64,000 bases of DNA from Porphyrobacter sp. Lineage in GTDB: Bacteria > Pseudomonadota > Alphaproteobacteria > Sphingomonadales > Sphingomonadaceae. The number at the start of each line of letters is the position of its first letter. Position 1 is the first letter of the stretch. The stretch is taken from the NCBI GenBank assembly GCA_017744315.1, contig JAGIBN010000001.1, forward strand, positions 248,001-312,000. Direction: 5' to 3'. Below are positions 1 through 64,000 of the stretch, in pieces. The notes under the pieces are model-generated. The model was not told the origin of the DNA. It did no database searches and saw only the letters and a program-made list of their open reading frames with translations. The position numbers and the translations under genes were made by a program.

Positions 1-1126
1 TCTCATCGCGCTCGGCGTCATGCCCTACATTACCGCGTCCATCGTGGTGCAGCTGGCCGCGGCCCTGCATCCTTCGCTGGTAGCCCTCAAGAAAGAGGGT
101 GAGGCCGGACGCAAGAAGCTCAACCAGTACACCCGCTACGGCGCGGTGTTCCTCTGCGCGATCCAGGGCTGGTTCCTGGCTGCTGGGCTCGAGGCCTACG
201 GCGCTCAGAGCGGTTTGCAGGCGGTGGTCAACCCCGGCCTGATGTTCCGCATCGTGGCCGTGATCAACCTCGTTGGCGGCACGATGTTCCTTCTCTGGCT
301 CGGTGAGCAGATCACCAGCCGCGGTATCGGCAACGGCGTGTCGTTGATCATCATGGCCGGCATTGTCGCCCAGTTCCCGACCTTTATCGCCAACCTGTTC
401 GAAGGCGGTCGCACCGGCTCGATCAACATGTTCGTGATCATCGGCCTGTTCGTGATGATCATCGGCCTGGTGCTGGGCATCTGCTTCATGGAGCGGGCGC
501 AGCGGCGATTGCTGGTGCAATATCCCAAGCGAGCGAGTGCCCGCGGGATGATGCAGGCGGATCGCAGCCATCTGCCGCTCAAGCTCAACACCGCCGGCGT
601 GATCCCGCCGATCTTCGCCAGTTCGTTGCTGCTGCTGCCGCTGACCATCAGCCAGTTCGCCGGCAACTCCGTCAGCACCAGCAGCGCATTTTACGGCGTC
701 ATCCAGACCCTGAACCAGTACCTGCAGCATGGGCAGCCGCTGTACCTGGCGCTCTACGCCACGGGCATCATCTTCTTCTGCTTCTTCTACACCGCTGTCG
801 TATTCAATCCCGAAGAGACGGCGGAGAACCTGAAGAAGAATGGCGGGTTCATTCCCGGCATCCGTCCGGGCAAGCGCACGGCGGAGTACCTGGATTACGT
901 GCTCACGCGCATCACCGTGATCGGTGCGATTTACCTGACGGTGGTCTGCGTGCTGCCGGAGTACATGATCGCGCAGACGGGCATTCCGCTGTTCCTTGGC
1001 GGAACCAGCCTGCTCATCGTGGTGAACGTTACGGTCGACACGATCAGCCAGATCCAGTCGCATCTGCTTGCGCACCAGTACGGTGATCTTATCAAGAAGG
1101 CCAAATTGAAGGGCCGCTTGCGCTAA
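1..1126 (+). CDS. secY: Preprotein translocase subunit SecY (5' truncated by window)
   Basis: This is the central channel subunit of the SecYEG translocon in the inner membrane, which passes unfolded proteins to the periplasm or into the bilayer. The frame is open from base 2 and reads [18 protein letters not shown], a conserved SecY segment, so the true start lies upstream of the window. About 375 C-terminal residues remain of the usual ~450. Many hydrophobic helices are visible, as are the typical FFxYFYTAV-like and [11 protein letters not shown] loop regions and a basic tail. It heads the conserved order secY-adk-rpsM-rpsK-rpoA-rplQ. The identification is very secure; only the N-terminus is missing. 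Confidence 0.97.
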
Positions 1127-1140
1127 ACGGCGCGGCGCGA

Positions 1141-1163
1141 CCGCCCTGGCTTGGCCAGGGCGG
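1141..1163 (+). promoter_or_regulatory. Stable hairpin in the secY-adk spacer
   Basis: CCGCCCTGGC and GCCAGGGCGG form a perfect 10-bp stem with a 3-nt loop between the secY stop and the adk Shine-Dalgarno. There is no T-run after it, so it is more likely an RNA-processing or attenuation element than an intrinsic terminator. Its function is inferred only from position. Confidence 0.5.
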
Positions 1164-1181
1164 GGCAAACGGGGGAGCGTA

Positions 1182-1832
1182 GTGAATATCATTCTTCTTG
1201 GCCCTCCGGGGGCCGGCAAGGGCACTCAGGCCCAGCGCCTGGTTGAAGGCCGGGGCATGGTCCAGCTTTCAACCGGCGACATGCTGCGTGAAACGCGCAA
1301 GGCCGACACGCCGCTGGGCCGCCAGGTGGCCGACGTGATGGATTCGGGCGCGCTCGTCTCCGACGAGATTGTCACCGCGATGATCGACGAGAAGCTTGCG
1401 AGCCTCGACGCCGACACCGGCGTGATCTTCGACGGCTATCCGCGCACCGCGGCTCAAGCTGAGACCCTGGACCAGATCCTCGCCGGCCGCGGTCGTAGGC
1501 TCGATCGCGTGATCGAACTCGGCGTGGACGAAGACGCCTTGGTCGAACGCATCGTCGGCCGCTACACCTGCGCCACTTGCGGCAAGGGCTACCACGACAA
1601 GTTTGAGCAGCCCAAGGTCGAAGGCACTTGCGACAAGTGCGGCGGCCACGAGTTCAAGCGCCGGGCTGACGACAATGAAGACACCGTCCGCACCCGCATG
1701 GGCGAATATCGCGCCAAGACCGCGCCGATCCTTCCGTATTACGAGGCCCGCGGCCTGGTGAGCCGGGTGAACGGCATGGCGCCGATCGATGAAGTTACGA
1801 AGTCGATCGAGGATATCCTCGGCGCGGATTGA
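1182..1832 (+). CDS. adk: Adenylate kinase with zinc-type LID
   Basis: The enzyme interconverts ATP + AMP and 2 ADP in the cytosol. The P-loop GPPGAGKGT lies at residues 7-15, the AMP-site FDGYPRT follows at about 83-89, and the protein has 216 residues, the normal long-form length. The LID carries four cysteines (130, 133, 150, 153) in two CxxC pairs, the arrangement known to bind structural zinc in other adenylate kinases. The start is GTG, preceded by GGGGGAG at a good distance. It sits directly after secY, as in most bacterial spc operons. Confidence 0.97.
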   Translation: MNIILLGPPGAGKGTQAQRLVEGRGMVQLSTGDMLRETRKADTPLGRQVADVMDSGALVSDEIVTAMIDEKLASLDADTGVIFDGYPRTAAQAETLDQILAGRGRRLDRVIELGVDEDALVERIVGRYTCATCGKGYHDKFEQPKVEGTCDKCGGHEFKRRADDNEDTVRTRMGEYRAKTAPILPYYEARGLVSRVNGMAPIDEVTKSIEDILGAD

Positions 1833-1877
1833 ACCCGGGCGCAGTCTGGGTCACACCCTTCCGCAAGGAGGTGACCC

Positions 1878-2420
1878 ATGCGTCGTGCTCTACTCGGTTT
1901 AACGGCCTCGCTGGTCCTGACCGCCGCAGCGCCGCTTGCGGCGAAAGTCGCGGCGTCGAGTGAGGCCGGATTCGTCTCCCACAACGAAGCGCTGGTCCGG
2001 GCACCTCCCGAGCAGGTCTGGGCCACACTGATTGCTCCCTCACAATGGTGGAACAGCGCGCACACCTACTCCGGTGACGCGGCCAACATGACCTTGAACG
2101 CCAAGGCGGGTGGTTGCTTCTGTGAGCGGGTTCCCGGCAAGGGGCGGCCCGACGGTGAGGTCGAGCACATGCGGGTGATCTACATGACGCCCCATTCGGC
2201 TTTGCGTCTGAGCGGTGGACTTGGGCCCCTGCAGTCCGAACCGGTGAACGGCGTCCTGACTGTTACGCTCAAGCCGGAGGGGGAGGGGACCCGTGTCGCC
2301 TTCGACTATGCCGTGGGAGGCTACATGCGCGCGTCGACGGTCGAGATGGCCCCGCTCGTGGATGGGGTTGTCGGTGAACAACTGCAACGCCTCGCCGAAC
2401 GGCTTGGAAAAGTCGGCTGA
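1878..2420 (+). CDS. Secreted SRPBCC (START-like) domain protein
   Basis: This 180-residue protein begins with a signal peptide (MRRALLGL...APLAA, about 22 residues). An SRPBCC/polyketide-cyclase-like fold follows: the pattern 'APPEQVWATLIAPSQWW' near the mature N-terminus and the late 'YAVGGYM' strand are typical of this helix-grip superfamily, which binds hydrophobic ligands. No catalytic function can be named. A very strong Shine-Dalgarno (AAGGAGGTG) sits just upstream of the ATG. It lies between adk and rpsM on the same strand, an unusual passenger in a ribosomal operon. The family call is from memory of the motif pattern. Confidence 0.8.
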   Translation: MRRALLGLTASLVLTAAAPLAAKVAASSEAGFVSHNEALVRAPPEQVWATLIAPSQWWNSAHTYSGDAANMTLNAKAGGCFCERVPGKGRPDGEVEHMRVIYMTPHSALRLSGGLGPLQSEPVNGVLTVTLKPEGEGTRVAFDYAVGGYMRASTVEMAPLVDGVVGEQLQRLAERLGKVG

Positions 2421-2731
2421 CGCGAACGGCTAATTTTTGACGGCGGCGGTGATTTGTTGTAGTCCAAAGAAATCGAGCTGGCGGCCTGCCTCAATGCGGC
2501 CGATCCAGCGCTGCGCGTGTTTCGCTGTTGACGGCGAGCGCGATTCGCCGTAAGCGCGCCGCTCATTCGACACTTGCAGGGCAGTTCGGCAGGCGGGCCA
2601 GGTGCTTGTCCAACCGGACTTATTGCCATTGGTGCAAAGACAGGCCAGTGTCGGTGAGCAAAAGCGATGAGATAGGGGGCTCAGTTCCGCCCGCCGGAAT
2701 GACCGGTCCCCTGTGGAGCATGGAGAATTAA
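2421..2731 (+). other. Non-coding gap before rpsM
   Basis: These 311 bases separate the SRPBCC gene from rpsM. The ORF at 2528-2731 has no recognisable protein character and ends one base before the rpsM start. I expect a promoter or leader for the alpha operon here, but I cannot point to a convincing -35/-10 pair. Confidence 0.5.
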
Positions 2732-3100
2732 GTGGCTCGTATTGCCGGGGTAAACCTCCCCACCAACAAGCGCGTGATCGTCGCGCTGACCTATATCCAT
2801 GGTATTGGCCCGACCACGGCGAAGAAGATCGCCGACAAGCTGGGCATCGATCACAGCCGTCGCGTTCAGGACCTGTCGGATGCCGAGGTTCTGCAGATCC
2901 GTGAAACCATCGACGCCGATCACACGGTGGAAGGCGATCTTCGTCGCGAAACCGCGATGAACATCAAGCGCCTGATGGACCTGGCCTGCTACCGCGGCCT
3001 GCGTCACCGCAAGGGCCTGCCCGTTCGCGGTCAGCGCACGCATACCAACGCCCGTACCCGCAAGGGCAAGGCCAAGCCGATCGCCGGCAAGAAGAAGTAA
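2732..3100 (+). CDS. rpsM: 30S ribosomal protein S13
   Basis: S13 binds the head of the 30S subunit, contacting 16S rRNA, S19 and tRNA. The 122-residue sequence starts [13 protein letters not shown] and ends in the basic tail [16 protein letters not shown], both diagnostic. The start codon is GTG, preceded by TGGAG. It is followed by rpsK, rpoA and rplQ in the usual alpha-operon order. Confidence 0.98.
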
Positions 3101-3154
3101 GCGCGCCTTCAAGGCAGCAGCTTGCTCTTTCAGGATTAGGACAGGACACGAACA

Positions 3155-3544
3155 ATGGCACGCGAACCCCAGCGCATCAAAAGGCGGGAGCGCAAGAACA
3201 TCTCGAGCGGCGTCGCGCACGTGAACGCTAGCTTCAACAACACCATGATCACCATCACCGACGCGCAGGGCAATGCGATCAGCTGGTCCAGCGCCGGCAT
3301 GATGGGCTTCAAGGGCAGCCGCAAGTCGACTCCCTATGCCGCCCAGGTTGCTGCGGACGATGCCGGCAAGAAGGCCGCCGAACACGGCGTCCGTACGCTG
3401 GAAGTGGAGATCAAGGGTCCGGGTTCGGGCCGCGAAAGCGCGCTCCGGGCCTTGCAGGCCGTCGGCTTCACTATCACATCCATTCGCGATGTGACCCCGA
3501 TCCCGCACAACGGGGTCCGGCCGTCCAAGCGTCGCCGCGTCTGA
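3155..3544 (+). CDS. rpsK: 30S ribosomal protein S11
   Basis: S11 lies on the 30S platform and contacts the mRNA exit path. The 129-residue sequence has the characteristic '[18 protein letters not shown]' segment and the C-terminal '[18 protein letters not shown]'. The ATG is preceded by AGGACAGGA. It is 54 bases from rpsM and the same transcript is expected. Confidence 0.98.
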
Positions 3545-3648
3545 GCGAACTTGCTGGCGGCCTGCAGGCCGTCATTTGAATTCGGTTCGGTCGCGGTGCT
3601 TCCAACGCTCCGCGACCGTGCCGCCCGAAACACCTTTAGGGGAAGTCC

Positions 3649-4704
3649 ATGTCCGTCAACACCAAGAACTGGCAGGAACTCAAGAAACCCAACAGCCTCG
3701 ATATCAAGAGCGGCGGTGATGCGAAGCGCAAGGCGACCTTCGTGGCCGAACCGCTCGAACGCGGTTTTGGCCTGACGCTCGGCAACGCGCTGCGCCGCGT
3801 GCTCCTGTCGAGCCTGCAGGGCGCGGCAATTACCTCGATCCGCATCGAGAACGTGCTGCACGAGTTCTCGTCGCTCGCCGGCGTGCGCGAGGACGTGACC
3901 GACATCGTCCTCAACGTGAAGCAGATCGCCCTCAAGATGGAAGGCGAAGGCCCGAAGCGGCTGCAGCTTTCCGCGACCGGCCCGGCTGAAGTCAAAGCCG
4001 GTGACATCGCCGTTTCCGGCGACATCGAAGTCCTCAACAAGGACCTCGTGATCTGCCACCTCGACGAAGGCGCGACGCTCAACATGGAGCTGACTGCCGA
4101 CACCGGTAAGGGTTACGTCCCGGCCGTGTCGAACCGTCCGGTCGACGCGCCGATCGGCCTGATCCCGATCGACTCGCTCTACTCGCCGATCCGTCAGGTC
4201 AGCTACAAGGTCGACAACGCCCGCGTTGGGCAGGAACTCGACTACGACAAGCTTTCGATCACGGTCGAGACCGATGGCACCGTCACCCCGGAAGACGCCG
4301 TGGCTTATGCCGCGCGCATCCTCCAGGACCAGCTGACGCTGTTCGTCCACTTCGAAGAAGGCATTCCGCAGCCGTCCAGCCCGATGATCGGTGTGGCCGC
4401 GCAGCCGGAAGAGAGCGACGCCAACCAGCTCAACCGTTACCTCCTCAAGAAGGTCGACGAGCTCGAGCTGTCGGTTCGTTCGGCCAACTGCCTCAAGAAC
4501 GACAACATCATCTACATCGGTGACCTGGTCCAGAAGACCGAAGCCGAGATGCTGCGCACGCCGAACTTCGGCCGCAAGTCGCTCAACGAGATCAAGGAAG
4601 TGCTCTCCAGCATGGGTCTGCGCCTTGGGATGGACATCCCGGGCTGGCCGCCGGAGAACATCGAGGAAATGGCCAAGAAGCTCGAACAAGAGCTGCTCGG
4701 TTAA
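3649..4704 (+). CDS. rpoA: DNA-directed RNA polymerase subunit alpha
   Basis: Alpha forms the dimer on which RNA polymerase assembles, and its C-terminal domain contacts UP elements and activators. The 351-residue product has the N-terminal dimerisation segment ([17 protein letters not shown]) and, after a linker, the alphaCTD ([19 protein letters not shown] ... [13 protein letters not shown]). The length is normal for Alphaproteobacteria. An AGGGGAAGT Shine-Dalgarno precedes the ATG. Confidence 0.98.
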
Positions 4705-4710
4705 GAATAG

Positions 4711-4735
4711 ACCTCCCCGGGTTCGCTCGGGGAGG
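4711..4735 (+). terminator. CCTCCCCG/CGGGGAGG hairpin after rpoA
   Basis: CCTCCCCG and CGGGGAGG pair (about 10 bp with one G-U) over a short loop 6 bases after the rpoA stop. The same arm sequence recurs at 24471, 40595 and 58404, so this is probably a dispersed palindrome used as a terminator or 3'-stabiliser. There is only a short T content after the stem, so termination would be partial, which would leave rplQ expressed. Confidence 0.55.
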
Positions 4736-4819
4736 GTTCATGGGTGATAGGGCGGCGACCCTGACTGCCGCCTGGATCGGGGTACCTGATACGGCCCCCC
4801 TACGAACGGAGTATATGAA

Positions 4820-5236
4820 ATGCGTCACGGTCACGGCGGCCGCAAGCTGCAGCGCAAGTCCGGCCATCGCGCCGCCCTTCTGCGCAACATGGCAGCGGCT
4901 CTCATCAAGCACGAGCAGATCCAGACCACCACGCCGAAGGCGAAGGAATTGCGTCCTTACGTCGAAAAGCTGATCACGCTGGCCAAGCATGGCGGTCTTT
5001 CCAACCGTCGCCTCGCGCACGCTCGCATCCTCGACGAAGCTCAGGAAAAGAAGCTGTTTGAAGTTCTGGCCGCGCGTTACGCCGACCGTGAAGGCGGTTA
5101 CACCCGCATCATCAAGGCCGGCATCCGCGCCAGCGATGCTGCGCCGATCGCGATCATCGAGCTCGTCGACCGCGATGTCGACGCCAAGGGCAAGGACAGC
5201 GGTCCGGTGATGAACGAGGAACTTGAAGAAGCGTAA
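4820..5236 (+). CDS. rplQ: 50S ribosomal protein L17
   Basis: L17 binds 23S rRNA near the exit tunnel. The N-terminus [23 protein letters not shown] is a near-perfect L17 signature, followed by '[13 protein letters not shown]'. The 138 residues include a slightly extended acidic tail, as seen in many Alphaproteobacteria. It closes the alpha operon; a strong terminator follows. Confidence 0.98.
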
Positions 5237-5259
5237 GGCTCCGGTTCATCACGTATTTT

Positions 5260-5301
5260 GCAAAGGCGGTTGCAGTCGTTACGGTTGCAACCGCCTTTTG
5301 C
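5260..5301 (+). terminator. Terminator of the alpha operon
   Basis: AAAGGCGGTTGCA pairs perfectly with TGCAACCGCCTTT around an 11-base loop, and the 3' arm ends in CCTTTTGC. It follows the rplQ stop by about 23 bases. It also shows that the TTG start offered by the ORF track for the next gene (5258) lies inside a terminator and is not used. Confidence 0.8.
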
Positions 5302-5317
5302 ATTTCTGGAGCCCTTG

Positions 5318-7447
5318 ATGCGTCTTCCTGTTCTCGCCACGGCCGTCGCTGCCGTCGTCCTTTCCGTTCCCTTGCAGGCCCAGGATATGACCGCTCCAAA
5401 CTACCCTGAAACTCGCCGCGACGATGTGGTCGAAACGCTGTTCGGCGAACAGATTGCCGATCCCTATCGCTGGCTCGAGAACGATGTCCGCAACGATGCC
5501 GAGGTGGCCGATTGGGTCGAACGGCAGAACAAGCTGACCGATAGCTATCTGGCGAAGCTTCCCATGCGCGCGTGGTTCAAGCAGCGCATCGGGCAGCTCT
5601 ATGACTACGAGCGCTTCTCGACTCCGGTGAAGCGGGGCGATCGCTATTTTTACAACCGCAACTCGGGCTTGCAGAACCAGTCGCCGCTTTATGTGCGCGA
5701 GGGGCTGAACGGTACGCCGCGGCTGCTGATCGATCCCAATACCTGGGCCAACGACGGTGCGACCGCACTCGACGCCTGGCGCGCGTCCCCCGATGGCTCG
5801 AAGGTGCTCTACAGCGTGCAGGACGGCGGCACTGACTGGCGCATCATCCGTGTGCTCGATGTCGCGAGCGGCAAGCAGCTGAGCGAAGAGATCCGCTGGG
5901 CCAAGTTCACCGACCTCGCCTGGGTGGGCGAGGAGGGCTTCCTCTACTCGCGCTTCCCGGAGCCGGAGAAGGGACAGGACTTCCAGGCGCTCAACTACGA
6001 TCAGGCCGTCTATTTCCACCGCCTGGGCACGCCGCAGAGCGAGGATCAGCAGGTCTACTCGACACCGGCCAACCGCGACTACAACCACGGCGCGACCGTG
6101 ACGAGCGACGGCCGCTGGGCGATCATCACGACTTCGGTCGGCACCGATGCCCGATACGAGATCCGCGCGATTGACCTTGCCGCGCGTGGCACCAACGGTT
6201 GGGCAACGCGCGAATTGGTCACCGGCTTCGACAACGCCTGGACCCTGATCGATGGCGTCGGCGGAAAGCTGTGGTTCTCAACCAACAAGAACGCGCCCCG
6301 CTACCGCGTCGTTTCGGTCGATCTCGACAATCCCGCGACCGACTGGGCGGAGATCGTGCCCGAGAAGGAACAGCCGATCGACAGTGCGTCGATCGTGGGG
6401 GACCGCCTGGTACTGTCCTACCTCAAGGACGCCACCGCACTCGCGCGCACCTTCGACCTGTCAGGCAAGGAATTGGCGCCGGTTGAGCTAACCGGCCTCG
6501 GCTCGGTCGCCGGCTTCACCGGCAAGCCGGGTGATCCGGAGACCTTCTACAGCTTCGCCAGCTTCAACCGTCCCGCGACGATCTACCGCTTGAACGTTGC
6601 CACGGGCGAAAGCTCGGTCTTCGCGCAGCCGGAACTCAAGTTCGATCCCGAGACAATCGCGGTCGAGCAGCGCTTCTACACCTCGAAGGATGGCACTCGC
6701 GTCCCGGTGTTCATCGTCCGCCGCAAGGATGTGACCGGCCCGGCGCCGACGCTGCTCTACGGTTATGGCGGGTTCGACATCTCGCTGACCCCGACCTTTT
6801 CGCCTTCGCGCCTCGCCTGGATCGAGGCAGGCGGGGTGTTCGCGCTCGCCAACATTCGTGGCGGCGGCGAATACGGCAAGGCCTGGCATGACGGCGGCCG
6901 CCTGAACAACAAGCAGAACGTGTTCGACGATTTCATCGGTGCGGCAGAATTCCTCAAGGCCGAGAACGTCGCCAGCCAGGTGGCAGTGCAGGGCGGCTCC
7001 AACGGCGGTCTGCTGGTGGGTGCGGTGATCAACCAGCGGCCCGACCTGTTCGCGGCCGGTAACGCCCAGGTTGGCGTGATGGACATGCTGCGCTTCGATC
7101 GCTGGACCGCGGGCCGCTATTGGGTTGACGACTACGGTTACCCGGATCGGGAAGCGGACTTCGAAGTCCTGCGCACTTACTCGCCGTACCACAACATTCG
7201 TTCAGGCACCGAGTATCCGGCGGTCATCGTGACCACTGCCGACACCGACGACCGCGTGGTCCCGGGACACAGCTTCAAGTACACCGCGGCGCTCCAGGCT
7301 GCCGACGTCGGGAACAAGCCGCACCTCATCCGCATCGAAACCCGCGCCGGCCATGGCTCGGGCAAGCCGACCGACAAGGCGATCGAGGAAGCGTCAGACA
7401 TCCTCGCCTTCCTTGGCAAGTGGGCCGGGCTGGATGCTCCGAAGTAG
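5318..7447 (+). CDS. Secreted prolyl oligopeptidase family protein (S9)
   Basis: This is a serine peptidase that cleaves after proline in short peptides. I set the start at the ATG encoding MRLPVLATAVAAVVLSVPLQAQ, a clean signal peptide with TGGAG upstream, giving 709 residues. The TTG start in the ORF track falls in the preceding terminator. An N-terminal beta-propeller region (DPYRWLEN...) is followed by an alpha/beta-hydrolase domain with GGSNGG (nucleophile Ser near 560), DTDDRV (Asp near 641) and AGHGSG (His near 678). The location is probably periplasmic. The family call is secure; the substrate is inferred. Confidence 0.93.
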   Translation: MRLPVLATAVAAVVLSVPLQAQDMTAPNYPETRRDDVVETLFGEQIADPYRWLENDVRNDAEVADWVERQNKLTDSYLAKLPMRAWFKQRIGQLYDYERFSTPVKRGDRYFYNRNSGLQNQSPLYVREGLNGTPRLLIDPNTWANDGATALDAWRASPDGSKVLYSVQDGGTDWRIIRVLDVASGKQLSEEIRWAKFTDLAWVGEEGFLYSRFPEPEKGQDFQALNYDQAVYFHRLGTPQSEDQQVYSTPANRDYNHGATVTSDGRWAIITTSVGTDARYEIRAIDLAARGTNGWATRELVTGFDNAWTLIDGVGGKLWFSTNKNAPRYRVVSVDLDNPATDWAEIVPEKEQPIDSASIVGDRLVLSYLKDATALARTFDLSGKELAPVELTGLGSVAGFTGKPGDPETFYSFASFNRPATIYRLNVATGESSVFAQPELKFDPETIAVEQRFYTSKDGTRVPVFIVRRKDVTGPAPTLLYGYGGFDISLTPTFSPSRLAWIEAGGVFALANIRGGGEYGKAWHDGGRLNNKQNVFDDFIGAAEFLKAENVASQVAVQGGSNGGLLVGAVINQRPDLFAAGNAQVGVMDMLRFDRWTAGRYWVDDYGYPDREADFEVLRTYSPYHNIRSGTEYPAVIVTTADTDDRVVPGHSFKYTAALQAADVGNKPHLIRIETRAGHGSGKPTDKAIEEASDILAFLGKWAGLDAPK

Positions 7448-7538
7448 AGTGTTCAGAAAACAAACTTGAAACCTGAACAATCTCTGTCAGCAGCATTCAG
7501 GCATCGCATATCGCGCCAGTGATAGCTCCTGACTCGGC

Positions 7539-7557
7539 AAGGGACATCGAGTCCCTT
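7539..7557 (+). promoter_or_regulatory. Leader hairpin before the Asn/Gly-rich protein gene
   Basis: AAGGGAC and GTCCCTT form a perfect 7-bp stem with a 5-nt loop, about 22 bases before the ATG at 7580 and just before the GAGAGGAG Shine-Dalgarno. It could modulate translation or mRNA stability; nothing more can be said. Confidence 0.4.
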
Positions 7558-7579
7558 CGAGAGTTGAGAGGAGCAGATC

Positions 7580-8188
7580 ATGAAGTCCTTTACCAAAGCC
7601 TTGGTCGGAACTGTCGCGGCTGGCGCGATGGCGGTGACCGCGACTGTTCCTGCACAAGCGCAGTCGCGTAACAACCGTGATGACGACGGCATTGATGCCG
7701 GCGACATCATTGCCGGCGCGCTTATCATCGGCGGTATCGCTGCGATTGCCACTGCGGCGAGCCGCGGCAACGATCGCTACGATGGTTATAATGGCGGCAA
7801 TTACAATCGCGGCGACAACAACCGCTACGATCGTGGCTACAACAATGGCTACGCCCGTGCCGGTAACTCGCGCCAGGCCGTCGAGCAGTGTGTTGCGGCA
7901 GCCGAGCGCGGTGCCAACCGCAGTTCCTATCGCGGCAACTCGCAGGTGACCGATATCCGCAATATCGATCGCAAGCGGGACGGCTACACGGTCAAGGGCC
8001 GCATTGCGGTCAACACCGCTGGCCGTGACTGGCGCCGTGGCGACGCCGTATATGGCCGGGGCTGGAATGGCGACTACCGTGGTTGGAACAACAACTACCG
8101 CGGCTATGACGCCGGCAGCTTCACCTGCAAGGTGCGCTACGGCCAGGTCGTCGACCTCGACTACAGCGGAATCCGCGGCCTCGGGTAA
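7580..8188 (+). CDS. Secreted Asn/Gly/Tyr-rich protein of unknown function
   Basis: The 202-residue product has a signal peptide (MKSFTKALVG...VPAQAQ). A short Gly/Ala/Ile-rich segment (DIIAGALIIGGIAAIATAAS) may be a membrane-inserting or glycine-zipper-like helix. It is followed by a low-complexity stretch rich in N, G, Y, R and D, and a C-terminal folded part holding two cysteines (EQCVAAAER and SFTCKVRYG) that could form a disulfide. Similar proteins are common in sphingomonads, but I know of no function. A good GAGAGGAG ribosome site precedes the ATG. Confidence 0.75.
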   Translation: MKSFTKALVGTVAAGAMAVTATVPAQAQSRNNRDDDGIDAGDIIAGALIIGGIAAIATAASRGNDRYDGYNGGNYNRGDNNRYDRGYNNGYARAGNSRQAVEQCVAAAERGANRSSYRGNSQVTDIRNIDRKRDGYTVKGRIAVNTAGRDWRRGDAVYGRGWNGDYRGWNNNYRGYDAGSFTCKVRYGQVVDLDYSGIRGLG

Positions 8189-8246
8189 TCCCCTTCCCAG
8201 AGGACTGCGTCAGGCGGCCCGGGCGATGAGCCCGGGCCGTTTGCGT

Positions 8247-8864
8247 TTAAGGATCTCGTGAATACGCGGGCAGCTCGATGTTCCAGATCAGTGCTGCCCC
8301 GCGCAAGCTGAACCCGGCGCCCGCGGCGACGGCCCAGACCGGAAACAGCGGCAGCCCAGCCAGCGAACCCAGCGCGCACAGCGAGGCAGAGAGCGCGGCG
8401 GCGGTGACGTAGAGTTCAGGCCGCATGAGGATCGAAGGCCTCCCCGCGAGCACGTCGCGAATGATGCCTCCGACACAGCCAGTAATAACGCCCATCAGGA
8501 TCGCCGGTACCGGCGCCACGCCATAGGCGAGCGCCTTGGCCGTACCCAGCACTGAATAGACTGCGAGGCCCACCGCGTCCGCCCAGTCGAGCATCTTGCC
8601 GTCCCACCAGCGGCTTGGTGTGAACCAGGTGATGAAGGCGATCATCAGGATCACCGGCGCCACCCAGGGATCGCGTACCCAGAACACAGGCGCGTCGATC
8701 AACAAATCGCGCACCGAGCCGCCGCCCACCCCGGTCACCAGAGCGAAAAACACCACCGAGACAATCGTCTGCCGCATCTTCGCGGCGAGCAGGGCGCCGC
8801 TCAGCGCGAAGACAGCAATGCCGGTGAGATCGAGCAGCGGGGGCAGGGCCGGAGGTGGCGTCAT
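8247..8864 (-). CDS. TRIC-type cation channel (UPF0126/YadS-like) membrane protein
   Basis: This inner-membrane protein has about seven helices in two repeats, each holding a glycine-rich kink typical of prokaryotic TRIC channels (VTGVGGGSVRDLLI and ITGCVGGIIRDVLAG). Those channels conduct monovalent cations as trimers. I start at MTPPPALPPLLDLTG (205 aa), because this ATG overlaps the TGA of the upstream PepSY gene in an ATGA arrangement, implying translational coupling. The ORF-track start 14 codons earlier would overlap the neighbour. Confidence 0.9.
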   Translation of the reverse strand: MTPPPALPPLLDLTGIAVFALSGALLAAKMRQTIVSVVFFALVTGVGGGSVRDLLIDAPVFWVRDPWVAPVILMIAFITWFTPSRWWDGKMLDWADAVGLAVYSVLGTAKALAYGVAPVPAILMGVITGCVGGIIRDVLAGRPSILMRPELYVTAAALSASLCALGSLAGLPLFPVWAVAAGAGFSLRGAALIWNIELPAYSRDP

Positions 8865-9547
8865 GCCTTCACGCGGGCCTTTCGGCGCCTGAACAGCAAA
8901 GTGCAACCGAGGCTCGCCCCAATCACCGAGAGCGCGGCGAACACGATCAGGATGGGATGGTGCGCGTTCTCACGCGTCTGCAGGTCCATGATGTGGAGGC
9001 CCCACATCACGTCGTAGAGCCGCCATTGCGGCGTCCGCAGGGCCAGAACCTCGCCGGTGGTATCGTCGACGTAGACCCGCGTTCCGTCAGCGTAAGTGGT
9101 CTGCCAAACCGCAGCCTTCGAACGTGCGTCGTTCGGAGCTTCTGCGGGCGGGAAATAAGTGACAGCCGTACGGGCTGCCTTTCCGGCGTAGGCCGCGTCG
9201 GCGATCCGGCCGGCTTCTTCCTTAACGACCGGCGGCAGAGCGGCGCTGCCGTCTGCCGAATAGCGCCAGACCGCGCCTTGGGCGGACGTGACGACCCAAG
9301 CGGGCCCGCCCGGCAGCGAGAGCAGGCGCGCGTCGCGGATCGGTTCGCCGATGGTGGACGGGAACCTGATGCCCGCCGGATCGATGGCAGAACTTTCGGC
9401 GCGGAGCTGGTCGCCGCGCACTTCCTCGATCGGCCGGGCCGCCATGTAGAGCCCGGTCACCGTCCACATCAGTATGGGGAAACCGACCAGCCAGCCGAGC
9501 CAGATGTGCCAGCGCGCGAACTGCTGCATGATGCGTTGCCGTGCCAT
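8861..9547 (-). CDS. PepSY-domain membrane protein
   Basis: The 228-residue protein has an N-terminal transmembrane helix (WHIWLGWLVGFPILMWTVTGLYMA), a periplasmic part with the PepSY-like 'YADGTRVYVDDTTGEVLAL', and a C-terminal helix (ILIVFAALSVIGASLGCTLLF) followed by a basic tail. The layout resembles PepSY-associated membrane proteins linked to iron uptake or ferric reduction, but here no siderophore gene is nearby, so the role is open. It is coupled to the TRIC gene downstream and 9 bases after the gene upstream. Confidence 0.82.
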   Translation of the reverse strand: MARQRIMQQFARWHIWLGWLVGFPILMWTVTGLYMAARPIEEVRGDQLRAESSAIDPAGIRFPSTIGEPIRDARLLSLPGGPAWVVTSAQGAVWRYSADGSAALPPVVKEEAGRIADAAYAGKAARTAVTYFPPAEAPNDARSKAAVWQTTYADGTRVYVDDTTGEVLALRTPQWRLYDVMWGLHIMDLQTRENAHHPILIVFAALSVIGASLGCTLLFRRRKARVKA

Positions 9548-9556
9548 GGCGAGGGG

Positions 9557-10036
9557 TTACTCCGGGATGGCGCGATCCGCCAGCAGCTCCGCAGCGAGCG
9601 GTGGATAGGGCAGGGGCAGACGGTCGGGCTCGACCCATTCGCGCCGGGCCACCCGGCTCATCAGCCGGGCCTCTGTCCAATAGGGCTCAAGCCAGCGAGA
9701 ATCGCCGAGAGGGCTGGCCAGCACGTTATCGAGGATCGGCGCCAGCTCTGCGTCGGGACCGGCCTCGGCCAGGAAGCTCGCAGTCGCGCGCAGAGAGGCG
9801 ATGGTGATCGTGGCGTGATAGCCGCGAGTCTGGGTGTTCGGAACGCCGACCGCCTCGTTGTAGCCGCGAATAATGGGCCCCATGCCGCCGTGCTGCACCA
9901 ACACGTCAGGATGACGGAGCAACCACAGTGCCGCGGCGAAATGCGCGGCGTGGGTCCATTCCGCATAAGGATGCGTCCGTTCGAGCACGCCTTTGGCGAT
10001 GCGCTCGATATCGGTTTCGGAATAAGGGGAAGTCAT
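9557..10036 (-). CDS. Hypothetical cytosolic protein upstream of the PepSY gene
   Basis: I take the start at MTSPYSETDIERIAKGV (159 aa), which has AGGAAC at a suitable distance. The 36 residues before it in the ORF track are Arg/Pro/Ser-rich and look non-coding. The sequence is largely helical with conserved-looking aromatic/His content (HPYAEWTHAAHFAAALWLL, ...RGYHATITI). No signal peptide or membrane helix is seen. I do not recognise the family. It leads a three-gene minus-strand operon with the PepSY and TRIC genes. Confidence 0.7.
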   Translation of the reverse strand: MTSPYSETDIERIAKGVLERTHPYAEWTHAAHFAAALWLLRHPDVLVQHGGMGPIIRGYNEAVGVPNTQTRGYHATITIASLRATASFLAEAGPDAELAPILDNVLASPLGDSRWLEPYWTEARLMSRVARREWVEPDRLPLPYPPLAAELLADRAIPE

Positions 10037-10234
10037 TGGGGTCGTTCCTGTTCGGGAAGGTCCGACCGGTTTGCTGTCCGGCCAGGTGAGGCCGGGTGAG
10101 GTTGGGAGGGAGCGGGTTGCTACCCGCGGCCCGTCCGCACGCACACCCGCGATACCGCCTGTTGGCGGACCGCGGCTTGGGTGCAGAAGATGAGCTTGCT
10201 CACGCCCAAGGCCTTAGCAATCGGGGCCCGTGGG

Positions 10235-10654
10235 TCAATCCTTGGCGAAGAGCTGGCCCAGGTCGGCGAAGGCCTTCATCTCGATGGCATTGCCGCTCGG
10301 ATCGCGGAAGAACATCGTCGCCTGCTCGCCGGGCTGACCCTTGAAGCGGATGTGCGGTTCGATCACGAACTCGGTGCCAGCGGCGGCGAGCCGATCGGCG
10401 AGAGACTGCCAGTCCTCAAGCGTGAGCACGATGCCGAAGTGCGGCACCGGAACGTCGTGACCATCGACCGGGTTGGACGCGGTTTCGCCGGCGTTCTCTG
10501 CCAGATGCGCGACGATCTGGTGGCCGTAGAAGTCGAAGTCGATCCACTCGTCGCTGCTGCGCCCTTCCGGACAGCCGATCACGCCTCCCCAGAAGGCGCG
10601 CGCGGCGTCGAGGTCATGGACCGGGAAGGCGAGGTGGAACGGGCGAAGCGTCAT
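10235..10654 (-). CDS. VOC-family (glyoxalase/dioxygenase superfamily) protein
   Basis: The 139-residue product starts [19 protein letters not shown] and shows two beta-alpha-beta-beta-beta modules with '[10 protein letters not shown]', 'HFGIVLT' and '[15 protein letters not shown]', the usual VOC metal-site pattern (His, His and a terminal Glu). The reaction is unknown. Its ATG overlaps the lpdA stop (TGATG), so translation is coupled to the E3 subunit of 2-oxoglutarate dehydrogenase. That hints at a metabolic housekeeping or detoxification role. Confidence 0.88.
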
Positions 10655-12060
10655 CAAATATGGATCGGCTTGCCCTGAACCGCCATGGCGGCTTCCTTGA
10701 GCGCTTCCGAGTGCGTCGGGTGGGCGTGGCAGGTGTAAGCGATGTCTTCGCTGGTGGCGCCGAATTCCATCGCCTGGGCGGCCTGCGCGATCATCGTCCC
10801 GGCGACCGAAGCGATGATCCACACACCGAGAACGCGGTCGGTCTTGGCGTCGGCGACGACCTTCACGAAACCATCGGGCTCGTGGTTGGTTTTGGCGCGG
10901 CTGTTGGCGAGCATCGGAAACTTGCCAACCTTGACCTCGTGCCCGGCTTCCTTCGCCTGCTCTTCAGTCAGGCCGACACCGGCGATCTCGGGCATGGTGT
11001 AGACGACGCTCGGGATCACCGCGTGGTTCACGATGCCGGTCTGCCCGGCAATGTTCTCGGCCACGGCAATGCCCTCGTCCTCGGCCTTGTGCGCGAGCAT
11101 CGGACCGGGGATCACGTCGCCGATGGCCCAGACGCCATCAACCTTGGTGCGGAAGTCGTGGTCGGTTTCGATCTGGCCGCGCTTGTTGAGCTCAAGGCCG
11201 ATGGCTTCAAGGCCGAGACCCTCGGTGTTGGGGCGGCGGCCGATCGAGACCAGCACGCAGTCGGCTTCAAGCGTCTCGCTGGCGCCGCCTGCGGATGGTT
11301 CAAGCGTGAGCGTGGCCTTCTTGCCCTTGACCGTCACGCCGGTGACCTTGGTCGAGAGGCGAAGGTCCATGCCCTGCTTCTTGAACAGCTTTGCCGCTTC
11401 CTTGCGGACCTCTCCGTCCATACCCGGAAGGAGCTGGTCCAAAAATTCGACAACGGTAACTTCTGAGCCAAGTCGGCGCCACACGCTGCCGAGCTCCAGC
11501 CCGATCACGCCGCCACCGATCACGACCATCTTCTTGGGGACCGAGGCCAGCTCCAGCGCGCCGGTGGAATCGACCACGACGCCCTTCGAGTTGTCGACCT
11601 CAACGCCCGGAAGTGGAGTGACCGAGGAGCCTGTGGCGATGACGATGTTCTTGGCGGTCACCTTCTGCCCGCCGACGTCCACCGTATGCGCGTCCTGGAA
11701 CTTCGCCAGGCCTTTCACCCAGGTGACCTTGTTCTTCTTGAACAGGTACTCGATCCCGCCCGTCAGCTGCTTGACCGCGTCGAGCCGCTGGCCCTGCATC
11801 GCGTCGAGATTGAGCTTGGGCGTGACTTCGACCCCGAGCTTGGCCATCGAGCCATTCGCTGCCGCCTCGAAGTACTCCGAGGCATGGAGCATCGCCTTCG
11901 AGGGGATGCAGCCGACGTTGAGGCAGGTTCCGCCAAGCGTCTCGCGGCTTTCGGCGCAGGCCGTTTTCAAGCCCAGCTGGGCCGCGCGGATCGCCGCGAC
12001 ATAACCGCCGGGTCCGGCACCGATGACAAGCACGTCGTAGTCGTAAGTCTGGTCAGCCAT
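10654..12060 (-). CDS. lpdA: Dihydrolipoyl dehydrogenase (E3)
   Basis: The flavoenzyme reoxidises the lipoyl groups of the 2-oxoglutarate dehydrogenase E2 and passes electrons to NAD. The FAD-binding [10 protein letters not shown] is at the N-terminus, the redox-active disulfide is [13 protein letters not shown], the NAD site is [11 protein letters not shown], and the C-terminal [10 protein letters not shown] holds the His-Glu pair. It has 468 residues, the normal length. It is the last TCA gene of the operon and is overlapped by the VOC gene. Confidence 0.97.
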
Positions 12061-12144
12061 GCAATCCTCAGAAGATGCCGGAAACGTTGTGCCCCTTAAT
12101 GGCGATGTGGGCCGCTGGCCAGTCGGTGCAAGCCCTTAGAGTCG

Positions 12145-13224
12145 CTATTTCTGGCGTACCTGGTCGAGACCCTCGCCCGCATCGATCAAACGGCCCTGCC
12201 GCTGCTCCTGTACCGCACGCAAAAGGGTGCGTGCGGCATTGCGGACTTCCTCCTGGATGTCGCGGTCCCGGTCGAGTTCCAGGTGGCTGGTGGCGTAGGG
12301 TTTCCAGTAGCCGATGTAGCGGTCGAGCTCTGCCGCCGGGCCGGCGGGCTTGAGCTTCATGAAGCGCAGCCAGTCGGCGAGGCTACGGCGCACGTTCTCC
12401 GCTCCCTCGACATCACCGTGGACGACAACGGAGAACACGCGCCCTTCGAGATGGCGCGGGTAGGGCCAGCCGGCGAGCTCCAGCTCCTTGGCCTTTTCCG
12501 CGTCCTTGCCATGGGTCGAGGTAGGATCGGGATTGCCGCCGTCAGCGCAGACCAGGCGGTCCATCATTAGCTTGAGCGGCGAGGTGGGCGAATACCAATG
12601 CACCGGGGTGATCACCATCACGCCATGCGCCCGCACCCACAGCGGGTAGATCTCGTTCATCCAGTCTTGGACCTGGCCGAGGCTGTGGTTGGGATAGCAG
12701 CTGCACGGCCAATGACAGAGCGCCGCGGCAGTCGAGAAGCAGGCCTTGCAGGGATGAATATGGCGGCCGTACTCCGAGGCCAGCCGCGCGAGGTCAAGGA
12801 CGCGGACGAGCGTGCCGTCCACTCCGCAGATCTCCCGGGCGATCTCCAACAGTCGCCAGGTCTTGGACATTTCGCCCGGGCACGTGTGCTCGCTGCGGGG
12901 GCTGCAGTTGACGATCAGGATGCAGGGTGGTTCGGCCGGATCATCATGCTCGCGCTGCGCCTGTTCGATCGCGTCGCGTGCAGCAATCCAGTCGACCGAG
13001 AGGTCGTAGTCGGGATCGGCGAAGCCGGGTCCGGCCTTGCGAGTGCGCGGTGCCTTGCGGCCGTTCGAATAACCGTCCCAGGCGATGCCGGCGATCCGGT
13101 CGATCTCGGCGCGGACCGGCTCGAACGCTGGGTCGGCGAACTGCTGGAGATACCGTTCGCGGAACGCCTGCTCGTCCAGCTTGGGGGAAGGCATCCCCTT
13201 GCGGGGTGGGGGAGCGTCGGTCAT
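12145..13224 (-). CDS. Flavodoxin-like NAD(P)H-dependent oxidoreductase with Cys cluster
   Basis: The 359-residue protein has a central flavodoxin-like fold: 'CILIVNCSPRSEHTCPGEMSKT' is the FMN-phosphate loop, and 'GVMVITPVHWYSPTSPLKLMMDRL' is the second FMN loop common to NADPH-dependent FMN reductases. A cysteine-rich segment (HPCKACFSTAAALCHWPCSCYPN) lies between them and recalls, without matching exactly, the cluster motif of iron-sulfur flavoproteins. N- and C-terminal helical extensions make it longer than simple FMN reductases. It is inserted between sucB and lpdA in the TCA operon. The substrate is unknown. Confidence 0.78.
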   Translation of the reverse strand: MTDAPPPRKGMPSPKLDEQAFRERYLQQFADPAFEPVRAEIDRIAGIAWDGYSNGRKAPRTRKAGPGFADPDYDLSVDWIAARDAIEQAQREHDDPAEPPCILIVNCSPRSEHTCPGEMSKTWRLLEIAREICGVDGTLVRVLDLARLASEYGRHIHPCKACFSTAAALCHWPCSCYPNHSLGQVQDWMNEIYPLWVRAHGVMVITPVHWYSPTSPLKLMMDRLVCADGGNPDPTSTHGKDAEKAKELELAGWPYPRHLEGRVFSVVVHGDVEGAENVRRSLADWLRFMKLKPAGPAAELDRYIGYWKPYATSHLELDRDRDIQEEVRNAARTLLRAVQEQRQGRLIDAGEGLDQVRQK

Positions 13225-13258
13225 CGCGTAATCAACGCGACGCCCGACGCTTGTATCC

Positions 13259-14509
<1,251 letters not shown>

Positions 14510-14587
14510 CGTGCACCATCCCAAAGTCCGAATGTCCGTTCGACACGAACGAACGCAAATTGATCCCAAACACAGTCACAGTTCCGG

Positions 14588-17377
14588 TCACAGGCCCAGC
14601 GCCTCGGCGACGAGCGCCTCCTGCTGTTCCTTGTGGCGGCTGGCCAGGCCCGTGGCGGGCGAGGCCGAGGCGTCGCGGCCGGCGTAGCTCGGGCGCATGC
14701 CCTTGTGCCCGGCCTCGGTCAGCGCATCCTCGATCTGGCCGTCGACGAAGAACCAGGCGCCGTTGTTCTTCGGCTCTTCCTGGCACCAGACGACCTCCTT
14801 GAGGTTGGTCATGCGCGCGAGACGCAGAGCGAGCGGTTCGCCCGGGAACGGATAGAGCTGCTCGAGCCGGACGATCGAGACGTCCTTGAGCTGCTCCCGC
14901 TCGCGCGTTTCCATCAGGTCGTAGGCGACCTTGCCGCTGCACAACACCACGCGCCGGACCTTGTCGTCGGCGATCTCCATGCGGTCCGAGAGGATGCGCT
15001 TGAAGTGGCTCGTCGCGACGAACTCGTCCGCGCTGCTCTTGGCCATCGGATGGCGGAGCAGCGACTTGGGCGTCATGATCACCAGCGGCTTGCGGAACGG
15101 CCGCAGCATCTGCCGGCGCAGCACGTGGAAGTAGTTCGCCGGGCTGGTGATGTTGCACACCTGGATGTTGTCGTTCGCACAAAGCTGCAGGAAGCGTTCA
15201 AGGCGGGCGGAGGAGTGCTCCGGACCCTGGCCCTCGAAGCCGTGGGGCAGCAGCAAGACCAGGCCGTTGGCGCGGAGCCACTTGGCCTCGCCCGCGGCGA
15301 TGTACTGGTCGATGATGATCTGCGCGCCGTTGGCGAAGTCACCGAACTGCGCTTCCCACAGAACCAGCGTCTTCGGGTCCGCCGAGGCGAAGCCGTATTC
15401 GAAGCCGAGCACGCCGTATTCGCTGAGCGGGCTGTCGTAGACCTCGAACTTGCCATGCGGCAGCTGGCACAGCGGGATGAACTTGCGTTCGGTTTGCTGG
15501 TCGACCCAGATCGCGTGGCGCTGGCTGAACGTGCCGCGGCCCGAGTCCTGACCCGACAGGCGAACGCCGAAGCCCTCGGTCACCAGGCTGCCATAGGCGA
15601 GCGCCTCGGCAGTGGCCCAGTCGAAGCCTTCGCCGGTTTCGAACATCAGCCGCTTGGCTTCGATTACTCGGCCCAGCGTCTTGTGGATCTGCAGATCGTC
15701 CGGAACCGTCGTCAGCGTACGGCCGAGGCTGTCGAACAGCTTGCGGTCGATCGCGGTGTCGACGTTGCGGCGCGCGGTTTCCGGATCGGCCGGCTTGTGC
15801 AGCCCGCTCCAACGCCCGCCGAACCAGTCGGCCTCGTTCGGCTTGTAGCTCTTGCCCGCGTCGAATTCGCCGTTGAGCAGGCCTTCGAACTCATAGCGCA
15901 TGTGCGGCGCGGTCTGGCCGTCGATCACGCCTTCCGCGATCAGGCGGTCGGCGTAGATCTCGCTGACGCGCTGGTGCTTGCGGATGCGGTCGTACATCAG
16001 CGGCTGGGTGAAGCTCGGCTCGTCGCCTTCGTTGTGGCCGAAGCGGCGGTAGCACCACATGTCGATCACGATGTCGCGGCGGAACTTCTGCCGGTATTCG
16101 ATCGCCAGCTTGCAGGCGAAAGTCACCGCTTCCGGATCGTCGCCGTTGACGTGGAGGATCGGTGCCTGGACGCCTTTGGCGACGTCCGAGGGATAGGGGC
16201 TGGAGCGCGCGAATTGCGGGCTCGTGGTGAAGCCGATCTGGTTGTTGATGACGAAGTGCAGGCAGCCGCCGGTGTTGTAGCCGCGCACGCCGGAGAAGCC
16301 GAAGCACTCCCACACGATGCCCTGGCCGGCGAAGGCCGCGTCGCCATGGATCAGCACCGGCAGGACCTGCTCGTGCTGCGTCAGGTCGTCACGGATCGCC
16401 TGCTGAGCGCGGGTCTTGCCGAGCACGATCGGGTCCACGGTTTCGAGGTGGCTCGGGTTCGGGACCAAGCTCATATGCACCTTCACCCCGTCGAAGTCGC
16501 GGTCGGTGCTGGTGCCGAGGTGGTACTTCACGTCACCCGATCCGCCGACGTCTTCCGGGTTGGCGGTGCCGCCCGAGAATTCGTGGAAGATCACGCGATA
16601 GGGCTTGGCCATCACGTTCGCGAGCACGTTCAACCGGCCGCGGTGGGCCATGCCGTAGATGATCTCGCGCACGCCGAGCTGGCCGCCGTACTTGATCACC
16701 GCTTCGAGCGCCGGGATCATGGACTCGCCGCCATCGAGGCCGAAGCGCTTGGTGCCGACGTACTTCTTGCCGAGGAACTTCTCGTATTCCTCGCCCCGGA
16801 TCACCGCGCCGAGGATCGCCTTCTTGCCCTCGGGCGTGAAAGTGATGACCTTGTCCTTGCCCTCGATACGCTCCTGCAGGAAGCGGCGCTCGTCGACGTC
16901 CGCGATGTGCATGTATTCGAGGCCGACGTGGCCGCAGTAGTTCTTGCGCAGGGTCTCGACCAGCTGGCGCACGGTGCCCCACTGGAAGCCGAGCGTGCCG
17001 CCCATGTAGACCGGGCGATCGAGCGCCTCTCCGCTGAAGCCGTGGTATTCGGGGGTCAGGTCCTCGGGCAACTCGTGCTGGGTAAGCCCGAGCGGATCGA
17101 GTTCAGCTGCAAGGTGGCCGCGCACGCGATAGGTGCGCACGAGCATCATCGCGCGGATGGAATCGTCCGCCGCGCGTTCGATCGCGCCTTCGTCCACCGG
17201 GGCACCGGCCTTGGCCGCGGCCTGCTTGACCGCGAGCCGCATCGCGGTCGGGTCCATGGCCTGGGTCAGGTCGCCGCCATCGTCGAGCGGCCAGCGCGTG
17301 TTCGCCCAGCTCGGGCCGGGTTGCGGCCCTTCCTGTGCGGCAAGCTCGGGGAGGAAATTCTGCGCTTCGTTACCCAT
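14588..17377 (-). CDS. sucA: 2-oxoglutarate dehydrogenase E1
   Basis: The thiamine-diphosphate enzyme decarboxylates 2-oxoglutarate and succinylates the E2 lipoyl arm. The 929-residue protein has the N-terminal helical region, the TPP-site 'GMAHRGRLNVLANV', 'VHMSLVPNPSHLE', 'GDAAFAGQG' and the C-terminal transketolase half ('RAPFRKPLVIMTPKSLLRH'-like). The length is normal. It is 31 bases downstream of sucD and precedes sucB. Confidence 0.97.
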   Translation of the reverse strand: MGNEAQNFLPELAAQEGPQPGPSWANTRWPLDDGGDLTQAMDPTAMRLAVKQAAAKAGAPVDEGAIERAADDSIRAMMLVRTYRVRGHLAAELDPLGLTQHELPEDLTPEYHGFSGEALDRPVYMGGTLGFQWGTVRQLVETLRKNYCGHVGLEYMHIADVDERRFLQERIEGKDKVITFTPEGKKAILGAVIRGEEYEKFLGKKYVGTKRFGLDGGESMIPALEAVIKYGGQLGVREIIYGMAHRGRLNVLANVMAKPYRVIFHEFSGGTANPEDVGGSGDVKYHLGTSTDRDFDGVKVHMSLVPNPSHLETVDPIVLGKTRAQQAIRDDLTQHEQVLPVLIHGDAAFAGQGIVWECFGFSGVRGYNTGGCLHFVINNQIGFTTSPQFARSSPYPSDVAKGVQAPILHVNGDDPEAVTFACKLAIEYRQKFRRDIVIDMWCYRRFGHNEGDEPSFTQPLMYDRIRKHQRVSEIYADRLIAEGVIDGQTAPHMRYEFEGLLNGEFDAGKSYKPNEADWFGGRWSGLHKPADPETARRNVDTAIDRKLFDSLGRTLTTVPDDLQIHKTLGRVIEAKRLMFETGEGFDWATAEALAYGSLVTEGFGVRLSGQDSGRGTFSQRHAIWVDQQTERKFIPLCQLPHGKFEVYDSPLSEYGVLGFEYGFASADPKTLVLWEAQFGDFANGAQIIIDQYIAAGEAKWLRANGLVLLLPHGFEGQGPEHSSARLERFLQLCANDNIQVCNITSPANYFHVLRRQMLRPFRKPLVIMTPKSLLRHPMAKSSADEFVATSHFKRILSDRMEIADDKVRRVVLCSGKVAYDLMETREREQLKDVSIVRLEQLYPFPGEPLALRLARMTNLKEVVWCQEEPKNNGAWFFVDGQIEDALTEAGHKGMRPSYAGRDASASPATGLASRHKEQQEALVAEALGL

Positions 17378-17408
17378 GGGGCGTTCCTTGCAGCCTAATC
17401 CGGGAGGG

Positions 17409-18299
17409 TCAGGCGAGTTCCTTCAACAGCGCGTCGAGCGTGGTGCCGAGTTCGCTGGGCGAGGCGGCAACGCGCACGCCGGCCTCTTCCATCGCCGCGA
17501 TCTTGTCTTCGGCGCCGCCCTGGCCGCCCGAGACGATCGCGCCGGCGTGACCCATGCGGCGTCCCGGAGGAGCGGTGCGGCCGGCGATGAATCCGACCAT
17601 CGGTTTGCGGCGCCCGCGCTTGGCTTCGTCCTTGAGGAACTGCGCGGCCTCTTCCTCGGCGCTGCCGCCGATCTCGCCGATCATGATGATCGACTTGGTA
17701 TCGTCGTCGGCCAGGAACAGCTCGAGCACGTCGATGAAGTTGGTGCCGTTGACCGGGTCGCCGCCGATGCCGACCGCGGTGGTCTGGCCAAGGCCGATCT
17801 GGCTGGTCTGGAACACCGCCTCATAAGTGAGGGTGCCCGAACGCGACACGACGCCGACCGAACCCTTCTTGAAGATCGAGCCGGGCATGATGCCGATCTT
17901 GCACTCTTCCGGGGTCAGGACGCCGGGGCAGTTCGGCCCAATCAGGCGGGACTTGGAGCCCGAGAGCGCGCGCTTCACCCGCACCATGTCGAGCACCGGG
18001 ATGCCTTCGGTGATCGCGACGATCAGCTCGATCTCGGCATCGATCGCCTCGAGGATCGAGTCCGCGGCGAACGGCGGCGGCACGTAGATCACGCTGGCGG
18101 TGGCGCCGGTGGCGTGCTTGGCCTCTGCTACGGAGTTGAACACCGGCAGGCCGATGTGCGTCTGCCCGCCTTTGCCCGGCGTGACGCCGGCAACCATCTG
18201 GGTGCCGTAGTCGAGCGCCTGCTGGGTGTGGAAAGTGCCGGTGTCACCGGTCATCCCCTGGGTGATGACCTTGGTGTTCTTGTTGACGAGAATGCTCAT
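17409..18299 (-). CDS. sucD: Succinyl-CoA synthetase alpha subunit
   Basis: SucD binds CoA and carries the phosphohistidine of the ADP- or GDP-forming succinyl-CoA ligase. The Rossmann N-terminus ([18 protein letters not shown]), '[11 protein letters not shown]' and the His-containing '[13 protein letters not shown]' are characteristic. The length of 296 residues is normal. Its partner sucC is not next to it or anywhere in this window. The ATG directly abuts the stop of a small upstream lipoprotein gene. Confidence 0.96.
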
Positions 18300-20013
<1,714 letters not shown>

Positions 20014-21909
20014 TCAACCCGCCAGGCGGGTGCTGGTGTCCTTGTCGCGGTCTTGCTCCTGCGACAGGAGCATCGCGGCCAGGTAATCCGGAACCGCACG
20101 GCTGAAGTAGTAGCCCTGGCCTAGCGTACAGCCGGCATCGCGTACGACCTGCACCTGCTCGATCGTCTCGAGTCCCTCGGCGACGATATCCATGCCCAGC
20201 GTGGCGCCCATCTCGGCCACGGCGCGGATGATGGCGTCGCTCTTCTTGCCGATGTTGGGGCCCGACACGAAGCTGCGGTCGACCTTGATCTTCTTGAACG
20301 GGAACTTGTTGATGTAGCCGAGCGAGGAATAGCCGGTGCCGAAGTCGTCGAGGGCGAAGCGGACCCCGCAGGATGCCAGCTCGTCCATGAAGCGCGCGGT
20401 GTTGTCGTTGTCGTCCAGGAACAGGCTCTCAGTGACCTCGAGTTCAAGGCGATGCGGGTCGAGGTTCGCCTCGCGGAGTGCGTTGAGGATCCCAAGCGCG
20501 GCACCCGGCGCGCGGATCTGCGCGGGCGAGAGATTGACCGCCACGGTCACATGCTCCGGCCAGCCGGCGCAGGCCTTGGCAGCTTGCGCGGTGATCCAGT
20601 TGCCGAGCGTGATGATGACGCCGGTCTCTTCGGCCACGGGAATGAACTCGTCAGGGCGCAGTTCGCCCTTCTCGGGGTGGAACCAGCGCACCAGCGCCTC
20701 GAAAGTGCGGATGCGGCCGGTTTCGAGATCGACAATCGGCTGGAAGAAGATCGACAGCTCGTCGCGTAGGATCGCGGCGCGCAGTTCGGTTTCGATCTGC
20801 TTCTTGCGCACGAGGTCGCGCGTCATGGCGTTGTCGAAGAAGCAGATCTGCCGGCGGCCGCCGGTCTTGGCGTGATAGAGCGCCAGGTCGGCGCCTTGCA
20901 TCAGGGTGTCGATGTCAGGGCCGTCGTCCGGCAGCAGGGCCACGCCCATCGAGGCCGAGGTATCGATCCGCTGGCCCTCGATGCGGGCGGAGCGGCAAAT
21001 CTCGTGGTTCATCGATCGGGCGAGGCGCTCGCTTTCGGCCCGGTCGAACACTTCGGCCACGACAATGAACTCGTCGCCACCGAACCGGGCAAGCGTGGCG
21101 CCGTTCGGGGTGGACGAACGCAGGCGGTTCGCGACTTCGGCCAGCACCTTGTCGCCGATCGTGTGACCGAGGGTATCGTTGATTTCCTTGAACCGGTCGA
21201 GGTCGAGCCAGAACAGGGCGAGTTGTTTGCCTTCGCTCAGGTTGGTGACCATCTCCGCCAGGTCGTGGTTGAGGCCGGCGCGGTTGACGAGGCCGGTGAC
21301 CACGTCGGTGCGGGCCAACTCGCGCATCTTCTCGGCCATCTGGGCGCTAGCTTCGGCGGCGAAGATCTGTTCCTTGAGCGTGCGGAACACGTTGAACGTG
21401 ATCGACATGACGCCGAAGATCACGAAGATCATCGTGATCGACAGCACGTAGTAGACGAGCCCGCCCACGATCGGGCCCACGACCATGATCGGTAGAGCGG
21501 ACAGGATCAACTGGCCCACGGCAATGACCGGGCGTCCCGCGTTGCGAGCCGAGATGCCGACGCCGTAGACCAGCGCATAGGCGACCGTCAGCGTCTGGAT
21601 ATGCCCGCCGCTAGTGTCGTAGACGGTGAGCGCTGCGAGGATGCCGGACAGAAGGGCGTAAGTGTAAGCGCCGATCTCGTAGATCATCTCCAGGCGGCGA
21701 GCGTCGACTTGGGTGGCGTTCTTCCTGGCATGCCATCCGGCCTGGACGACGCGCGCGGTGGCCGTGAACATCATCAGGCTGCCGACGATGGTGATCGCTT
21801 TGTTCTCGCTGACGAAGATCGCCGCGGCCGCGCACGCGATTCCGGCCAGCGCACCTACGGCAAGGCTGGTCGGCTGGGCGTAGAGCGTGTCGACGAGCTT
21901 CCGGCGCAC
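20014..21909 (-). CDS. Membrane-bound GGDEF-EAL c-di-GMP protein
   Basis: This turnover protein for cyclic di-GMP has about six N-terminal membrane helices (residues 15-185). A short coiled stretch follows, then a GGDEF domain with intact FGGDEF near residue 277 and an EAL domain with FEALVRW near 403. Both active motifs look intact, so it may be bifunctional. The annotated start is GTG (RRKLVDTLYAQP). Coding character continues upstream to a CTG at 21966 with GAGGAG before it, so the real N-terminus may be 19 residues longer. No partner genes flank it. Confidence 0.93.
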   Translation of the reverse strand: MRRKLVDTLYAQPTSLAVGALAGIACAAAAIFVSENKAITIVGSLMMFTATARVVQAGWHARKNATQVDARRLEMIYEIGAYTYALLSGILAALTVYDTSGGHIQTLTVAYALVYGVGISARNAGRPVIAVGQLILSALPIMVVGPIVGGLVYYVLSITMIFVIFGVMSITFNVFRTLKEQIFAAEASAQMAEKMRELARTDVVTGLVNRAGLNHDLAEMVTNLSEGKQLALFWLDLDRFKEINDTLGHTIGDKVLAEVANRLRSSTPNGATLARFGGDEFIVVAEVFDRAESERLARSMNHEICRSARIEGQRIDTSASMGVALLPDDGPDIDTLMQGADLALYHAKTGGRRQICFFDNAMTRDLVRKKQIETELRAAILRDELSIFFQPIVDLETGRIRTFEALVRWFHPEKGELRPDEFIPVAEETGVIITLGNWITAQAAKACAGWPEHVTVAVNLSPAQIRAPGAALGILNALREANLDPHRLELEVTESLFLDDNDNTARFMDELASCGVRFALDDFGTGYSSLGYINKFPFKKIKVDRSFVSGPNIGKKSDAIIRAVAEMGATLGMDIVAEGLETIEQVQVVRDAGCTLGQGYYFSRAVPDYLAAMLLSQEQDRDKDTSTRLAG

Positions 21910-22198
21910 GCGCTCGTCGCGGTCGTCACCGCCAAAATAACCCGTAAAGATCCGACCCAGACGCAGGATGACTCACTCCTCGACACAATCGCCATAATTG
22001 AAAGACGTCACCGAGTGGTTAAGCGGCGTGTAACCGCGGTCACGTAGGTGCCTAGCGGCCTGGCGGCGGGGCCAGGTCTGCTCAAACAATGACGTCAAGA
22101 CGCCTTCCCGCGTCCCGCGAATTGCGGGTCCAGCGGCGGCGCGCTTCTCCGGGCGCGTCGATTAGTTGGCTGATGGTCCCATCGAACCGGCAGCGATC

Positions 22199-22537
22199 TC
22201 AGATTGAACCGAGATCCGAGCTTGCGGGAGCGACCTCTTCGGCCATGGCCGTACCGAGGTCCTGCGCCATGCGCCGATCGAGCGCACGGCAGATTTCGAG
22301 CCACCAGGCATAGCCCTGGCGGTCGCCGGCGAAGAAGGCAGCTTCGGCCTGCTTGCGGGCGCGATGGGCCGCGGCCAGACCGTGCTCTGCGAAGTGGCGA
22401 AGCGCGGCGTGGAGCAGGGCATCGCTCTGATCGTCACGGCCGTTGTCGTTGCACGGGATGCCGCAGACCTCGCGGATAACCGCCGCACTAAGGCGCGGAC
22501 GTAGTCGACCGGGAGGTAGGGCAAGGCGGATGGTCAT
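22199..22537 (-). CDS. Hypothetical small protein
   Basis: I take the ATG giving MTIRLALPPGRLRPRLS (112 aa); the upstream TTG is less likely. The middle contains 'VCGIPCNDNGRDDQSDALLHAALRHFAEHG' and a helical 'HRARKQAEAAFFAGDRQGYAWWLEICRALDRRMA'. It is soluble and mostly helical, and I do not recognise it. Codon use matches its neighbours. It stands alone between the GGDEF-EAL gene and the SleB-like gene, with no strong Shine-Dalgarno. Confidence 0.6.
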   Translation of the reverse strand: MTIRLALPPGRLRPRLSAAVIREVCGIPCNDNGRDDQSDALLHAALRHFAEHGLAAAHRARKQAEAAFFAGDRQGYAWWLEICRALDRRMAQDLGTAMAEEVAPASSDLGSI

Positions 22538-22693
22538 TCGGCGTCCGATCACATGTGTCGGCGGCAAACTATCCAGGCGCGGCTAAGCGAAGGTTTGGAT
22601 CAATGGTTTCCGAAACGACGCTGGAGATTTACCATCTTCTCCATGTCATTGAATTAGGAGCATTCCTTATTGAAGGAACGCAGGCCTGCCCAG

Positions 22694-23782
22694 TTACGGT
22701 TGGCGCAACCATTGGCCACTGCGGGCGTATTCTTCGCGGACCTGTCCGGACCCGGCGAGGGCGGCCGGTTGGAGAGGATTCTCGCTGCTGCGATTCTCGG
22801 CTTCCCGGTTGTGCGCAGCCACGGGCACGGCGGTGCTGGGGAGGGTCTTCGGAGCTTGTTTCAACGTCGCTTCGTAGACCCGGGCAAGGGTCAGCGGATC
22901 GGCTGCATCGGGCGCGTTCACTGCCGATCTCGGGTGAGGCGCCGCGGCGGGTTCGCCTCCGCGGTAGAAGTCGTTGAAAGCCTCCGCCGTACCGGCCGCC
23001 CCGCGCCAGCGATAGAAGCGATGCGCCCCGATCGTGCCTACGCTGGCGAGGCTGTCGGCCCAGTAAGGGTGGACCTGTACGGTGTGGTAATGCGTGGCCA
23101 GCCCGGCCGGAGCATAGACGGACCCGGCTAGCGCGGCGCGGGCGACCTTGGCGGCCCGGTCCCACCACTGGCGGGCCGGCTTGCGGGCCAGAGATCCGTC
23201 GCAGGTGAAGCTGAACTGGCAGCCCGTCGTCCGCTCGGAGCCCTGGAAGACTACGCCGCAGACCGTGTTCGGATAGTTCGGATGTGCGACCCGGTTGAGC
23301 ACGACTTGCGCCACGGCGCGCTGCCCGGCGTCGGGCTCGTTCGCGGCCTCATAGTAGATCGCCATGGTCAGGCACTGCTGCGCTCGCACTCGGTCGGTTG
23401 CGGTCCCGGCGAAGTGCAGGGGATTGGCGGCGGGGCCCGTCTCAAGCCGGCCGGTGGATGGGCGAAGGGCAAGTTTCGCGCCGTCCACCGGCTGGCCGCC
23501 TGCCGTTGCCGGCAAGTTCGGTTGGTCGGCCAGATAGAAGAAGGCCGAGCCGGGAAAGCTCTCGCCCGGCGTCTCGAAGCCCATCGGCTTCAGGAGTTCC
23601 GGGGCAGGATCGTTTGATTGATGCCAGTCGGGCGCAGCCATCGCAGGTACCGCGATCGCCAGAGCAAGCACCGCCAGGCGGCGGCCGAAATGGCCCCGAG
23701 CGCGCGCTCGGTATGCGGTTGAAGGCAGGCGGTTATTCGTTGGCACGACCCGGCGCCTAGACCGGGTGAGCGACCTCTGCAT
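22694..23782 (-). CDS. Secreted cell-wall hydrolase (SleB-like, Hydrolase_2)
   Basis: The 362-residue protein has a long basic N-region and signal segment (RRLAVLALAIAVPAMAAPDW). The SleB/CwlJ-type catalytic domain shows 'CLTMAIYYEAANEPDAGQRAVAQVVLNRV' with the conserved Glu, then 'NTVCGVVFQGSERTTGCQFSFTCDG' and 'THYHTVQVHPYWA'. SleB enzymes are lytic transglycosylases acting on peptidoglycan; in non-spore formers they are thought to remodel the wall. A Pro/Ala-rich tail of about 100 residues follows the domain. Confidence 0.9.
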   Translation of the reverse strand: MQRSLTRSRRRVVPTNNRLPSTAYRARARGHFGRRLAVLALAIAVPAMAAPDWHQSNDPAPELLKPMGFETPGESFPGSAFFYLADQPNLPATAGGQPVDGAKLALRPSTGRLETGPAANPLHFAGTATDRVRAQQCLTMAIYYEAANEPDAGQRAVAQVVLNRVAHPNYPNTVCGVVFQGSERTTGCQFSFTCDGSLARKPARQWWDRAAKVARAALAGSVYAPAGLATHYHTVQVHPYWADSLASVGTIGAHRFYRWRGAAGTAEAFNDFYRGGEPAAAPHPRSAVNAPDAADPLTLARVYEATLKQAPKTLPSTAVPVAAHNREAENRSSENPLQPAALAGSGQVREEYARSGQWLRQP

Positions 23783-23858
23783 CTGTCGCGCGGGCGCTGT
23801 GCCAAAGCTGGACAGGGTGAGAGGGGAGTCTCAATTGAGTTCTCCCGAACGGCCTGGA

Positions 23859-24344
23859 TCAGTAGCCCGCTGGCTTGCCGTGCTCGTCCAGCTTCTCGCT
23901 TCCGCCAGTCAGGCGATGAATGGCAACGACCTTGTTGCTCTTGTGGTCGTAGTCGTAGGCGACGGCATCGTACGACCAGCAGCAGTCGGTAGGTATCTTG
24001 GTGCCCCAGCTGGCGGTCGAACTGAAATACTCGATCAGGAGAACGCGACCTGTCGAGGAGTATCCTTGTATGACTTTGAAGAAGACGCCGGGAGCTGCAA
24101 GCTTCTCCCCAAAACGGGCCATCCATTCGGCCTTGGTTCTGGCCACTACCTTTCCGTCCACAAAGACCTGCACATCGTCTGCCAGAAGCGAGGCGTAAGT
24201 TTCGGTATTCTTTGACGTAAGGGCTAGCACGAGTTGTTCAGCCGCCTCGTGCTGGCCTGGAAAGGCAGGCGGCGGAGGAACTGCCCCGACTGGTAGGGGC
24301 GTCATCACCAACAAGGCAGCAACTAGGGGTAGGCGGATTGCCAT
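23859..24344 (-). CDS. Secreted NTF2-like (SnoaL-type) hypothetical protein
   Basis: From MAIRLPLVAALLVMTPLPVGA (161 aa) there is a clear signal peptide; the 47 upstream residues in the ORF track are not credible. The mature part begins 'QHEAAEQLVLALTSKNTETYASLLADDVQVFVDG', the cone-shaped NTF2-like fold start, and includes 'PTDCCWSYDAVAYDYDH'. No active-site residues can be assigned. It is probably periplasmic, and stands downstream of the M3 peptidase gene on the same strand, separated by a terminator. Confidence 0.68.
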   Translation of the reverse strand: MAIRLPLVAALLVMTPLPVGAVPPPPAFPGQHEAAEQLVLALTSKNTETYASLLADDVQVFVDGKVVARTKAEWMARFGEKLAAPGVFFKVIQGYSSTGRVLLIEYFSSTASWGTKIPTDCCWSYDAVAYDYDHKSNKVVAIHRLTGGSEKLDEHGKPAGY

Positions 24345-24470
24345 CCAGATTCTCACACGGATCAGACGGCCATCATGCCATTCAAATCTCGCGTAAAAAC
24401 TAGGTAAGAGTACGGGGTGATGATCGCAGCCACGCGCGGTTCCGTACGCTGGACTGGGAGCTTGAACCCA

Positions 24471-24496
24471 ATCCTCCCCGAGCAAGCTCGGGGAGG
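24471..24496 (-). terminator. Terminator of the M3 peptidase gene (CCTCCCCG family)
   Basis: ATCCTCCCCGAGC and GCTCGGGGAGGAT form a perfect 13-bp stem with a 2-nt apex, 9 bases past the peptidase stop. It is one of four copies of the same palindrome family in the window (also 4711, 40595, 58404). Confidence 0.65.
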
Positions 24497-24504
24497 ATCT
24501 TGGC

Positions 24505-26682
24505 TTACTTACCCGTCAGCCCACGCGCTTCGAGCAGCGGGCCGACTTGCGGTTCGCGGCCGGCGAAGTCGTGGAAGGCCTTGAAGTAGTCTTCCGTGCC
24601 GCCCTTGCTCAGCACCGTCTCGCGGTAGTGATCGCCGTTGGCGCGGGTCAGGCCGCCGTTGGCCTGGAACCAGGCGCGGCTGTCGCGGTCGAGCATCTCG
24701 GTCCAGAGGTACGAGTAGTAGCCCGCCGAATAGCCCGCCGGATCGGAGAAGATGTGGCGGAAGTACGAGCTGCGGTAACGCGGCGGGACCAGGCCGACCT
24801 CGAGCCCGAGCCGCTTGAGCGCAGCCGCCTCGAACTCGTCGACCTTGGCCGGCGTGTCGATCGCCTTGGCCTGCTCCGGCGTGAGGGCGTGCCACTCCAT
24901 GTCGAGCAGCGCGGCCTCGACCACTTCCCCGAACTCGTAGCCCTGGTTCCACTTGGCGGCGGCGTTGATCTTGTCGATCAGCTCGAGCGGGATCGCTGCG
25001 CCGGTCTGGTAGTGCTTGGCGTAGTTCGCCAGCACTTGCGGGTCGCTCGCCCACATCTCGTTCACCTGGCTCGGGTATTCGACGAAGTCACGCGCGACGT
25101 TACCGCCGGAAGCGTAGGTCAGGTCCGAGAGCAGGTAGTGCAGCGCGTGGCCGAATTCGTGGAACATCGTGTTCACGTTGTCCCAGCTCACCAGCTGCGG
25201 CTGGCCCTCGGCGGCCTTGGGGATGTTGAGCACGTTGAACGCGACCGTCTTGGTCCCCTTCAGCTTGCTGTAGTCGACCAGGGTCGACATCCACGCCCCA
25301 CCGCGCTTGCTGTCGCGCTGGTAGGGATCGAAGTAGAACAGCCCGAGCTCCGAGCCGTCGCGGTCATAGACGGTGTAGGTCCACACGTCCGGGTGCCACA
25401 CCGGCAGGTCCGTGCGCGGCTTGAAGCTGAGGCCGTAGAGTTTGTTGGCGGCGAAGAACACGCCGTCTTCCAGCACGTGGCGGATCTCGAAGTACGGCTT
25501 CACCGTCTCTTCGTCGAAGGCGTAGCGCTCCTTCTTCACCTTGTCGGCGTACATCTGCCAGTCCCACGGCTGGACTTCGAAGTTCTTGCCGTCCGCGGCG
25601 ATTGCGGCGTTGAGCACACCGGCTTCGGCGCGCTGGCTGGCGGCGAGGGCGGGGACCATCTGGCGCATGAAGTCGAGCGCGGTCTTCGGTTCCTTCGCCA
25701 TGCGGTCGTACATGGTGTACTCCGCCCAGCTCGAGTTGCCGAACAGCGCCGCCTTCTGCGCGCGGAGCTGCATGATCTCGGCGAGCAGCATGCGGGTGTC
25801 GTTGGCGTCGCCAAGGTCGGCGCGGTGCACGCTCTTCTCGAACAGGGCCTCGCGCGTGGCGCGGTCAGTCAGCGTCGAGAGAGCCGGCTGCTGCGTCGTG
25901 TTCTGCAGCGCGATCAGGTACTTCCCGGTCAGGCCGCGGGCTTCCGCAGCCTTGGACGCTGCGGTGACTTCGGCTTCGCTCAACCCGGCGAGCGCGGCCT
26001 TGTCCGACACCACCAGCGCGCCGGCGTTGGTCGCTTCGGTCAGTCGCTGCGAGTAGGCGGTGGTCACTTCCGAAAGCCGGGAGTTGATCGCCTTGACCTG
26101 CGTCTTCTGCGCCTCGGTCAGCTGGGCGCCGGCGTGGACCATGTCCTTGTAGGTCTTTTCGAGCAGGTAGGCGTCTTCAGGCGTCAGGCTCATCGCCGCG
26201 CGGTTGTCATAGACCGCCTTGACCCGGGCGAAGAGCGCGGGATCGAGCTGGATCGCATCGAAGTGTGCGGTCAGCTTGGGCGACATTTCCGCCTCTGTGG
26301 CGTCGAGCGTGTCGTTGGTGTTGGCGCCGATCACCGTGTTGAAAGCCGAATAGACCCGGCCCAGCATCTGCCCCGACTGGTCGAGCGCGACGATGGTATT
26401 TGCGAAGTTCGGGGCTTCCGGATTGGCTACGATCGCGGCGATTTCCGCCGATTGGATCGCCATGCCCTGTTCGAAGCCGGGCTTGTAGTCGCCGTTCTGG
26501 ATCTTGCTGAAGTCGGTCGTCTTGAACGGCAGGGTGCTTTCCCGCGCGAACGGGCCAGTCGCCTGAGGAAGGGCGGCGGTGGTGGCAGCGGCGGCAGTCA
26601 TCGGCATCGGGGTCTCCGCACGGGACGGGCTAGCAGTCAGCAACGCGCCAAGGGCCACGCCGGCGAATAAACGGATCATCAT
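24505..26682 (-). CDS. Secreted M3-family metallopeptidase (peptidyl-dipeptidase Dcp-like)
   Basis: This zinc oligopeptidase is probably periplasmic. The start MMIRLFAGVALGALLTASPSRA is a signal peptide. The zinc motif HEFGH (in MFHEFGHALHYLL) and the downstream Glu region typical of M3 peptidases are present, in a 725-residue protein of normal length. The sequence resembles Dcp, which removes C-terminal dipeptides, more than thimet-type enzymes, but the exact specificity is inference. It is monocistronic and ends at a strong hairpin. Confidence 0.93.
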   Translation of the reverse strand: MMIRLFAGVALGALLTASPSRAETPMPMTAAAATTAALPQATGPFARESTLPFKTTDFSKIQNGDYKPGFEQGMAIQSAEIAAIVANPEAPNFANTIVALDQSGQMLGRVYSAFNTVIGANTNDTLDATEAEMSPKLTAHFDAIQLDPALFARVKAVYDNRAAMSLTPEDAYLLEKTYKDMVHAGAQLTEAQKTQVKAINSRLSEVTTAYSQRLTEATNAGALVVSDKAALAGLSEAEVTAASKAAEARGLTGKYLIALQNTTQQPALSTLTDRATREALFEKSVHRADLGDANDTRMLLAEIMQLRAQKAALFGNSSWAEYTMYDRMAKEPKTALDFMRQMVPALAASQRAEAGVLNAAIAADGKNFEVQPWDWQMYADKVKKERYAFDEETVKPYFEIRHVLEDGVFFAANKLYGLSFKPRTDLPVWHPDVWTYTVYDRDGSELGLFYFDPYQRDSKRGGAWMSTLVDYSKLKGTKTVAFNVLNIPKAAEGQPQLVSWDNVNTMFHEFGHALHYLLSDLTYASGGNVARDFVEYPSQVNEMWASDPQVLANYAKHYQTGAAIPLELIDKINAAAKWNQGYEFGEVVEAALLDMEWHALTPEQAKAIDTPAKVDEFEAAALKRLGLEVGLVPPRYRSSYFRHIFSDPAGYSAGYYSYLWTEMLDRDSRAWFQANGGLTRANGDHYRETVLSKGGTEDYFKAFHDFAGREPQVGPLLEARGLTGK

Positions 26683-26851
26683 GCAAAAGTCTCCAGGCCG
26701 CCAGGCAGGTTGGGCAAAGGCGGTTTCTTGGGAAACTTCCTTAGCGGGCGCGTGAAAGGCGCGTCAACCACGGAGGGGGTTGTTCTCGCGCCGGTCCGAA
26801 ATGGATCGGGTTGCGCTTTTCGATGAAAATCAAATGGGTTAATGATCGGTC

Positions 26852-27067
26852 ATGGCCATGCAGTCAGACTATCGGGAACTCGATCTTCAGCAACAGCTTG
26901 CTTCGATTCGTCGGGACCAGGCGGAGATCGATCACCGCATGGCCGAAATTCGGAAGTTCGCGGCCCAGACAAATACCATCTCCCCATCGGTCATTTTTCA
27001 GGGGATGCTCGCGACGGCTGCCATGCTCGGTGCCGGTGCGGCGATCGCAAAGGTTTTCTTCCCTTAG
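26852..27067 (+). CDS. Small coiled-coil/single-TM protein
   Basis: These 71 residues start with a charged heptad-like helix (DYRELDLQQQLASIRRDQAEIDHRMAEIRKF) and end in a hydrophobic Gly/Ala helix (GMLATAAMLGAGAAIAKVFFP). The pattern is that of a membrane-anchored coiled-coil protein. The start could also be the second ATG two codons later. The Shine-Dalgarno is weak. Confidence is moderate because no homology is recognised. Confidence 0.6.
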   Translation: MAMQSDYRELDLQQQLASIRRDQAEIDHRMAEIRKFAAQTNTISPSVIFQGMLATAAMLGAGAAIAKVFFP

Positions 27068-27143
27068 GAACTGGCGGCTATCGTCGGCACTTCACGAACG
27101 CGTCGAGGCAGTCCGCCTTTCAAGCTCCAGCTCAAGCCTCCCT

Positions 27144-27689
27144 TCAAGCCGCCCCATCGCCTCGCAACGGATATTGCGCGATCGCCTCATAATGTGCGCC
27201 GGTGTGGCCGAGGTGGCTTTCGTAGAGCGTGAAGCCGTCGATCTCCCACTCGGCGTGCATGTCTCCGAAGGAGGACAGCCAGGCGTCGATTGGACCAACG
27301 CTGCGATTGAGTCGGGCGAGGGTTATGTGGGGCGTGAACTTGCGGGTCTCGCGCTCGAACCCGGCGCTTTCGCACGCGCGTTCCACCTTTTGCCGCAGGG
27401 CTTCAAGCGGCGCGGACGGAACGATCCGCGCCCATAGGGCATGCGGATGGCCCTTGCGTTCGAAGTGACCGACTCCCTCGATCCGCGCGGAAAAGGGCGG
27501 GGCGGTGATGTGCTCCAGCGCCATCGCCAGGTCGTTTGCCGCCGGGCGCTCGACCTCTCCGATGAAACGGAGGGTCAGGTGCAGGTTCGATTCGTCCTGC
27601 CAGCGCGCGCCTTCGATCCCTTCCATCGCGTCGAGCAAAAGGTCGCCGACGCTTTCGGGCGGGCGCACACCGATGAACAGCCTGTGCAT
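27144..27689 (-). CDS. thpR: RNA 2',3'-cyclic phosphodiesterase (2H family, ThpR)
   Basis: This cytosolic 2H-phosphoesterase opens 2',3'-cyclic phosphates and was named for a 2'-5' RNA ligase side reaction. Both catalytic HxTx motifs are present (NLHLTLRFIGE and PHITLARLN) in a protein of 181 residues, the normal size. The N-terminus MHRLFIGVRPPESV matches the family. It is divergent from the LuxR-type regulator at 27846. Confidence 0.93.
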   Translation of the reverse strand: MHRLFIGVRPPESVGDLLLDAMEGIEGARWQDESNLHLTLRFIGEVERPAANDLAMALEHITAPPFSARIEGVGHFERKGHPHALWARIVPSAPLEALRQKVERACESAGFERETRKFTPHITLARLNRSVGPIDAWLSSFGDMHAEWEIDGFTLYESHLGHTGAHYEAIAQYPLRGDGAA

Positions 27690-27845
27690 GGCCGATCCCC
27701 TACGCTCTGACTGGTTCGCTGACGAGTCCGGCGGCGTAATGTGCCGTGCGCAATCTTTCCTCGCCCATCCGCTTGTGGTTAGAGTACCTTCTCAACGGGT
27801 CGAGAGTCTTGCCAGGGCGGCGTTCCTGGCGGGCCAGGAGGGTCA

Positions 27846-28361
27846 GTGGGGCAGGTCCACTTCGAGAACGAAATGCTGCTGGCGGACCTGACCGCCAAGC
27901 AGCGCGACGTGCTCGACCTGCTGATCGAGCACAAGACATCGAAAGAGATCGCCCGGCTGCTGGAGATATCTCCGCATACGGTCGATCAGCGGATCCAGTT
28001 CGCCAAGGACAAGCTCGGCGCCCGTTCGCGCAACGAGGCTGCGGCCGTCTACCGCCGGCTCGTCGAGACATACGGGCAAATGACATACGAGAATTCCTGT
28101 ATCGCGCCGCAGGACATTGCGTTGGACAACGGCCCCGGGACGCAGGGTCCGCCCCCCAATTGTAGCCTTGGGGGGCGGATTCAATCCGGCCAGCCCGACA
28201 GCGCCGAGGTGGATTACCGGGTCGTCCCAGAGTTGTTCGACGGACGTTACGGTACGTTGGTCAGGCTGGGAGCGATTGTGGTGATCGCTGTATTCCTCGT
28301 CTTTCTCGTGCTGGGCGGACTGGCCATCTTCTCTCAGCTCTCGGAGCTGATGGCCGCGTAG
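27846..28361 (+). CDS. LuxR-type HTH regulator with C-terminal membrane anchor
   Basis: The GTG start is preceded by a strong CCAGGAGGG. The 171-residue product has an N-terminal LuxR HTH without any receiver domain: 'LTAKQRDVLDLLIEHKTSKEIARLLEISPHTVDQRI'. A linker follows, then a single C-terminal membrane helix (LGAIVVIAVFLVFLVLGGLAIF). A membrane-tethered regulator with the HTH at the N-terminus is unusual among LuxR proteins. It is followed by a small helical protein and a polytopic membrane protein on the same strand, likely one unit. Confidence 0.85.
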   Translation: MGQVHFENEMLLADLTAKQRDVLDLLIEHKTSKEIARLLEISPHTVDQRIQFAKDKLGARSRNEAAAVYRRLVETYGQMTYENSCIAPQDIALDNGPGTQGPPPNCSLGGRIQSGQPDSAEVDYRVVPELFDGRYGTLVRLGAIVVIAVFLVFLVLGGLAIFSQLSELMAA

Positions 28362-28416
28362 CCGAACTCGGACAGCTCATCGTCAAGTGATTTGGCCCAG
28401 GGCCAAGGGGGATTTT

Positions 28417-28737
28417 ATGCCGATGACAGTTCCAGTGGCGCAAATGCGCATTGCTCGCGACATCAGTGAAGCCGAAAAGGCGCTCGACGAGGCGCTTGTG
28501 CGTCAATCGTCGCTGTTCACCTCGCTGGTGACGGCCCGCCGCGAGACAGGTAGCGACCCCTTCCTCGGACACGAGGCGCTCCTACGGCTGGCGAAGTCGC
28601 AACAGGCGCTGCTCGAAGCCGGCGGCAATCTTGCCCGCGTGCACGGATCGCTGCTCGAGGTGCAGAAAGAAGTCTGCGGCGTGGACGATTGTCCGCCCGA
28701 TGGCGAACGAAAGTCGACCAGCGCGATTGCGGCCTGA
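28417..28737 (+). CDS. Small helical protein in the LuxR-TM cluster
   Basis: I start at MPMTVPVAQMRIARDIS (106 aa), preceded by AAGGGGGA. The sequence is helical ('SEAEKALDEALVRQSSLFTSLVTARRE', 'LRLAKSQQALLEAGGNLARVHGSLLEVQKEV') with a C-terminal Cys pair 'VCGVDDCPPDGE'. This looks like a small scaffold or accessory protein, but no family is recognised. It lies 55 bases after the regulator. Confidence 0.7.
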   Translation: MPMTVPVAQMRIARDISEAEKALDEALVRQSSLFTSLVTARRETGSDPFLGHEALLRLAKSQQALLEAGGNLARVHGSLLEVQKEVCGVDDCPPDGERKSTSAIAA

Positions 28738-28776
28738 GACTTTTGGTTTGGGGCCGAAGGACCCTAGGTAGCTAAC

Positions 28777-29226
28777 GTGACCGGGTCGGCCAGCTTCATT
28801 TTTGCCATCGTCCTTGCCGTCGGGGCCTTCGCGTTTCGCCGCGGAGGCCCGCCGGAGAAATACGCCGCGGCGATCATCGTCAGCTGGATAGCTGCGGACG
28901 CTCTCTACCACCTGCTGATGGGCCCTTCGGGCTTTAACTCGGTCGATCCGGTTCACGTCGTGCTCGATGGAGCCGAACTGGTCGCGATCGTGTGGCTGGC
29001 CCTGCGCGCCAACCGGTTTTGGCCACTATGGGCGGCAGCGGCCCAGCTAATCTGCGTCTCAGGTCACCTCGCGGCCTTCATCGAGCCGGGCGGAATGCGC
29101 CGGGCTTACTGGGCGATGACCCAGTTGCCGCAATACATCCAACTCATCGCGCTGATCCTGGGCGCCCTGGCGCATGCCCGACGGCAACGACGAATCGGGC
29201 CGTACCGGAGTTGGCGGCTCGCCTGA
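28777..29226 (+). CDS. Small polytopic membrane protein
   Basis: GTG start. The 149 residues hold about five hydrophobic helices (ASFIFAIVLAVGAFAF, AAAIIVSWIAADALYHLLMG, VLDGAELVAIVWLALRA, AAAQLICVSGHLAAFI, YIQLIALILGALAHA) and a basic C-terminus. The fold is unknown. It is the third gene of the LuxR-TM cluster and lies 91 bases before the Slam-like gene. The conserved-looking 'ADALYHLLMGPSGF' and 'SGHLAAFIEPG' may help to place it. Confidence 0.7.
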   Translation: MTGSASFIFAIVLAVGAFAFRRGGPPEKYAAAIIVSWIAADALYHLLMGPSGFNSVDPVHVVLDGAELVAIVWLALRANRFWPLWAAAAQLICVSGHLAAFIEPGGMRRAYWAMTQLPQYIQLIALILGALAHARRQRRIGPYRSWRLA

Positions 29227-29317
29227 GCCGAGCTGATCCCGGGGAAACCGCAATCCGCCGGCACTGGACAGAGTGCGCAGCCATCACTAGCGCCAGCCCC
29301 GGGAGAGGGAGGGACGC

Positions 29318-30637
29318 ATTTCTAGATTTGGCTGGCTGGTCGCCGCCGCACTTGCGGTGGGGACGCCCTGCGTTGCGCAGGATTCATCAGACGATTCCAT
29401 TAAACTGAGCGCGGTCGAGCTGTTCGATTTCGCCGATCGCACGCGCGATGCCGGGGACTTTGCCACGGCCGAGACCGCATACCTGGCGCTAGCGCAGGAT
29501 CCCGATCTCGAATTGAGGACAGAGGCTCGCTTCCGCCTTGCGCTGATGTATGCCGACAAGATGGATCGCAAGCGTGACGCAGCCGTCCTCCTGCGCAGAA
29601 TTCTCGACGACAAGCCCGATGCCGCGCCGGTCAGGCTCAAGCTGGCGCAAGTCCTGGCCGAACTGGGCGAATACCAGTCGGCGCGGCGCGAATTGCGTGC
29701 GGTGCAGGCCGGCGGATTGCCGCCCGATGTCGCGCAACTGGTACGCTTCTATTCCAATGCCCTGAGCGCCACGAAACGCCTTGGCGGCAGTCTCGATATC
29801 GCCATCGCGCCCAGCACCAATATCAATCGCGCTACCCGTTCCGATACGCTCGGTACCGTGATCGGCGACTTCACGCTCAGCGAAGACGCGCAAGCGCAGT
29901 CGGGCGTCGGTCTTGCGCTCAAGGCGCAAGGGTATGGTCGCGTTCCGCTCAATGCGAAGACCGATCTGCTCGTGCGGTTGAACGCGGCGGGCGACCTCTA
30001 TCGCCGGTCCGAGTTCGACGATGTCACGCTGTCGGTGCAGGCCGGTCCGCAGTTCATTTCGGGACGCGATCGGCTCGCGCTCTCATTGACGGCCGGGCAC
30101 CGGTGGTACGGTCTCGATCCCTATTCTGTGTTCTATGGCGTGTCGGGCAACTGGGACCATCCGCTCGACGACAAGACCCAGATCCGCATCGATGCGAGCG
30201 CGCTCAAGGATGACAACTCGGTCAACCGCTTGCAGGACGCCGATCGTTTCACCGCCGCCGTGGGCCTGGATCGAGCTTTCAGCAGCACCACAGGCGGGGG
30301 CGTGCGCGTGTTCGGTTCGCGCGACGACGCTCGCGATCCGGGCTATTCGAACACTTCGGGCGGGGGCAGCGTTTATCTCTACCAGGACGTGGCGCGTACC
30401 ACGATGGTGGTCAACGCGGCCTATCGCCGGCTGGAGTCCGACGCGCGGCTGTTCCTCTATCCGGAGCGGCGCAAAGACGACAATCTCGACCTCTCGCTCT
30501 CGGCGACGTTCCGTAGCCTGACGATCGGTACTTTCGCCCCGCTCACGCGTGTGCGGTACGAGCGAAACTGGTCGACGGTTGGGATCTACGATTACGACCG
30601 CCTCGCATTCGAGTTCGGGGTGGTTTCAGCCTTCTAG
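29318..30637 (+). CDS. Slam-type surface lipoprotein assembly modifier (T11SS outer-membrane barrel)
   Basis: Slam proteins move lipoproteins through the outer membrane to the cell surface. The N-terminal half is TPR-like (residues about 25-150, 'FADRTRDAGDFATAETAYLALAQDP...'). The C-terminal half is a DUF560 barrel, with 'SARRELRAVQ' leading to 'FYSNALSATKRLGG', 'YDARLFLYPERRKDD'-like strands and a terminal Phe. No ATG, GTG or TTG gives a full signal peptide: the GTG at 29357 lies inside it. The best start is ATT at 29318 with GGAGGG five bases upstream, yielding MSRFGWLVAAALAVGTPCVAQ. The putative client lipoprotein follows 91 bases later. Confidence 0.85.
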   Translation: MSRFGWLVAAALAVGTPCVAQDSSDDSIKLSAVELFDFADRTRDAGDFATAETAYLALAQDPDLELRTEARFRLALMYADKMDRKRDAAVLLRRILDDKPDAAPVRLKLAQVLAELGEYQSARRELRAVQAGGLPPDVAQLVRFYSNALSATKRLGGSLDIAIAPSTNINRATRSDTLGTVIGDFTLSEDAQAQSGVGLALKAQGYGRVPLNAKTDLLVRLNAAGDLYRRSEFDDVTLSVQAGPQFISGRDRLALSLTAGHRWYGLDPYSVFYGVSGNWDHPLDDKTQIRIDASALKDDNSVNRLQDADRFTAAVGLDRAFSSTTGGGVRVFGSRDDARDPGYSNTSGGGSVYLYQDVARTTMVVNAAYRRLESDARLFLYPERRKDDNLDLSLSATFRSLTIGTFAPLTRVRYERNWSTVGIYDYDRLAFEFGVVSAF

Positions 30638-30728
30638 GAGGATCCGGCAAAGGGCTGTCGGAAATTGACAATTGGCAAGTTGTCCGCGCCGCGCGATCAA
30701 GCGGTTCGGGGGAATAATGGGGGATTAT

Positions 30729-33353
30729 ATGAAGTTGGGACGTCTTGCGGCGAATGCGTCGGTGCTTTCGCTTGGGCTCATGCTGGCAGCTTGCGGTGGG
30801 GGTGGTGGGGTCAATTCGACGCCTGCTCCAGTGCCAAGCCCATCGCCGAGCCCCGGCCCGAGCCCCACTCCAACTCCAACGCCGTCTGCGATAAACGACG
30901 ACCTGTTGCTGCCGCTGGCGAGCGAGACATTTACAAATGCAGCCTCGCGTGCGTCCGCCACGTTCAACGCGAATGGCACCAGCGGCACGAACGGCGCCAT
31001 TTCTGCCACGATCAGTTTCAACGCGAGCAACAATACCTATGCTTTGACGACACCAACTGGCTCGATCTCGTTTGGCCCAGGAGACATCGACACGGCCCAG
31101 AGCAGCGCGGGCGGCGTAGTCTATGTGAAGGAGTCGGGAAGCCGGACAGACTCGCTGACTGTCACACGCCCGGGCACCTCGGGCAGAATAACCTACCAGT
31201 ACGTCGGCGGTGCTTTCTGGCAGCGCACCACAGTTGGTTCGAACACGGCGTCGGGCTCGATCGATTCCCTAGTATATGGCGTGGAAACGCCTTCTGGCTC
31301 GGTCCCGCGCACTGGTTCGGCCAATTACCTCGTGGACCTGGTGGGAGCGATATCGACCGCCGACAATCTGTTCTCGCTTACCGGTCAGGGAAGCACTTCC
31401 GTAGATTTCTCTACGGGCCAGGTTCTTGTCGTTGGCGTAATAGACATGGTGCCCCTCCTTGGGAAATCTGCACAGTTTGACGGATCCGCACAGCTTTCGT
31501 CGACCTCGGGACAGTTCAGCGGCACTATGTCTTTCGACGATTTTGGACGATTTGATGGCCAACTTTCCGGAATGCTGTTCGGACCTCACGCCGAGGAGAT
31601 TGGGGCTAGTTGGTCGGTCAAGGATTCAACCGGTCGTGTCGCGGTCGGCGCACTGCTCGGGCGCGAGGGCAACGATGATTTCGGCAATGACTCATTTAGC
31701 CCAGATCCCATCAATCAGTTGGCCAACAGCCAGACGTTCGACACGGAAGAGGCAGTGCTTCGCTTCCAGTTTGACGATCGGATCGGCTACAACCAGCAGG
31801 TCGGTGATCTGACGCGCATCTCATCGAAGATCGATCCTCTCAAAATCCGCTATGAAGAAGTGACCGACAGCTACTCGCTTTTGGCTGCTGGCATATTCGG
31901 CACTTACGACAATTCGAGCCAGAGCTTCACCGGGCTGGGGCCGGCGACCCAGGCAAGCTGGGACCGGGGGACGCAGAGCGTTCGCGGAGTTCCCTTGTCC
32001 TATTTGCGAGCGCGCGAATGGACCAATGCCGATGGGATCAACGGTACGAACGACTACCGTGTTTCGCACCATGTTTACGGGATGCCGACAGCTCAGGCCG
32101 ATCTCGTCCGTACCGGTACAGCGGGTTACCGGATCGAGTTGTCCGGCATGGCTGCCGATGGTGCGTATCGCAATCCCATGCGTATCAGTGGCTTGGGTGA
32201 CCTCTACGTCGATCTCGCAGCTGGGAGAGTCTCGGGCTATGCGCCTCTGGAATACCGGGAAGCCGGTGGTCTGTCGGGCCTGTTTCCTGTCACCGTGCTT
32301 GGCTCCTGGCGCTACTCGGCCGAGCTTGCGGCGGATAAGAACGCGTTCGCCGGAACGGTCGAGATGGACGGCCTGGGAACTTATCTCGGGACTGGATCGG
32401 GCAAATTCTACGGACCGGACGCCGATGAAGTCGGCGGGGTATTCTCAACCAGCGAGACCGGCGGCGGTGCGGCCACCGGATATTTCGTCGGCTATCGTGA
32501 CGACACGGTTCGCGACCCCAGCAATAATGGTGTCCTGCCCTTGGCGGACTTGCCCGGCCAGACCAATCTCGCTTTCAAGTACCGTGATGACATTCAAACT
32601 GTTGCCGACATCAAGAACATTTCTTTCGATCCGGTCGGCCATACGTACAGGGTGTCTTTCCAACCTTTCGGCATGATGAATCCGCCGACGAACATTGTCA
32701 CCTTCTCGGATGCTGAGCGCGATTCTGCGGCCAGTACCGGCGACATCGACCTGTATCGAACGGCCTACCTCACCTATCCGACGGTTGTCCGTAAGCTCTC
32801 GCCGAACGCGTCGGTGGCGTTGAGCTATGCATCGTTTGCCGAGATTTCGATCCAACTCTACCCGGCGAACAAGTATTACGACGCGATCTACTATGCGGTT
32901 TTCGGTAACCAGACCATTCAGATGCCGCGCACCGGGACGGCTTCATATGGCGGGTTGGCGATGGGCTCCGTCGAAGTTCAAGCGTCGAGCCCGTCTGGAT
33001 GGGAATACGACATCTACAACGTTCTCGGAACGTCGGGTTTGAGCGTCAATTTCGGGGCCGGATCGTTCGTGCTGACGATCGACGGCCTGGGCGGTGATCG
33101 CGTCTACGCGGGGGCGAACAGGCCGGGCCACGATACCGTCTTGTTCCCGACCATGGAATTCAATGGATTGATTTCGGGCGCGTCAATGTCGGGAAGCGAC
33201 GTTGATCGATCATTCAACGGGAGCTTCTTCGGGCCGAATGCTGAGGAGTTTTCGGGCGTTTTCAGGACGAATAACGTTAAGCCGGCGAGCCTGAATTTGG
33301 ATCCCAACCAACTTGTGACTGTCACCGGAGTGGCCGCCGGAAAGAAGAACTGA
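30729..33353 (+). CDS. Surface lipoprotein with three TbpB-like beta-barrel modules
   Basis: From ATG 30729 (GGGGGA upstream) the 874-residue product has a lipoprotein signal (SLGLMLAAC), a Gly run after the Cys, and a Pro/Ser/Thr linker. Three tandem modules follow, each ending in the TbpB/HpuA-type signature: FGPHAEEIGASW (near 284), YGPDADEVGGVF (near 560) and FGPNAEEFSGVF (near 834). Neisserial TbpB proteins of this fold capture host iron carriers; here the ligand is unknown. No TonB-dependent receptor is adjacent. It is the obvious client of the upstream Slam-type barrel. The ORF-track start 19 codons earlier is not needed. Confidence 0.85.
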   Translation: MKLGRLAANASVLSLGLMLAACGGGGGVNSTPAPVPSPSPSPGPSPTPTPTPSAINDDLLLPLASETFTNAASRASATFNANGTSGTNGAISATISFNASNNTYALTTPTGSISFGPGDIDTAQSSAGGVVYVKESGSRTDSLTVTRPGTSGRITYQYVGGAFWQRTTVGSNTASGSIDSLVYGVETPSGSVPRTGSANYLVDLVGAISTADNLFSLTGQGSTSVDFSTGQVLVVGVIDMVPLLGKSAQFDGSAQLSSTSGQFSGTMSFDDFGRFDGQLSGMLFGPHAEEIGASWSVKDSTGRVAVGALLGREGNDDFGNDSFSPDPINQLANSQTFDTEEAVLRFQFDDRIGYNQQVGDLTRISSKIDPLKIRYEEVTDSYSLLAAGIFGTYDNSSQSFTGLGPATQASWDRGTQSVRGVPLSYLRAREWTNADGINGTNDYRVSHHVYGMPTAQADLVRTGTAGYRIELSGMAADGAYRNPMRISGLGDLYVDLAAGRVSGYAPLEYREAGGLSGLFPVTVLGSWRYSAELAADKNAFAGTVEMDGLGTYLGTGSGKFYGPDADEVGGVFSTSETGGGAATGYFVGYRDDTVRDPSNNGVLPLADLPGQTNLAFKYRDDIQTVADIKNISFDPVGHTYRVSFQPFGMMNPPTNIVTFSDAERDSAASTGDIDLYRTAYLTYPTVVRKLSPNASVALSYASFAEISIQLYPANKYYDAIYYAVFGNQTIQMPRTGTASYGGLAMGSVEVQASSPSGWEYDIYNVLGTSGLSVNFGAGSFVLTIDGLGGDRVYAGANRPGHDTVLFPTMEFNGLISGASMSGSDVDRSFNGSFFGPNAEEFSGVFRTNNVKPASLNLDPNQLVTVTGVAAGKKN

Positions 33354-33451
33354 GCTGCGGGATTGGGCGGCCGACGTTGCGCGACCGCCTCGTCACCCCC
33401 ACATGGCCTGCAAGCCTGTGGGGGTGCGTTCGCGTGCCTCTTGACCAACGC

Positions 33452-33466
33452 GAACATTTGCGGAAC
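33452..33466 (+). promoter_or_regulatory. LexA (SOS) box of uvrA
   Basis: GAAC-N7-GAAC, i.e. GTTC-N7-GTTC on the other strand, is the known alphaproteobacterial LexA direct repeat. It ends 11 bases before the uvrA ATG and overlaps the presumed promoter (TTGACC at 33441), so LexA binding would block transcription until DNA damage. Confidence 0.75.
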
Positions 33467-33477
33467 ATCCTGCCTCT

Positions 33478-36390
<2,913 letters not shown>

Positions 36391-36500
36391 GGGATGTGAT
36401 TTCTTGGAGGCAGTAGCTAAATCGGCCGGAAACTAGATACTTGCAAGGGAAGGAAAATCGTTGTCCAAGAGTCGCCTAAGGGCGTTATTGGGGGGATTTG

Positions 36501-37355
36501 ATGGCTCGTCGTCACAAGATGGAAGTTGGCGGACTAAATGTTCGCGTCCATCCGCACTCAGAAGACATATATCGTGACTTGATTCATGATCTCTATAAGC
36601 TCCGTAGGATTGCCAAGATACATGGCGATCGGCATGGCTTAATTACTACGTTGGACCGAAGAAGTCGTGAGCCTGTAGTGGGTGGAATTATTACAACCTT
36701 TCTTGAAATAGATTCCGCAGGAGAATGGTTCAATACTGAGACGATGAAGGAGGCGTCAGATAACGAGATAGAGGCAATAGTCATACCAGATAATTTGAGG
36801 CCAAATGCTAAGTCATTTAGATTTCAATTTGATGTGGTTAGACATGAGCTTGTGTTTGAGCATTATTCGGAAGGCGACGTTCTAACTCATAATTCGGCAT
36901 TGAAGTTTTTTAAAAATCTAACAAATGTTAGATCTATAGGAAACAAGTTTGGGTTGGTGGATGTAAACATCATTCAATCAAGAGGAAGTGCTGAGAAAAT
37001 CTTTTCAATCCCTAGGATAACTGACTTGGAAATTCTTATCGAAAAGCCAAATGCAGATATTTGGGGTGAGGATTTTGAGGAGCAGGCCGAAGAGCATCTT
37101 GACGAAAAGAATGCTCGTTCGATGCGGGTTTCCTATAAATCGGAGGCTGGGCAGGGAATTAGGAGAGACGTCGAGTTGGAGGCGTTGATTAGGGCAAGTG
37201 TAAATAACGGTCGTTCTGTTGCTAAGGGATACGGACCAAATGGTCATTTGATCGTTAGCACTGATTCATATCCTAGAGTTGAGCAGGAGACCTACGAGCC
37301 CGATGAGGCCCCGTCTCAGGTGTTCGCGAGGCTTGCCCGGATATTTAGGCGGTAA
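36501..37355 (+). CDS. DUF4747-like protein of an AT-rich two-gene cassette
   Basis: The ATG at 36501 (GGGGGGATTTG upstream; the track's TTG one codon earlier is unlikely) gives 284 residues, starting MARRHKMEVGGLNVRVHPHSEDIYRDL. From memory this resembles proteins of the uncharacterised DUF4747 family; I could not verify it. The protein is soluble and highly charged, with an alpha/beta look, no signal peptide and an acidic late region (WGEDFEEQAEEHLDEKNAR). Base composition and codon use (many AAT, ATA, TTA, AGA) are clearly AT-richer than uvrA and all other neighbours, indicating recent transfer. The stop is 2 bases before the next start. Confidence 0.7.
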   Translation: MARRHKMEVGGLNVRVHPHSEDIYRDLIHDLYKLRRIAKIHGDRHGLITTLDRRSREPVVGGIITTFLEIDSAGEWFNTETMKEASDNEIEAIVIPDNLRPNAKSFRFQFDVVRHELVFEHYSEGDVLTHNSALKFFKNLTNVRSIGNKFGLVDVNIIQSRGSAEKIFSIPRITDLEILIEKPNADIWGEDFEEQAEEHLDEKNARSMRVSYKSEAGQGIRRDVELEALIRASVNNGRSVAKGYGPNGHLIVSTDSYPRVEQETYEPDEAPSQVFARLARIFRR

Positions 37356-37357
37356 TC

Positions 37358-38014
37358 GTGTATAGAGATACCATTAGGGCTTTTAGCCAATACTGGAAAG
37401 AGTATGGGGGTTTCCGGGATCTCATAAGGTCCCCCTTTGCACACTTTAGTTTTATTGTGACGGTTTTATACGCGGCGGGACTTTTGGAGATTGAGTGGCG
37501 AGAGGTTGTCCGGGACTCGCTACCGACGATCTTGGGTTTCAGTTTGGCGGCGTACACAATCACATTTACGCTTATGGGAAGTGCTCTTCATCGCGCGTTA
37601 ACAGTAGCCATCGATAAGAAAACTGGTCATAAGCTAATAAGAATTGTTAATGCGACATTTTTCCATGTGGTTGTATTTCAGGCCATCGCCTTGCTATATG
37701 CCCTTTTGACGAAGGGATCATTGGTTCCATCAATAGTCTCTTGGACTGTAAATGATGATCAAGTGGCGGCTTGGATTAATGTAAGGGTCTATTTTTGGGG
37801 CGACGTGATTGGCTGCTTTTTTGCCGTTTATGCGTTTTTCCTGCTTTTGTCGGTAGGGTTGGCGATGTTCAGGTTGGGACGGATCTCGCCTCCAGTCGTG
37901 GCCTCCAGCAGGGGCGTCCCCGAGCACTCGCAGGAATCAGAACCTCCAGTAGTCAGGACTTTGCGCTTCAAGTTTGTTGTGTGGCTTTCTAAACGCCTTC
38001 GGCTTTACGACTAG
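37358..38014 (+). CDS. Four-helix membrane protein, partner in the AT-rich cassette
   Basis: The GTG start lies 2 bases after the DUF4747-like stop, so the two are translationally linked. The 218 residues include four hydrophobic helices (HFSFIVTVLYAAGLLEI, LPTILGFSLAAYTITFTLMG, FFHVVVFQAIALLYALL, VIGCFFAVYAFFLLLSVGLAMF) and a basic amphipathic C-terminus (FKFVVWLSKRLRLYD). Composition matches its partner, not the host. No family is recognised. A soluble sensor plus membrane protein is the layout of many anti-phage effectors; that role is inference. Confidence 0.68.
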   Translation: MYRDTIRAFSQYWKEYGGFRDLIRSPFAHFSFIVTVLYAAGLLEIEWREVVRDSLPTILGFSLAAYTITFTLMGSALHRALTVAIDKKTGHKLIRIVNATFFHVVVFQAIALLYALLTKGSLVPSIVSWTVNDDQVAAWINVRVYFWGDVIGCFFAVYAFFLLLSVGLAMFRLGRISPPVVASSRGVPEHSQESEPPVVRTLRFKFVVWLSKRLRLYD

Positions 38015-38244
38015 CAAGTCGACCGATTCAATCGCTGAACACACTCCAGCTGATTGTCCTCTCTCACCGATGGTTGTGCATCTGTCGGCCGCGGATTCCA
38101 CCCCCTAACCTACATCAACACGAATCCCTTAGGCTCCCCTGCCAAACAGGCGTACACGCAATCCCATCGCTGACCCTGTCCAGGCCTGTCAGCGGCTGAG
38201 AGAAGCTTCGGCACTGCTCCCGCCTCGTGCAATGGAGCAAGACA

Positions 38245-38403
38245 ATGCCTAGTTGGCTCGCCCTCTCCCTGATTATCGTGTTGTTCTTCATTCCCACCAT
38301 CCTGGCGGCCGAGCGCCTCGCCCGGTTTGTTACGCGGCGGAACAAGCGGCGCGAGGTTACCGTGGAGACGGGCAAGGCCGACGGGCGGCCGTCCGGTTGG
38401 TAG
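38245..38403 (+). CDS. Tiny single-TM protein (52 aa), below the ORF-track cutoff
   Basis: ATG 38245 with GGAG seven bases upstream encodes MPSWLALSLIIVLFFIPTILAAE, a single membrane helix. A very basic stretch (RFVTRRNKRREVTV) and a short polar tail follow, ending at TAG 38403. The topology (hydrophobic N-terminus, positively charged cytosolic side) is sensible for a small membrane protein. GC content is host-like again, marking the right edge of the AT-rich island. The function is unknown. Confidence 0.5.
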   Translation: MPSWLALSLIIVLFFIPTILAAERLARFVTRRNKRREVTVETGKADGRPSGW

Positions 38404-38458
38404 GGCTGTTCCAGATCCCTGCCGCAAGCGGAGGGATCTGGAAGACCACCCCTGTCTG

Positions 38459-39226
38459 CTATCCCACGACCGGCTGGAAGGTCCCGCCGTCGAGAGGTCC
38501 GTGGGTGGCATTGGGATCGGGCGCATCAAGGCGGCAATCAAGGAAGTAGTTCACGGGGAACTCCTGTATGCTGATGCCAAGCGGCCGCATGAAGTTCGTG
38601 CGGACTTTTGGATCGCCCGAGACGCCGCGAAAGCCGAGCGTGAAGACTGTCGGCGCGATGGTGTCGAAGTGCCAGAAGTCGGCGGCGATGAAATCATCCC
38701 GATCGAGCGCTCCGAGAATCCCCAGGATGGTGTCGCCCACCCCGAGCGCGTCCTTGATCGCTTCGGTGGCCTTGTCCCGCACGGCCTTCTTCATGACGTC
38801 GACGATCGCCTGCCGGTCCTCGTCGGTATCGGCCGTCACCAGTGGGCCGATCTTCAGGCGGAACTGCGCGTTTAACTCGTCGAGATAGGCTTGATAGCCC
38901 GCACGGATCGCGTCCGCTGGAATGTCGAAGTCAGCTTCGAGCAGCGCAACGACGAGGAACAAGTGCCTGATCGGGGTATCAAATTGAGCCACAAGGCGGT
39001 TGTTTCCATCAAGCGGCAACTGGGCGCTTTCATTGGCGCGCATTTCGTCCTTGATGTTGCGCCGCGCTTCGAATTCCGTCGCCACAGTCGGCGTTGAAGA
39101 GAACTGGCCCCCGTCAAGAATGCCGAGCCAAGGCCAGACGTAGGGTTCGCTATGGCTGGTGTTTTGCTGATCGCTCTCCTCGAAACAGACGAGGCGTTCG
39201 AGGGTGATGGTCGCTTGAATGGGCAT
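38459..39226 (-). CDS. Hypothetical protein (255 aa)
   Basis: I start at MPIQATITLERLVCFEESDQQ, with CAGGAGA upstream; the ORF-track N-terminus is antisense-like. The sequence opens with a beta-rich domain ('SEPYVWPWLGILD') and has a helical middle ('RQAIVDVMKKAVRDKATEAIKDALGVGDTILGILGALDRDDFIAADFWHFD'). It ends in a second beta-rich part 'YFLDCRLDAPDPNATHGPLDGGTF'. No signal peptide or membrane helix is seen. The family is not recognised; a C2-like or immunity-type fold is possible but unproven. Confidence 0.65.
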   Translation of the reverse strand: MPIQATITLERLVCFEESDQQNTSHSEPYVWPWLGILDGGQFSSTPTVATEFEARRNIKDEMRANESAQLPLDGNNRLVAQFDTPIRHLFLVVALLEADFDIPADAIRAGYQAYLDELNAQFRLKIGPLVTADTDEDRQAIVDVMKKAVRDKATEAIKDALGVGDTILGILGALDRDDFIAADFWHFDTIAPTVFTLGFRGVSGDPKVRTNFMRPLGISIQEFPVNYFLDCRLDAPDPNATHGPLDGGTFQPVVG

Positions 39227-39537
39227 GTCGTGTCTCCTGATCCGATGCCGATGGGACAGGTGACCGGTGAGGAGCGCACAGCACGAGGAAAGCGGATCGA
39301 TGCGCAGCACACTCTCGGCACTCGGCCTGTCATTTGCGCGATCCGGCACATGCTTTTGCACGGCGCCGATAGTATCCGTTTAGCGCGAGGCCCGGTCAAG
39401 GCAGCGAACGCCACGGAAGAGCAGCCGGTCTGACGCCTTGCACCGGTGGCCGAGTATATTTTTGAAAGAAAACACTTTCCTACAGCCCCCGCTATGCTCC
39501 ACTTGGTTTGGTTCATCGACTCGAAGCGAGGTGAACC
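39227..39537. other. Divergent intergenic region
   Basis: These 311 bases lie between two divergent genes, so both promoters should be here. The right end has an AT-rich stretch (TATATTTTTGAAAGAAAACAC) and the motif AACACTTTCCTAC, which recurs in reverse at 50055 and in part at 47684. No gene is supported. Confidence 0.5.
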
Positions 39538-40734
39538 ATGTCCCACTACACGCCCATCGACCGTTTCACGCTGCCGGGTGATATTCCGGATTCTGCGGGC
39601 TTCGACGCGCCCACCCCCGGCCCCTCCCGTGAGCGGGAGGGGAGTCGGTCGCGCTTCCAGTCCCCCTCCCGCTTGCGGGAGGGGTTAGGGGTGGGCCACG
39701 GGGTCGACTACGAAGACGATCCCCGCCATCTCTCGCACCCCGCCGGCCGGGGCTGGCAGCCGGTCAGCCGGCAGCGCTTGCCGGGCGAGCCGCCCGAGCC
39801 CTCGAGCGTCGACGCCTTTGCCGCGCTGCTCGACGAGGGGGAGAGCCCGCACGCGGTGTTCACGCGCGCCTTGCAGGTGCGGTTCCTCGATCGGCTGGCG
39901 ACTTGCGGCAACGTGCGCTCGGCCTGTGCGGCGGCGGGGGTCTCGCCGCACACCGCCTACAAGGCGCGGCGGCGCGACGGGGCGTTTGCGCGGTTGTGGG
40001 ATGCGGCGCTGCTGCTCGCGCGGCCGCATGCCGAGGCGGTGCTGGCGGCGCGGGCGCTCGACGGGGTCGAGGTGCCGATCCTCTATCGCGGCGAGGTGAT
40101 TGGCTATCGCCGGCACTATGACGGGCGCCTGCTGCTGGCGCATCTCGGGCGGCTCGACCGCGCGATTGAGGAGGCGGCGCCGGGGGCCGAGGAGGCGGCC
40201 GAGCGGTTCGAGGAGCTGCTGGCGCTGCACCTGGGGGTGGAGCCGGACGAGGCGTTGATCGAGGCGAGCGGGGAGGGGGAGGCGCTTCCCGGCACGCTCG
40301 ACCAGGTGGTCGACGAGGCGCGGGCGCGGGCCCTGGCCGAGATCGAGGCGGAGCAGGCCGAGGCCGCGCCTCCGCGCGAGCGGCTCACCGACGAGGAGTG
40401 GCGGGCGGCGGGTTGTCCCGACGAAGACGATGAGGATTACGAGGACGACTGGGAGGAGGAACCGCTCAGCGAGGAAGAGCAGGCGGCGCTGGCCGCTCAG
40501 CACGCCGCGATGGACCAGGCCGAGGACGGCGCGCGGGCGCTATGGGCAGCGTGGCAGGAAGCCGCGCTCGCCGCCGTGGACGCAGCGCTCGCCGATCCTC
40601 CCCAGGATGGGGAGGATCTAACTCCCCTCCCGCTTGCGGGAGGGGTTGGGGGAGGGCCTGTCGAGCCCGAGATCGACACCTCAGAACCGTGTCACCCCGT
40701 CACCCCCCTGGCCCGTCCCGCAGTCGCCGCTTGA
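39538..40734 (+). CDS. Terminase-small-subunit-like HTH protein with REP insertions in frame
   Basis: The 398-residue frame contains a clear HTH core 'FLDRLATCGNVRSACAAAGVSPHTAYKARRRDGAFARLWDAAL', like phage terminase small subunits but here a chromosomal singleton. A long Glu/Ala-rich helical and acidic C-terminal part follows (DEDDEDYEDDWEEEPLSEEE). GAGGTGA precedes the ATG. Palindromic repeats encode 'SPSRLREGLGVG' near residue 45 and 'LTPLPLAGGVGGG' near 370 without breaking the frame. No other phage genes are near. The function is unknown, and DNA binding is inferred. Confidence 0.72.
   Translation: MSHYTPIDRFTLPGDIPDSAGFDAPTPGPSREREGSRSRFQSPSRLREGLGVGHGVDYEDDPRHLSHPAGRGWQPVSRQRLPGEPPEPSSVDAFAALLDEGESPHAVFTRALQVRFLDRLATCGNVRSACAAAGVSPHTAYKARRRDGAFARLWDAALLLARPHAEAVLAARALDGVEVPILYRGEVIGYRRHYDGRLLLAHLGRLDRAIEEAAPGAEEAAERFEELLALHLGVEPDEALIEASGEGEALPGTLDQVVDEARARALAEIEAEQAEAAPPRERLTDEEWRAAGCPDEDDEDYEDDWEEEPLSEEEQAALAAQHAAMDQAEDGARALWAAWQEAALAAVDAALADPPQDGEDLTPLPLAGGVGGGPVEPEIDTSEPCHPVTPLARPAVAA
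39621..39684. repeat. Two CCCCTCCCG palindromes inside the HTH gene (5' end)
   Basis: CCCCTCCCG-TGAG-CGGGAGGGG (39621-39642) and CCCCTCCCGC-TT-GCGGGAGGGG (39663-39684) are perfect palindromes. The second is repeated exactly at 40624. They lie within the coding frame and look like REP-type insertions into a tolerated linker. Confidence 0.75.
40595..40645. repeat. Palindrome pair inside the HTH gene (3' end)
   Basis: ATCCTCCCC-AGGAT-GGGGAGGAT (40595-40617) belongs to the same family as the hairpins at 4711, 24471 and 58404. It is followed by CCCCTCCCGC-TT-GCGGGAGGGG (40624-40645), identical to 39663-39684. Both are translated. Confidence 0.75.
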
Positions 40735-40791
40735 CCGCGCCAAGCTCTGCGTTACCTCTTGCATCCGAACATAAAGAGAGAGGGAGAAGTC

Positions 40792-41205
40792 ATGCGCGAA
40801 ACGTCCGTGAAACTTGGTCTTGCTGCTCTTGGTCTGCTGGCCGTTTCAGTGCCCGCAGCCGCACAGTTCGGCGGTCCGCCGCCGGCGCCGAACACGGGGG
40901 TGCCGGTCTACACCCGGCTCGCGGGTGGCCAGGCGGGCGGCAGCTTCACCGGCGTGATCGATCCGCCGAAGGGCCAGTTCTGCTACATCATGAACGTGAC
41001 GGGCACCAACGCCCCGACCGCGGCGAGCATCAACGGCGACAATGGCGCTTCGGTGCTCTCGCTCGGCGCCTTGAGCGGCAACTCGAGCGGGGGCTGCCAG
41101 CCGATCGCGGCCGACCTGGCGGCGGCGATCCTGGCCAATCCTTCGGCCTACTACGTCAGCGTGCCGACCTCGGTCGGGGCGCTGCAGGGCCGTCTGTCGA
41201 AGTAG
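40792..41205 (+). CDS. Secreted CHRD-like small protein
   Basis: From ATG 40792 (GGGAGAAG upstream; 137 aa) there is a signal peptide MRETSVKLGLAALGLLAVSVPAAAQ. The mature domain, 'FTGVIDPPKGQFCYIMNVTGTNAPTAASI', resembles one CHRD repeat of the chordin type found in many bacterial secreted proteins. The usual His near the strand end is missing. The location is periplasmic or extracellular. The domain call is from pattern memory. It follows the HTH gene by 57 bases. Confidence 0.75.
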   Translation: MRETSVKLGLAALGLLAVSVPAAAQFGGPPPAPNTGVPVYTRLAGGQAGGSFTGVIDPPKGQFCYIMNVTGTNAPTAASINGDNGASVLSLGALSGNSSGGCQPIAADLAAAILANPSAYYVSVPTSVGALQGRLSK

Positions 41206-41258
41206 TTGGAAGTTTGGGAGCGGGGGAGGGCTGGTGCCGTCCTCCGCTACCAACGGGC

Positions 41259-41783
41259 TTAGTCGTCGCCGACGACGGCGAGTTCGACTTTACCGCTGCC
41301 GGCGCTGCGAATGCCGATTTCCTCGGCAGCGGCCTGGCTGAGGTCGATCACGCGGTTGCCGTGGAACGGACCGCGGTCGTTGATGCGGACCACCACGGAG
41401 CGCTCGCCCCGCGACACGCGGACCAGGCTGCCGAAGGGCAGGGTGCGGTGAGCGGCGGTGTATTCATCGGGATCGAAGCGTTCGCCGCTCGCGGTGCGAC
41501 GGCCTTCGAACTCGCGGCCGTACCAGCTGGCGACGCCGCCGCCGATCTCACGGACTTCCTCTTCCTCGGGAAGCGGCTGAACCACGGCATCCTGGAAAGG
41601 CACGATCGAAGCTTCGGCCGAATTGGTCGACGGAACGAAGCGGGGAAGCTCTGCAGCGGCCGCGGCAGCAACCGGGTTGGCCGGAGCAGTAACGGCTTCC
41701 GCCGTCACTTCGGCCAGAGCCGGGGCGATCGACCCGCCGAGCGCGACCAGGGCAAGCCCTGCCAGCGCCATGCGGAGTTTCAT
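41259..41783 (-). CDS. rlpA: RlpA-family septal ring lytic transglycosylase-like protein
   Basis: Start at MKLRMALAGLALVALG, a signal peptide; 174 residues. The double-psi beta-barrel domain is complete: 'GGGVASWYGREFEGRRTASGERFDPDEYTAAHRTLPFGSLVRV' and 'VVVRINDRGPFHGNRVIDLSQAAAEEIGI', with the catalytic Asp/His/Glu region of RlpA. No SPOR domain and no lipobox are present, so it is a short soluble version. RlpA enzymes cleave denuded glycan strands at the septum. It lies downstream of the structured RNA region. Confidence 0.88.
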   Translation of the reverse strand: MKLRMALAGLALVALGGSIAPALAEVTAEAVTAPANPVAAAAAAELPRFVPSTNSAEASIVPFQDAVVQPLPEEEEVREIGGGVASWYGREFEGRRTASGERFDPDEYTAAHRTLPFGSLVRVSRGERSVVVRINDRGPFHGNRVIDLSQAAAEEIGIRSAGSGKVELAVVGDD

Positions 41784-42040
41784 GGTGGTATTCCCGTCCA
41801 TGGGCTTGGCAATAGGCGCCACTTCGCAGGTGCGTAACCCGTCGGAGGTCGCTTCACCCCGCCTTCGGCTCGACTCATCCCTTTGTGAGGAACTGTTAAC
41901 TATGAACCAGATCGGCTCGACGCTGGCACGAAACGAGTCGTCGGCGGTGCCTCAACGAAGGTCGGCGGTGGCTCGGCCCGAGTCGCGGCGGATGGGAATT
42001 GGGAGGGGAGTTGGGTCGTGGAATGTGGGCGCCGAGCCCG

Positions 42041-42074
42041 AAAGAGAAATGGGGCCAACCCGAAGGTTGACCCC
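42041..42074 (-). terminator. UUCG-capped intrinsic terminator, minus strand
   Basis: On the minus strand GGGGTCAACC-TTCG-GGTTGGCCCC pairs along all 10 bp (one G-U) and is followed by ATTTCTCTTT. The G-U pair becomes a C-A mismatch on the plus strand, so transcription runs on minus. It could end the structured RNA or the argG transcript. Confidence 0.8.
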
Positions 42075-42500
42075 ACTCTCACCGGCGTGTGGGCCCCGAA
42101 GGACACTTTACGCCTGGCGTCTTCAAAGCTGCCCATTAGGCAGCGTCTCCATCGCCCGGCGCTCGCGCCGGTGCCGGTTCCATCCGGGGGGCAGGTCATG
42201 TCCCGAAGGACTTGTCCAAAGCCATCCTTTGGTTCCGAGATCGGATCTTCGGACTGGACCTCAAGCGGTTCCGGCGTTGCCCGTGAGCATTGCTGAAACC
42301 TCGGCGCCAGGCCGGAACACCCGACCTTTCCGACTGCGATACCTTGCGGCTGAGTTGTCAGAGGCTTGGATTGGCCCGAAGGCTATCCTGCGTCCTGTCC
42401 CTCCACCGTGCGGCCCTCGCCGTCGCGTCGATCCAGTTGCTGTTCCCACCTTCCACTCGGGCCTTGCGGCCTTTGATCCGGTGGGGACTTTTCCCCGTTT
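42041..42500 (-). ncRNA. Candidate large structured RNA downstream of argG
   Basis: Reading the minus strand, hairpins follow one another: GGCC-GCAA-GGCC (42471-42460), a UUCG hairpin (42388-42368), CC-GCAA-GG (near 42345), CCAAAG/CTTTGG (42232-42216), GTCC-TTCG-GGAC (42211-42200), CCGGCGC/GCGCCGG (42171-42156), GCTGCC/GGCAGC (42144-42128), a GTGT-UUCG-ACAC helix extended by GGCG/CGCC, and the terminator. Repeated UUCG and GNRA caps appear only on this strand. The signatures of RNase P, tmRNA and SRP RNA are not found. The 5' end is unknown; the class is unknown. Confidence 0.5.
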
Positions 42501-42553
42501 CGATGATTGGAGGATGCGTCTGTTGACCGATTCGGGCAACAGCGCGACAGGCC

Positions 42554-42600
42554 AGTTATCCACTTTTGGCAGTTTTGCCAGTGGACAAGGGTGGATAACT
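42554..42600. repeat. Perfect inverted repeat with DnaA-box-like arms
   Basis: AGTTATCCAC (42554-42563) and GTGGATAACT (42591-42600) are perfect reverse complements and each contains TTATCCAC, 8 of 9 bases of a DnaA box. Between them TGGCA/TGCCA forms an inner palindrome. It lies 27 bases past the argG stop. Confidence 0.6.
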
Positions 42601-42626
42601 CAACGGCCCGTCGCGAAGTGTACGAT

Positions 42627-43844
42627 TTATCCGCGATCGCGCTGGGCGAGGAGCCTCAAACGCAGCGCATTGAGCTTGATGAAGCCCGCCGCGTCTTGCT
42701 GATCGTAGGCCCCAGCATCGTCCTCGAAGGTCACGTGGCGCTCGGAATAGAGGCTGTTCGGGCTCTTGCGGCCGACTACCTGGGCCAGGCCCTTGTAGAG
42801 CTTGAGCCGCACGGTCCCGCTGACCTTCTCCTGGCTGAGGTCGATGGCGGCCTGCAGCATCTCGCGCTCCGGAGCGAACCAGAAGCCGTTGTAGATGAGC
42901 TCGGCATACTTGGGCATGAGCTCGTCCTTGAGGTGCGCGGCACCGCGGTCGAGCGTGATGCTCTCGATACCGCGATGGGCGCGGGCATAGATCTCGCCGC
43001 CCGGGGTCTCGTACATGCCGCGGCTCTTCATGCCGACGAAGCGGTTCTCGACCAGGTCGAGGCGGCCGATGCCGTGCTTCTTGCCGAGATCGTTGAGCGC
43101 GGCGAGCAAGGTGGCCGGGCTCATCGCCTGGCCGTTGAGGGCGACCCCGTCACCGCGTTCGAAGTCGATCGTGATGTATTCGGGCTCGTTCGGCGCATCC
43201 TCAGGATTGTCGGTGCGGCTGAACACGTAGTCCGGCACTTCCTGCCACGGGTCTTCCAGCACCTTGCCCTCGGAAGAGGTGTGAAGGAGATTGGCGTCGG
43301 TCGAGAACGGGCTCTCGCCCCGCTTGTCTTTCGGAACCGGGATCTGATGCTGCTCGGCCCAGGCGATCAGGGCGGTGCGGCTGGTGAGGTCCCACTCGCG
43401 CCACGGTGCGATGACCTTAATGTTGGGATCGAGCGAATAGGCCGACAGCTCGAAGCGGACCTGGTCGTTACCTTTGCCGGTGGCGCCGTGGGCGACGGCG
43501 TCGGCACCGGTCTCGTGAGCGATCTCGACCAGGCGCTTGGAGATCAGCGGTCGGGCAATCGAGGTGCCGAGCAGGTAGTCGCCCTCGTACCGCGCGTTGG
43601 CGCGCATCATCGGGAACACGAAGTCGCGCACGAACTCTTCGCGCAGGTCATCGATATAGATGTGGTTGTCCGGAACGCCCATGAGGCGGGCCTTCGCACG
43701 TGCCGGCTCCAGTTCTTCACCCTGGCCGAGGTCGGCCGTGAAGGTAACGACCTCGCAGTTGTAGGTCACCTGCAGCCACTTGAGGATCACACTGGTGTCG
43801 AGGCCGCCGGAATAGGCCAGCACGACGCGCTTGATATCGGACAT
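42627..43844 (-). CDS. argG: Argininosuccinate synthase
   Basis: The enzyme condenses citrulline and aspartate with ATP in arginine biosynthesis. Start at [23 protein letters not shown] (405 aa) with the ATP-pyrophosphatase loop AYSGGLDTS; '[11 protein letters not shown]' and '[16 protein letters not shown]' are family hallmarks. The 32 residues added by the ORF track are not homologous. No other arg genes are adjacent. It is followed by the inverted repeat and structured RNA region. Confidence 0.96.
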
Positions 43845-43917
43845 TTCTTGCTCCGCCGGGGATTCGCCGGCGGCGGTTATCAGGCTCTTTCCCGTCCGGC
43901 AACTTGGCTCGGAGAGG

Positions 43918-44469
43918 TTAAACGATCGGCTTGGCGCCAAGCTGTGGGTTGAGCGTCCCGATATAGTTGAGCCAGGCCTTGGGTTTGCGAAGCATTTCCT
44001 TTGGATAGGCGACTTTCAACCCGCCGAGTTCGGCGATCCGCCCCACGAAATGAATGCAGTTCCGGGTGTCGAGATCGTAGAACTTACCCGGAGCATCGCG
44101 CCAGGCAGCGACCTCCTGTTTCATCCTGCGGTAGGTGGCGTCCGACACGACGATCGAGAAATGCGTGTTGGTGCTGCGGATGTACTTTTCTTTTTCGATG
44201 TAGATCATGTGCTCGACAGGACCGGCCAGGATCGAGGGGCCGACGCTCTTGGCCGAGAAGCCGAAGTTTTCGTGCACCGACTGTCCGGTGTCGTCGAGCT
44301 TCCCATCGAACACCACGAACGTGTGGGGATAGCGGCCGAACATCACCGAGCCGTTGAAGCTATGGAACGAGACCGTGACCGCGGCGAGCGCCTGGCCATG
44401 CCAAAGCGACAGGGCGATCAGGACGAGGGAAAGCCGAGCAACTACGCGGCGAATGGACGACCAGGGCAT
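43918..44469 (-). CDS. Secreted protein, possible permuted papain-like (NlpC/LRAT-type) fold
   Basis: The 183-residue protein has a signal peptide ([18 protein letters not shown]). A beta-rich start '[22 protein letters not shown]' is followed by '[32 protein letters not shown]' and '[20 protein letters not shown]'. A His early and an 'NCxxFV' Cys late is the order seen in circularly permuted papain-like amidases and acyltransferases, so an enzyme acting on peptidoglycan or lipid amides is possible. That is inference; no family is certain. Confidence 0.65.
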
Positions 44470-44558
44470 ACGATCCGCTTTAGCTGGAATGGGCTGGTCG
44501 CACTGCTAGCCGACGGGACCGGGCGCGACAACGGGGGGACTTGGCAGTTGTCCCGGTT

Positions 44559-45773
44559 TCATTGTGAAGGTTCGAGGCGGAGAACGGCGTTCTCCGGACC
44601 GTCGGTGAGTACGTAGATCAAACCATCGGGCCCTTGCGCGAAATCGCGGACTCGCTGGTGGATCTCGGTCAGCAGGGTTTCCCGGCGGAGTTCGCCGAAT
44701 TCCGGGCCAAACACGACGCGTTCGAGGCCGCCGGTGCCCGGTATCTCGCCGCGCCTTCCGCTCCCGACGAAGAGGTTACCCTTCCACTTGGGGAAGCGGT
44801 CTCCGTCGTAGATCATCAGTCCGGTGGGCGCGATCGACGGCAGCCACACCAAGAGCGGCTTCTCGATCCCCGCGGCGAGTGGGAGCTCTGCCAGGTGAGA
44901 ACCGTCGTACTGCCGGCCGTAGGTGTATTTGGGCCAGCCGTAGTTCGCGCCCGGGCGGATCAGGTTGACCTCGTCGCCGCCGTTTGGTCCGTGCTCGGCT
45001 GAGAAGACGGTGCCCGTAGCGGCGTCTACCATTAGGCCGTGCTGGTCGCGGTGGCCGTAGCTGTAGATTGCCGGATGAGCGCCCTCACGACCCACGAAAG
45101 GATTGTCCGGCGGTATTGACCCATCGTCATTGAGGCGCAGGACCTTGCCGTAGATGCTGCCCAAGTCTTGAGCGATCTCACCGAACGCGCCGCCGGTGGT
45201 CATGAACAGCTTGCCGTCCTTGGCGAAGGCTACCCGGGAGCCGAGCGCAGCAGAAGGTTCGCCGGTGAGCAGGGTTTCAACGTTTGAGACCTGACCATTC
45301 TCGAGTTTGGCCCGCATCAGGCTTAGCCGGGCGTAGCGATAGATGCTGGTATCGCTTGCTGGTTTTGGCGCCGGGTCATTGTACGTGAAATAGATCAGGT
45401 GGTTGCGGGCAAAGTCTGGGTGGAGCGCGATGTCCTGCACACCCACACTGAAGGCCGGTTCCCCCGTCGGGACCGGGAATCCGGCGACGGGCTGGGGATC
45501 GAGTTGAGCGCCGGGCTTGGTGGCCTGATGCAAGGTCCTGAGCCCCATGCCACGTTCGACAATCAGCAGGTCGCCGTCCGGGAGGAACTCGATGGCAAAG
45601 GGCCTCGCGAAGCCCTTGGCGAGCACTGTTGCCTTGATGCCGTGCTGTTCGGCGGTATCGAAGACGTAAGGTTCGCTGCGAAGCGTGACCGGAGCGATAC
45701 CGATGTCGCTTTCCTGGGCAAACCCCGCTGCCGATATCAGCAGCATGGAGCCGGCGATCCATTTCTTCATCAT
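44559..45773 (-). CDS. Secreted PQQ-dependent aldose sugar dehydrogenase-like protein
   Basis: The 404-residue protein starts with a signal peptide (MKKWIAGSMLLISAAGFAQ) and forms a six-bladed propeller of the soluble GDH-B/YliI type. It has 'ARPFAIEFLPDGDLLIVERG', 'VQDIALHPDFARNHLIYFTYND', 'GHRDQHGLMVD' and 'EHGPNGGDEVNLIRPGANYGWPKYTYG'. These enzymes oxidise sugars in the periplasm with PQQ. PQQ synthesis genes are not in the window. The His and Arg of the active site appear conserved. Confidence 0.9.
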   Translation of the reverse strand: MMKKWIAGSMLLISAAGFAQESDIGIAPVTLRSEPYVFDTAEQHGIKATVLAKGFARPFAIEFLPDGDLLIVERGMGLRTLHQATKPGAQLDPQPVAGFPVPTGEPAFSVGVQDIALHPDFARNHLIYFTYNDPAPKPASDTSIYRYARLSLMRAKLENGQVSNVETLLTGEPSAALGSRVAFAKDGKLFMTTGGAFGEIAQDLGSIYGKVLRLNDDGSIPPDNPFVGREGAHPAIYSYGHRDQHGLMVDAATGTVFSAEHGPNGGDEVNLIRPGANYGWPKYTYGRQYDGSHLAELPLAAGIEKPLLVWLPSIAPTGLMIYDGDRFPKWKGNLFVGSGRRGEIPGTGGLERVVFGPEFGELRRETLLTEIHQRVRDFAQGPDGLIYVLTDGPENAVLRLEPSQ

Positions 45774-45799
45774 CGCCGGCCCCCCATTCTGTTGATTGT

Positions 45800-47080
45800 T
45801 TACTCGGCCGCCTGCGACAGGTGCCAGGCCGGCGGTTCTTCGCTTTCGCGCAGCCGCTCGCTTTCCTCGTACATGTAGTCACGCGTCATCGGGATGGCCG
45901 CGCGATCCTTCACGTAGATCATCTGCCAGTTGACCAACCGTCCATGGCGGAAGCTCTGCTCGGCACCGGCGAGGTAGAACTGCCACATGCGATAGAACAC
46001 CTCGTCATACATATCGACGATCTCGTCCTTGTGCATGACGGTGCGGTTGTACCACTCCTCCAGCGTGTGGCTGTAGTGGAAGCGCATCCCCTCCACGTCC
46101 ATGATCTGCCAGCCGGCCTTCTCGCTTTCCTTCACAAGTTCGGACAACGACGGGATATAGCCGCCCGGGAAGATGTACTTGCGCGTCCAGGCGTCAGTGA
46201 AGCCCGGAGGACCCGCGCGGCCGCAGCAGTGCGAGAACATCACCCCATCGGGCTTGAGCAGCCGGTGGGTATGCTCGAAAAACTGAGGATAGTGCGGAGT
46301 GCCGACGTGTTCGAGCAGACCGACCGAGCTGATCCGGTCGAATTCGCCCTGGACATCGCGATAGTCCATCAGCGCGAACTTCACCTTGTCCTCGACGCCG
46401 GCTTCCTTGGCGCGTTCCTGACAGAAGGCGATCTGGTCGGGCGCCAGCGCCACGCCGAGCACTTCGCAATCGTAGTGGCGGTTGAGATAGAGAGCGAGAC
46501 CGCCCCAGCCACAGCCGATGTCGAGCACCTTCATGCCCGGCTTGATGTTCATCTTGGCGGCGATGTGCGCCTTCTTGTCCAGCTGCGCTTTCTCGAGGCT
46601 GTTGTTGAGGTCGCGGTGATAGCCCATCGTGTACTGGCGGTCCTCGTCGAGGAACAGTTCGTACAGGCGGCGGGTGAGGTTGTAGGTGTGTTCGGCATTC
46701 TTGCGCGCTTTGCCGCGCAGATTGACGCTGTCGATCTTGGCCAGCGTCCGCTGTACCGCCTTACGGAACGGGCCCTTGGCGCCGAGGGTGGTGTGGCTCT
46801 TCACCTTGGCGTTCATCGCCACGTAGAGGACCATGTCGCGGATGTCGTAGGGCTCATCGACGACGAGCCAGCCCCACATGTAGGCTTCGCCAGCGCCGAC
46901 TGCGGGATAGCGAGCGATGTGGTTGGCGGCCTTCTTGGTGGTCAGCCTGATATGCATCGGGCTGCCGTGTTCCATTCCTTCCGGTCCGGGCCCGTATTCG
47001 TATACCTTGCCATCATAGTCCGTGATGACCAGTCGGCCCGTTTTGATGATCTTGGTAAGGAACTTATCCAACAGCCACAT
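45800..47080 (-). CDS. cfa: Cyclopropane-fatty-acyl-phospholipid synthase family (copy 1)
   Basis: SAM-dependent methyltransferase that modifies unsaturated fatty-acyl chains of membrane lipids. It has 426 residues with an N-terminal lipid-binding domain ('KVYEYGPGPEGMEHG') and the methyltransferase motif VLDIGCGWGGLALYL. 'SVGLLEHVGTPHYPQFFEHTHRLLKPDG' and 'YIFPGGYIPSLSEL' are also present, all typical of CFA synthases. It starts divergent from the DUF1801 gene. A second, shorter-known copy ends the window at 62987; the two share the arrangement 'SLEKAQLDKKAHIA'. Confidence 0.92.
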   Translation of the reverse strand: MWLLDKFLTKIIKTGRLVITDYDGKVYEYGPGPEGMEHGSPMHIRLTTKKAANHIARYPAVGAGEAYMWGWLVVDEPYDIRDMVLYVAMNAKVKSHTTLGAKGPFRKAVQRTLAKIDSVNLRGKARKNAEHTYNLTRRLYELFLDEDRQYTMGYHRDLNNSLEKAQLDKKAHIAAKMNIKPGMKVLDIGCGWGGLALYLNRHYDCEVLGVALAPDQIAFCQERAKEAGVEDKVKFALMDYRDVQGEFDRISSVGLLEHVGTPHYPQFFEHTHRLLKPDGVMFSHCCGRAGPPGFTDAWTRKYIFPGGYIPSLSELVKESEKAGWQIMDVEGMRFHYSHTLEEWYNRTVMHKDEIVDMYDEVFYRMWQFYLAGAEQSFRHGRLVNWQMIYVKDRAAIPMTRDYMYEESERLRESEEPPAWHLSQAAE

Positions 47081-47161
47081 TCTGCAGCACTCCCCTCAGT
47101 CCTTTTGAGCAGTAGAACCGCGGCTTTGCAGCCTGTCAATCGTGGGTTATCCTCTCTCCCC

Positions 47162-47599
47162 ATGGCCGAAGCGAAGACCAAGCCCACGCAAGTCCGCGTC
47201 TCGGACTTCATTGCCGCCGTCGAACCCGCGAGCAAACGCGAGGATGCGCCGGTGCTGGACGCGCTGTTCCGCAAGGTGACGGGCGTCGAACCCGAGATGT
47301 GGGGTCCGACCATCGTCGGCTACGGCGAGTACCACACCGTCTACGACAGCGGCCGCAAGGTTCGTTGCTGCCGGGCGGGCTTTTCGCCGCGCAAAGCCAA
47401 GCATTCGCTCTATCTGCTTCCCTGCGATGACGACGGGTCGAAGGCGGATTTCGAAGCCTTGCTCGCCCGGCTGGGTAAACATTCGCTGGGGCAGGGCGGC
47501 TGCCTTTACGTGAACAAAGTGGCGGACATCGATCTGGGCGTGCTCGAAGAGATGATTGCGCTTGCCTGGAAGAACTCGTTCGCGCGCTATCCGGACTGA
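47162..47599 (+). CDS. DUF1801-type protein
   Basis: The 145-residue cytosolic protein matches the DUF1801/YdhG pattern: 'VSDFIAAVEPASKREDAPVLDALFRKVTGVEPEMWGPTIVGYGEYHTVYDSGR' and 'CRAGFSPRKAKHSLYL'. The family is structurally compact and of unknown biochemical role. I begin at the ATG of MAEAKTKPTQVRVSD; the much longer ORF in the track is antisense to the CFA gene. It is divergent from cfa and convergent with the molybdopterin gene. Confidence 0.85.
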   Translation: MAEAKTKPTQVRVSDFIAAVEPASKREDAPVLDALFRKVTGVEPEMWGPTIVGYGEYHTVYDSGRKVRCCRAGFSPRKAKHSLYLLPCDDDGSKADFEALLARLGKHSLGQGGCLYVNKVADIDLGVLEEMIALAWKNSFARYPD

Positions 47600-47645
47600 G
47601 AGATCGCACTAAAGATGTGCGAATCCAACATCTTGCCGACGATTT

Positions 47646-47668
47646 GAAAGAGCGTTCCTGCTCCTTTC
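47646..47668. terminator. Bidirectional terminator between convergent genes
   Basis: GAAAG-AGC and GCT-c-CTTTC form an imperfect stem between the ends of the DUF1801 and oxidoreductase genes, so it may stop both transcripts. A copy of the GTAGGAAAGTG motif lies 14 bases further on. Confidence 0.45.
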
Positions 47669-47713
47669 AGATCACCTGTCTGTAGGAAAGTGGTTATTCC
47701 GCGAGCGGCTTGT

Positions 47714-48451
47714 CTAAACCCCCGCGTACCACTGGTAGCCCTTGTCTTCCCAGTAACCGCCGCCGCCCTGGCCGATGCCCTCCAGGGTATCGACCGCCTC
47801 GATCGCGGTCAGGTATTTAGCGTGCTTGTACCCAAGCTGTCGCTCGAGCCGCATTCGTAGCGGAGCGCCATTGGCGACCGGCAGCGGTTCTCCGTTCAGC
47901 TGGTGAGCGACGATGGTCTGCGGATGCATCGCATCGTTCAAGTCGCAGCTTTCGTAATACGGGGTCTCTCCGAAGCTGTCGGCGCAGCGGAAGACGATGT
48001 AGCGCGCTTCCGGCTTGACCCCGGCCTGTTCGAGAATGGCCGAGAGCTGAGGTCCGGTCCACTGGCCGATGGCGCTCCAGCCTTCGACACAGTCGTGACG
48101 GGTGATCTGCGTGCGTTGGGGCAGGGCGCGGACATCGTCGAGCGAGAGACTGAGCGGCCGTTCGACCAACCCGCCTACATTCAGGCGCCAGTCGGCGAAC
48201 CCGGCCGCGAGATGAGCGCGGTAATCGTCACTGTCGACTTCGGTATTGCCGTTGCCGCGGAACGAGGGGGAAATATCGGCGAGCGTGTATTCCCGCGCCA
48301 GCGCCTGTCCACCGCCAAGCATCCGCTGCGCGCCTTTGTGCAGCTTCTCGGCGCTGTCGACGAGGCCGCTGAAGGTCTCGCTCTTGCTGATCTTGGTACA
48401 GCCCGCGGTGATGAACGCAGCGAGGCCGACAAGGACGTTACGCCGTTCCAT
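47714..48451 (-). CDS. MsrP/YedY-like molybdopterin oxidoreductase, Tat-lipoprotein type
   Basis: The 245-residue protein belongs to the sulfite-oxidase-fold molybdopterin family. The Mo ligand is Cys121 in 'RHDCVEGWSAIGQWTG', and 'GGLVERPLSLSLDDVRALPQ' is also typical. The N-terminus MERRNVLVGLAAFITAGC combines a twin Arg with a lipobox (TAGC), suggesting a Tat-exported lipoprotein. It overlaps the cytochrome b gene upstream by 14 bases, like MsrP with MsrQ. The methionine sulfoxide role is only inferred. Confidence 0.85.
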   Translation of the reverse strand: MERRNVLVGLAAFITAGCTKISKSETFSGLVDSAEKLHKGAQRMLGGGQALAREYTLADISPSFRGNGNTEVDSDDYRAHLAAGFADWRLNVGGLVERPLSLSLDDVRALPQRTQITRHDCVEGWSAIGQWTGPQLSAILEQAGVKPEARYIVFRCADSFGETPYYESCDLNDAMHPQTIVAHQLNGEPLPVANGAPLRMRLERQLGYKHAKYLTAIEAVDTLEGIGQGGGGYWEDKGYQWYAGV

Positions 48452-49124
48452 CGGCGGTCCCTCCGGTGATCATCTCGCCCACGTTTTTCAGGGGCTTGTT
48501 GAGCAGAACCAGTATCACATGCACGATGAAGAATCCGAACAGTGTCCAGGCGATGATGAAGTGGATCGAACGCGCGCTTTGTCGCCCGCCGAAGATCTCG
48601 CTGAGGAACGACCATGCTGCGTCCATGCCGGGGCTCATCGCCATGCCCGTCAGGATCATTAGCGGCAGCAGGATGAACACGACCAATCCGTAAGCCAGCT
48701 TCTGCAGGAAATTGTACTTCGCGCCGGCGTGGTCGAACTTGAGCCGGAGGTGGGCCCGCACATCGGCCCAGATCGCGCTCGGGCGCCAGTCCTTGCGCCG
48801 GGTCACGATGTCGCGCCGGAAATGGCCGTTGAGCATGCCGACGATCAGGAACAGCAGCAGCGAGACCGAGAAGATCCACGCGAACAGCACGTGCCAGTCG
48901 CGAGCGACGGCAAGGCTGTAGTAATCCGGGATCGTAGCCCAGCCGGGGAATTTCGGCGGGTGCAGCCAGGCATCCTTGGGCGAGAAGCCCCATTCGCCCC
49001 AGTATAGGTGGCGGTGGGCGTTCGAGATGTTGAGCCCGGACATGAACAGCACCGCGAGGCTGAGCGCGTTGATCCAGTGCCAGATGCGGGTGCTGAGCTG
49101 ATGCCGCTTTCTTGGGCGTGTCAT
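48438..49124 (-). CDS. Cytochrome b561/b6-type membrane subunit
   Basis: The 228-residue protein has four main membrane helices with haem-ligand candidates: 'TRIWHWINALSLAVLFMSGL', 'ARDWHVLFAWIFSVSLLLFLIVG', and 'IHFIIAWTLFGFFIVHVILVLL'. It probably passes quinol electrons to the periplasmic molybdopterin enzyme encoded next. Its ATG overlaps the stop of the SDR gene (ATGA), and its end overlaps the oxidoreductase start, so the three are translated together. Confidence 0.88.
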   Translation of the reverse strand: MTRPRKRHQLSTRIWHWINALSLAVLFMSGLNISNAHRHLYWGEWGFSPKDAWLHPPKFPGWATIPDYYSLAVARDWHVLFAWIFSVSLLLFLIVGMLNGHFRRDIVTRRKDWRPSAIWADVRAHLRLKFDHAGAKYNFLQKLAYGLVVFILLPLMILTGMAMSPGMDAAWSFLSEIFGGRQSARSIHFIIAWTLFGFFIVHVILVLLNKPLKNVGEMITGGTADGTA

Positions 49125-49885
49125 CGGGCAGAATCCTCCTTTCCGGCCAGATACATCACGTCGCGCGGTTGGGCGAGGAGGTGTTGGCCGGAATCGACGA
49201 ACAGCGTTTGCCCGCTCTGAAGGGGGCCCGTGGCGAGAAAGAAAGTGGCCTCCGCCACCTCGCCTGCGCCGGTACGACGGCCGAGCAGGTTGAGGCGGTG
49301 CGTCACCTCAGCTTGCCCCTCCGACTGTTCGTGGCTGGCGAGGATGGCGCCCGGAGCTAGGCCGTAGATCCGGTCGGCGGGATCGGCTGCCATGGAGAGC
49401 ATCGGAACCGTCGCGGCGAGGGCGTGCTTGCTCAGGGTGTAGCTGAAGAAGTCCGGGTTGGGATTGGCGAGCTTCTGATCGGTCAACTGGATTACCCGGC
49501 GCCCCCCTTCCGAGCGGGCCTGGCGCAAGTAGGCCTGGCTCATCATCGCGGGGGTGACGGCGTTGACCTGCATCGCTTCCCAACTGATCCCGACGTCGAG
49601 CGCCGTGGCATCGTCGGGCCGGAATACCGAGGCGGAGTTCACCAGCGCCCGCCAGTCCTCCAGGCGGCCGGCGAGATCCTCGATCATGGCGAGGGCCGCG
49701 TCTCCGTCGGCGAGATTGCAGCGGACGACTTCGGCGCTGGGCAGTTCATCGGCGAGAGCCTGTGCCTCGGCGTAGGACCGGCAGCAGTGGATCACGACGT
49801 GCCACCCGGCATCCCCGAAGCGACGCGAAATGGCGGCCCCGATGCGCCGGGCGCCGCCGGTTACGAGAACTGCGGGGCGGCTCAA
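49121..49885 (-). CDS. SDR-family oxidoreductase (pteridine-reductase-like)
   Basis: The 254-residue protein has the Rossmann motif TGGARRIGAAISRRFGDAGW, 'LVNSASVF', and the catalytic 'FFSYTLSKHAL' (Tyr-x3-Lys). The double-Arg GGARRIG and the missing canonical SYxxxK serine pattern recall FolM/pteridine reductases. The start is TTG (no ATG fits; a stop lies four codons upstream). It leads the SDR/cytochrome b/molybdopterin operon. A link of pterin reduction with the molybdopterin enzyme is attractive but unproven. Confidence 0.85.
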   Translation of the reverse strand: MSRPAVLVTGGARRIGAAISRRFGDAGWHVVIHCCRSYAEAQALADELPSAEVVRCNLADGDAALAMIEDLAGRLEDWRALVNSASVFRPDDATALDVGISWEAMQVNAVTPAMMSQAYLRQARSEGGRRVIQLTDQKLANPNPDFFSYTLSKHALAATVPMLSMAADPADRIYGLAPGAILASHEQSEGQAEVTHRLNLLGRRTGAGEVAEATFFLATGPLQSGQTLFVDSGQHLLAQPRDVMYLAGKEDSAR

Positions 49886-50101
49886 CGGGCAGGCCTAGGG
49901 GCAGAGGGGGTGACGGGGTGACACTGTTGTGGCGTTTGTTGAAACCCGAAAAGTGTCACCTTGGAGCGGGTATCGGATATACGCCGTAAATCGCTGTTTT
50001 TATAACAAAAAGAATCCGTCCGAAATCGCATCCGAGCAATCAAGCACATTGCGTGTGAGTAGGAAAGTGTTCCGTCAAATGCTCGCCATAAATCCTCACC
50101 G
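49886..50101. repeat. Intergenic repeat block between SDR and MerR genes
   Basis: Features seen: GGTGACACT (49917) and AGTGTCACC (49952) form a perfect 9-bp inverted repeat. The sequence GGGGGTGACGGGGTGACAC matches in reverse a 19-mer in the HTH gene end near 40690. GTAGGAAAGTGTT near 50055 matches in reverse 39468. The order of the two end motifs equals that around the HTH gene. The middle is AT-rich with no gene. No promoter is evident. Confidence 0.55.
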
Positions 50102-50506
50102 TCACCCCACGCCTTCGAACGAAGCGATGATCGGGCACGGCCCGTCACCCCCTCCGGCGCACTCCTTGGCCAGCTTCGACAGCGACTGCCGCGCTGCCTG
50201 CAATCGGGCGATCTGTTCGTCGAGCGCGCCTATGCGAACGCGGGCCATCTCCCTGGCGCGAGGACGATCGTCGCTGGCATCCAGCAGCAGCAGTTCCCCG
50301 ATCTCCTCCAGCGTGAACCCGGCATCCTGGGCAGAGCGGATGAAGCGCAAGCGCCGGGCCTCGTCCGGACCGTAGTGACGGATGCCTCCCGCGCCGGTCT
50401 TCTGCGGTCGGGGGTCATCCAACAGCCCGCGGCGCTGGTAATAGCGCACCGTTTCCACGCCGACCCCGGCACTGCGCGCCAGTTCGGAAATGCTCATCGC
50501 CGACAT
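50102..50506 (-). CDS. MerR-family metal regulator with CueR-like loop
   Basis: The 134-residue regulator has the MerR winged HTH (SISELARSAGVGVETVRYYQRRGLL) and a long dimerisation helix. The C-terminal metal loop is Cys116-AGGGDGP-Cys124, followed by PIIASFEG. The spacing of seven residues matches CueR, while mercury MerR has eight and needs a third Cys in the helix, absent here (DASDDRPRA). It is divergent from the glutaredoxin-MauE gene and its own start overlaps the operator. Likely ligand: a monovalent metal (inference). Confidence 0.9.
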   Translation of the reverse strand: MSAMSISELARSAGVGVETVRYYQRRGLLDDPRPQKTGAGGIRHYGPDEARRLRFIRSAQDAGFTLEEIGELLLLDASDDRPRAREMARVRIGALDEQIARLQAARQSLSKLAKECAGGGDGPCPIIASFEGVG

Positions 50507-50508
50507 GC

Positions 50509-50540
50509 TTGACTCCGTACTATGGTACGGGAGTTATATA
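50509..50540 (+). promoter_or_regulatory. MerR-type promoter with mer-like operator
   Basis: TTGACT (-35) and TTATAT (-10) are separated by 19 bp, the over-long spacing that MerR activators correct. The dyad CTCCGTAC-TATG-GTACGGGAG lies between. The left half equals the classical mer operator core (CTTGACTCCGTAC). The -35 box begins 2 bases beyond the regulator's ATG. Confidence 0.88.
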
Positions 50541-50550
50541 GGCGGTCATC

Positions 50551-51330
50551 ATGACCGAACAAACCCGAATCGTCGGCTCCGAAACCGCCATCGGCGGCAA
50601 GACAGCCACTCTCTATCGCATGGTGATGCCAAGCCACGTCTGCCCTTACGGGCTCAAGGCGAAGCACCTGCTCGAACAGAAGGGCTACGCGGTCGATGAC
50701 CGCTGGCTCACCACGCGCGATGAGACCGACCGCTTCAAGGCCCTGCATGGGGTCCAGACGACCCCGCAGACCTTTATCGATGGCGAGCGTGTGGGCGGTT
50801 ACGACGACTTGCGCCGGTTCTTCGGCCTCAAGGTCGCGGACCCGAACGCGACGTCCTACACCCCGGTGCTCGCGGTATTTGCCGCGACTGGCGCGCTGGC
50901 GCTGGCGGTAAGCCAGGCGGTCTACGGGACCCCGCTGACAGTCCGAACGATCGAATGGTTCGTCGCCTTCTCGATGGTCATCCTGGGGATGCTCAAGCTG
51001 CAGGACGTCGAGCGGTTCTCGACCATGTTTTTGAACTACGACCTGCTGGCCAAGCGCTGGGTGCCCTATGGCCGTGTCTATCCCTTCGCCGAGTTCGGTG
51101 CCGGTGTGCTGATGGCGGCTGGCGTGCTCAACTGGCTGTCGATCCCGGTGGCGTTGTTCATCGGCACGGTCGGCGGCATCTCGGTGTTCTACGCCGTCTA
51201 CGTCCAGAAGCGCGAGCTCAAGTGCGCCTGCGTCGGCGGGTCGAGCCGCGTGCCGCTCGGCTTTCTGTCCCTTACCGAAAACGTGTTCATGGTGGCGATG
51301 GCCCTGTGGATGCTCTTCTCCCATGCTTGA
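50551..51330 (+). CDS. Glutaredoxin-MauE fusion membrane protein
   Basis: The 259-residue protein joins a glutaredoxin domain (active site CPYG at residues 31-34, cis-Pro in TTPQTFIDG) to a four-helix MauE/DoxX-like membrane domain (YTPVLAVFAATGALALAVSQ ... ENVFMVAMALWMLF). A late CAC pair sits at 'ELKCACVGG'. Having Gly instead of the second Cys suggests a monothiol mechanism. MauE-type domains support disulfide transfer. It is the first gene after the MerR operator, so metal-induced expression is expected. Confidence 0.88.
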   Translation: MTEQTRIVGSETAIGGKTATLYRMVMPSHVCPYGLKAKHLLEQKGYAVDDRWLTTRDETDRFKALHGVQTTPQTFIDGERVGGYDDLRRFFGLKVADPNATSYTPVLAVFAATGALALAVSQAVYGTPLTVRTIEWFVAFSMVILGMLKLQDVERFSTMFLNYDLLAKRWVPYGRVYPFAEFGAGVLMAAGVLNWLSIPVALFIGTVGGISVFYAVYVQKRELKCACVGGSSRVPLGFLSLTENVFMVAMALWMLFSHA

Positions 51331-51340
51331 AGGATCGAAG

Positions 51341-52681
51341 ATGAAGTCCCTGTTGGTACTGGCCGCGAGCGCGCTTTCCACCGGCCTCGCGGCCCCGGCT
51401 TTCGCGCAGGATCACTCCGGCCATGGCGACCATACGCCGGCCCCGGAGCCTGCCGAGCCGGTCGATCACTCGCAGATGGACCATGGCCAGATGGATCATT
51501 CGCAAATGGATCATGGCGCGATGGCTCACGTTGAGCACTCCGCGCCAGCCGGTCCCGTCGAGGGTTCGGGCACTTCGCGTCTGCCGCAGGCCGAGGGCAT
51601 GATGCCCGGCCTGCATTTCAACATCGGCGACGGCTGGATGGGCATGGCGCACGGCTATCTGTGGGGCGTCTACACCGACCAGACCGGCCCTCGGGGTGAC
51701 GACAAGCTCTACGTCCAGTCGATGGCCATGCTCATGGCGGAGAAGCAGTTCGACGGCGCGCGCCTGCAATTCCGCTCGATGATGAGCGCCGAACCGCTAA
51801 TGAGCAATCGCGGCTATCCCAACCTCTTCGCTACCGGCGAGACCGCAAACGGAGAGCCGCTCGTCGACCGCCAGCATCCGCACGATCTTTTCATGGAGTT
51901 GGCTGTCCGAGCCGACGTCGATATCGCCGACGGCACAACGGCCTTCGTCTATGGAGGCCCGGTCGGCGAGCCGGCGATCGGCCCGGCCGCGTTCATGCAT
52001 CGCGCCTCTGCCAAGCTGAACCCCGAGGCGCCGATCACGCACCACTGGTTCGATTCCACGCACATCACTTACGGTGTCGTGACCGCGGGCGTCGCGAGCA
52101 AGGTGTGGCAGATCGAAGCCTCTGCGTTCCGCGGCGAGGAGCCCGACGAAGACCGCTGGGACATCGAGACCCCGCGCCTCGACAGCTGGAGCGTCCGCGC
52201 CACGCTGACGCCTTCGCCGAACTGGGCAATGCAGGTGAGCCACGCCCGTCTCGACCAGCCAGAGGCGATGCACCCGGGCCAGGACGAGGCGCGCACCACT
52301 GCCAGCGTGAACTACAACTCCGGTAACGGGCTTGCGGCGATGGTGGCCTTCTCGGCCAAGAACCGCATGCCGGGCGATACGCTCAACGCCTGGTTGGCCG
52401 AGGCGAACTGGGACATCACCAAGCACCACACCGTGTTCGGCCGGATCGAGAATGTCGAGAACGACGAACTCTTCCCCGACCACGACGATCCGCTGCACGA
52501 CCAGATGTTCCGCGTGACCAAGTTCCAGGCAGGCTATGCCTACACCCTGCCGCTGGGTCCGTTCGGCCTCTCGCTGGGCGGCACCGTGGCGACGTTCCTG
52601 AAACCGCAGGTGCTGGACGCGGTCTATGGCGACAATCCGATGGGCTACACCGTGTTCGCCAAGCTGAATTTGGGACGTTGA
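51341..52681 (+). CDS. His/Met-rich outer-membrane barrel protein (copper-type)
   Basis: Start at MKSLLVLAASALSTGLAAPAFAQ (446 aa; AAGGA upstream; the earlier ATG overlaps the previous gene). After the signal peptide, a repeated 'MDHSQMDHGQMDHSQMDHG' metal-binding stretch is followed by about 370 residues of beta-strands ending in a transmembrane-type strand (TVFAKLNLGR). Similar His/Met repeats occur in CopB/PcoB proteins, but the barrel itself is only assigned by look. It is cotranscribed with the glutaredoxin-MauE gene. Confidence 0.82.
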   Translation: MKSLLVLAASALSTGLAAPAFAQDHSGHGDHTPAPEPAEPVDHSQMDHGQMDHSQMDHGAMAHVEHSAPAGPVEGSGTSRLPQAEGMMPGLHFNIGDGWMGMAHGYLWGVYTDQTGPRGDDKLYVQSMAMLMAEKQFDGARLQFRSMMSAEPLMSNRGYPNLFATGETANGEPLVDRQHPHDLFMELAVRADVDIADGTTAFVYGGPVGEPAIGPAAFMHRASAKLNPEAPITHHWFDSTHITYGVVTAGVASKVWQIEASAFRGEEPDEDRWDIETPRLDSWSVRATLTPSPNWAMQVSHARLDQPEAMHPGQDEARTTASVNYNSGNGLAAMVAFSAKNRMPGDTLNAWLAEANWDITKHHTVFGRIENVENDELFPDHDDPLHDQMFRVTKFQAGYAYTLPLGPFGLSLGGTVATFLKPQVLDAVYGDNPMGYTVFAKLNLGR

Positions 52682-52802
52682 TTTTCGTGCTCCGGAGAAG
52701 CTAGAGGTAGGCCACCGGGGCAAAGCAACCTCCCGGTCAGGCCTTGCGCCCAAGCGTTGCCTTCTATCCCCGCTTCGGCGGGCCAGGAGGTATTGGACGG
52801 AA

Positions 52803-54119
52803 ATGGCCGGCACTGATTTGCACCACCCCACATTCTCGGAACTGACGCGCGTCTCGGCGCGGATCGGGTTCCTCAGCTTCGGCGGACCCGCCGGGCAGAT
52901 CGCGCTCATGCACCGTGAGCTGGTCGACGAGCGGCGCTGGGTGGAAGAGGACGATTATCTGCAGGCGCTGAACCTGTGCCACCTGTTGCCGGGCCCGGAG
53001 GCACAGCAGCTGGCGACATGGATCGGCTGGAAGCTGCACGGCTGGAAGGGCGGGGTGGTCGCGGGCGCGTTGTTCGTGATTCCTGGCGCGCTGGTCATGC
53101 TGGCGTTGTCGATCCTTTACGCCTTTGCTGCCGATCTCGACTGGTTTGCGGCGCTGTTCCTCGGGATCAAGGCGGCGGTGCTGGCGATCATTGTCCAGGC
53201 TCTGCTGAGGATCGCGGGAAGGGCGCTCAAGACCCCGATCCAGAAGGGCATGGCCGTCGCTGCCTTTGCGGCGCTGTTCCTGTTCAATGCGCCATTCCCG
53301 CTGGTGGTGCTGGCGGCCTTGGCGCTTGGCGCGTGGATCGGGGCGAAGCGGCCGGACTTGCTGGCGCTCAAGTCTGGGGGACCTGCGGGTGAAGGCCATC
53401 CGCGCCCCTGGCGGGCGAGCCTGATCGCGGTGCTCGCCTGGTGTGCAATCTGGGCCGCGCCGATGGTTCTGGTGCTGGTGTTCCTCGGCCGCGACCATGT
53501 GCTGTGGGACATCGGGGTGTTCTTCTCCCAGCTCGCCGTGGTCACGTTCGGCGGCGCCTATGCGGTGCTCGCTTATATGGCGCAGGAGGCGGTGAACGGC
53601 TTTGGCTGGCTCAGCGCGGGCGAGATGGCCGACGGGCTTGGCCTTGCCGAGACCACGCCCGGTCCGCTGATCATGGTCACCCAGTTCGTCGGCTACCTCG
53701 CCGCCTTCCGCGTTCCTGAGCCGTTCAGCCCGCTGTTGGCAGGTGTGCTGGGAGCGGTGCTGACCACCTGGGTCACCTTCGCGCCCTGCTTCCTGTGGAT
53801 CTTCGCCTTCGCGCCGTGGATGGATCGGCTGCAGCGCCAGCCGGCGTTGAAGGGCGGGCTGGCGGGTGTCACCGCTGCAGTCGTGGGCGTCATCGCCAAC
53901 CTGGCGCTGTGGTTCGCTCTGCACGTGCTGTTTGCCGTGGTGGATGCCGTGCCCGTCGGCCCCATGGTGCTTCAGGTGCCCGAGTGGTCGACTTTTGACT
54001 GGCGCGCGGCGCTGATCGCGACAGTGGCGGCGGTGCTGATCTTCCGCATGAACTGGGGCATCATCCGCACGCTCGGCGTGGCGGCGGCGATGGGACTGGC
54101 GCTGGGGAGCCTGGCCTAA
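52803..54119 (+). CDS. chrA: Chromate transporter ChrA-type (two-domain)
   Basis: CHR-family transporters export chromate (and possibly other oxyanions) across the inner membrane. The 438-residue protein carries two CHR halves: 'FLSFGGPAGQIALMHRELVDERRWVEEDDYLQALNLCHLLPGPEAQQLA' and 'LAVVTFGGAYAVLAYMAQEAVNGFGWLSAGEMADGLGLAETTPGPLIM', with about ten helices. The gene is preceded by AGGAGG at a longish distance. Its stop overlaps that of the convergent 54116 gene. No ChrB is nearby. Confidence 0.93.
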   Translation: MAGTDLHHPTFSELTRVSARIGFLSFGGPAGQIALMHRELVDERRWVEEDDYLQALNLCHLLPGPEAQQLATWIGWKLHGWKGGVVAGALFVIPGALVMLALSILYAFAADLDWFAALFLGIKAAVLAIIVQALLRIAGRALKTPIQKGMAVAAFAALFLFNAPFPLVVLAALALGAWIGAKRPDLLALKSGGPAGEGHPRPWRASLIAVLAWCAIWAAPMVLVLVFLGRDHVLWDIGVFFSQLAVVTFGGAYAVLAYMAQEAVNGFGWLSAGEMADGLGLAETTPGPLIMVTQFVGYLAAFRVPEPFSPLLAGVLGAVLTTWVTFAPCFLWIFAFAPWMDRLQRQPALKGGLAGVTAAVVGVIANLALWFALHVLFAVVDAVPVGPMVLQVPEWSTFDWRAALIATVAAVLIFRMNWGIIRTLGVAAAMGLALGSLA

Positions 54120-54814
54120 CCCGCCCGTTCCTCCGGCACCACGTTGTACCGCCGCACTTCCTCCTGGCTCAGGCAATAGCGCGTGCTGGGGTTGTCGGCG
54201 GTCTTCACCGCTTGCTGGCGGTACATGATCTCGGTCAGCAACTTGCGGCTGACGCCCATGCGGATGAGGAAGTCGTTATCCTCGCTCGCCAGCAAGGCGC
54301 TTTGCTGTTCGATGTCGGCGATAAGGCGGACGGTTTCCGCGGTGCCTTCCTCGGCGGCGAGATAGATCGCCTCGCGGTCGCCCGTGTGGGTGAACATGTG
54401 GACCATGAAGAAGCCGCCATCGTCCACGAACCGGCGGTCGCCGCCCATGAACAGGAAGTTGCAGGCGGAAAAGCAGGTCCAGCCCGCGGGTATGCGCGTG
54501 ATCATGCCGGGGAACGAGCGGATGATTTTGCCGGCCTCGTTCCCTGCACGGGCGTCACCGCCGCGCGAGCGCATCCAGATCTCGGCCAGTCGATCGTCCT
54601 TGTCGATCGCCGCCTTGAGCCGTTCGGGCAGGGTGGAATCGATGATCCCTTCGGCGACGAGGACATGCGTGCCGTCGACGACCTTGGGTGTCAGGACCAT
54701 GGCCTTGGCCGGGCCCCAGTCGGGCTCGGCAGGGCAGGTGGGGTTGTTCGGGTCGGTCGCCCCCGCCAGCACGGCCAATGCCGCTAGGGCAGCAGCAGAG
54801 CGAAGCAGGCGCAT
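54116..54814 (-). CDS. Secreted ClpP/crotonase-like protein (COG3904 type)
   Basis: Start at MRLLRSAAALAALAVLAGA (232 aa). The core 'EGIIDSTLPERLKAAIDKDDRLAEIWMRSRGGDARAGNEAGKIIRSFPGMITRI' and 'GWTCFSACNFLFMGGDRRFVDDGGFFMVHMF' resembles the ClpP-fold proteins of COG3904, with Ser in CFSAC and His in MVHMF as candidate catalytic residues. It is probably periplasmic. Its ATG overlaps the stop of the upstream gene (TGATG). The long N-terminus in the ORF track is antisense. Confidence 0.8.
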   Translation of the reverse strand: MRLLRSAAALAALAVLAGATDPNNPTCPAEPDWGPAKAMVLTPKVVDGTHVLVAEGIIDSTLPERLKAAIDKDDRLAEIWMRSRGGDARAGNEAGKIIRSFPGMITRIPAGWTCFSACNFLFMGGDRRFVDDGGFFMVHMFTHTGDREAIYLAAEEGTAETVRLIADIEQQSALLASEDNDFLIRMGVSRKLLTEIMYRQQAVKTADNPSTRYCLSQEEVRRYNVVPEERAG

Positions 54815-55404
54815 CAGGCGACGATCGCGTAACGCACGGCTGGCGGGGTGCGGCACATGCGCTTGTCGGCGCGGGTTTCCTCGCCCTTCACGATGACTAC
54901 GTCGGACACCGTGATGCACTGGCGGCCGTCGGCAGCGGCATCGTCCCGCGCGACCACGGTCGAGCTTCCGGAAACGTCCTGGCGGGTGTTGGAGGTCCAT
55001 TCCGATGTCGTGCCGACCTCGGCCGCGGTAGTCTCGTCGGCGCTGCGAGTGGCTTCGAGCGTGGCGTTGGCGGCTTGCTCCTGCTCCTTCGGATCGAGCT
55101 TGCAAGCGATCGAGGCGGTGATCACGTCGGTGAAGGCGGCGACGGGAACATAGGCGATAAGCCCGCCCGCGCTGCCCGCCGCGCTTCCGGCGATGGAGCC
55201 GAGGATTCCGCCAGCCACGCGCGAGCCGCTGCTGCGCGACTTGCCTTTCGGGCAGCCATTGCTGTCGCTGCTGTTGTCGGACGAGCTCGCGGACCGCGCC
55301 GCGCTGTTCAGGATGCCGCCGAATTGTGCCTGCACCGGCGCCGAGAGCGCAGCCAGCGCCAGCGCGCTCGCGGCGAACCCTGCGAAACGAATTCGAGCGT
55401 CCAT
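54814..55404 (-). CDS. Surface-antigen-like secreted protein with Gly-zipper
   Basis: From MDARIRFAGFAASALALAALSAPVQA (196 aa; MGIGL five codons upstream is possible) there is a signal peptide, a Ser/Asn/Gly-rich stretch and a Gly/Ala hydrophobic helix (VAGGILGSIAGSAAGSAGGLIAYVPVA). The C-terminal domain ends 'DGRQCITVSDVVIVKGEETRADKRMCRTP', like the C-terminus of 17-kDa rickettsial surface antigens. Two Cys pairs could make disulfides. It is coupled to the downstream ClpP-like gene. Confidence 0.75.
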   Translation of the reverse strand: MDARIRFAGFAASALALAALSAPVQAQFGGILNSAARSASSSDNSSDSNGCPKGKSRSSGSRVAGGILGSIAGSAAGSAGGLIAYVPVAAFTDVITASIACKLDPKEQEQAANATLEATRSADETTAAEVGTTSEWTSNTRQDVSGSSTVVARDDAAADGRQCITVSDVVIVKGEETRADKRMCRTPPAVRYAIVA

Positions 55405-55519
55405 CAACCCTATCCCCAAGACCGCGGTCCCTTCCGCCGGAAGGGCTCCGCCATGCGCATACCTTTCACGCGGTTGAAAAATTACGCTCCGGCTGGGGGG
55501 AGGTCAATTGCTCTAGGGG

Positions 55520-57820
55520 CTAATCCGGAACCTTGGTCCGTAACTCGTCCAGCCACACATCGGCAACCGCGTCGCTCGGCGCGCGCCAGTCACCGCGCGG
55601 GCTGAGCGCGCCGCCGGTGCTGACCTTCGGGCCGTTGGGGATCGCGCTGCGCTTGAACTGGCTGAAAGCGAAGAAGCGCCGCACGAAGCTCTCCAGCCAG
55701 CGCTTGATCGTGGCGAGGTCGTATTCGTTCTTCGATGCCTCGGGAAAGCCCGCCGGCCACCCTCCACGCGTCTTGTCGCGCCAGGCGTGCCAGGCGAGGA
55801 ATGCGACTTTCGAAGGCCGCTGGCCATAGCGAACGACGTGGTGCAGGTAGAAGTCGTTTAGCTCATAAGGCCCTATCTTTTGCTCCGTCGACTGGATTTC
55901 TCCGTTCTCGCCGATCGGGACCAGTTCGGGGCTGATCTCCTGGCCGAGGATCGCCTCGAGGACCGCGTCGGTCGCCTTGTCGAATTGGTCGGTGCGGGTG
56001 GTCCAGCGGATCAGGTACTGGATCAGCGTTTTGGGCACGCCGGAGTTGACGTTGTAGTGGCTCATCTGGTCACCCACGCCGTAAGTGCTCCAGCCCAGCG
56101 CGACTTCGCTGAGGTCGCCGGTGCCGATCACGAAACCGTTGTGATGCCCGGCAAGGCGGAACAGGTAGTCGGTCCGCAACCCGGCCTGCACGTTCTCGAA
56201 GGTCACGTCGTAGACCGGCTGGCCCTTGCCATAGGGGTGGCCGATGTCCTTCAGCATCGTCGTAGCAGCCGGGCGGATGTCGATTTCCTCGGCCACGATG
56301 CCGAGCGCCTTCATCAGCTTCCAGGCGTTGGACTTCGAGCCTTCCGAGGTCCCAAAGCCCGGCATCGTGTAACCGCGGATCGTGGTGCGCGGGAGGCCGA
56401 GCCGGTCGCAGACCTTGGCGGCGACGATCAGCGCGTGGGTGGAGTCGAGCCCGCCCGACACACCGATCACCATTGAGCCGCCCGCGGTCTGCTGGAACCG
56501 GCGCATCAGGCCCTCGACCTGGATGTTGAAAGCCTCGTAGCAATCGTCGTCGAGTTTGTCCGGTCGATTGGGGACGAACGGGAAGCGGCGGATCGGACGG
56601 ATCAGGCCGATGTCTCCGCCTGCTGGCCGATGGTCGAAGCGGATCGCGCGGTAGTGCTCTTCCGGGCGCCCGGCCGCTTCGGCGGAATCGTTGAAGGTCG
56701 GCAAGCGCAAGCGATCGCCGAGGATGCGGTCGGTATCGATGTCGGCAATCGCCAGTTCGGGCCGCAAGGCGAAGCGCTCGCTTTCGGCGAGCAAGTCGCC
56801 CAACTCATAGATCACCCCTTGGCCGTCCCACGCCATGTCGGTCGTGCTCTCACCATGTCCGGCAGCCGAGTAGACGTAGGCGCTGGCGGTACGGGCGCTC
56901 TGGGCGCGGCAGAGCATGTGGCGCTCGTCCGCCTTGCCGATCACGATGTTGGAGGCCGAGAGGTTGGCGAGGATGGTCGCCCCCGCCAGCGCTCCTGCGG
57001 TCGATGGCGGGTTGGCGGCCCAGAAGTCTTCGCAGATTTCCACGCAGAGTTTGAAGCCGGGGATCTGGTTGGAGGCGAACAGCAAGTCGACGCCGAAGGG
57101 GATATCTTCCTCGCCTACCCGGATCGACTGGCCCCGGATCGTGATGCCCGAGGCGAACCAGCGCTTCTCGTAAAACTCGCGGTAGTTGGGCAAATAGCTT
57201 TTCGGCACAGCGCCCAGCAGCTTCCCGTTAGCGACCGCCAGCGCGCAGTTGTAGATGCGCCCGTTGTGCCGCAGCGGCGCCCCGATCAGCAGCACGGGCG
57301 AGAGGCCGGAACTGGCCTTGGTAATCTCGACCACGGCTGCCTCTGCCGCATCGAGCAGGGCCGACTGCATGTGCAGGTCGTCAATCGCGTAGGATGAGAC
57401 GCAGAGCTCTGGATAGACCAGCAGGTCGACATGCGCAGCATGGGCGCGCCGGGCTTCCTCGATGATCGCGTCGCGGTTGAACGAGACGTCGGCGGTGCGG
57501 ACTTGCGGCGTGCTGGTGGCCACGCGCACGAAGCCGTGACTGTGCATCGCGTAGAACGGATGCGCTCGATCCCCTCGGGCGCCGGTCGCAGGCTCGCTGT
57601 CGGACGCGGGGAGCAGCCAGTCTTCGGGTTGGCAAATGCCTAGCTGGGCCAATCGGCGCTGAGCGGCGGCGCGGGGGATCTTGCCCTTCGCCTCCCAGCC
57701 ATAGACGGTGCGGCTAGGCCACGGATTGGGTTCGCCGTAGCGCTCGCCGAACTCCCCGGCCGAGAGCGGAGGGGTATGAGCTTCGCGCCATGCGCGTATC
57801 TTCTGACCGGCTTTATGCAT
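55520..57820 (-). CDS. nadE: Glutamine-dependent NAD+ synthetase with N-terminal HTH domain
   Basis: The enzyme amidates nicotinate adenine dinucleotide to NAD, taking ammonia from glutamine. The C-terminal 675 residues match the long NadE: nitrilase-type Glu (YPELCVSSY), Lys (VPKSYLPNYREFYEKRWF), Cys (VEICEDFW), and synthetase P-loop VIGVSGGLDSTHAL. NadE homology begins at 'HPFYAMHSHGFVRV', before the ATG at 57547. The frame is open upstream into an HTH domain (KAGQKIRAWREAHTPPLSAGEFGERYG ... RTVYGWEAKGKIPRAAAQRRLAQLG) from ATG 57820. This gives a 766-residue fusion; a separate start at 57547 cannot be excluded. Confidence 0.9.
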   Translation of the reverse strand: MHKAGQKIRAWREAHTPPLSAGEFGERYGEPNPWPSRTVYGWEAKGKIPRAAAQRRLAQLGICQPEDWLLPASDSEPATGARGDRAHPFYAMHSHGFVRVATSTPQVRTADVSFNRDAIIEEARRAHAAHVDLLVYPELCVSSYAIDDLHMQSALLDAAEAAVVEITKASSGLSPVLLIGAPLRHNGRIYNCALAVANGKLLGAVPKSYLPNYREFYEKRWFASGITIRGQSIRVGEEDIPFGVDLLFASNQIPGFKLCVEICEDFWAANPPSTAGALAGATILANLSASNIVIGKADERHMLCRAQSARTASAYVYSAAGHGESTTDMAWDGQGVIYELGDLLAESERFALRPELAIADIDTDRILGDRLRLPTFNDSAEAAGRPEEHYRAIRFDHRPAGGDIGLIRPIRRFPFVPNRPDKLDDDCYEAFNIQVEGLMRRFQQTAGGSMVIGVSGGLDSTHALIVAAKVCDRLGLPRTTIRGYTMPGFGTSEGSKSNAWKLMKALGIVAEEIDIRPAATTMLKDIGHPYGKGQPVYDVTFENVQAGLRTDYLFRLAGHHNGFVIGTGDLSEVALGWSTYGVGDQMSHYNVNSGVPKTLIQYLIRWTTRTDQFDKATDAVLEAILGQEISPELVPIGENGEIQSTEQKIGPYELNDFYLHHVVRYGQRPSKVAFLAWHAWRDKTRGGWPAGFPEASKNEYDLATIKRWLESFVRRFFAFSQFKRSAIPNGPKVSTGGALSPRGDWRAPSDAVADVWLDELRTKVPD

Positions 57821-57831
57821 ATCGTCATTCA

Positions 57832-57848
57832 GTATCCATAAGGGATAC
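57832..57848 (-). promoter_or_regulatory. Palindrome at the HTH-nadE start, possible operator
   Basis: GTATCC-N5-GGATAC is a perfect inverted repeat centred about 20 bases before the HTH-NadE ATG, in the 41-base gap after pncC. Its size and position suit an operator for the encoded HTH; binding is inferred. Confidence 0.5.
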
Positions 57849-57861
57849 AAATTTCAAGTTG

Positions 57862-58368
57862 TCATGCTCTTAGTGCCTGTTCGAGCATTTGCAGAGCAGT
57901 ATTCAGCGCTTCCAAGCGCACCCGCTGTCTCCCAATAGGGCCGAAATGCTCTTCGCGATGGAATGTCTTACCGTCTCGAATGGCGCAAGCGAAGTGGACC
58001 AGGCCTTCCTCTTCATCGCCAGCGGGCCCGGCAAACCCGGTAATAGAAAGCGCAATATCGGCCTGCGAGCGGCGCAGAGCACCCAGCGCCATCTCGATCG
58101 CGATTTCCTTGCTCACCGCGCCGCAACTGTCGACTTTGTGGCGAGCTATATCGAGCAAGTCGCACTTCGCGTCCTTTGAATAGACCACGAAGCCGCGCTC
58201 GAACACATGGCTGCAGCCCGGAACGTCGGTGAGGAGTGCAGCCAGCAACCCGCCCGTGCAGCTCTCTGCCGTGGCGAGGTAGAGTTCCTTGTCACTGGCA
58301 AGTTCGAGCACCTTGTCCGCACGGTCCTGAACTTCGGGCGGCAAGGCGGGATCGAGCGTTTCGGCCAT
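57862..58368 (-). CDS. pncC: CinA-family nicotinamide-nucleotide amidohydrolase
   Basis: PncC converts NMN to nicotinate mononucleotide, feeding the deamidated route that NadE completes. The 168-residue protein is a stand-alone CinA C-terminal domain: 'LYLATAESCTGGLLAALLTDVPGCSHVFERGFVVYS', 'AGPAGDEEEGLVHFA' and 'ALSITGFAGP'. It lies 41 bases before the HTH-nadE gene on the same strand, so the pair forms a NAD recycling unit. Confidence 0.92.
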   Translation of the reverse strand: MAETLDPALPPEVQDRADKVLELASDKELYLATAESCTGGLLAALLTDVPGCSHVFERGFVVYSKDAKCDLLDIARHKVDSCGAVSKEIAIEMALGALRRSQADIALSITGFAGPAGDEEEGLVHFACAIRDGKTFHREEHFGPIGRQRVRLEALNTALQMLEQALRA

Positions 58369-58403
58369 AAGGCCTTATCGCTCGAGGTCGCGTCGGGTTC
58401 CAA

Positions 58404-58425
58404 ATCCTCCCCGGGACGGGGAGGA
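58404..58425 (-). terminator. CCTCCCCG-family hairpin after the amidohydrolase gene
   Basis: ATCCTCCCCG-GGA-CGGGGAGGA forms a compact stem 3 bases past the stop of the amidohydrolase gene on the minus strand; it is the fourth copy of this palindrome family in the window. Confidence 0.6.
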
Positions 58426-58427
58426 CC

Positions 58428-59639
58428 TTACGCCGCTTCTTTGGCTTGCCCGATCGGCAGCTTGGCCCGCACGGTCGCCTTGCTCAGGTCGAGGCCGTAG
58501 AGCTTGGCCGCGTTGCCGCCGACGAGGCTGCGGACCACGTCGGGGTTCATGTGACCCATGGTCTCGCCGATCGTGCGGATGCTGTTGGGCCAGATCGAGT
58601 CCGGATGCGGATAGTCGCTGGCCCAGAGCATGTTGTCCGGTCCCCAGAACTCGAGCAGCCGCATCGCGGTCGGGCTCTGCTGGAAGGTGCCGTAGACCTG
58701 GCGTTGGAACACTTCGCTCGGCTTCATCTTGTGCGGGATGCCGCCCTTGTCGGTCCAGTAATCGGCGCATTCCCACAGGCGATGGTGACGATAGTCGAGC
58801 TCTTCGATCACCCACGGAACCCAGCCCACGCCGCTTTCGGCGATGACGATCTTGAGCTTCGGGTGCCGTTCCAGGATGCCCCAGGCGAACAGGTCGACGA
58901 ACGGATCGAGGAACTGCTCGATGAACATCTTGGCGTGAAGGAAGGTCGCGCCCGGGCTGCCCCGGTACTTGTCGAATGCGTCGCCGGCCTTGGGGAACAC
59001 GGTGACGTGGAAGCTGAGCACGATGCCCGACTGTTCGAGGAGGTCGAACAGCGGCTCCCACCGCTTGTCCTCAAGCCGCGGTTCGGCAACGGCGATCTGC
59101 AGGTTGGCCTGGCGCACGCCGCCCTTCTTGGCCAGTCGCTGAAGCTCCTCGAAAGCCGCTTCGGGATGCGGCGGGAGCATGGCGACGCCGATCAGCCTGT
59201 CCGGCGCGACGCTGCAGAAATCTTCGTAGAGCCAGTCGTTGTAGGCGGCGTAGCAGGCGCGCATGAACGCCTCGTCCGTGGTCTTGATCGAGGTAACCGG
59301 CCCGAACACCACGTGTGCCCACACGTTGTCGCGATCCATGTCCTGCAGCCGCAAGACGGGGTTGCCGGCGCGCAGTTCGGTCAGGTCCTCGATTCCGCCG
59401 CGATCGTACGCGGTCAAGATCGGCTTGGGTCCGTCGCCAAACGGGCTCGGGCCCTTCTTGCCCGACCAGAAGCCCCAACGTTCCCCATCGGCGATCCACG
59501 CAGCCGCCTGACCCTCTGGCGCGACAATCTGCGGAGTGCGCTCGCCCCATTTCGCCGACATGCGCTTCGCGAGCGCGTCGGCGGGGAGCATGTTGAGGTC
59601 GAGATGGTCGTCGCAGGAGACGAGGGCGGCTTCGATCAT
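58428..59639 (-). CDS. Amidohydrolase_2 family metal-dependent hydrolase
   Basis: The start MIEAALVSCDDHLDLNMLP (403 aa; GGAGAG upstream) has the N-terminal D-x-H-x-D metal motif. Later 'VLSFHVTVFP', 'IVIAESGVGWVPWVIEELD' and 'MLWASDYPHPDSIWP' complete a TIM-barrel hydrolase/decarboxylase of the ACMSD group (COG2159). Many relatives act on aromatic or carboxylic intermediates; this one's substrate is unknown. It stands alone, with no degradation genes nearby. Confidence 0.88.
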   Translation of the reverse strand: MIEAALVSCDDHLDLNMLPADALAKRMSAKWGERTPQIVAPEGQAAAWIADGERWGFWSGKKGPSPFGDGPKPILTAYDRGGIEDLTELRAGNPVLRLQDMDRDNVWAHVVFGPVTSIKTTDEAFMRACYAAYNDWLYEDFCSVAPDRLIGVAMLPPHPEAAFEELQRLAKKGGVRQANLQIAVAEPRLEDKRWEPLFDLLEQSGIVLSFHVTVFPKAGDAFDKYRGSPGATFLHAKMFIEQFLDPFVDLFAWGILERHPKLKIVIAESGVGWVPWVIEELDYRHHRLWECADYWTDKGGIPHKMKPSEVFQRQVYGTFQQSPTAMRLLEFWGPDNMLWASDYPHPDSIWPNSIRTIGETMGHMNPDVVRSLVGGNAAKLYGLDLSKATVRAKLPIGQAKEAA

Positions 59640-59730
59640 GGCACTCTCCGGAAATATCGTTAGCTTGCTAATAGAATAGCCAAGCCGGTTGGGCAATCCG
59701 CTAGCATGTCATTCATTACGGGCGAGAACG

Positions 59731-59758
59731 AAAAAGGGCGCCCCGCAACGGGGCGCCC
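59731..59758 (-). terminator. Intrinsic terminator of the PhoX-like gene
   Basis: GGGCGCCCCG-N3-CGGGGCGCCC is a perfect 10-bp stem, and on the minus strand it is followed by TTTTT. It sits 36 bases past the PhoX-like stop, a classical rho-independent terminator. Confidence 0.9.
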
Positions 59759-59793
59759 AGTTCGCTCGCAACTTTCGGGAGGTGCGAGGGGTG

Positions 59794-62253
59794 TTAGAGT
59801 CCCACTACGCCGCCGTCGTTGCGGGTGATCGCGACGATCGCCGACCGCGGACGGCCCGAGGTGGTGCCGCCCTGGCTTTGCGGCCAGTTGCTGCTCGGGG
59901 CCGTTGCCGTGCCGTTTTCGCCCGGATGCTGGATGCCGACAAACAAGGTGCGGCCATCAGGCGTGGAGTCGACGCCGGTGAGCTCGCACTCCTTGGGTCC
60001 GACGAGGAAGCGCTTGAGGGTGGCTGCGGTGGCGGCAGCGCCGACGCGCGTGGCCTGCGTGGCCGTGGCACCGCCGGTGCCGACGTTGGTGATCGTCTTC
60101 ACGCCGCCATCGCCAACCGTGCCCGGAAGCGCGGCAAGCATCTGGTTGTTGGTCCGGTCGGTGAAGGCGCCATCGTCGGTCTGGATCCACAGCAGCGGCT
60201 TGACGAGACCGGCCGGGTTCTGGGTGCGGGAGAACCACAGGCCGTCGGGGCTCGAGAAGTCGTTGTCGGCGGTCAGACCCGAGAGATTGACGTTGTTCGG
60301 ATCGGAATCGGCCGAGTCAGCGCCGAACAGGTAGATGTCCCAGGCAAACCCGGTCGCCGCCGGATCGTCGGAGTTTTCGCGTAGACGGATGATGTGGCCG
60401 TTGGAGTTGCCGAACTGCGCCGTGTTGGTGGCGCCGCGCGGGTCGTTGTAGTGACGCGGGTTGGCGGCGTCGGTCCCGGTGAGCGGGCGTCCGGCGGCGT
60501 TGTTGTTGGTCAACGTCAGGTAGATTTCGCCGGTGACGTTGTTGGTCGCGGTCCATTCAGGGCGATCCATCGGGGTGGCGCCGACAGCGTCCGCGGCGAG
60601 GCGGGCGTTGACCAGAATGTCGATCTGGCTGGCGAACACGTATTCCGGGTCGGATCCGGTCACCGGACGATTGGGTACGCTGCCGAACACCAGCGGCAAC
60701 CAGGTGCCGGTGCCGTCGGCGTTGAACTTGGCGACGTAGAGCGTGCCGCTGTCGAGGTACTTGTCGCCGATCGCCAGGCGATCGGTCGCCTGCGCGTCGT
60801 TCGGATCCCAGTTCGCCGAGGAGACGAACTTGTAGAAGTACTCACGACGGGAGTCGTCGCCGAGGTACACCGCGAGCTTCTTTCCGGCGGTCAGCTTGCC
60901 GGCCCAGGCGCCTTCGTGGCCCATGCGGCCAAGAGCGGTGCGCTTGCGCGGTGCCTTGGTCGGATCATAGGGATCAATCTCGAGCACCCAGCCGAACTGG
61001 TTGGGCTCGTTGCGGTAGTCGGCCAGGGCATTCGCGCCGGACGCACGGGCGTCCCAGCGGCGGAACATCGGATCGGAGCCGGCGCTGGCCCAGGCGTAGT
61101 TGCCGGTCGAGCTGGTGACGCCATAACGACGCAGCGACGTCAGCTCGCGCGGCGTGCGGGCGGCATCGTCGCCGCTACGCAGGAAGTAGCCGGCCCAGTT
61201 TTCCTCGCAGGTCAGGTTCGTGCCCCACAGGGTGTGGCCGTTCGAACAGTTGTTGATCGTGCCGCGCCCGGAAGTGCCGTCGGTCGAGGCGACGGTCTTG
61301 AGGAAGTCGCTGCCGCGCACCGGACCGTTGAAGACGATCGGCGTATTCGGGGTGATGCGGCGGTTGAACGCGCCGTCCTGAGCCCAGGTCCAGGTGCGGT
61401 TGCCGGTGTCGCGGTACTCGGTGACGCTGACGCCGTGAGCTTCGATCTCCTTGGTCGCCTCTGCCGCAGGGCGGGGGCCGCTGGCGACGTTGGTCGGACC
61501 ATTGGGGTGAAGGTACTGGATGTTCAGGTTCTCGTGGTTCTGAACCATCAGGCCGCGAGTGGAGCTGTTGTCGTCACGGGTGCCGGTGGCGCTGAGGCCG
61601 TACCAGTAGAGCGCGTCACCATGGTCGCCGATGCGCTGGGCGAAGTTGGTGTCGGTCCCGTCGTTGGCGTAGCTCGCGACACCGGCGGCAATCGGATCGC
61701 CGAGCCGGGTCATTACCGTGACCGAATAGCCGGCAGGCACTGTCACGATGTCGTTGAGGTTCTTCGGAACCGCGGTGAACCCGAGGACGGCCGGGCTGAC
61801 GGTGACTTTGGTCTCATCGGACTTGGCGCCGAGAATGTCGGAGACCTGGAAGCGGAACACCAGATCGGTCGCTGCACCGACGGCCGGAGCGATGAAGCTC
61901 ACCGAGTTCCCGCTGCCGGTGAGTTCCACGGTCGGGCCAGAGACCTGGGTCCAGGTCGGCGCGGTGGCGGTGCCGGAAGTTGCGGCGCCGGTAAGGGTGA
62001 CCAGATGCCCGGTCGTCGTCGCAGCGTCGTCGCCTGCGCTAACGGTCGTGGCACCGCCGCCGCCGAAGACGTCGTCGCTGCACGCCGCGAGCAAGCTGGT
62101 GCCGAGCAGAGCAGCGACCGTGGTCTTGAAGCCACCGATCAGGGTGCCACGGCGTGAATAGCGCTCGGCGACGATCGCGTTGAGGTGCTGGTTTTCGGTG
62201 AAGTTGGTATCGACGTCGCCGTCCGAATAACCACGCGTAAGATCACTGCTCAT
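59794..62253 (-). CDS. PhoX-family (DUF839) phosphatase-like Tat-lipoprotein with Ig-like insert
   Basis: PhoX proteins are Ca/Fe alkaline phosphatases exported by Tat. From ATG 62253 (GGGGGA upstream) this 819-residue protein has a long polar N-tail, then 'YSRRGTLIGGFKTTVAALLGTSLLAAC', a Tat motif joined to a lipobox. An Ig/PKD-like domain (about 75-155) precedes the DUF839 propeller, with 'DHGDALYWYGLS', 'HENLNIQYLHPNG', 'NCSNGHTLWGTNLTCEENW', 'GHEGAWAGKLTAGK' and 'SSPDGLWFSR'. Extra modules make it longer than usual. Regulation by phosphate is expected but no Pho box is recognised. Confidence 0.9.
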   Translation of the reverse strand: MSSDLTRGYSDGDVDTNFTENQHLNAIVAERYSRRGTLIGGFKTTVAALLGTSLLAACSDDVFGGGGATTVSAGDDAATTTGHLVTLTGAATSGTATAPTWTQVSGPTVELTGSGNSVSFIAPAVGAATDLVFRFQVSDILGAKSDETKVTVSPAVLGFTAVPKNLNDIVTVPAGYSVTVMTRLGDPIAAGVASYANDGTDTNFAQRIGDHGDALYWYGLSATGTRDDNSSTRGLMVQNHENLNIQYLHPNGPTNVASGPRPAAEATKEIEAHGVSVTEYRDTGNRTWTWAQDGAFNRRITPNTPIVFNGPVRGSDFLKTVASTDGTSGRGTINNCSNGHTLWGTNLTCEENWAGYFLRSGDDAARTPRELTSLRRYGVTSSTGNYAWASAGSDPMFRRWDARASGANALADYRNEPNQFGWVLEIDPYDPTKAPRKRTALGRMGHEGAWAGKLTAGKKLAVYLGDDSRREYFYKFVSSANWDPNDAQATDRLAIGDKYLDSGTLYVAKFNADGTGTWLPLVFGSVPNRPVTGSDPEYVFASQIDILVNARLAADAVGATPMDRPEWTATNNVTGEIYLTLTNNNAAGRPLTGTDAANPRHYNDPRGATNTAQFGNSNGHIIRLRENSDDPAATGFAWDIYLFGADSADSDPNNVNLSGLTADNDFSSPDGLWFSRTQNPAGLVKPLLWIQTDDGAFTDRTNNQMLAALPGTVGDGGVKTITNVGTGGATATQATRVGAAATAATLKRFLVGPKECELTGVDSTPDGRTLFVGIQHPGENGTATAPSSNWPQSQGGTTSGRPRSAIVAITRNDGGVVGL

Positions 62254-62401
62254 TAGAGAATCCCCCATTCGAGAAATTGCGAATGAGCGGGGGACTATCG
62301 GGCCAATGTGACCTGCAGAGGCGATTCGGGTGGCGGTGTGGGGACCCTTCGGTGACCGTGCCGTAAGATCGAGGTCCCGAAATCGTAATCAGCGGGCGCG
62401 C

Positions 62402-62430
62402 AAAAAGGGCGCCCCGTGAGGGACGCCCTT
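62402..62430 (-). terminator. Terminator of the Gly-zipper gene
   Basis: AAGGGCG and CGCCCTT, extended by CCC/GGG over a bulge, form a stem just past the gene's stop, and on the minus strand TTTTTG follows. It is intrinsic type. Confidence 0.75.
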
Positions 62431-62455
62431 CGCGCTGTGACTTGAGGGGTTCGCT

Positions 62456-62830
62456 TTAGCGGCAGCGCAGACCGCTGGAATCGATTTCCTTGCCGATCAG
62501 CGCCCCGCCAGCAGCACCCAGAATGGTACCGAGTGTGCGGCTCTGACCGCCGTCGAGAGCGTGGCCGAGCAAAGCGCCGGCAGCGCCGCCGATAATCAGG
62601 CCGGTCGTGCCGTTGTCGCGCTTGCAATGGTACTGGCCGTCGTTGCCCCGCCAGACGCGGTCGTTGGCAGAGAGCTGGCGCGGCTCAACATAGCGGCCGT
62701 AGCGGTCATACCGGACGGCGTCGTGCGCGCGCTTGCCATGAGCCGGGGCCCAGGGCGGCGGGTCCGCCATGGCGGGAGCAGCGGATACTGTCATGGCGAC
62801 AGCAGCGATTGCGAGCAGTGACTTACGCAT
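62456..62830 (-). CDS. Secreted glycine-zipper (17-kDa antigen-like) protein
   Basis: The 124-residue product has a signal peptide (MRKSLLAIAAVAMTVSAAPAMA), a His/Tyr/Arg-rich linker, and two Gly-zipper helices (TTGLIIGGAAGALLGHALDGG, LGTILGAAGGALIGKEIDSS). It ends in 'LRCR', with a Cys partner in 'YHCKRDNG'. Such proteins sit in the outer membrane or envelope; the function is mostly unknown. Its ribosome site is inside a hairpin (see the next entry). Confidence 0.85.
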   Translation of the reverse strand: MRKSLLAIAAVAMTVSAAPAMADPPPWAPAHGKRAHDAVRYDRYGRYVEPRQLSANDRVWRGNDGQYHCKRDNGTTGLIIGGAAGALLGHALDGGQSRTLGTILGAAGGALIGKEIDSSGLRCR

Positions 62831-62834
62831 TGTG

Positions 62835-62882
62835 CGAACCTTTCCGTCGTCGTTTTTCTTGCCTCAACAACGGGAAGGTTCG
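62835..62882 (-). promoter_or_regulatory. Leader hairpin that sequesters the ribosome-binding site
   Basis: CGAACCTTTCCGT (62835-62847) and ACGGGAAGGTTCG (62870-62882) pair over about 13 bp with one mismatch. On the minus strand the second arm carries GGAAAGG, the likely Shine-Dalgarno, five bases or so before the ATG, so folding would limit translation. Confidence 0.5.
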
Positions 62883-62986
62883 TTCATCGATCCCCAACCT
62901 CAGATGAACAGAATCGCTCAGGCGAAGGGGTGCGACGAACTGCCAGTTTCATGCGGCGGGGCGAGAACATGCTCGGACCGAGAAGG

Positions 62987-64000
62987 CTACTTCTGCGCAG
63001 CGAGTTCGCTTTGAAGGGATGGCGCAGCAGTCGACGACCGTGGCTGGAGGCCGCTTTCGCCGAACCTGGCCTCATCCTCGATCATGTAGTTGCGCGTGAT
63101 TGGCGTTGTCCGGCGGTTGCGCAGGTATTGGAGCTGATAGACCACCATGCCGCCGTCGGTGAACATGGTCATCGAAGCCGCGAGGTAGAACGCGTAGAGG
63201 CGCCAGAAGCGCTCGTCGTACATCTCCACTATTGCGTCGTGATTGGTTTTGAACCGCTCGTACCAGGCATGGAGCGTGTAGACGTAGTGCATCCGCAGCG
63301 CTTCGCAGTCGGCCATGATCAGCCGTTCTCGTTCGCTGGCGAGGATGATTTCCGACAGGGCAGGGAGGTAGCCGCCGGGAAAAATGTGCTTTTGCATGAA
63401 GCGGTCGGTTGTGCCCGGCTTGCCCATGCGGCCCATAGTGTGGATCAGCGCCACGCCGTCGGGCGTCAGAAGCTCCTTCACCTTGCGGAAGAAGGTCGGG
63501 AAGAAGCTCGTCCCCAAGTGTTCGAACATCCCGATCGAGACGACCCGGTCGAACGGCCCCTCTAGATCGCGGTAGTCCATCAGCTCGAACTTCACCCGGT
63601 CGGATACGCCGGCAGCCGCGGCCCGTTCACGCGCCACCGCAAGCTGTTCCTTGGACAGCGTCACGCCGAGCACATCGACGTCGGCCACGCGGTTGAGATA
63701 GAGCGCCAGCCCGCCCCAGCCGCAACCGATGTCGACCACGCGCTGGCCCGGTTGCAGATAAAGCTTCGAGGCGATGTGGGCCTTCTTGTCGAGCTGGGCC
63801 TGTTCGATGCTGTTGGACGGGTCAGTGAAATACCCGCAGCTGTACTGCATGTCCGGATCGAGGAACTGGCGGTAGAGGTCGTTGCCGATGTCATAGTGAT
63901 GGGCGACGTTCTTCCTGGAGTCCGCCCTGCGATTGTAGGTATTCAGCAGGTGCCGCAGTCGGTTGGTCTTCTTGAGGAAGCTCGCCGAACCGTCGAGTTC
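62987..64000 (-). CDS. Cyclopropane-fatty-acyl-phospholipid synthase family (copy 2, 5' truncated)
   Basis: The frame continues to the window edge through 'NVAHHYDIGNDLYRQFLDP', so the ORF-track start at 63850 is internal and the N-terminus lies outside. Motifs: VVDIGCGWGGLALYL, 'SIGMFEHLGTSFFPTFFRKV' and 'HIFPGGYLPALSEI'. The 'HYDIGNDLY' motif is typical of true CFA synthases and related fatty-acid methyltransferases. It is the second family member in the window, clearly diverged from copy 1. Confidence 0.93.
   Translation of the reverse strand, partial: ELDGSASFLKKTNRLRHLLNTYNRRADSRKNVAHHYDIGNDLYRQFLDPDMQYSCGYFTDPSNSIEQAQLDKKAHIASKLYLQPGQRVVDIGCGWGGLALYLNRVADVDVLGVTLSKEQLAVARERAAAAGVSDRVKFELMDYRDLEGPFDRVVSIGMFEHLGTSFFPTFFRKVKELLTPDGVALIHTMGRMGKPGTTDRFMQKHIFPGGYLPALSEIILASERERLIMADCEALRMHYVYTLHAWYERFKTNHDAIVEMYDERFWRLYAFYLAASMTMFTDGGMVVYQLQYLRNRRTTPITRNYMIEDEARFGESGLQPRSSTAAPSLQSELAAQK

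Follow-up and report, generated by a model that had tools for sequence, protein, structure and literature searches.

RexAB infection sensing is a question that has stood for 70 years. Pairs of a cytosolic DUF4747-type protein and a four-transmembrane (four-TM) protein have been described from Sbash, CarolAnn, and Butters as RexAB-like prophage defence (PMC6426596, PMC6426606, PMC7542560). Both genes are required for Sbash 30/31 and CarolAnn 44/43 to abort infection. Toxicity of the Kita trigger depends on the presence of the CarolAnn pair, and depolarisation of the RexAB kind has been put forward as a model (PMC6426596, PMC6426606). Neither CarolAnn gp43 nor gp44 is toxic singly (PMC6426606). 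In Butters, gp30 alone protects and gp31 weakens that protection (PMC7542560). Analogous pairs have experimentally tested anti-phage activity (PMC6426596, PMC6426606, PMC12894663). In the P. putida pair the effector role falls to the membrane partner, which damages the membrane when the RexA-like partner is over-expressed (PMC12894663). In the actinophage papers, weak HHpred matches connect DUF4747 with RexA as well as with the proteins studied there (for Butters, probability 69%, E = 140; PMC7542560).

Here we analyse a cassette of two genes, A and B, directly behind uvrA in a sphingomonad genome. The initial annotation of this DNA knew of no described role for such a pair. That belief fails because a "DUF4747/CarolAnn prophage system", located downstream of CapKS, has already been named (PMC13373217), in addition to the actinophage pairs above. 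The pair at the uvrA locus is compact, chromosomal, and Gram-negative, with a cleanly linked partner, and offers a tractable test of the RexAB layout beyond lambda.

Results

A low-GC insertion of two genes directly follows uvrA

Genes A and B are both intact and lie 2 bases apart between uvrA and the next genes, at the positions first annotated (Table 1). The AT-rich composition and foreign codon use ascribed to them were borne out: gene A has a GC content of 0.44 (GC3 0.42) and gene B of 0.48 (GC3 0.53), compared with 0.67 (GC3 0.92) for uvrA. Together they stand at 0.457 against a mean of 0.637 (sd 0.033) for the window, that is, the whole 64-kb stretch of DNA analysed, and they form its lowest-GC 1.5-kb stretch, the next lowest other stretch being at 0.576. 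The uvrA stop codon at 36390 is the left edge of the hotspot described below. Homology to a genome of the same genus (G005) breaks off at 36393 and restarts at 38121, and thus the inserted unit consists of genes A and B and their leader only. A prophage at the uvrA locus was set aside for the same reason. Of the span first annotated as a two-gene insertion (36391-38014), the part covering the genes stands, and the remainder, 36391-36500, is a non-coding leader in which a consensus search found no sigma-70 promoter and no terminator.

Table 1. Features of the cassette and its flanks, in window coordinates.
Feature	Position	Strand	Remarks
uvrA	33478..36390	+	core gene, left flank; orthologue in nearly all relatives examined
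Leader, uvrA to gene A	36391..36500	+	110 bp, non-coding
Gene A, DUF4747 protein	36501..37355	+	ATG start, 284 aa, pI 6.0
Gene B, four-TM protein	37358..38014	+	GTG start, 218 aa, pI 9.8
Gene B TM1	37436..37492	+	residues 27-45, hydropathy
Gene B TM2	37520..37576	+	residues 55-73; conserved LPxxLGF motif inside
Gene B TM3	37652..37708	+	residues 99-117; conserved TF.H and Q108 inside
Gene B TM4	37805..37861	+	residues 150-168
Right edge, sequence common to G005	38121..38289		76% identity

Two further ORFs lie to the right. One of 300 aa, just right of the cassette (38459-39361, minus strand), occurs only in this genome among those compared and has no Pfam or PADLOC match. The other, a GC-rich ORF of 398 aa just right of the hotspot (39538-40734, plus strand, GC 0.735), is present in about half of the relatives compared and has no Pfam match.

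Gene A belongs to DUF4747 and gene B encodes a four-TM protein

Gene A matches PF15931 (DUF4747) with E = 3.5e-48 and 164.7 bits, exceeding the curated Pfam cut-off of 27 across the whole domain (profile positions 1-257 of 257), which places the resemblance first noted on firm ground; it also matches phrog_10040 (E = 2.1e-72). Seven residues (N13, Y24, G62, H115, N184, G237, and P258) are invariant across 10 diverse relatives, and we recognised no catalytic motif in the protein. Searches of Pfam and NCBIfam gave no antitoxin-type DNA-binding domain. For neither gene did any NCBIfam model score above its cut-off, nor did any PADLOC (2023) model match at E ≤ 1.

The fold of gene A was modelled with AlphaFold2 from a five-row alignment, giving a mean pLDDT of 56, with blocks of residues 11-160 at 55 to 81 and values under 50 over most of the C-terminal half. 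The best PDB match of this low-confidence model was RdgC (2owl, probability 0.91; 2owy, 0.89; E = 0.007-0.016), with a TM-score of 0.25. The sixth PDB match was CENP-N, which we take to be the counterpart of CHL4. Structural relatives reported for RexA are RdgC and the yeast IML3/CHL4 proteins (PMC11077077); RexA itself was absent among the best 50 PDB matches listed. Profile searches of PDB sequences with gene A or gene B returned nothing meaningful. As modelled, gene A is probably a DNA- or nucleoprotein-binding sensor of the RexA/RdgC type.

The initial reading of gene B as a small polytopic membrane protein agrees with its four hydrophobic segments and with a helical structure model (pLDDT 71), for which the PDB held no meaningful match. 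Constant features of its family are an N-terminal YWxxYGG..SPF, LPxxLGF in TM2, and TF.H..Q in TM3. The sole family match is phrog_20580 (E = 1.3e-12). Its only Pfam hit, a weak one to the formate/nitrite transporters, was sub-threshold (E = 0.096), and we set that identity aside for this reason.

The two genes are linked across the phylum

The DUF4747 gene is rare and patchy, occurring in 1 of 61 close relatives, 2 of 351 genomes of the order, 2 of 385 of the class, and 7 of 399 of the phylum (this genome included each time). A separate search of the same 399 phylum genomes with the gene B family returned the identical 7 genomes, with B adjoining A in all of them, a coincidence expected by chance at about 3e-15 if genomes are taken as independent. 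Both families likewise fell in the same 3 of 72,556 plasmids. In every locus inspected gene B adjoins gene A, with spacings from an 11-bp overlap to a 38-bp gap, and the linkage is kept down to about 13-20% identity to the window proteins. The cassette is thus a DUF4747 + four-TM pair by its adjoining homologous partner and the conservation of their linkage, which is near-obligate across the phylum. The co-occurrence proposed as a check in the initial annotation was therefore found.

Relatives of the pair are carried by several kinds of element. Three pairs (L015, L018, and L019) are in Mu-like prophages, accompanied by Mu-type transposase, transposition, or terminase genes; two more lie directly 5' of endolysin or amidase genes on viral contigs L113 and L116, the only loci that scans of viral contigs with single proteins returned. 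Another (L016) is near a phage/satellite-type replication protein in a satellite-like element, and two are on small Acinetobacter plasmids, close to toxin-antitoxin genes. The L017 pair is inside a defence island with matches to PbeA/Orf5/HEC-03B/HmaB-type models. A phage GenBank collection, queried by tblastn with the two proteins and with two distant relatives of A, gave no match.

A defence hotspot lies directly behind uvrA

We compared the two sides of uvrA in one genome per genus of the bacterial family plus a few extra members, scoring a low-GC patch where GC within 5 kb fell at least 0.12 below that of uvrA. Such patches were present downstream in 34 of 56 genomes and upstream in 8 of 58 (Fisher p = 2e-7); outside the family the counts were 7 of 20 downstream and 4 of 20 upstream, and the contrast is not clear. 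The hotspot loci are window positions 36391-38120 and L043, L045-L047, L049-L052, and L057-L111. In the same-genus genome G005, DarT and DarG lie between the same flanks in place of the DUF4747 pair. Occupants identified individually elsewhere are TIR, caspase, and ThsB-like proteins (G002), NACHT (G007), NsnA/GmrSD_N with HEPN (G020), and KAP/PDC-S49 (G032), and further cargo across the set comprises OLD/AriA/GajA-like AAA proteins, a reverse transcriptase, a deaminase, Schlafen AlbA_2, Mrr, and DUF4062. Fifty cargo proteins match 279 PADLOC models, compared with 56 for 67 upstream control ORFs, in a comparison where ORFs were called mechanically, PADLOC models are redundant, and cargo was picked by low GC; the control matches came mostly from one methyltransferase group in two proteins. 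We conclude that genomes of this bacterial family have a defence hotspot behind uvrA, and the cassette proves to sit in a defence-enriched position of the kind that the initial annotation had suggested looking for. DUF4747/four-TM pairs are already known as prophage defence, whereas we found no description of the uvrA 3' hotspot in open-licence literature, within which it appears to be undescribed.

The pair itself occurs at the same uvrA site in a genome of another genus (G097) and in a Novosphingobium MAG. In the latter copy (L002:9980-10858) gene B is intact and gene A has an in-frame stop, which could be either decay or a MAG error.

Downstream of uvrA, 11 of 57 loci (among them L057, L061, L062, L065, L071, L074, L075, L092, and L112) hold diverged copies of the 3' end of that gene, compared with 0 to 5 of 57 for control blocks, which suggests that cargo may arrive with a piece of donor uvrA through homologous exchange. 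These copies often stand immediately before the cargo; the window locus has none. A role for the duplicated uvrA tail as a site-specific attachment site was rejected, since no integrase was noticed, the remnants are diverged, and none is present here.

The pair shares the layout of RexAB systems and not their sequence

In layout, the pair corresponds to RexAB, with a soluble protein next to a four-TM protein, a likeness of layout and TM count only. At the level of sequence, hhalign comparison of gene A (as the DUF4747 profile) with lambda RexA, CarolAnn gp44, and Butters gp30, and of gene B with RexB, gp43, and gp31, all counterparts being single sequences, found no similarity (probabilities 0.1-0.4%), and the pair is not assigned to the RexAB type by sequence homology. 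It resembles CarolAnn gp44/gp43 and Sbash gp30/gp31 in joining a cytosolic protein to an adjoining four-TM protein, in being phage-borne in the wider families, and in the DUF4747 label. That label, however, is a weak HHpred match for CarolAnn and Sbash, whereas gene A is a full-length Pfam DUF4747 protein; the CarolAnn/Sbash sensor is longer (370 aa); and the hhalign comparison, made with the CarolAnn sequences, found no similarity between that pair and this one. The CarolAnn genes are also co-transcribed with the repressor. The copy here lies in the chromosome, and we recognised no prophage around it.

Lambda RexA and RexB (279 and 144 aa, against 284 and 218 aa here) share the layout, with four TM segments in RexB as in gene B, and the RdgC and CENP-N resemblances of the gene A model would be kin of the type reported for RexA. 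They differ in sequence and in their linkage to cI/cro, which genes A and B lack. By its published description, P. putida RexABpp (PP_5643/PP_5644) is similar in layout, Gram-negative host, and predicted clamp-like sensor with a four-helix effector; it differs in being prophage-borne and HHpred-related to RexA (PMC12894663). The uvrA site in turn resembles E. coli defence islands (PMC10121019) and P. aeruginosa core defence hotspots (PMC10250203), which likewise have fixed core-gene flanks and swappable defence cargo, and differs in belonging to a sphingomonad family and mostly holding one small module per genome.

Discussion

We read genes A and B as a horizontally acquired RexAB-like anti-phage module, placed in the family's defence hotspot directly behind uvrA, in which A would be the sensor and B the membrane effector of abortive infection (probability about 0.7). 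Published pairs of the same layout, together with the RdgC-like fold match, make gene A probably a RexA/RdgC-type sensor and gene B probably a RexB-type membrane effector. We postulate that gene A is a non-enzymatic cytosolic sensor of RdgC/RexA-like fold that, probably as a dimer, binds DNA or phage nucleoprotein complexes. Infection would trigger gene A, which would activate gene B, and gene B would then permeabilise or depolarise the inner membrane, so that the infection is aborted. These roles, including DNA binding and channel activity, we infer by analogy with lambda RexAB, CarolAnn 44/43, Sbash 30/31, and P. putida RexAB, and the relation of the pair to RexAB is best read as one of working alike rather than of proven membership. 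The sensor-and-effector defence layout first proposed for this cassette is, as an inference, well supported by linkage and site.

The Butters result means that the direction of control could differ in A and B. Gene A may itself be the antiviral agent, with the membrane protein anchoring and restraining it, as in the model proposed for Butters, where gp30 blocks phage alone and gp31 attenuates; A is larger than B, binding-type interference needs no catalytic motif, and all the linkage and context evidence fits equally. This arrangement is nevertheless improbable, given that both genes are required in the Sbash, CarolAnn, and P. putida pairs, that the growth-suppressing effector in P. putida is the membrane protein, and that Butters gp30 has no detectable relation to gene A. 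Quite unlikely is a toxin-antitoxin addiction pair in which B would act as the small membrane toxin and A as the antitoxin to it, with phage defence incidental. Tight coupling of two genes, one of them for a small membrane protein, and carriage on small plasmids and mobile elements would suit such a pair, but CarolAnn gp43 and gp44 are each non-toxic alone (PMC6426606), the Pfam and NCBIfam searches gave no antitoxin-type DNA-binding domain, and both the gene order, with the large conserved soluble gene first, and the prophage-lysis and defence contexts suit defence better. That the genes are functionless leftovers of the regulatory or exclusion genes of a decayed prophage is very unlikely: relatives are prophage-borne and the Novosphingobium gene A carries a stop, yet here both genes are intact, the insertion amounts to precisely these two genes, and the uvrA site repeatedly receives defence modules. 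A role outside defence, for instance in stress signalling or transport, with the genes placed in the hotspot by chance, would draw on the sub-threshold transporter match of gene B and is hardly credible against a mobile, patchy distribution (1 of 61 relatives), defence-rich contexts, and published analogues.

Beyond the RexAB-like module proposed for this locus, a wider and more tentative view, on which we would not yet bet, is that DUF4747 + four-TM pairs make up a large RexAB-like family of abortive-infection systems, mostly from Pseudomonadota and not tied to prophage repressors. Its RdgC-like sensor would watch phage recombination or replication intermediates, and the pair would rotate through a dedicated, previously undescribed uvrA 3' defence hotspot in this sphingomonad family.

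In the same hotspot, G018 carries another soluble (310 aa) and four-TM (208 aa) pair (L097:4398-6878). In sequence the 310-aa protein does not resemble the DUF4747 profile, and the pair is possibly a second RexAB-like type.

Many genomes of the family carry a different small defence module behind uvrA, and several occupants are without defence annotation; the site thus supplies a ready candidate list. Four such occupants gave no PADLOC match where scanned singly and either no Pfam match or a generic one, and we regard them as candidate new defence genes: a 670-aa AAA-like protein (L046:1047-3056), a DUF5677 protein (L047:790-2046), a pair of 547 and 209 aa (L052:727-2959), and a 334-aa protein (L107:9395-10396).
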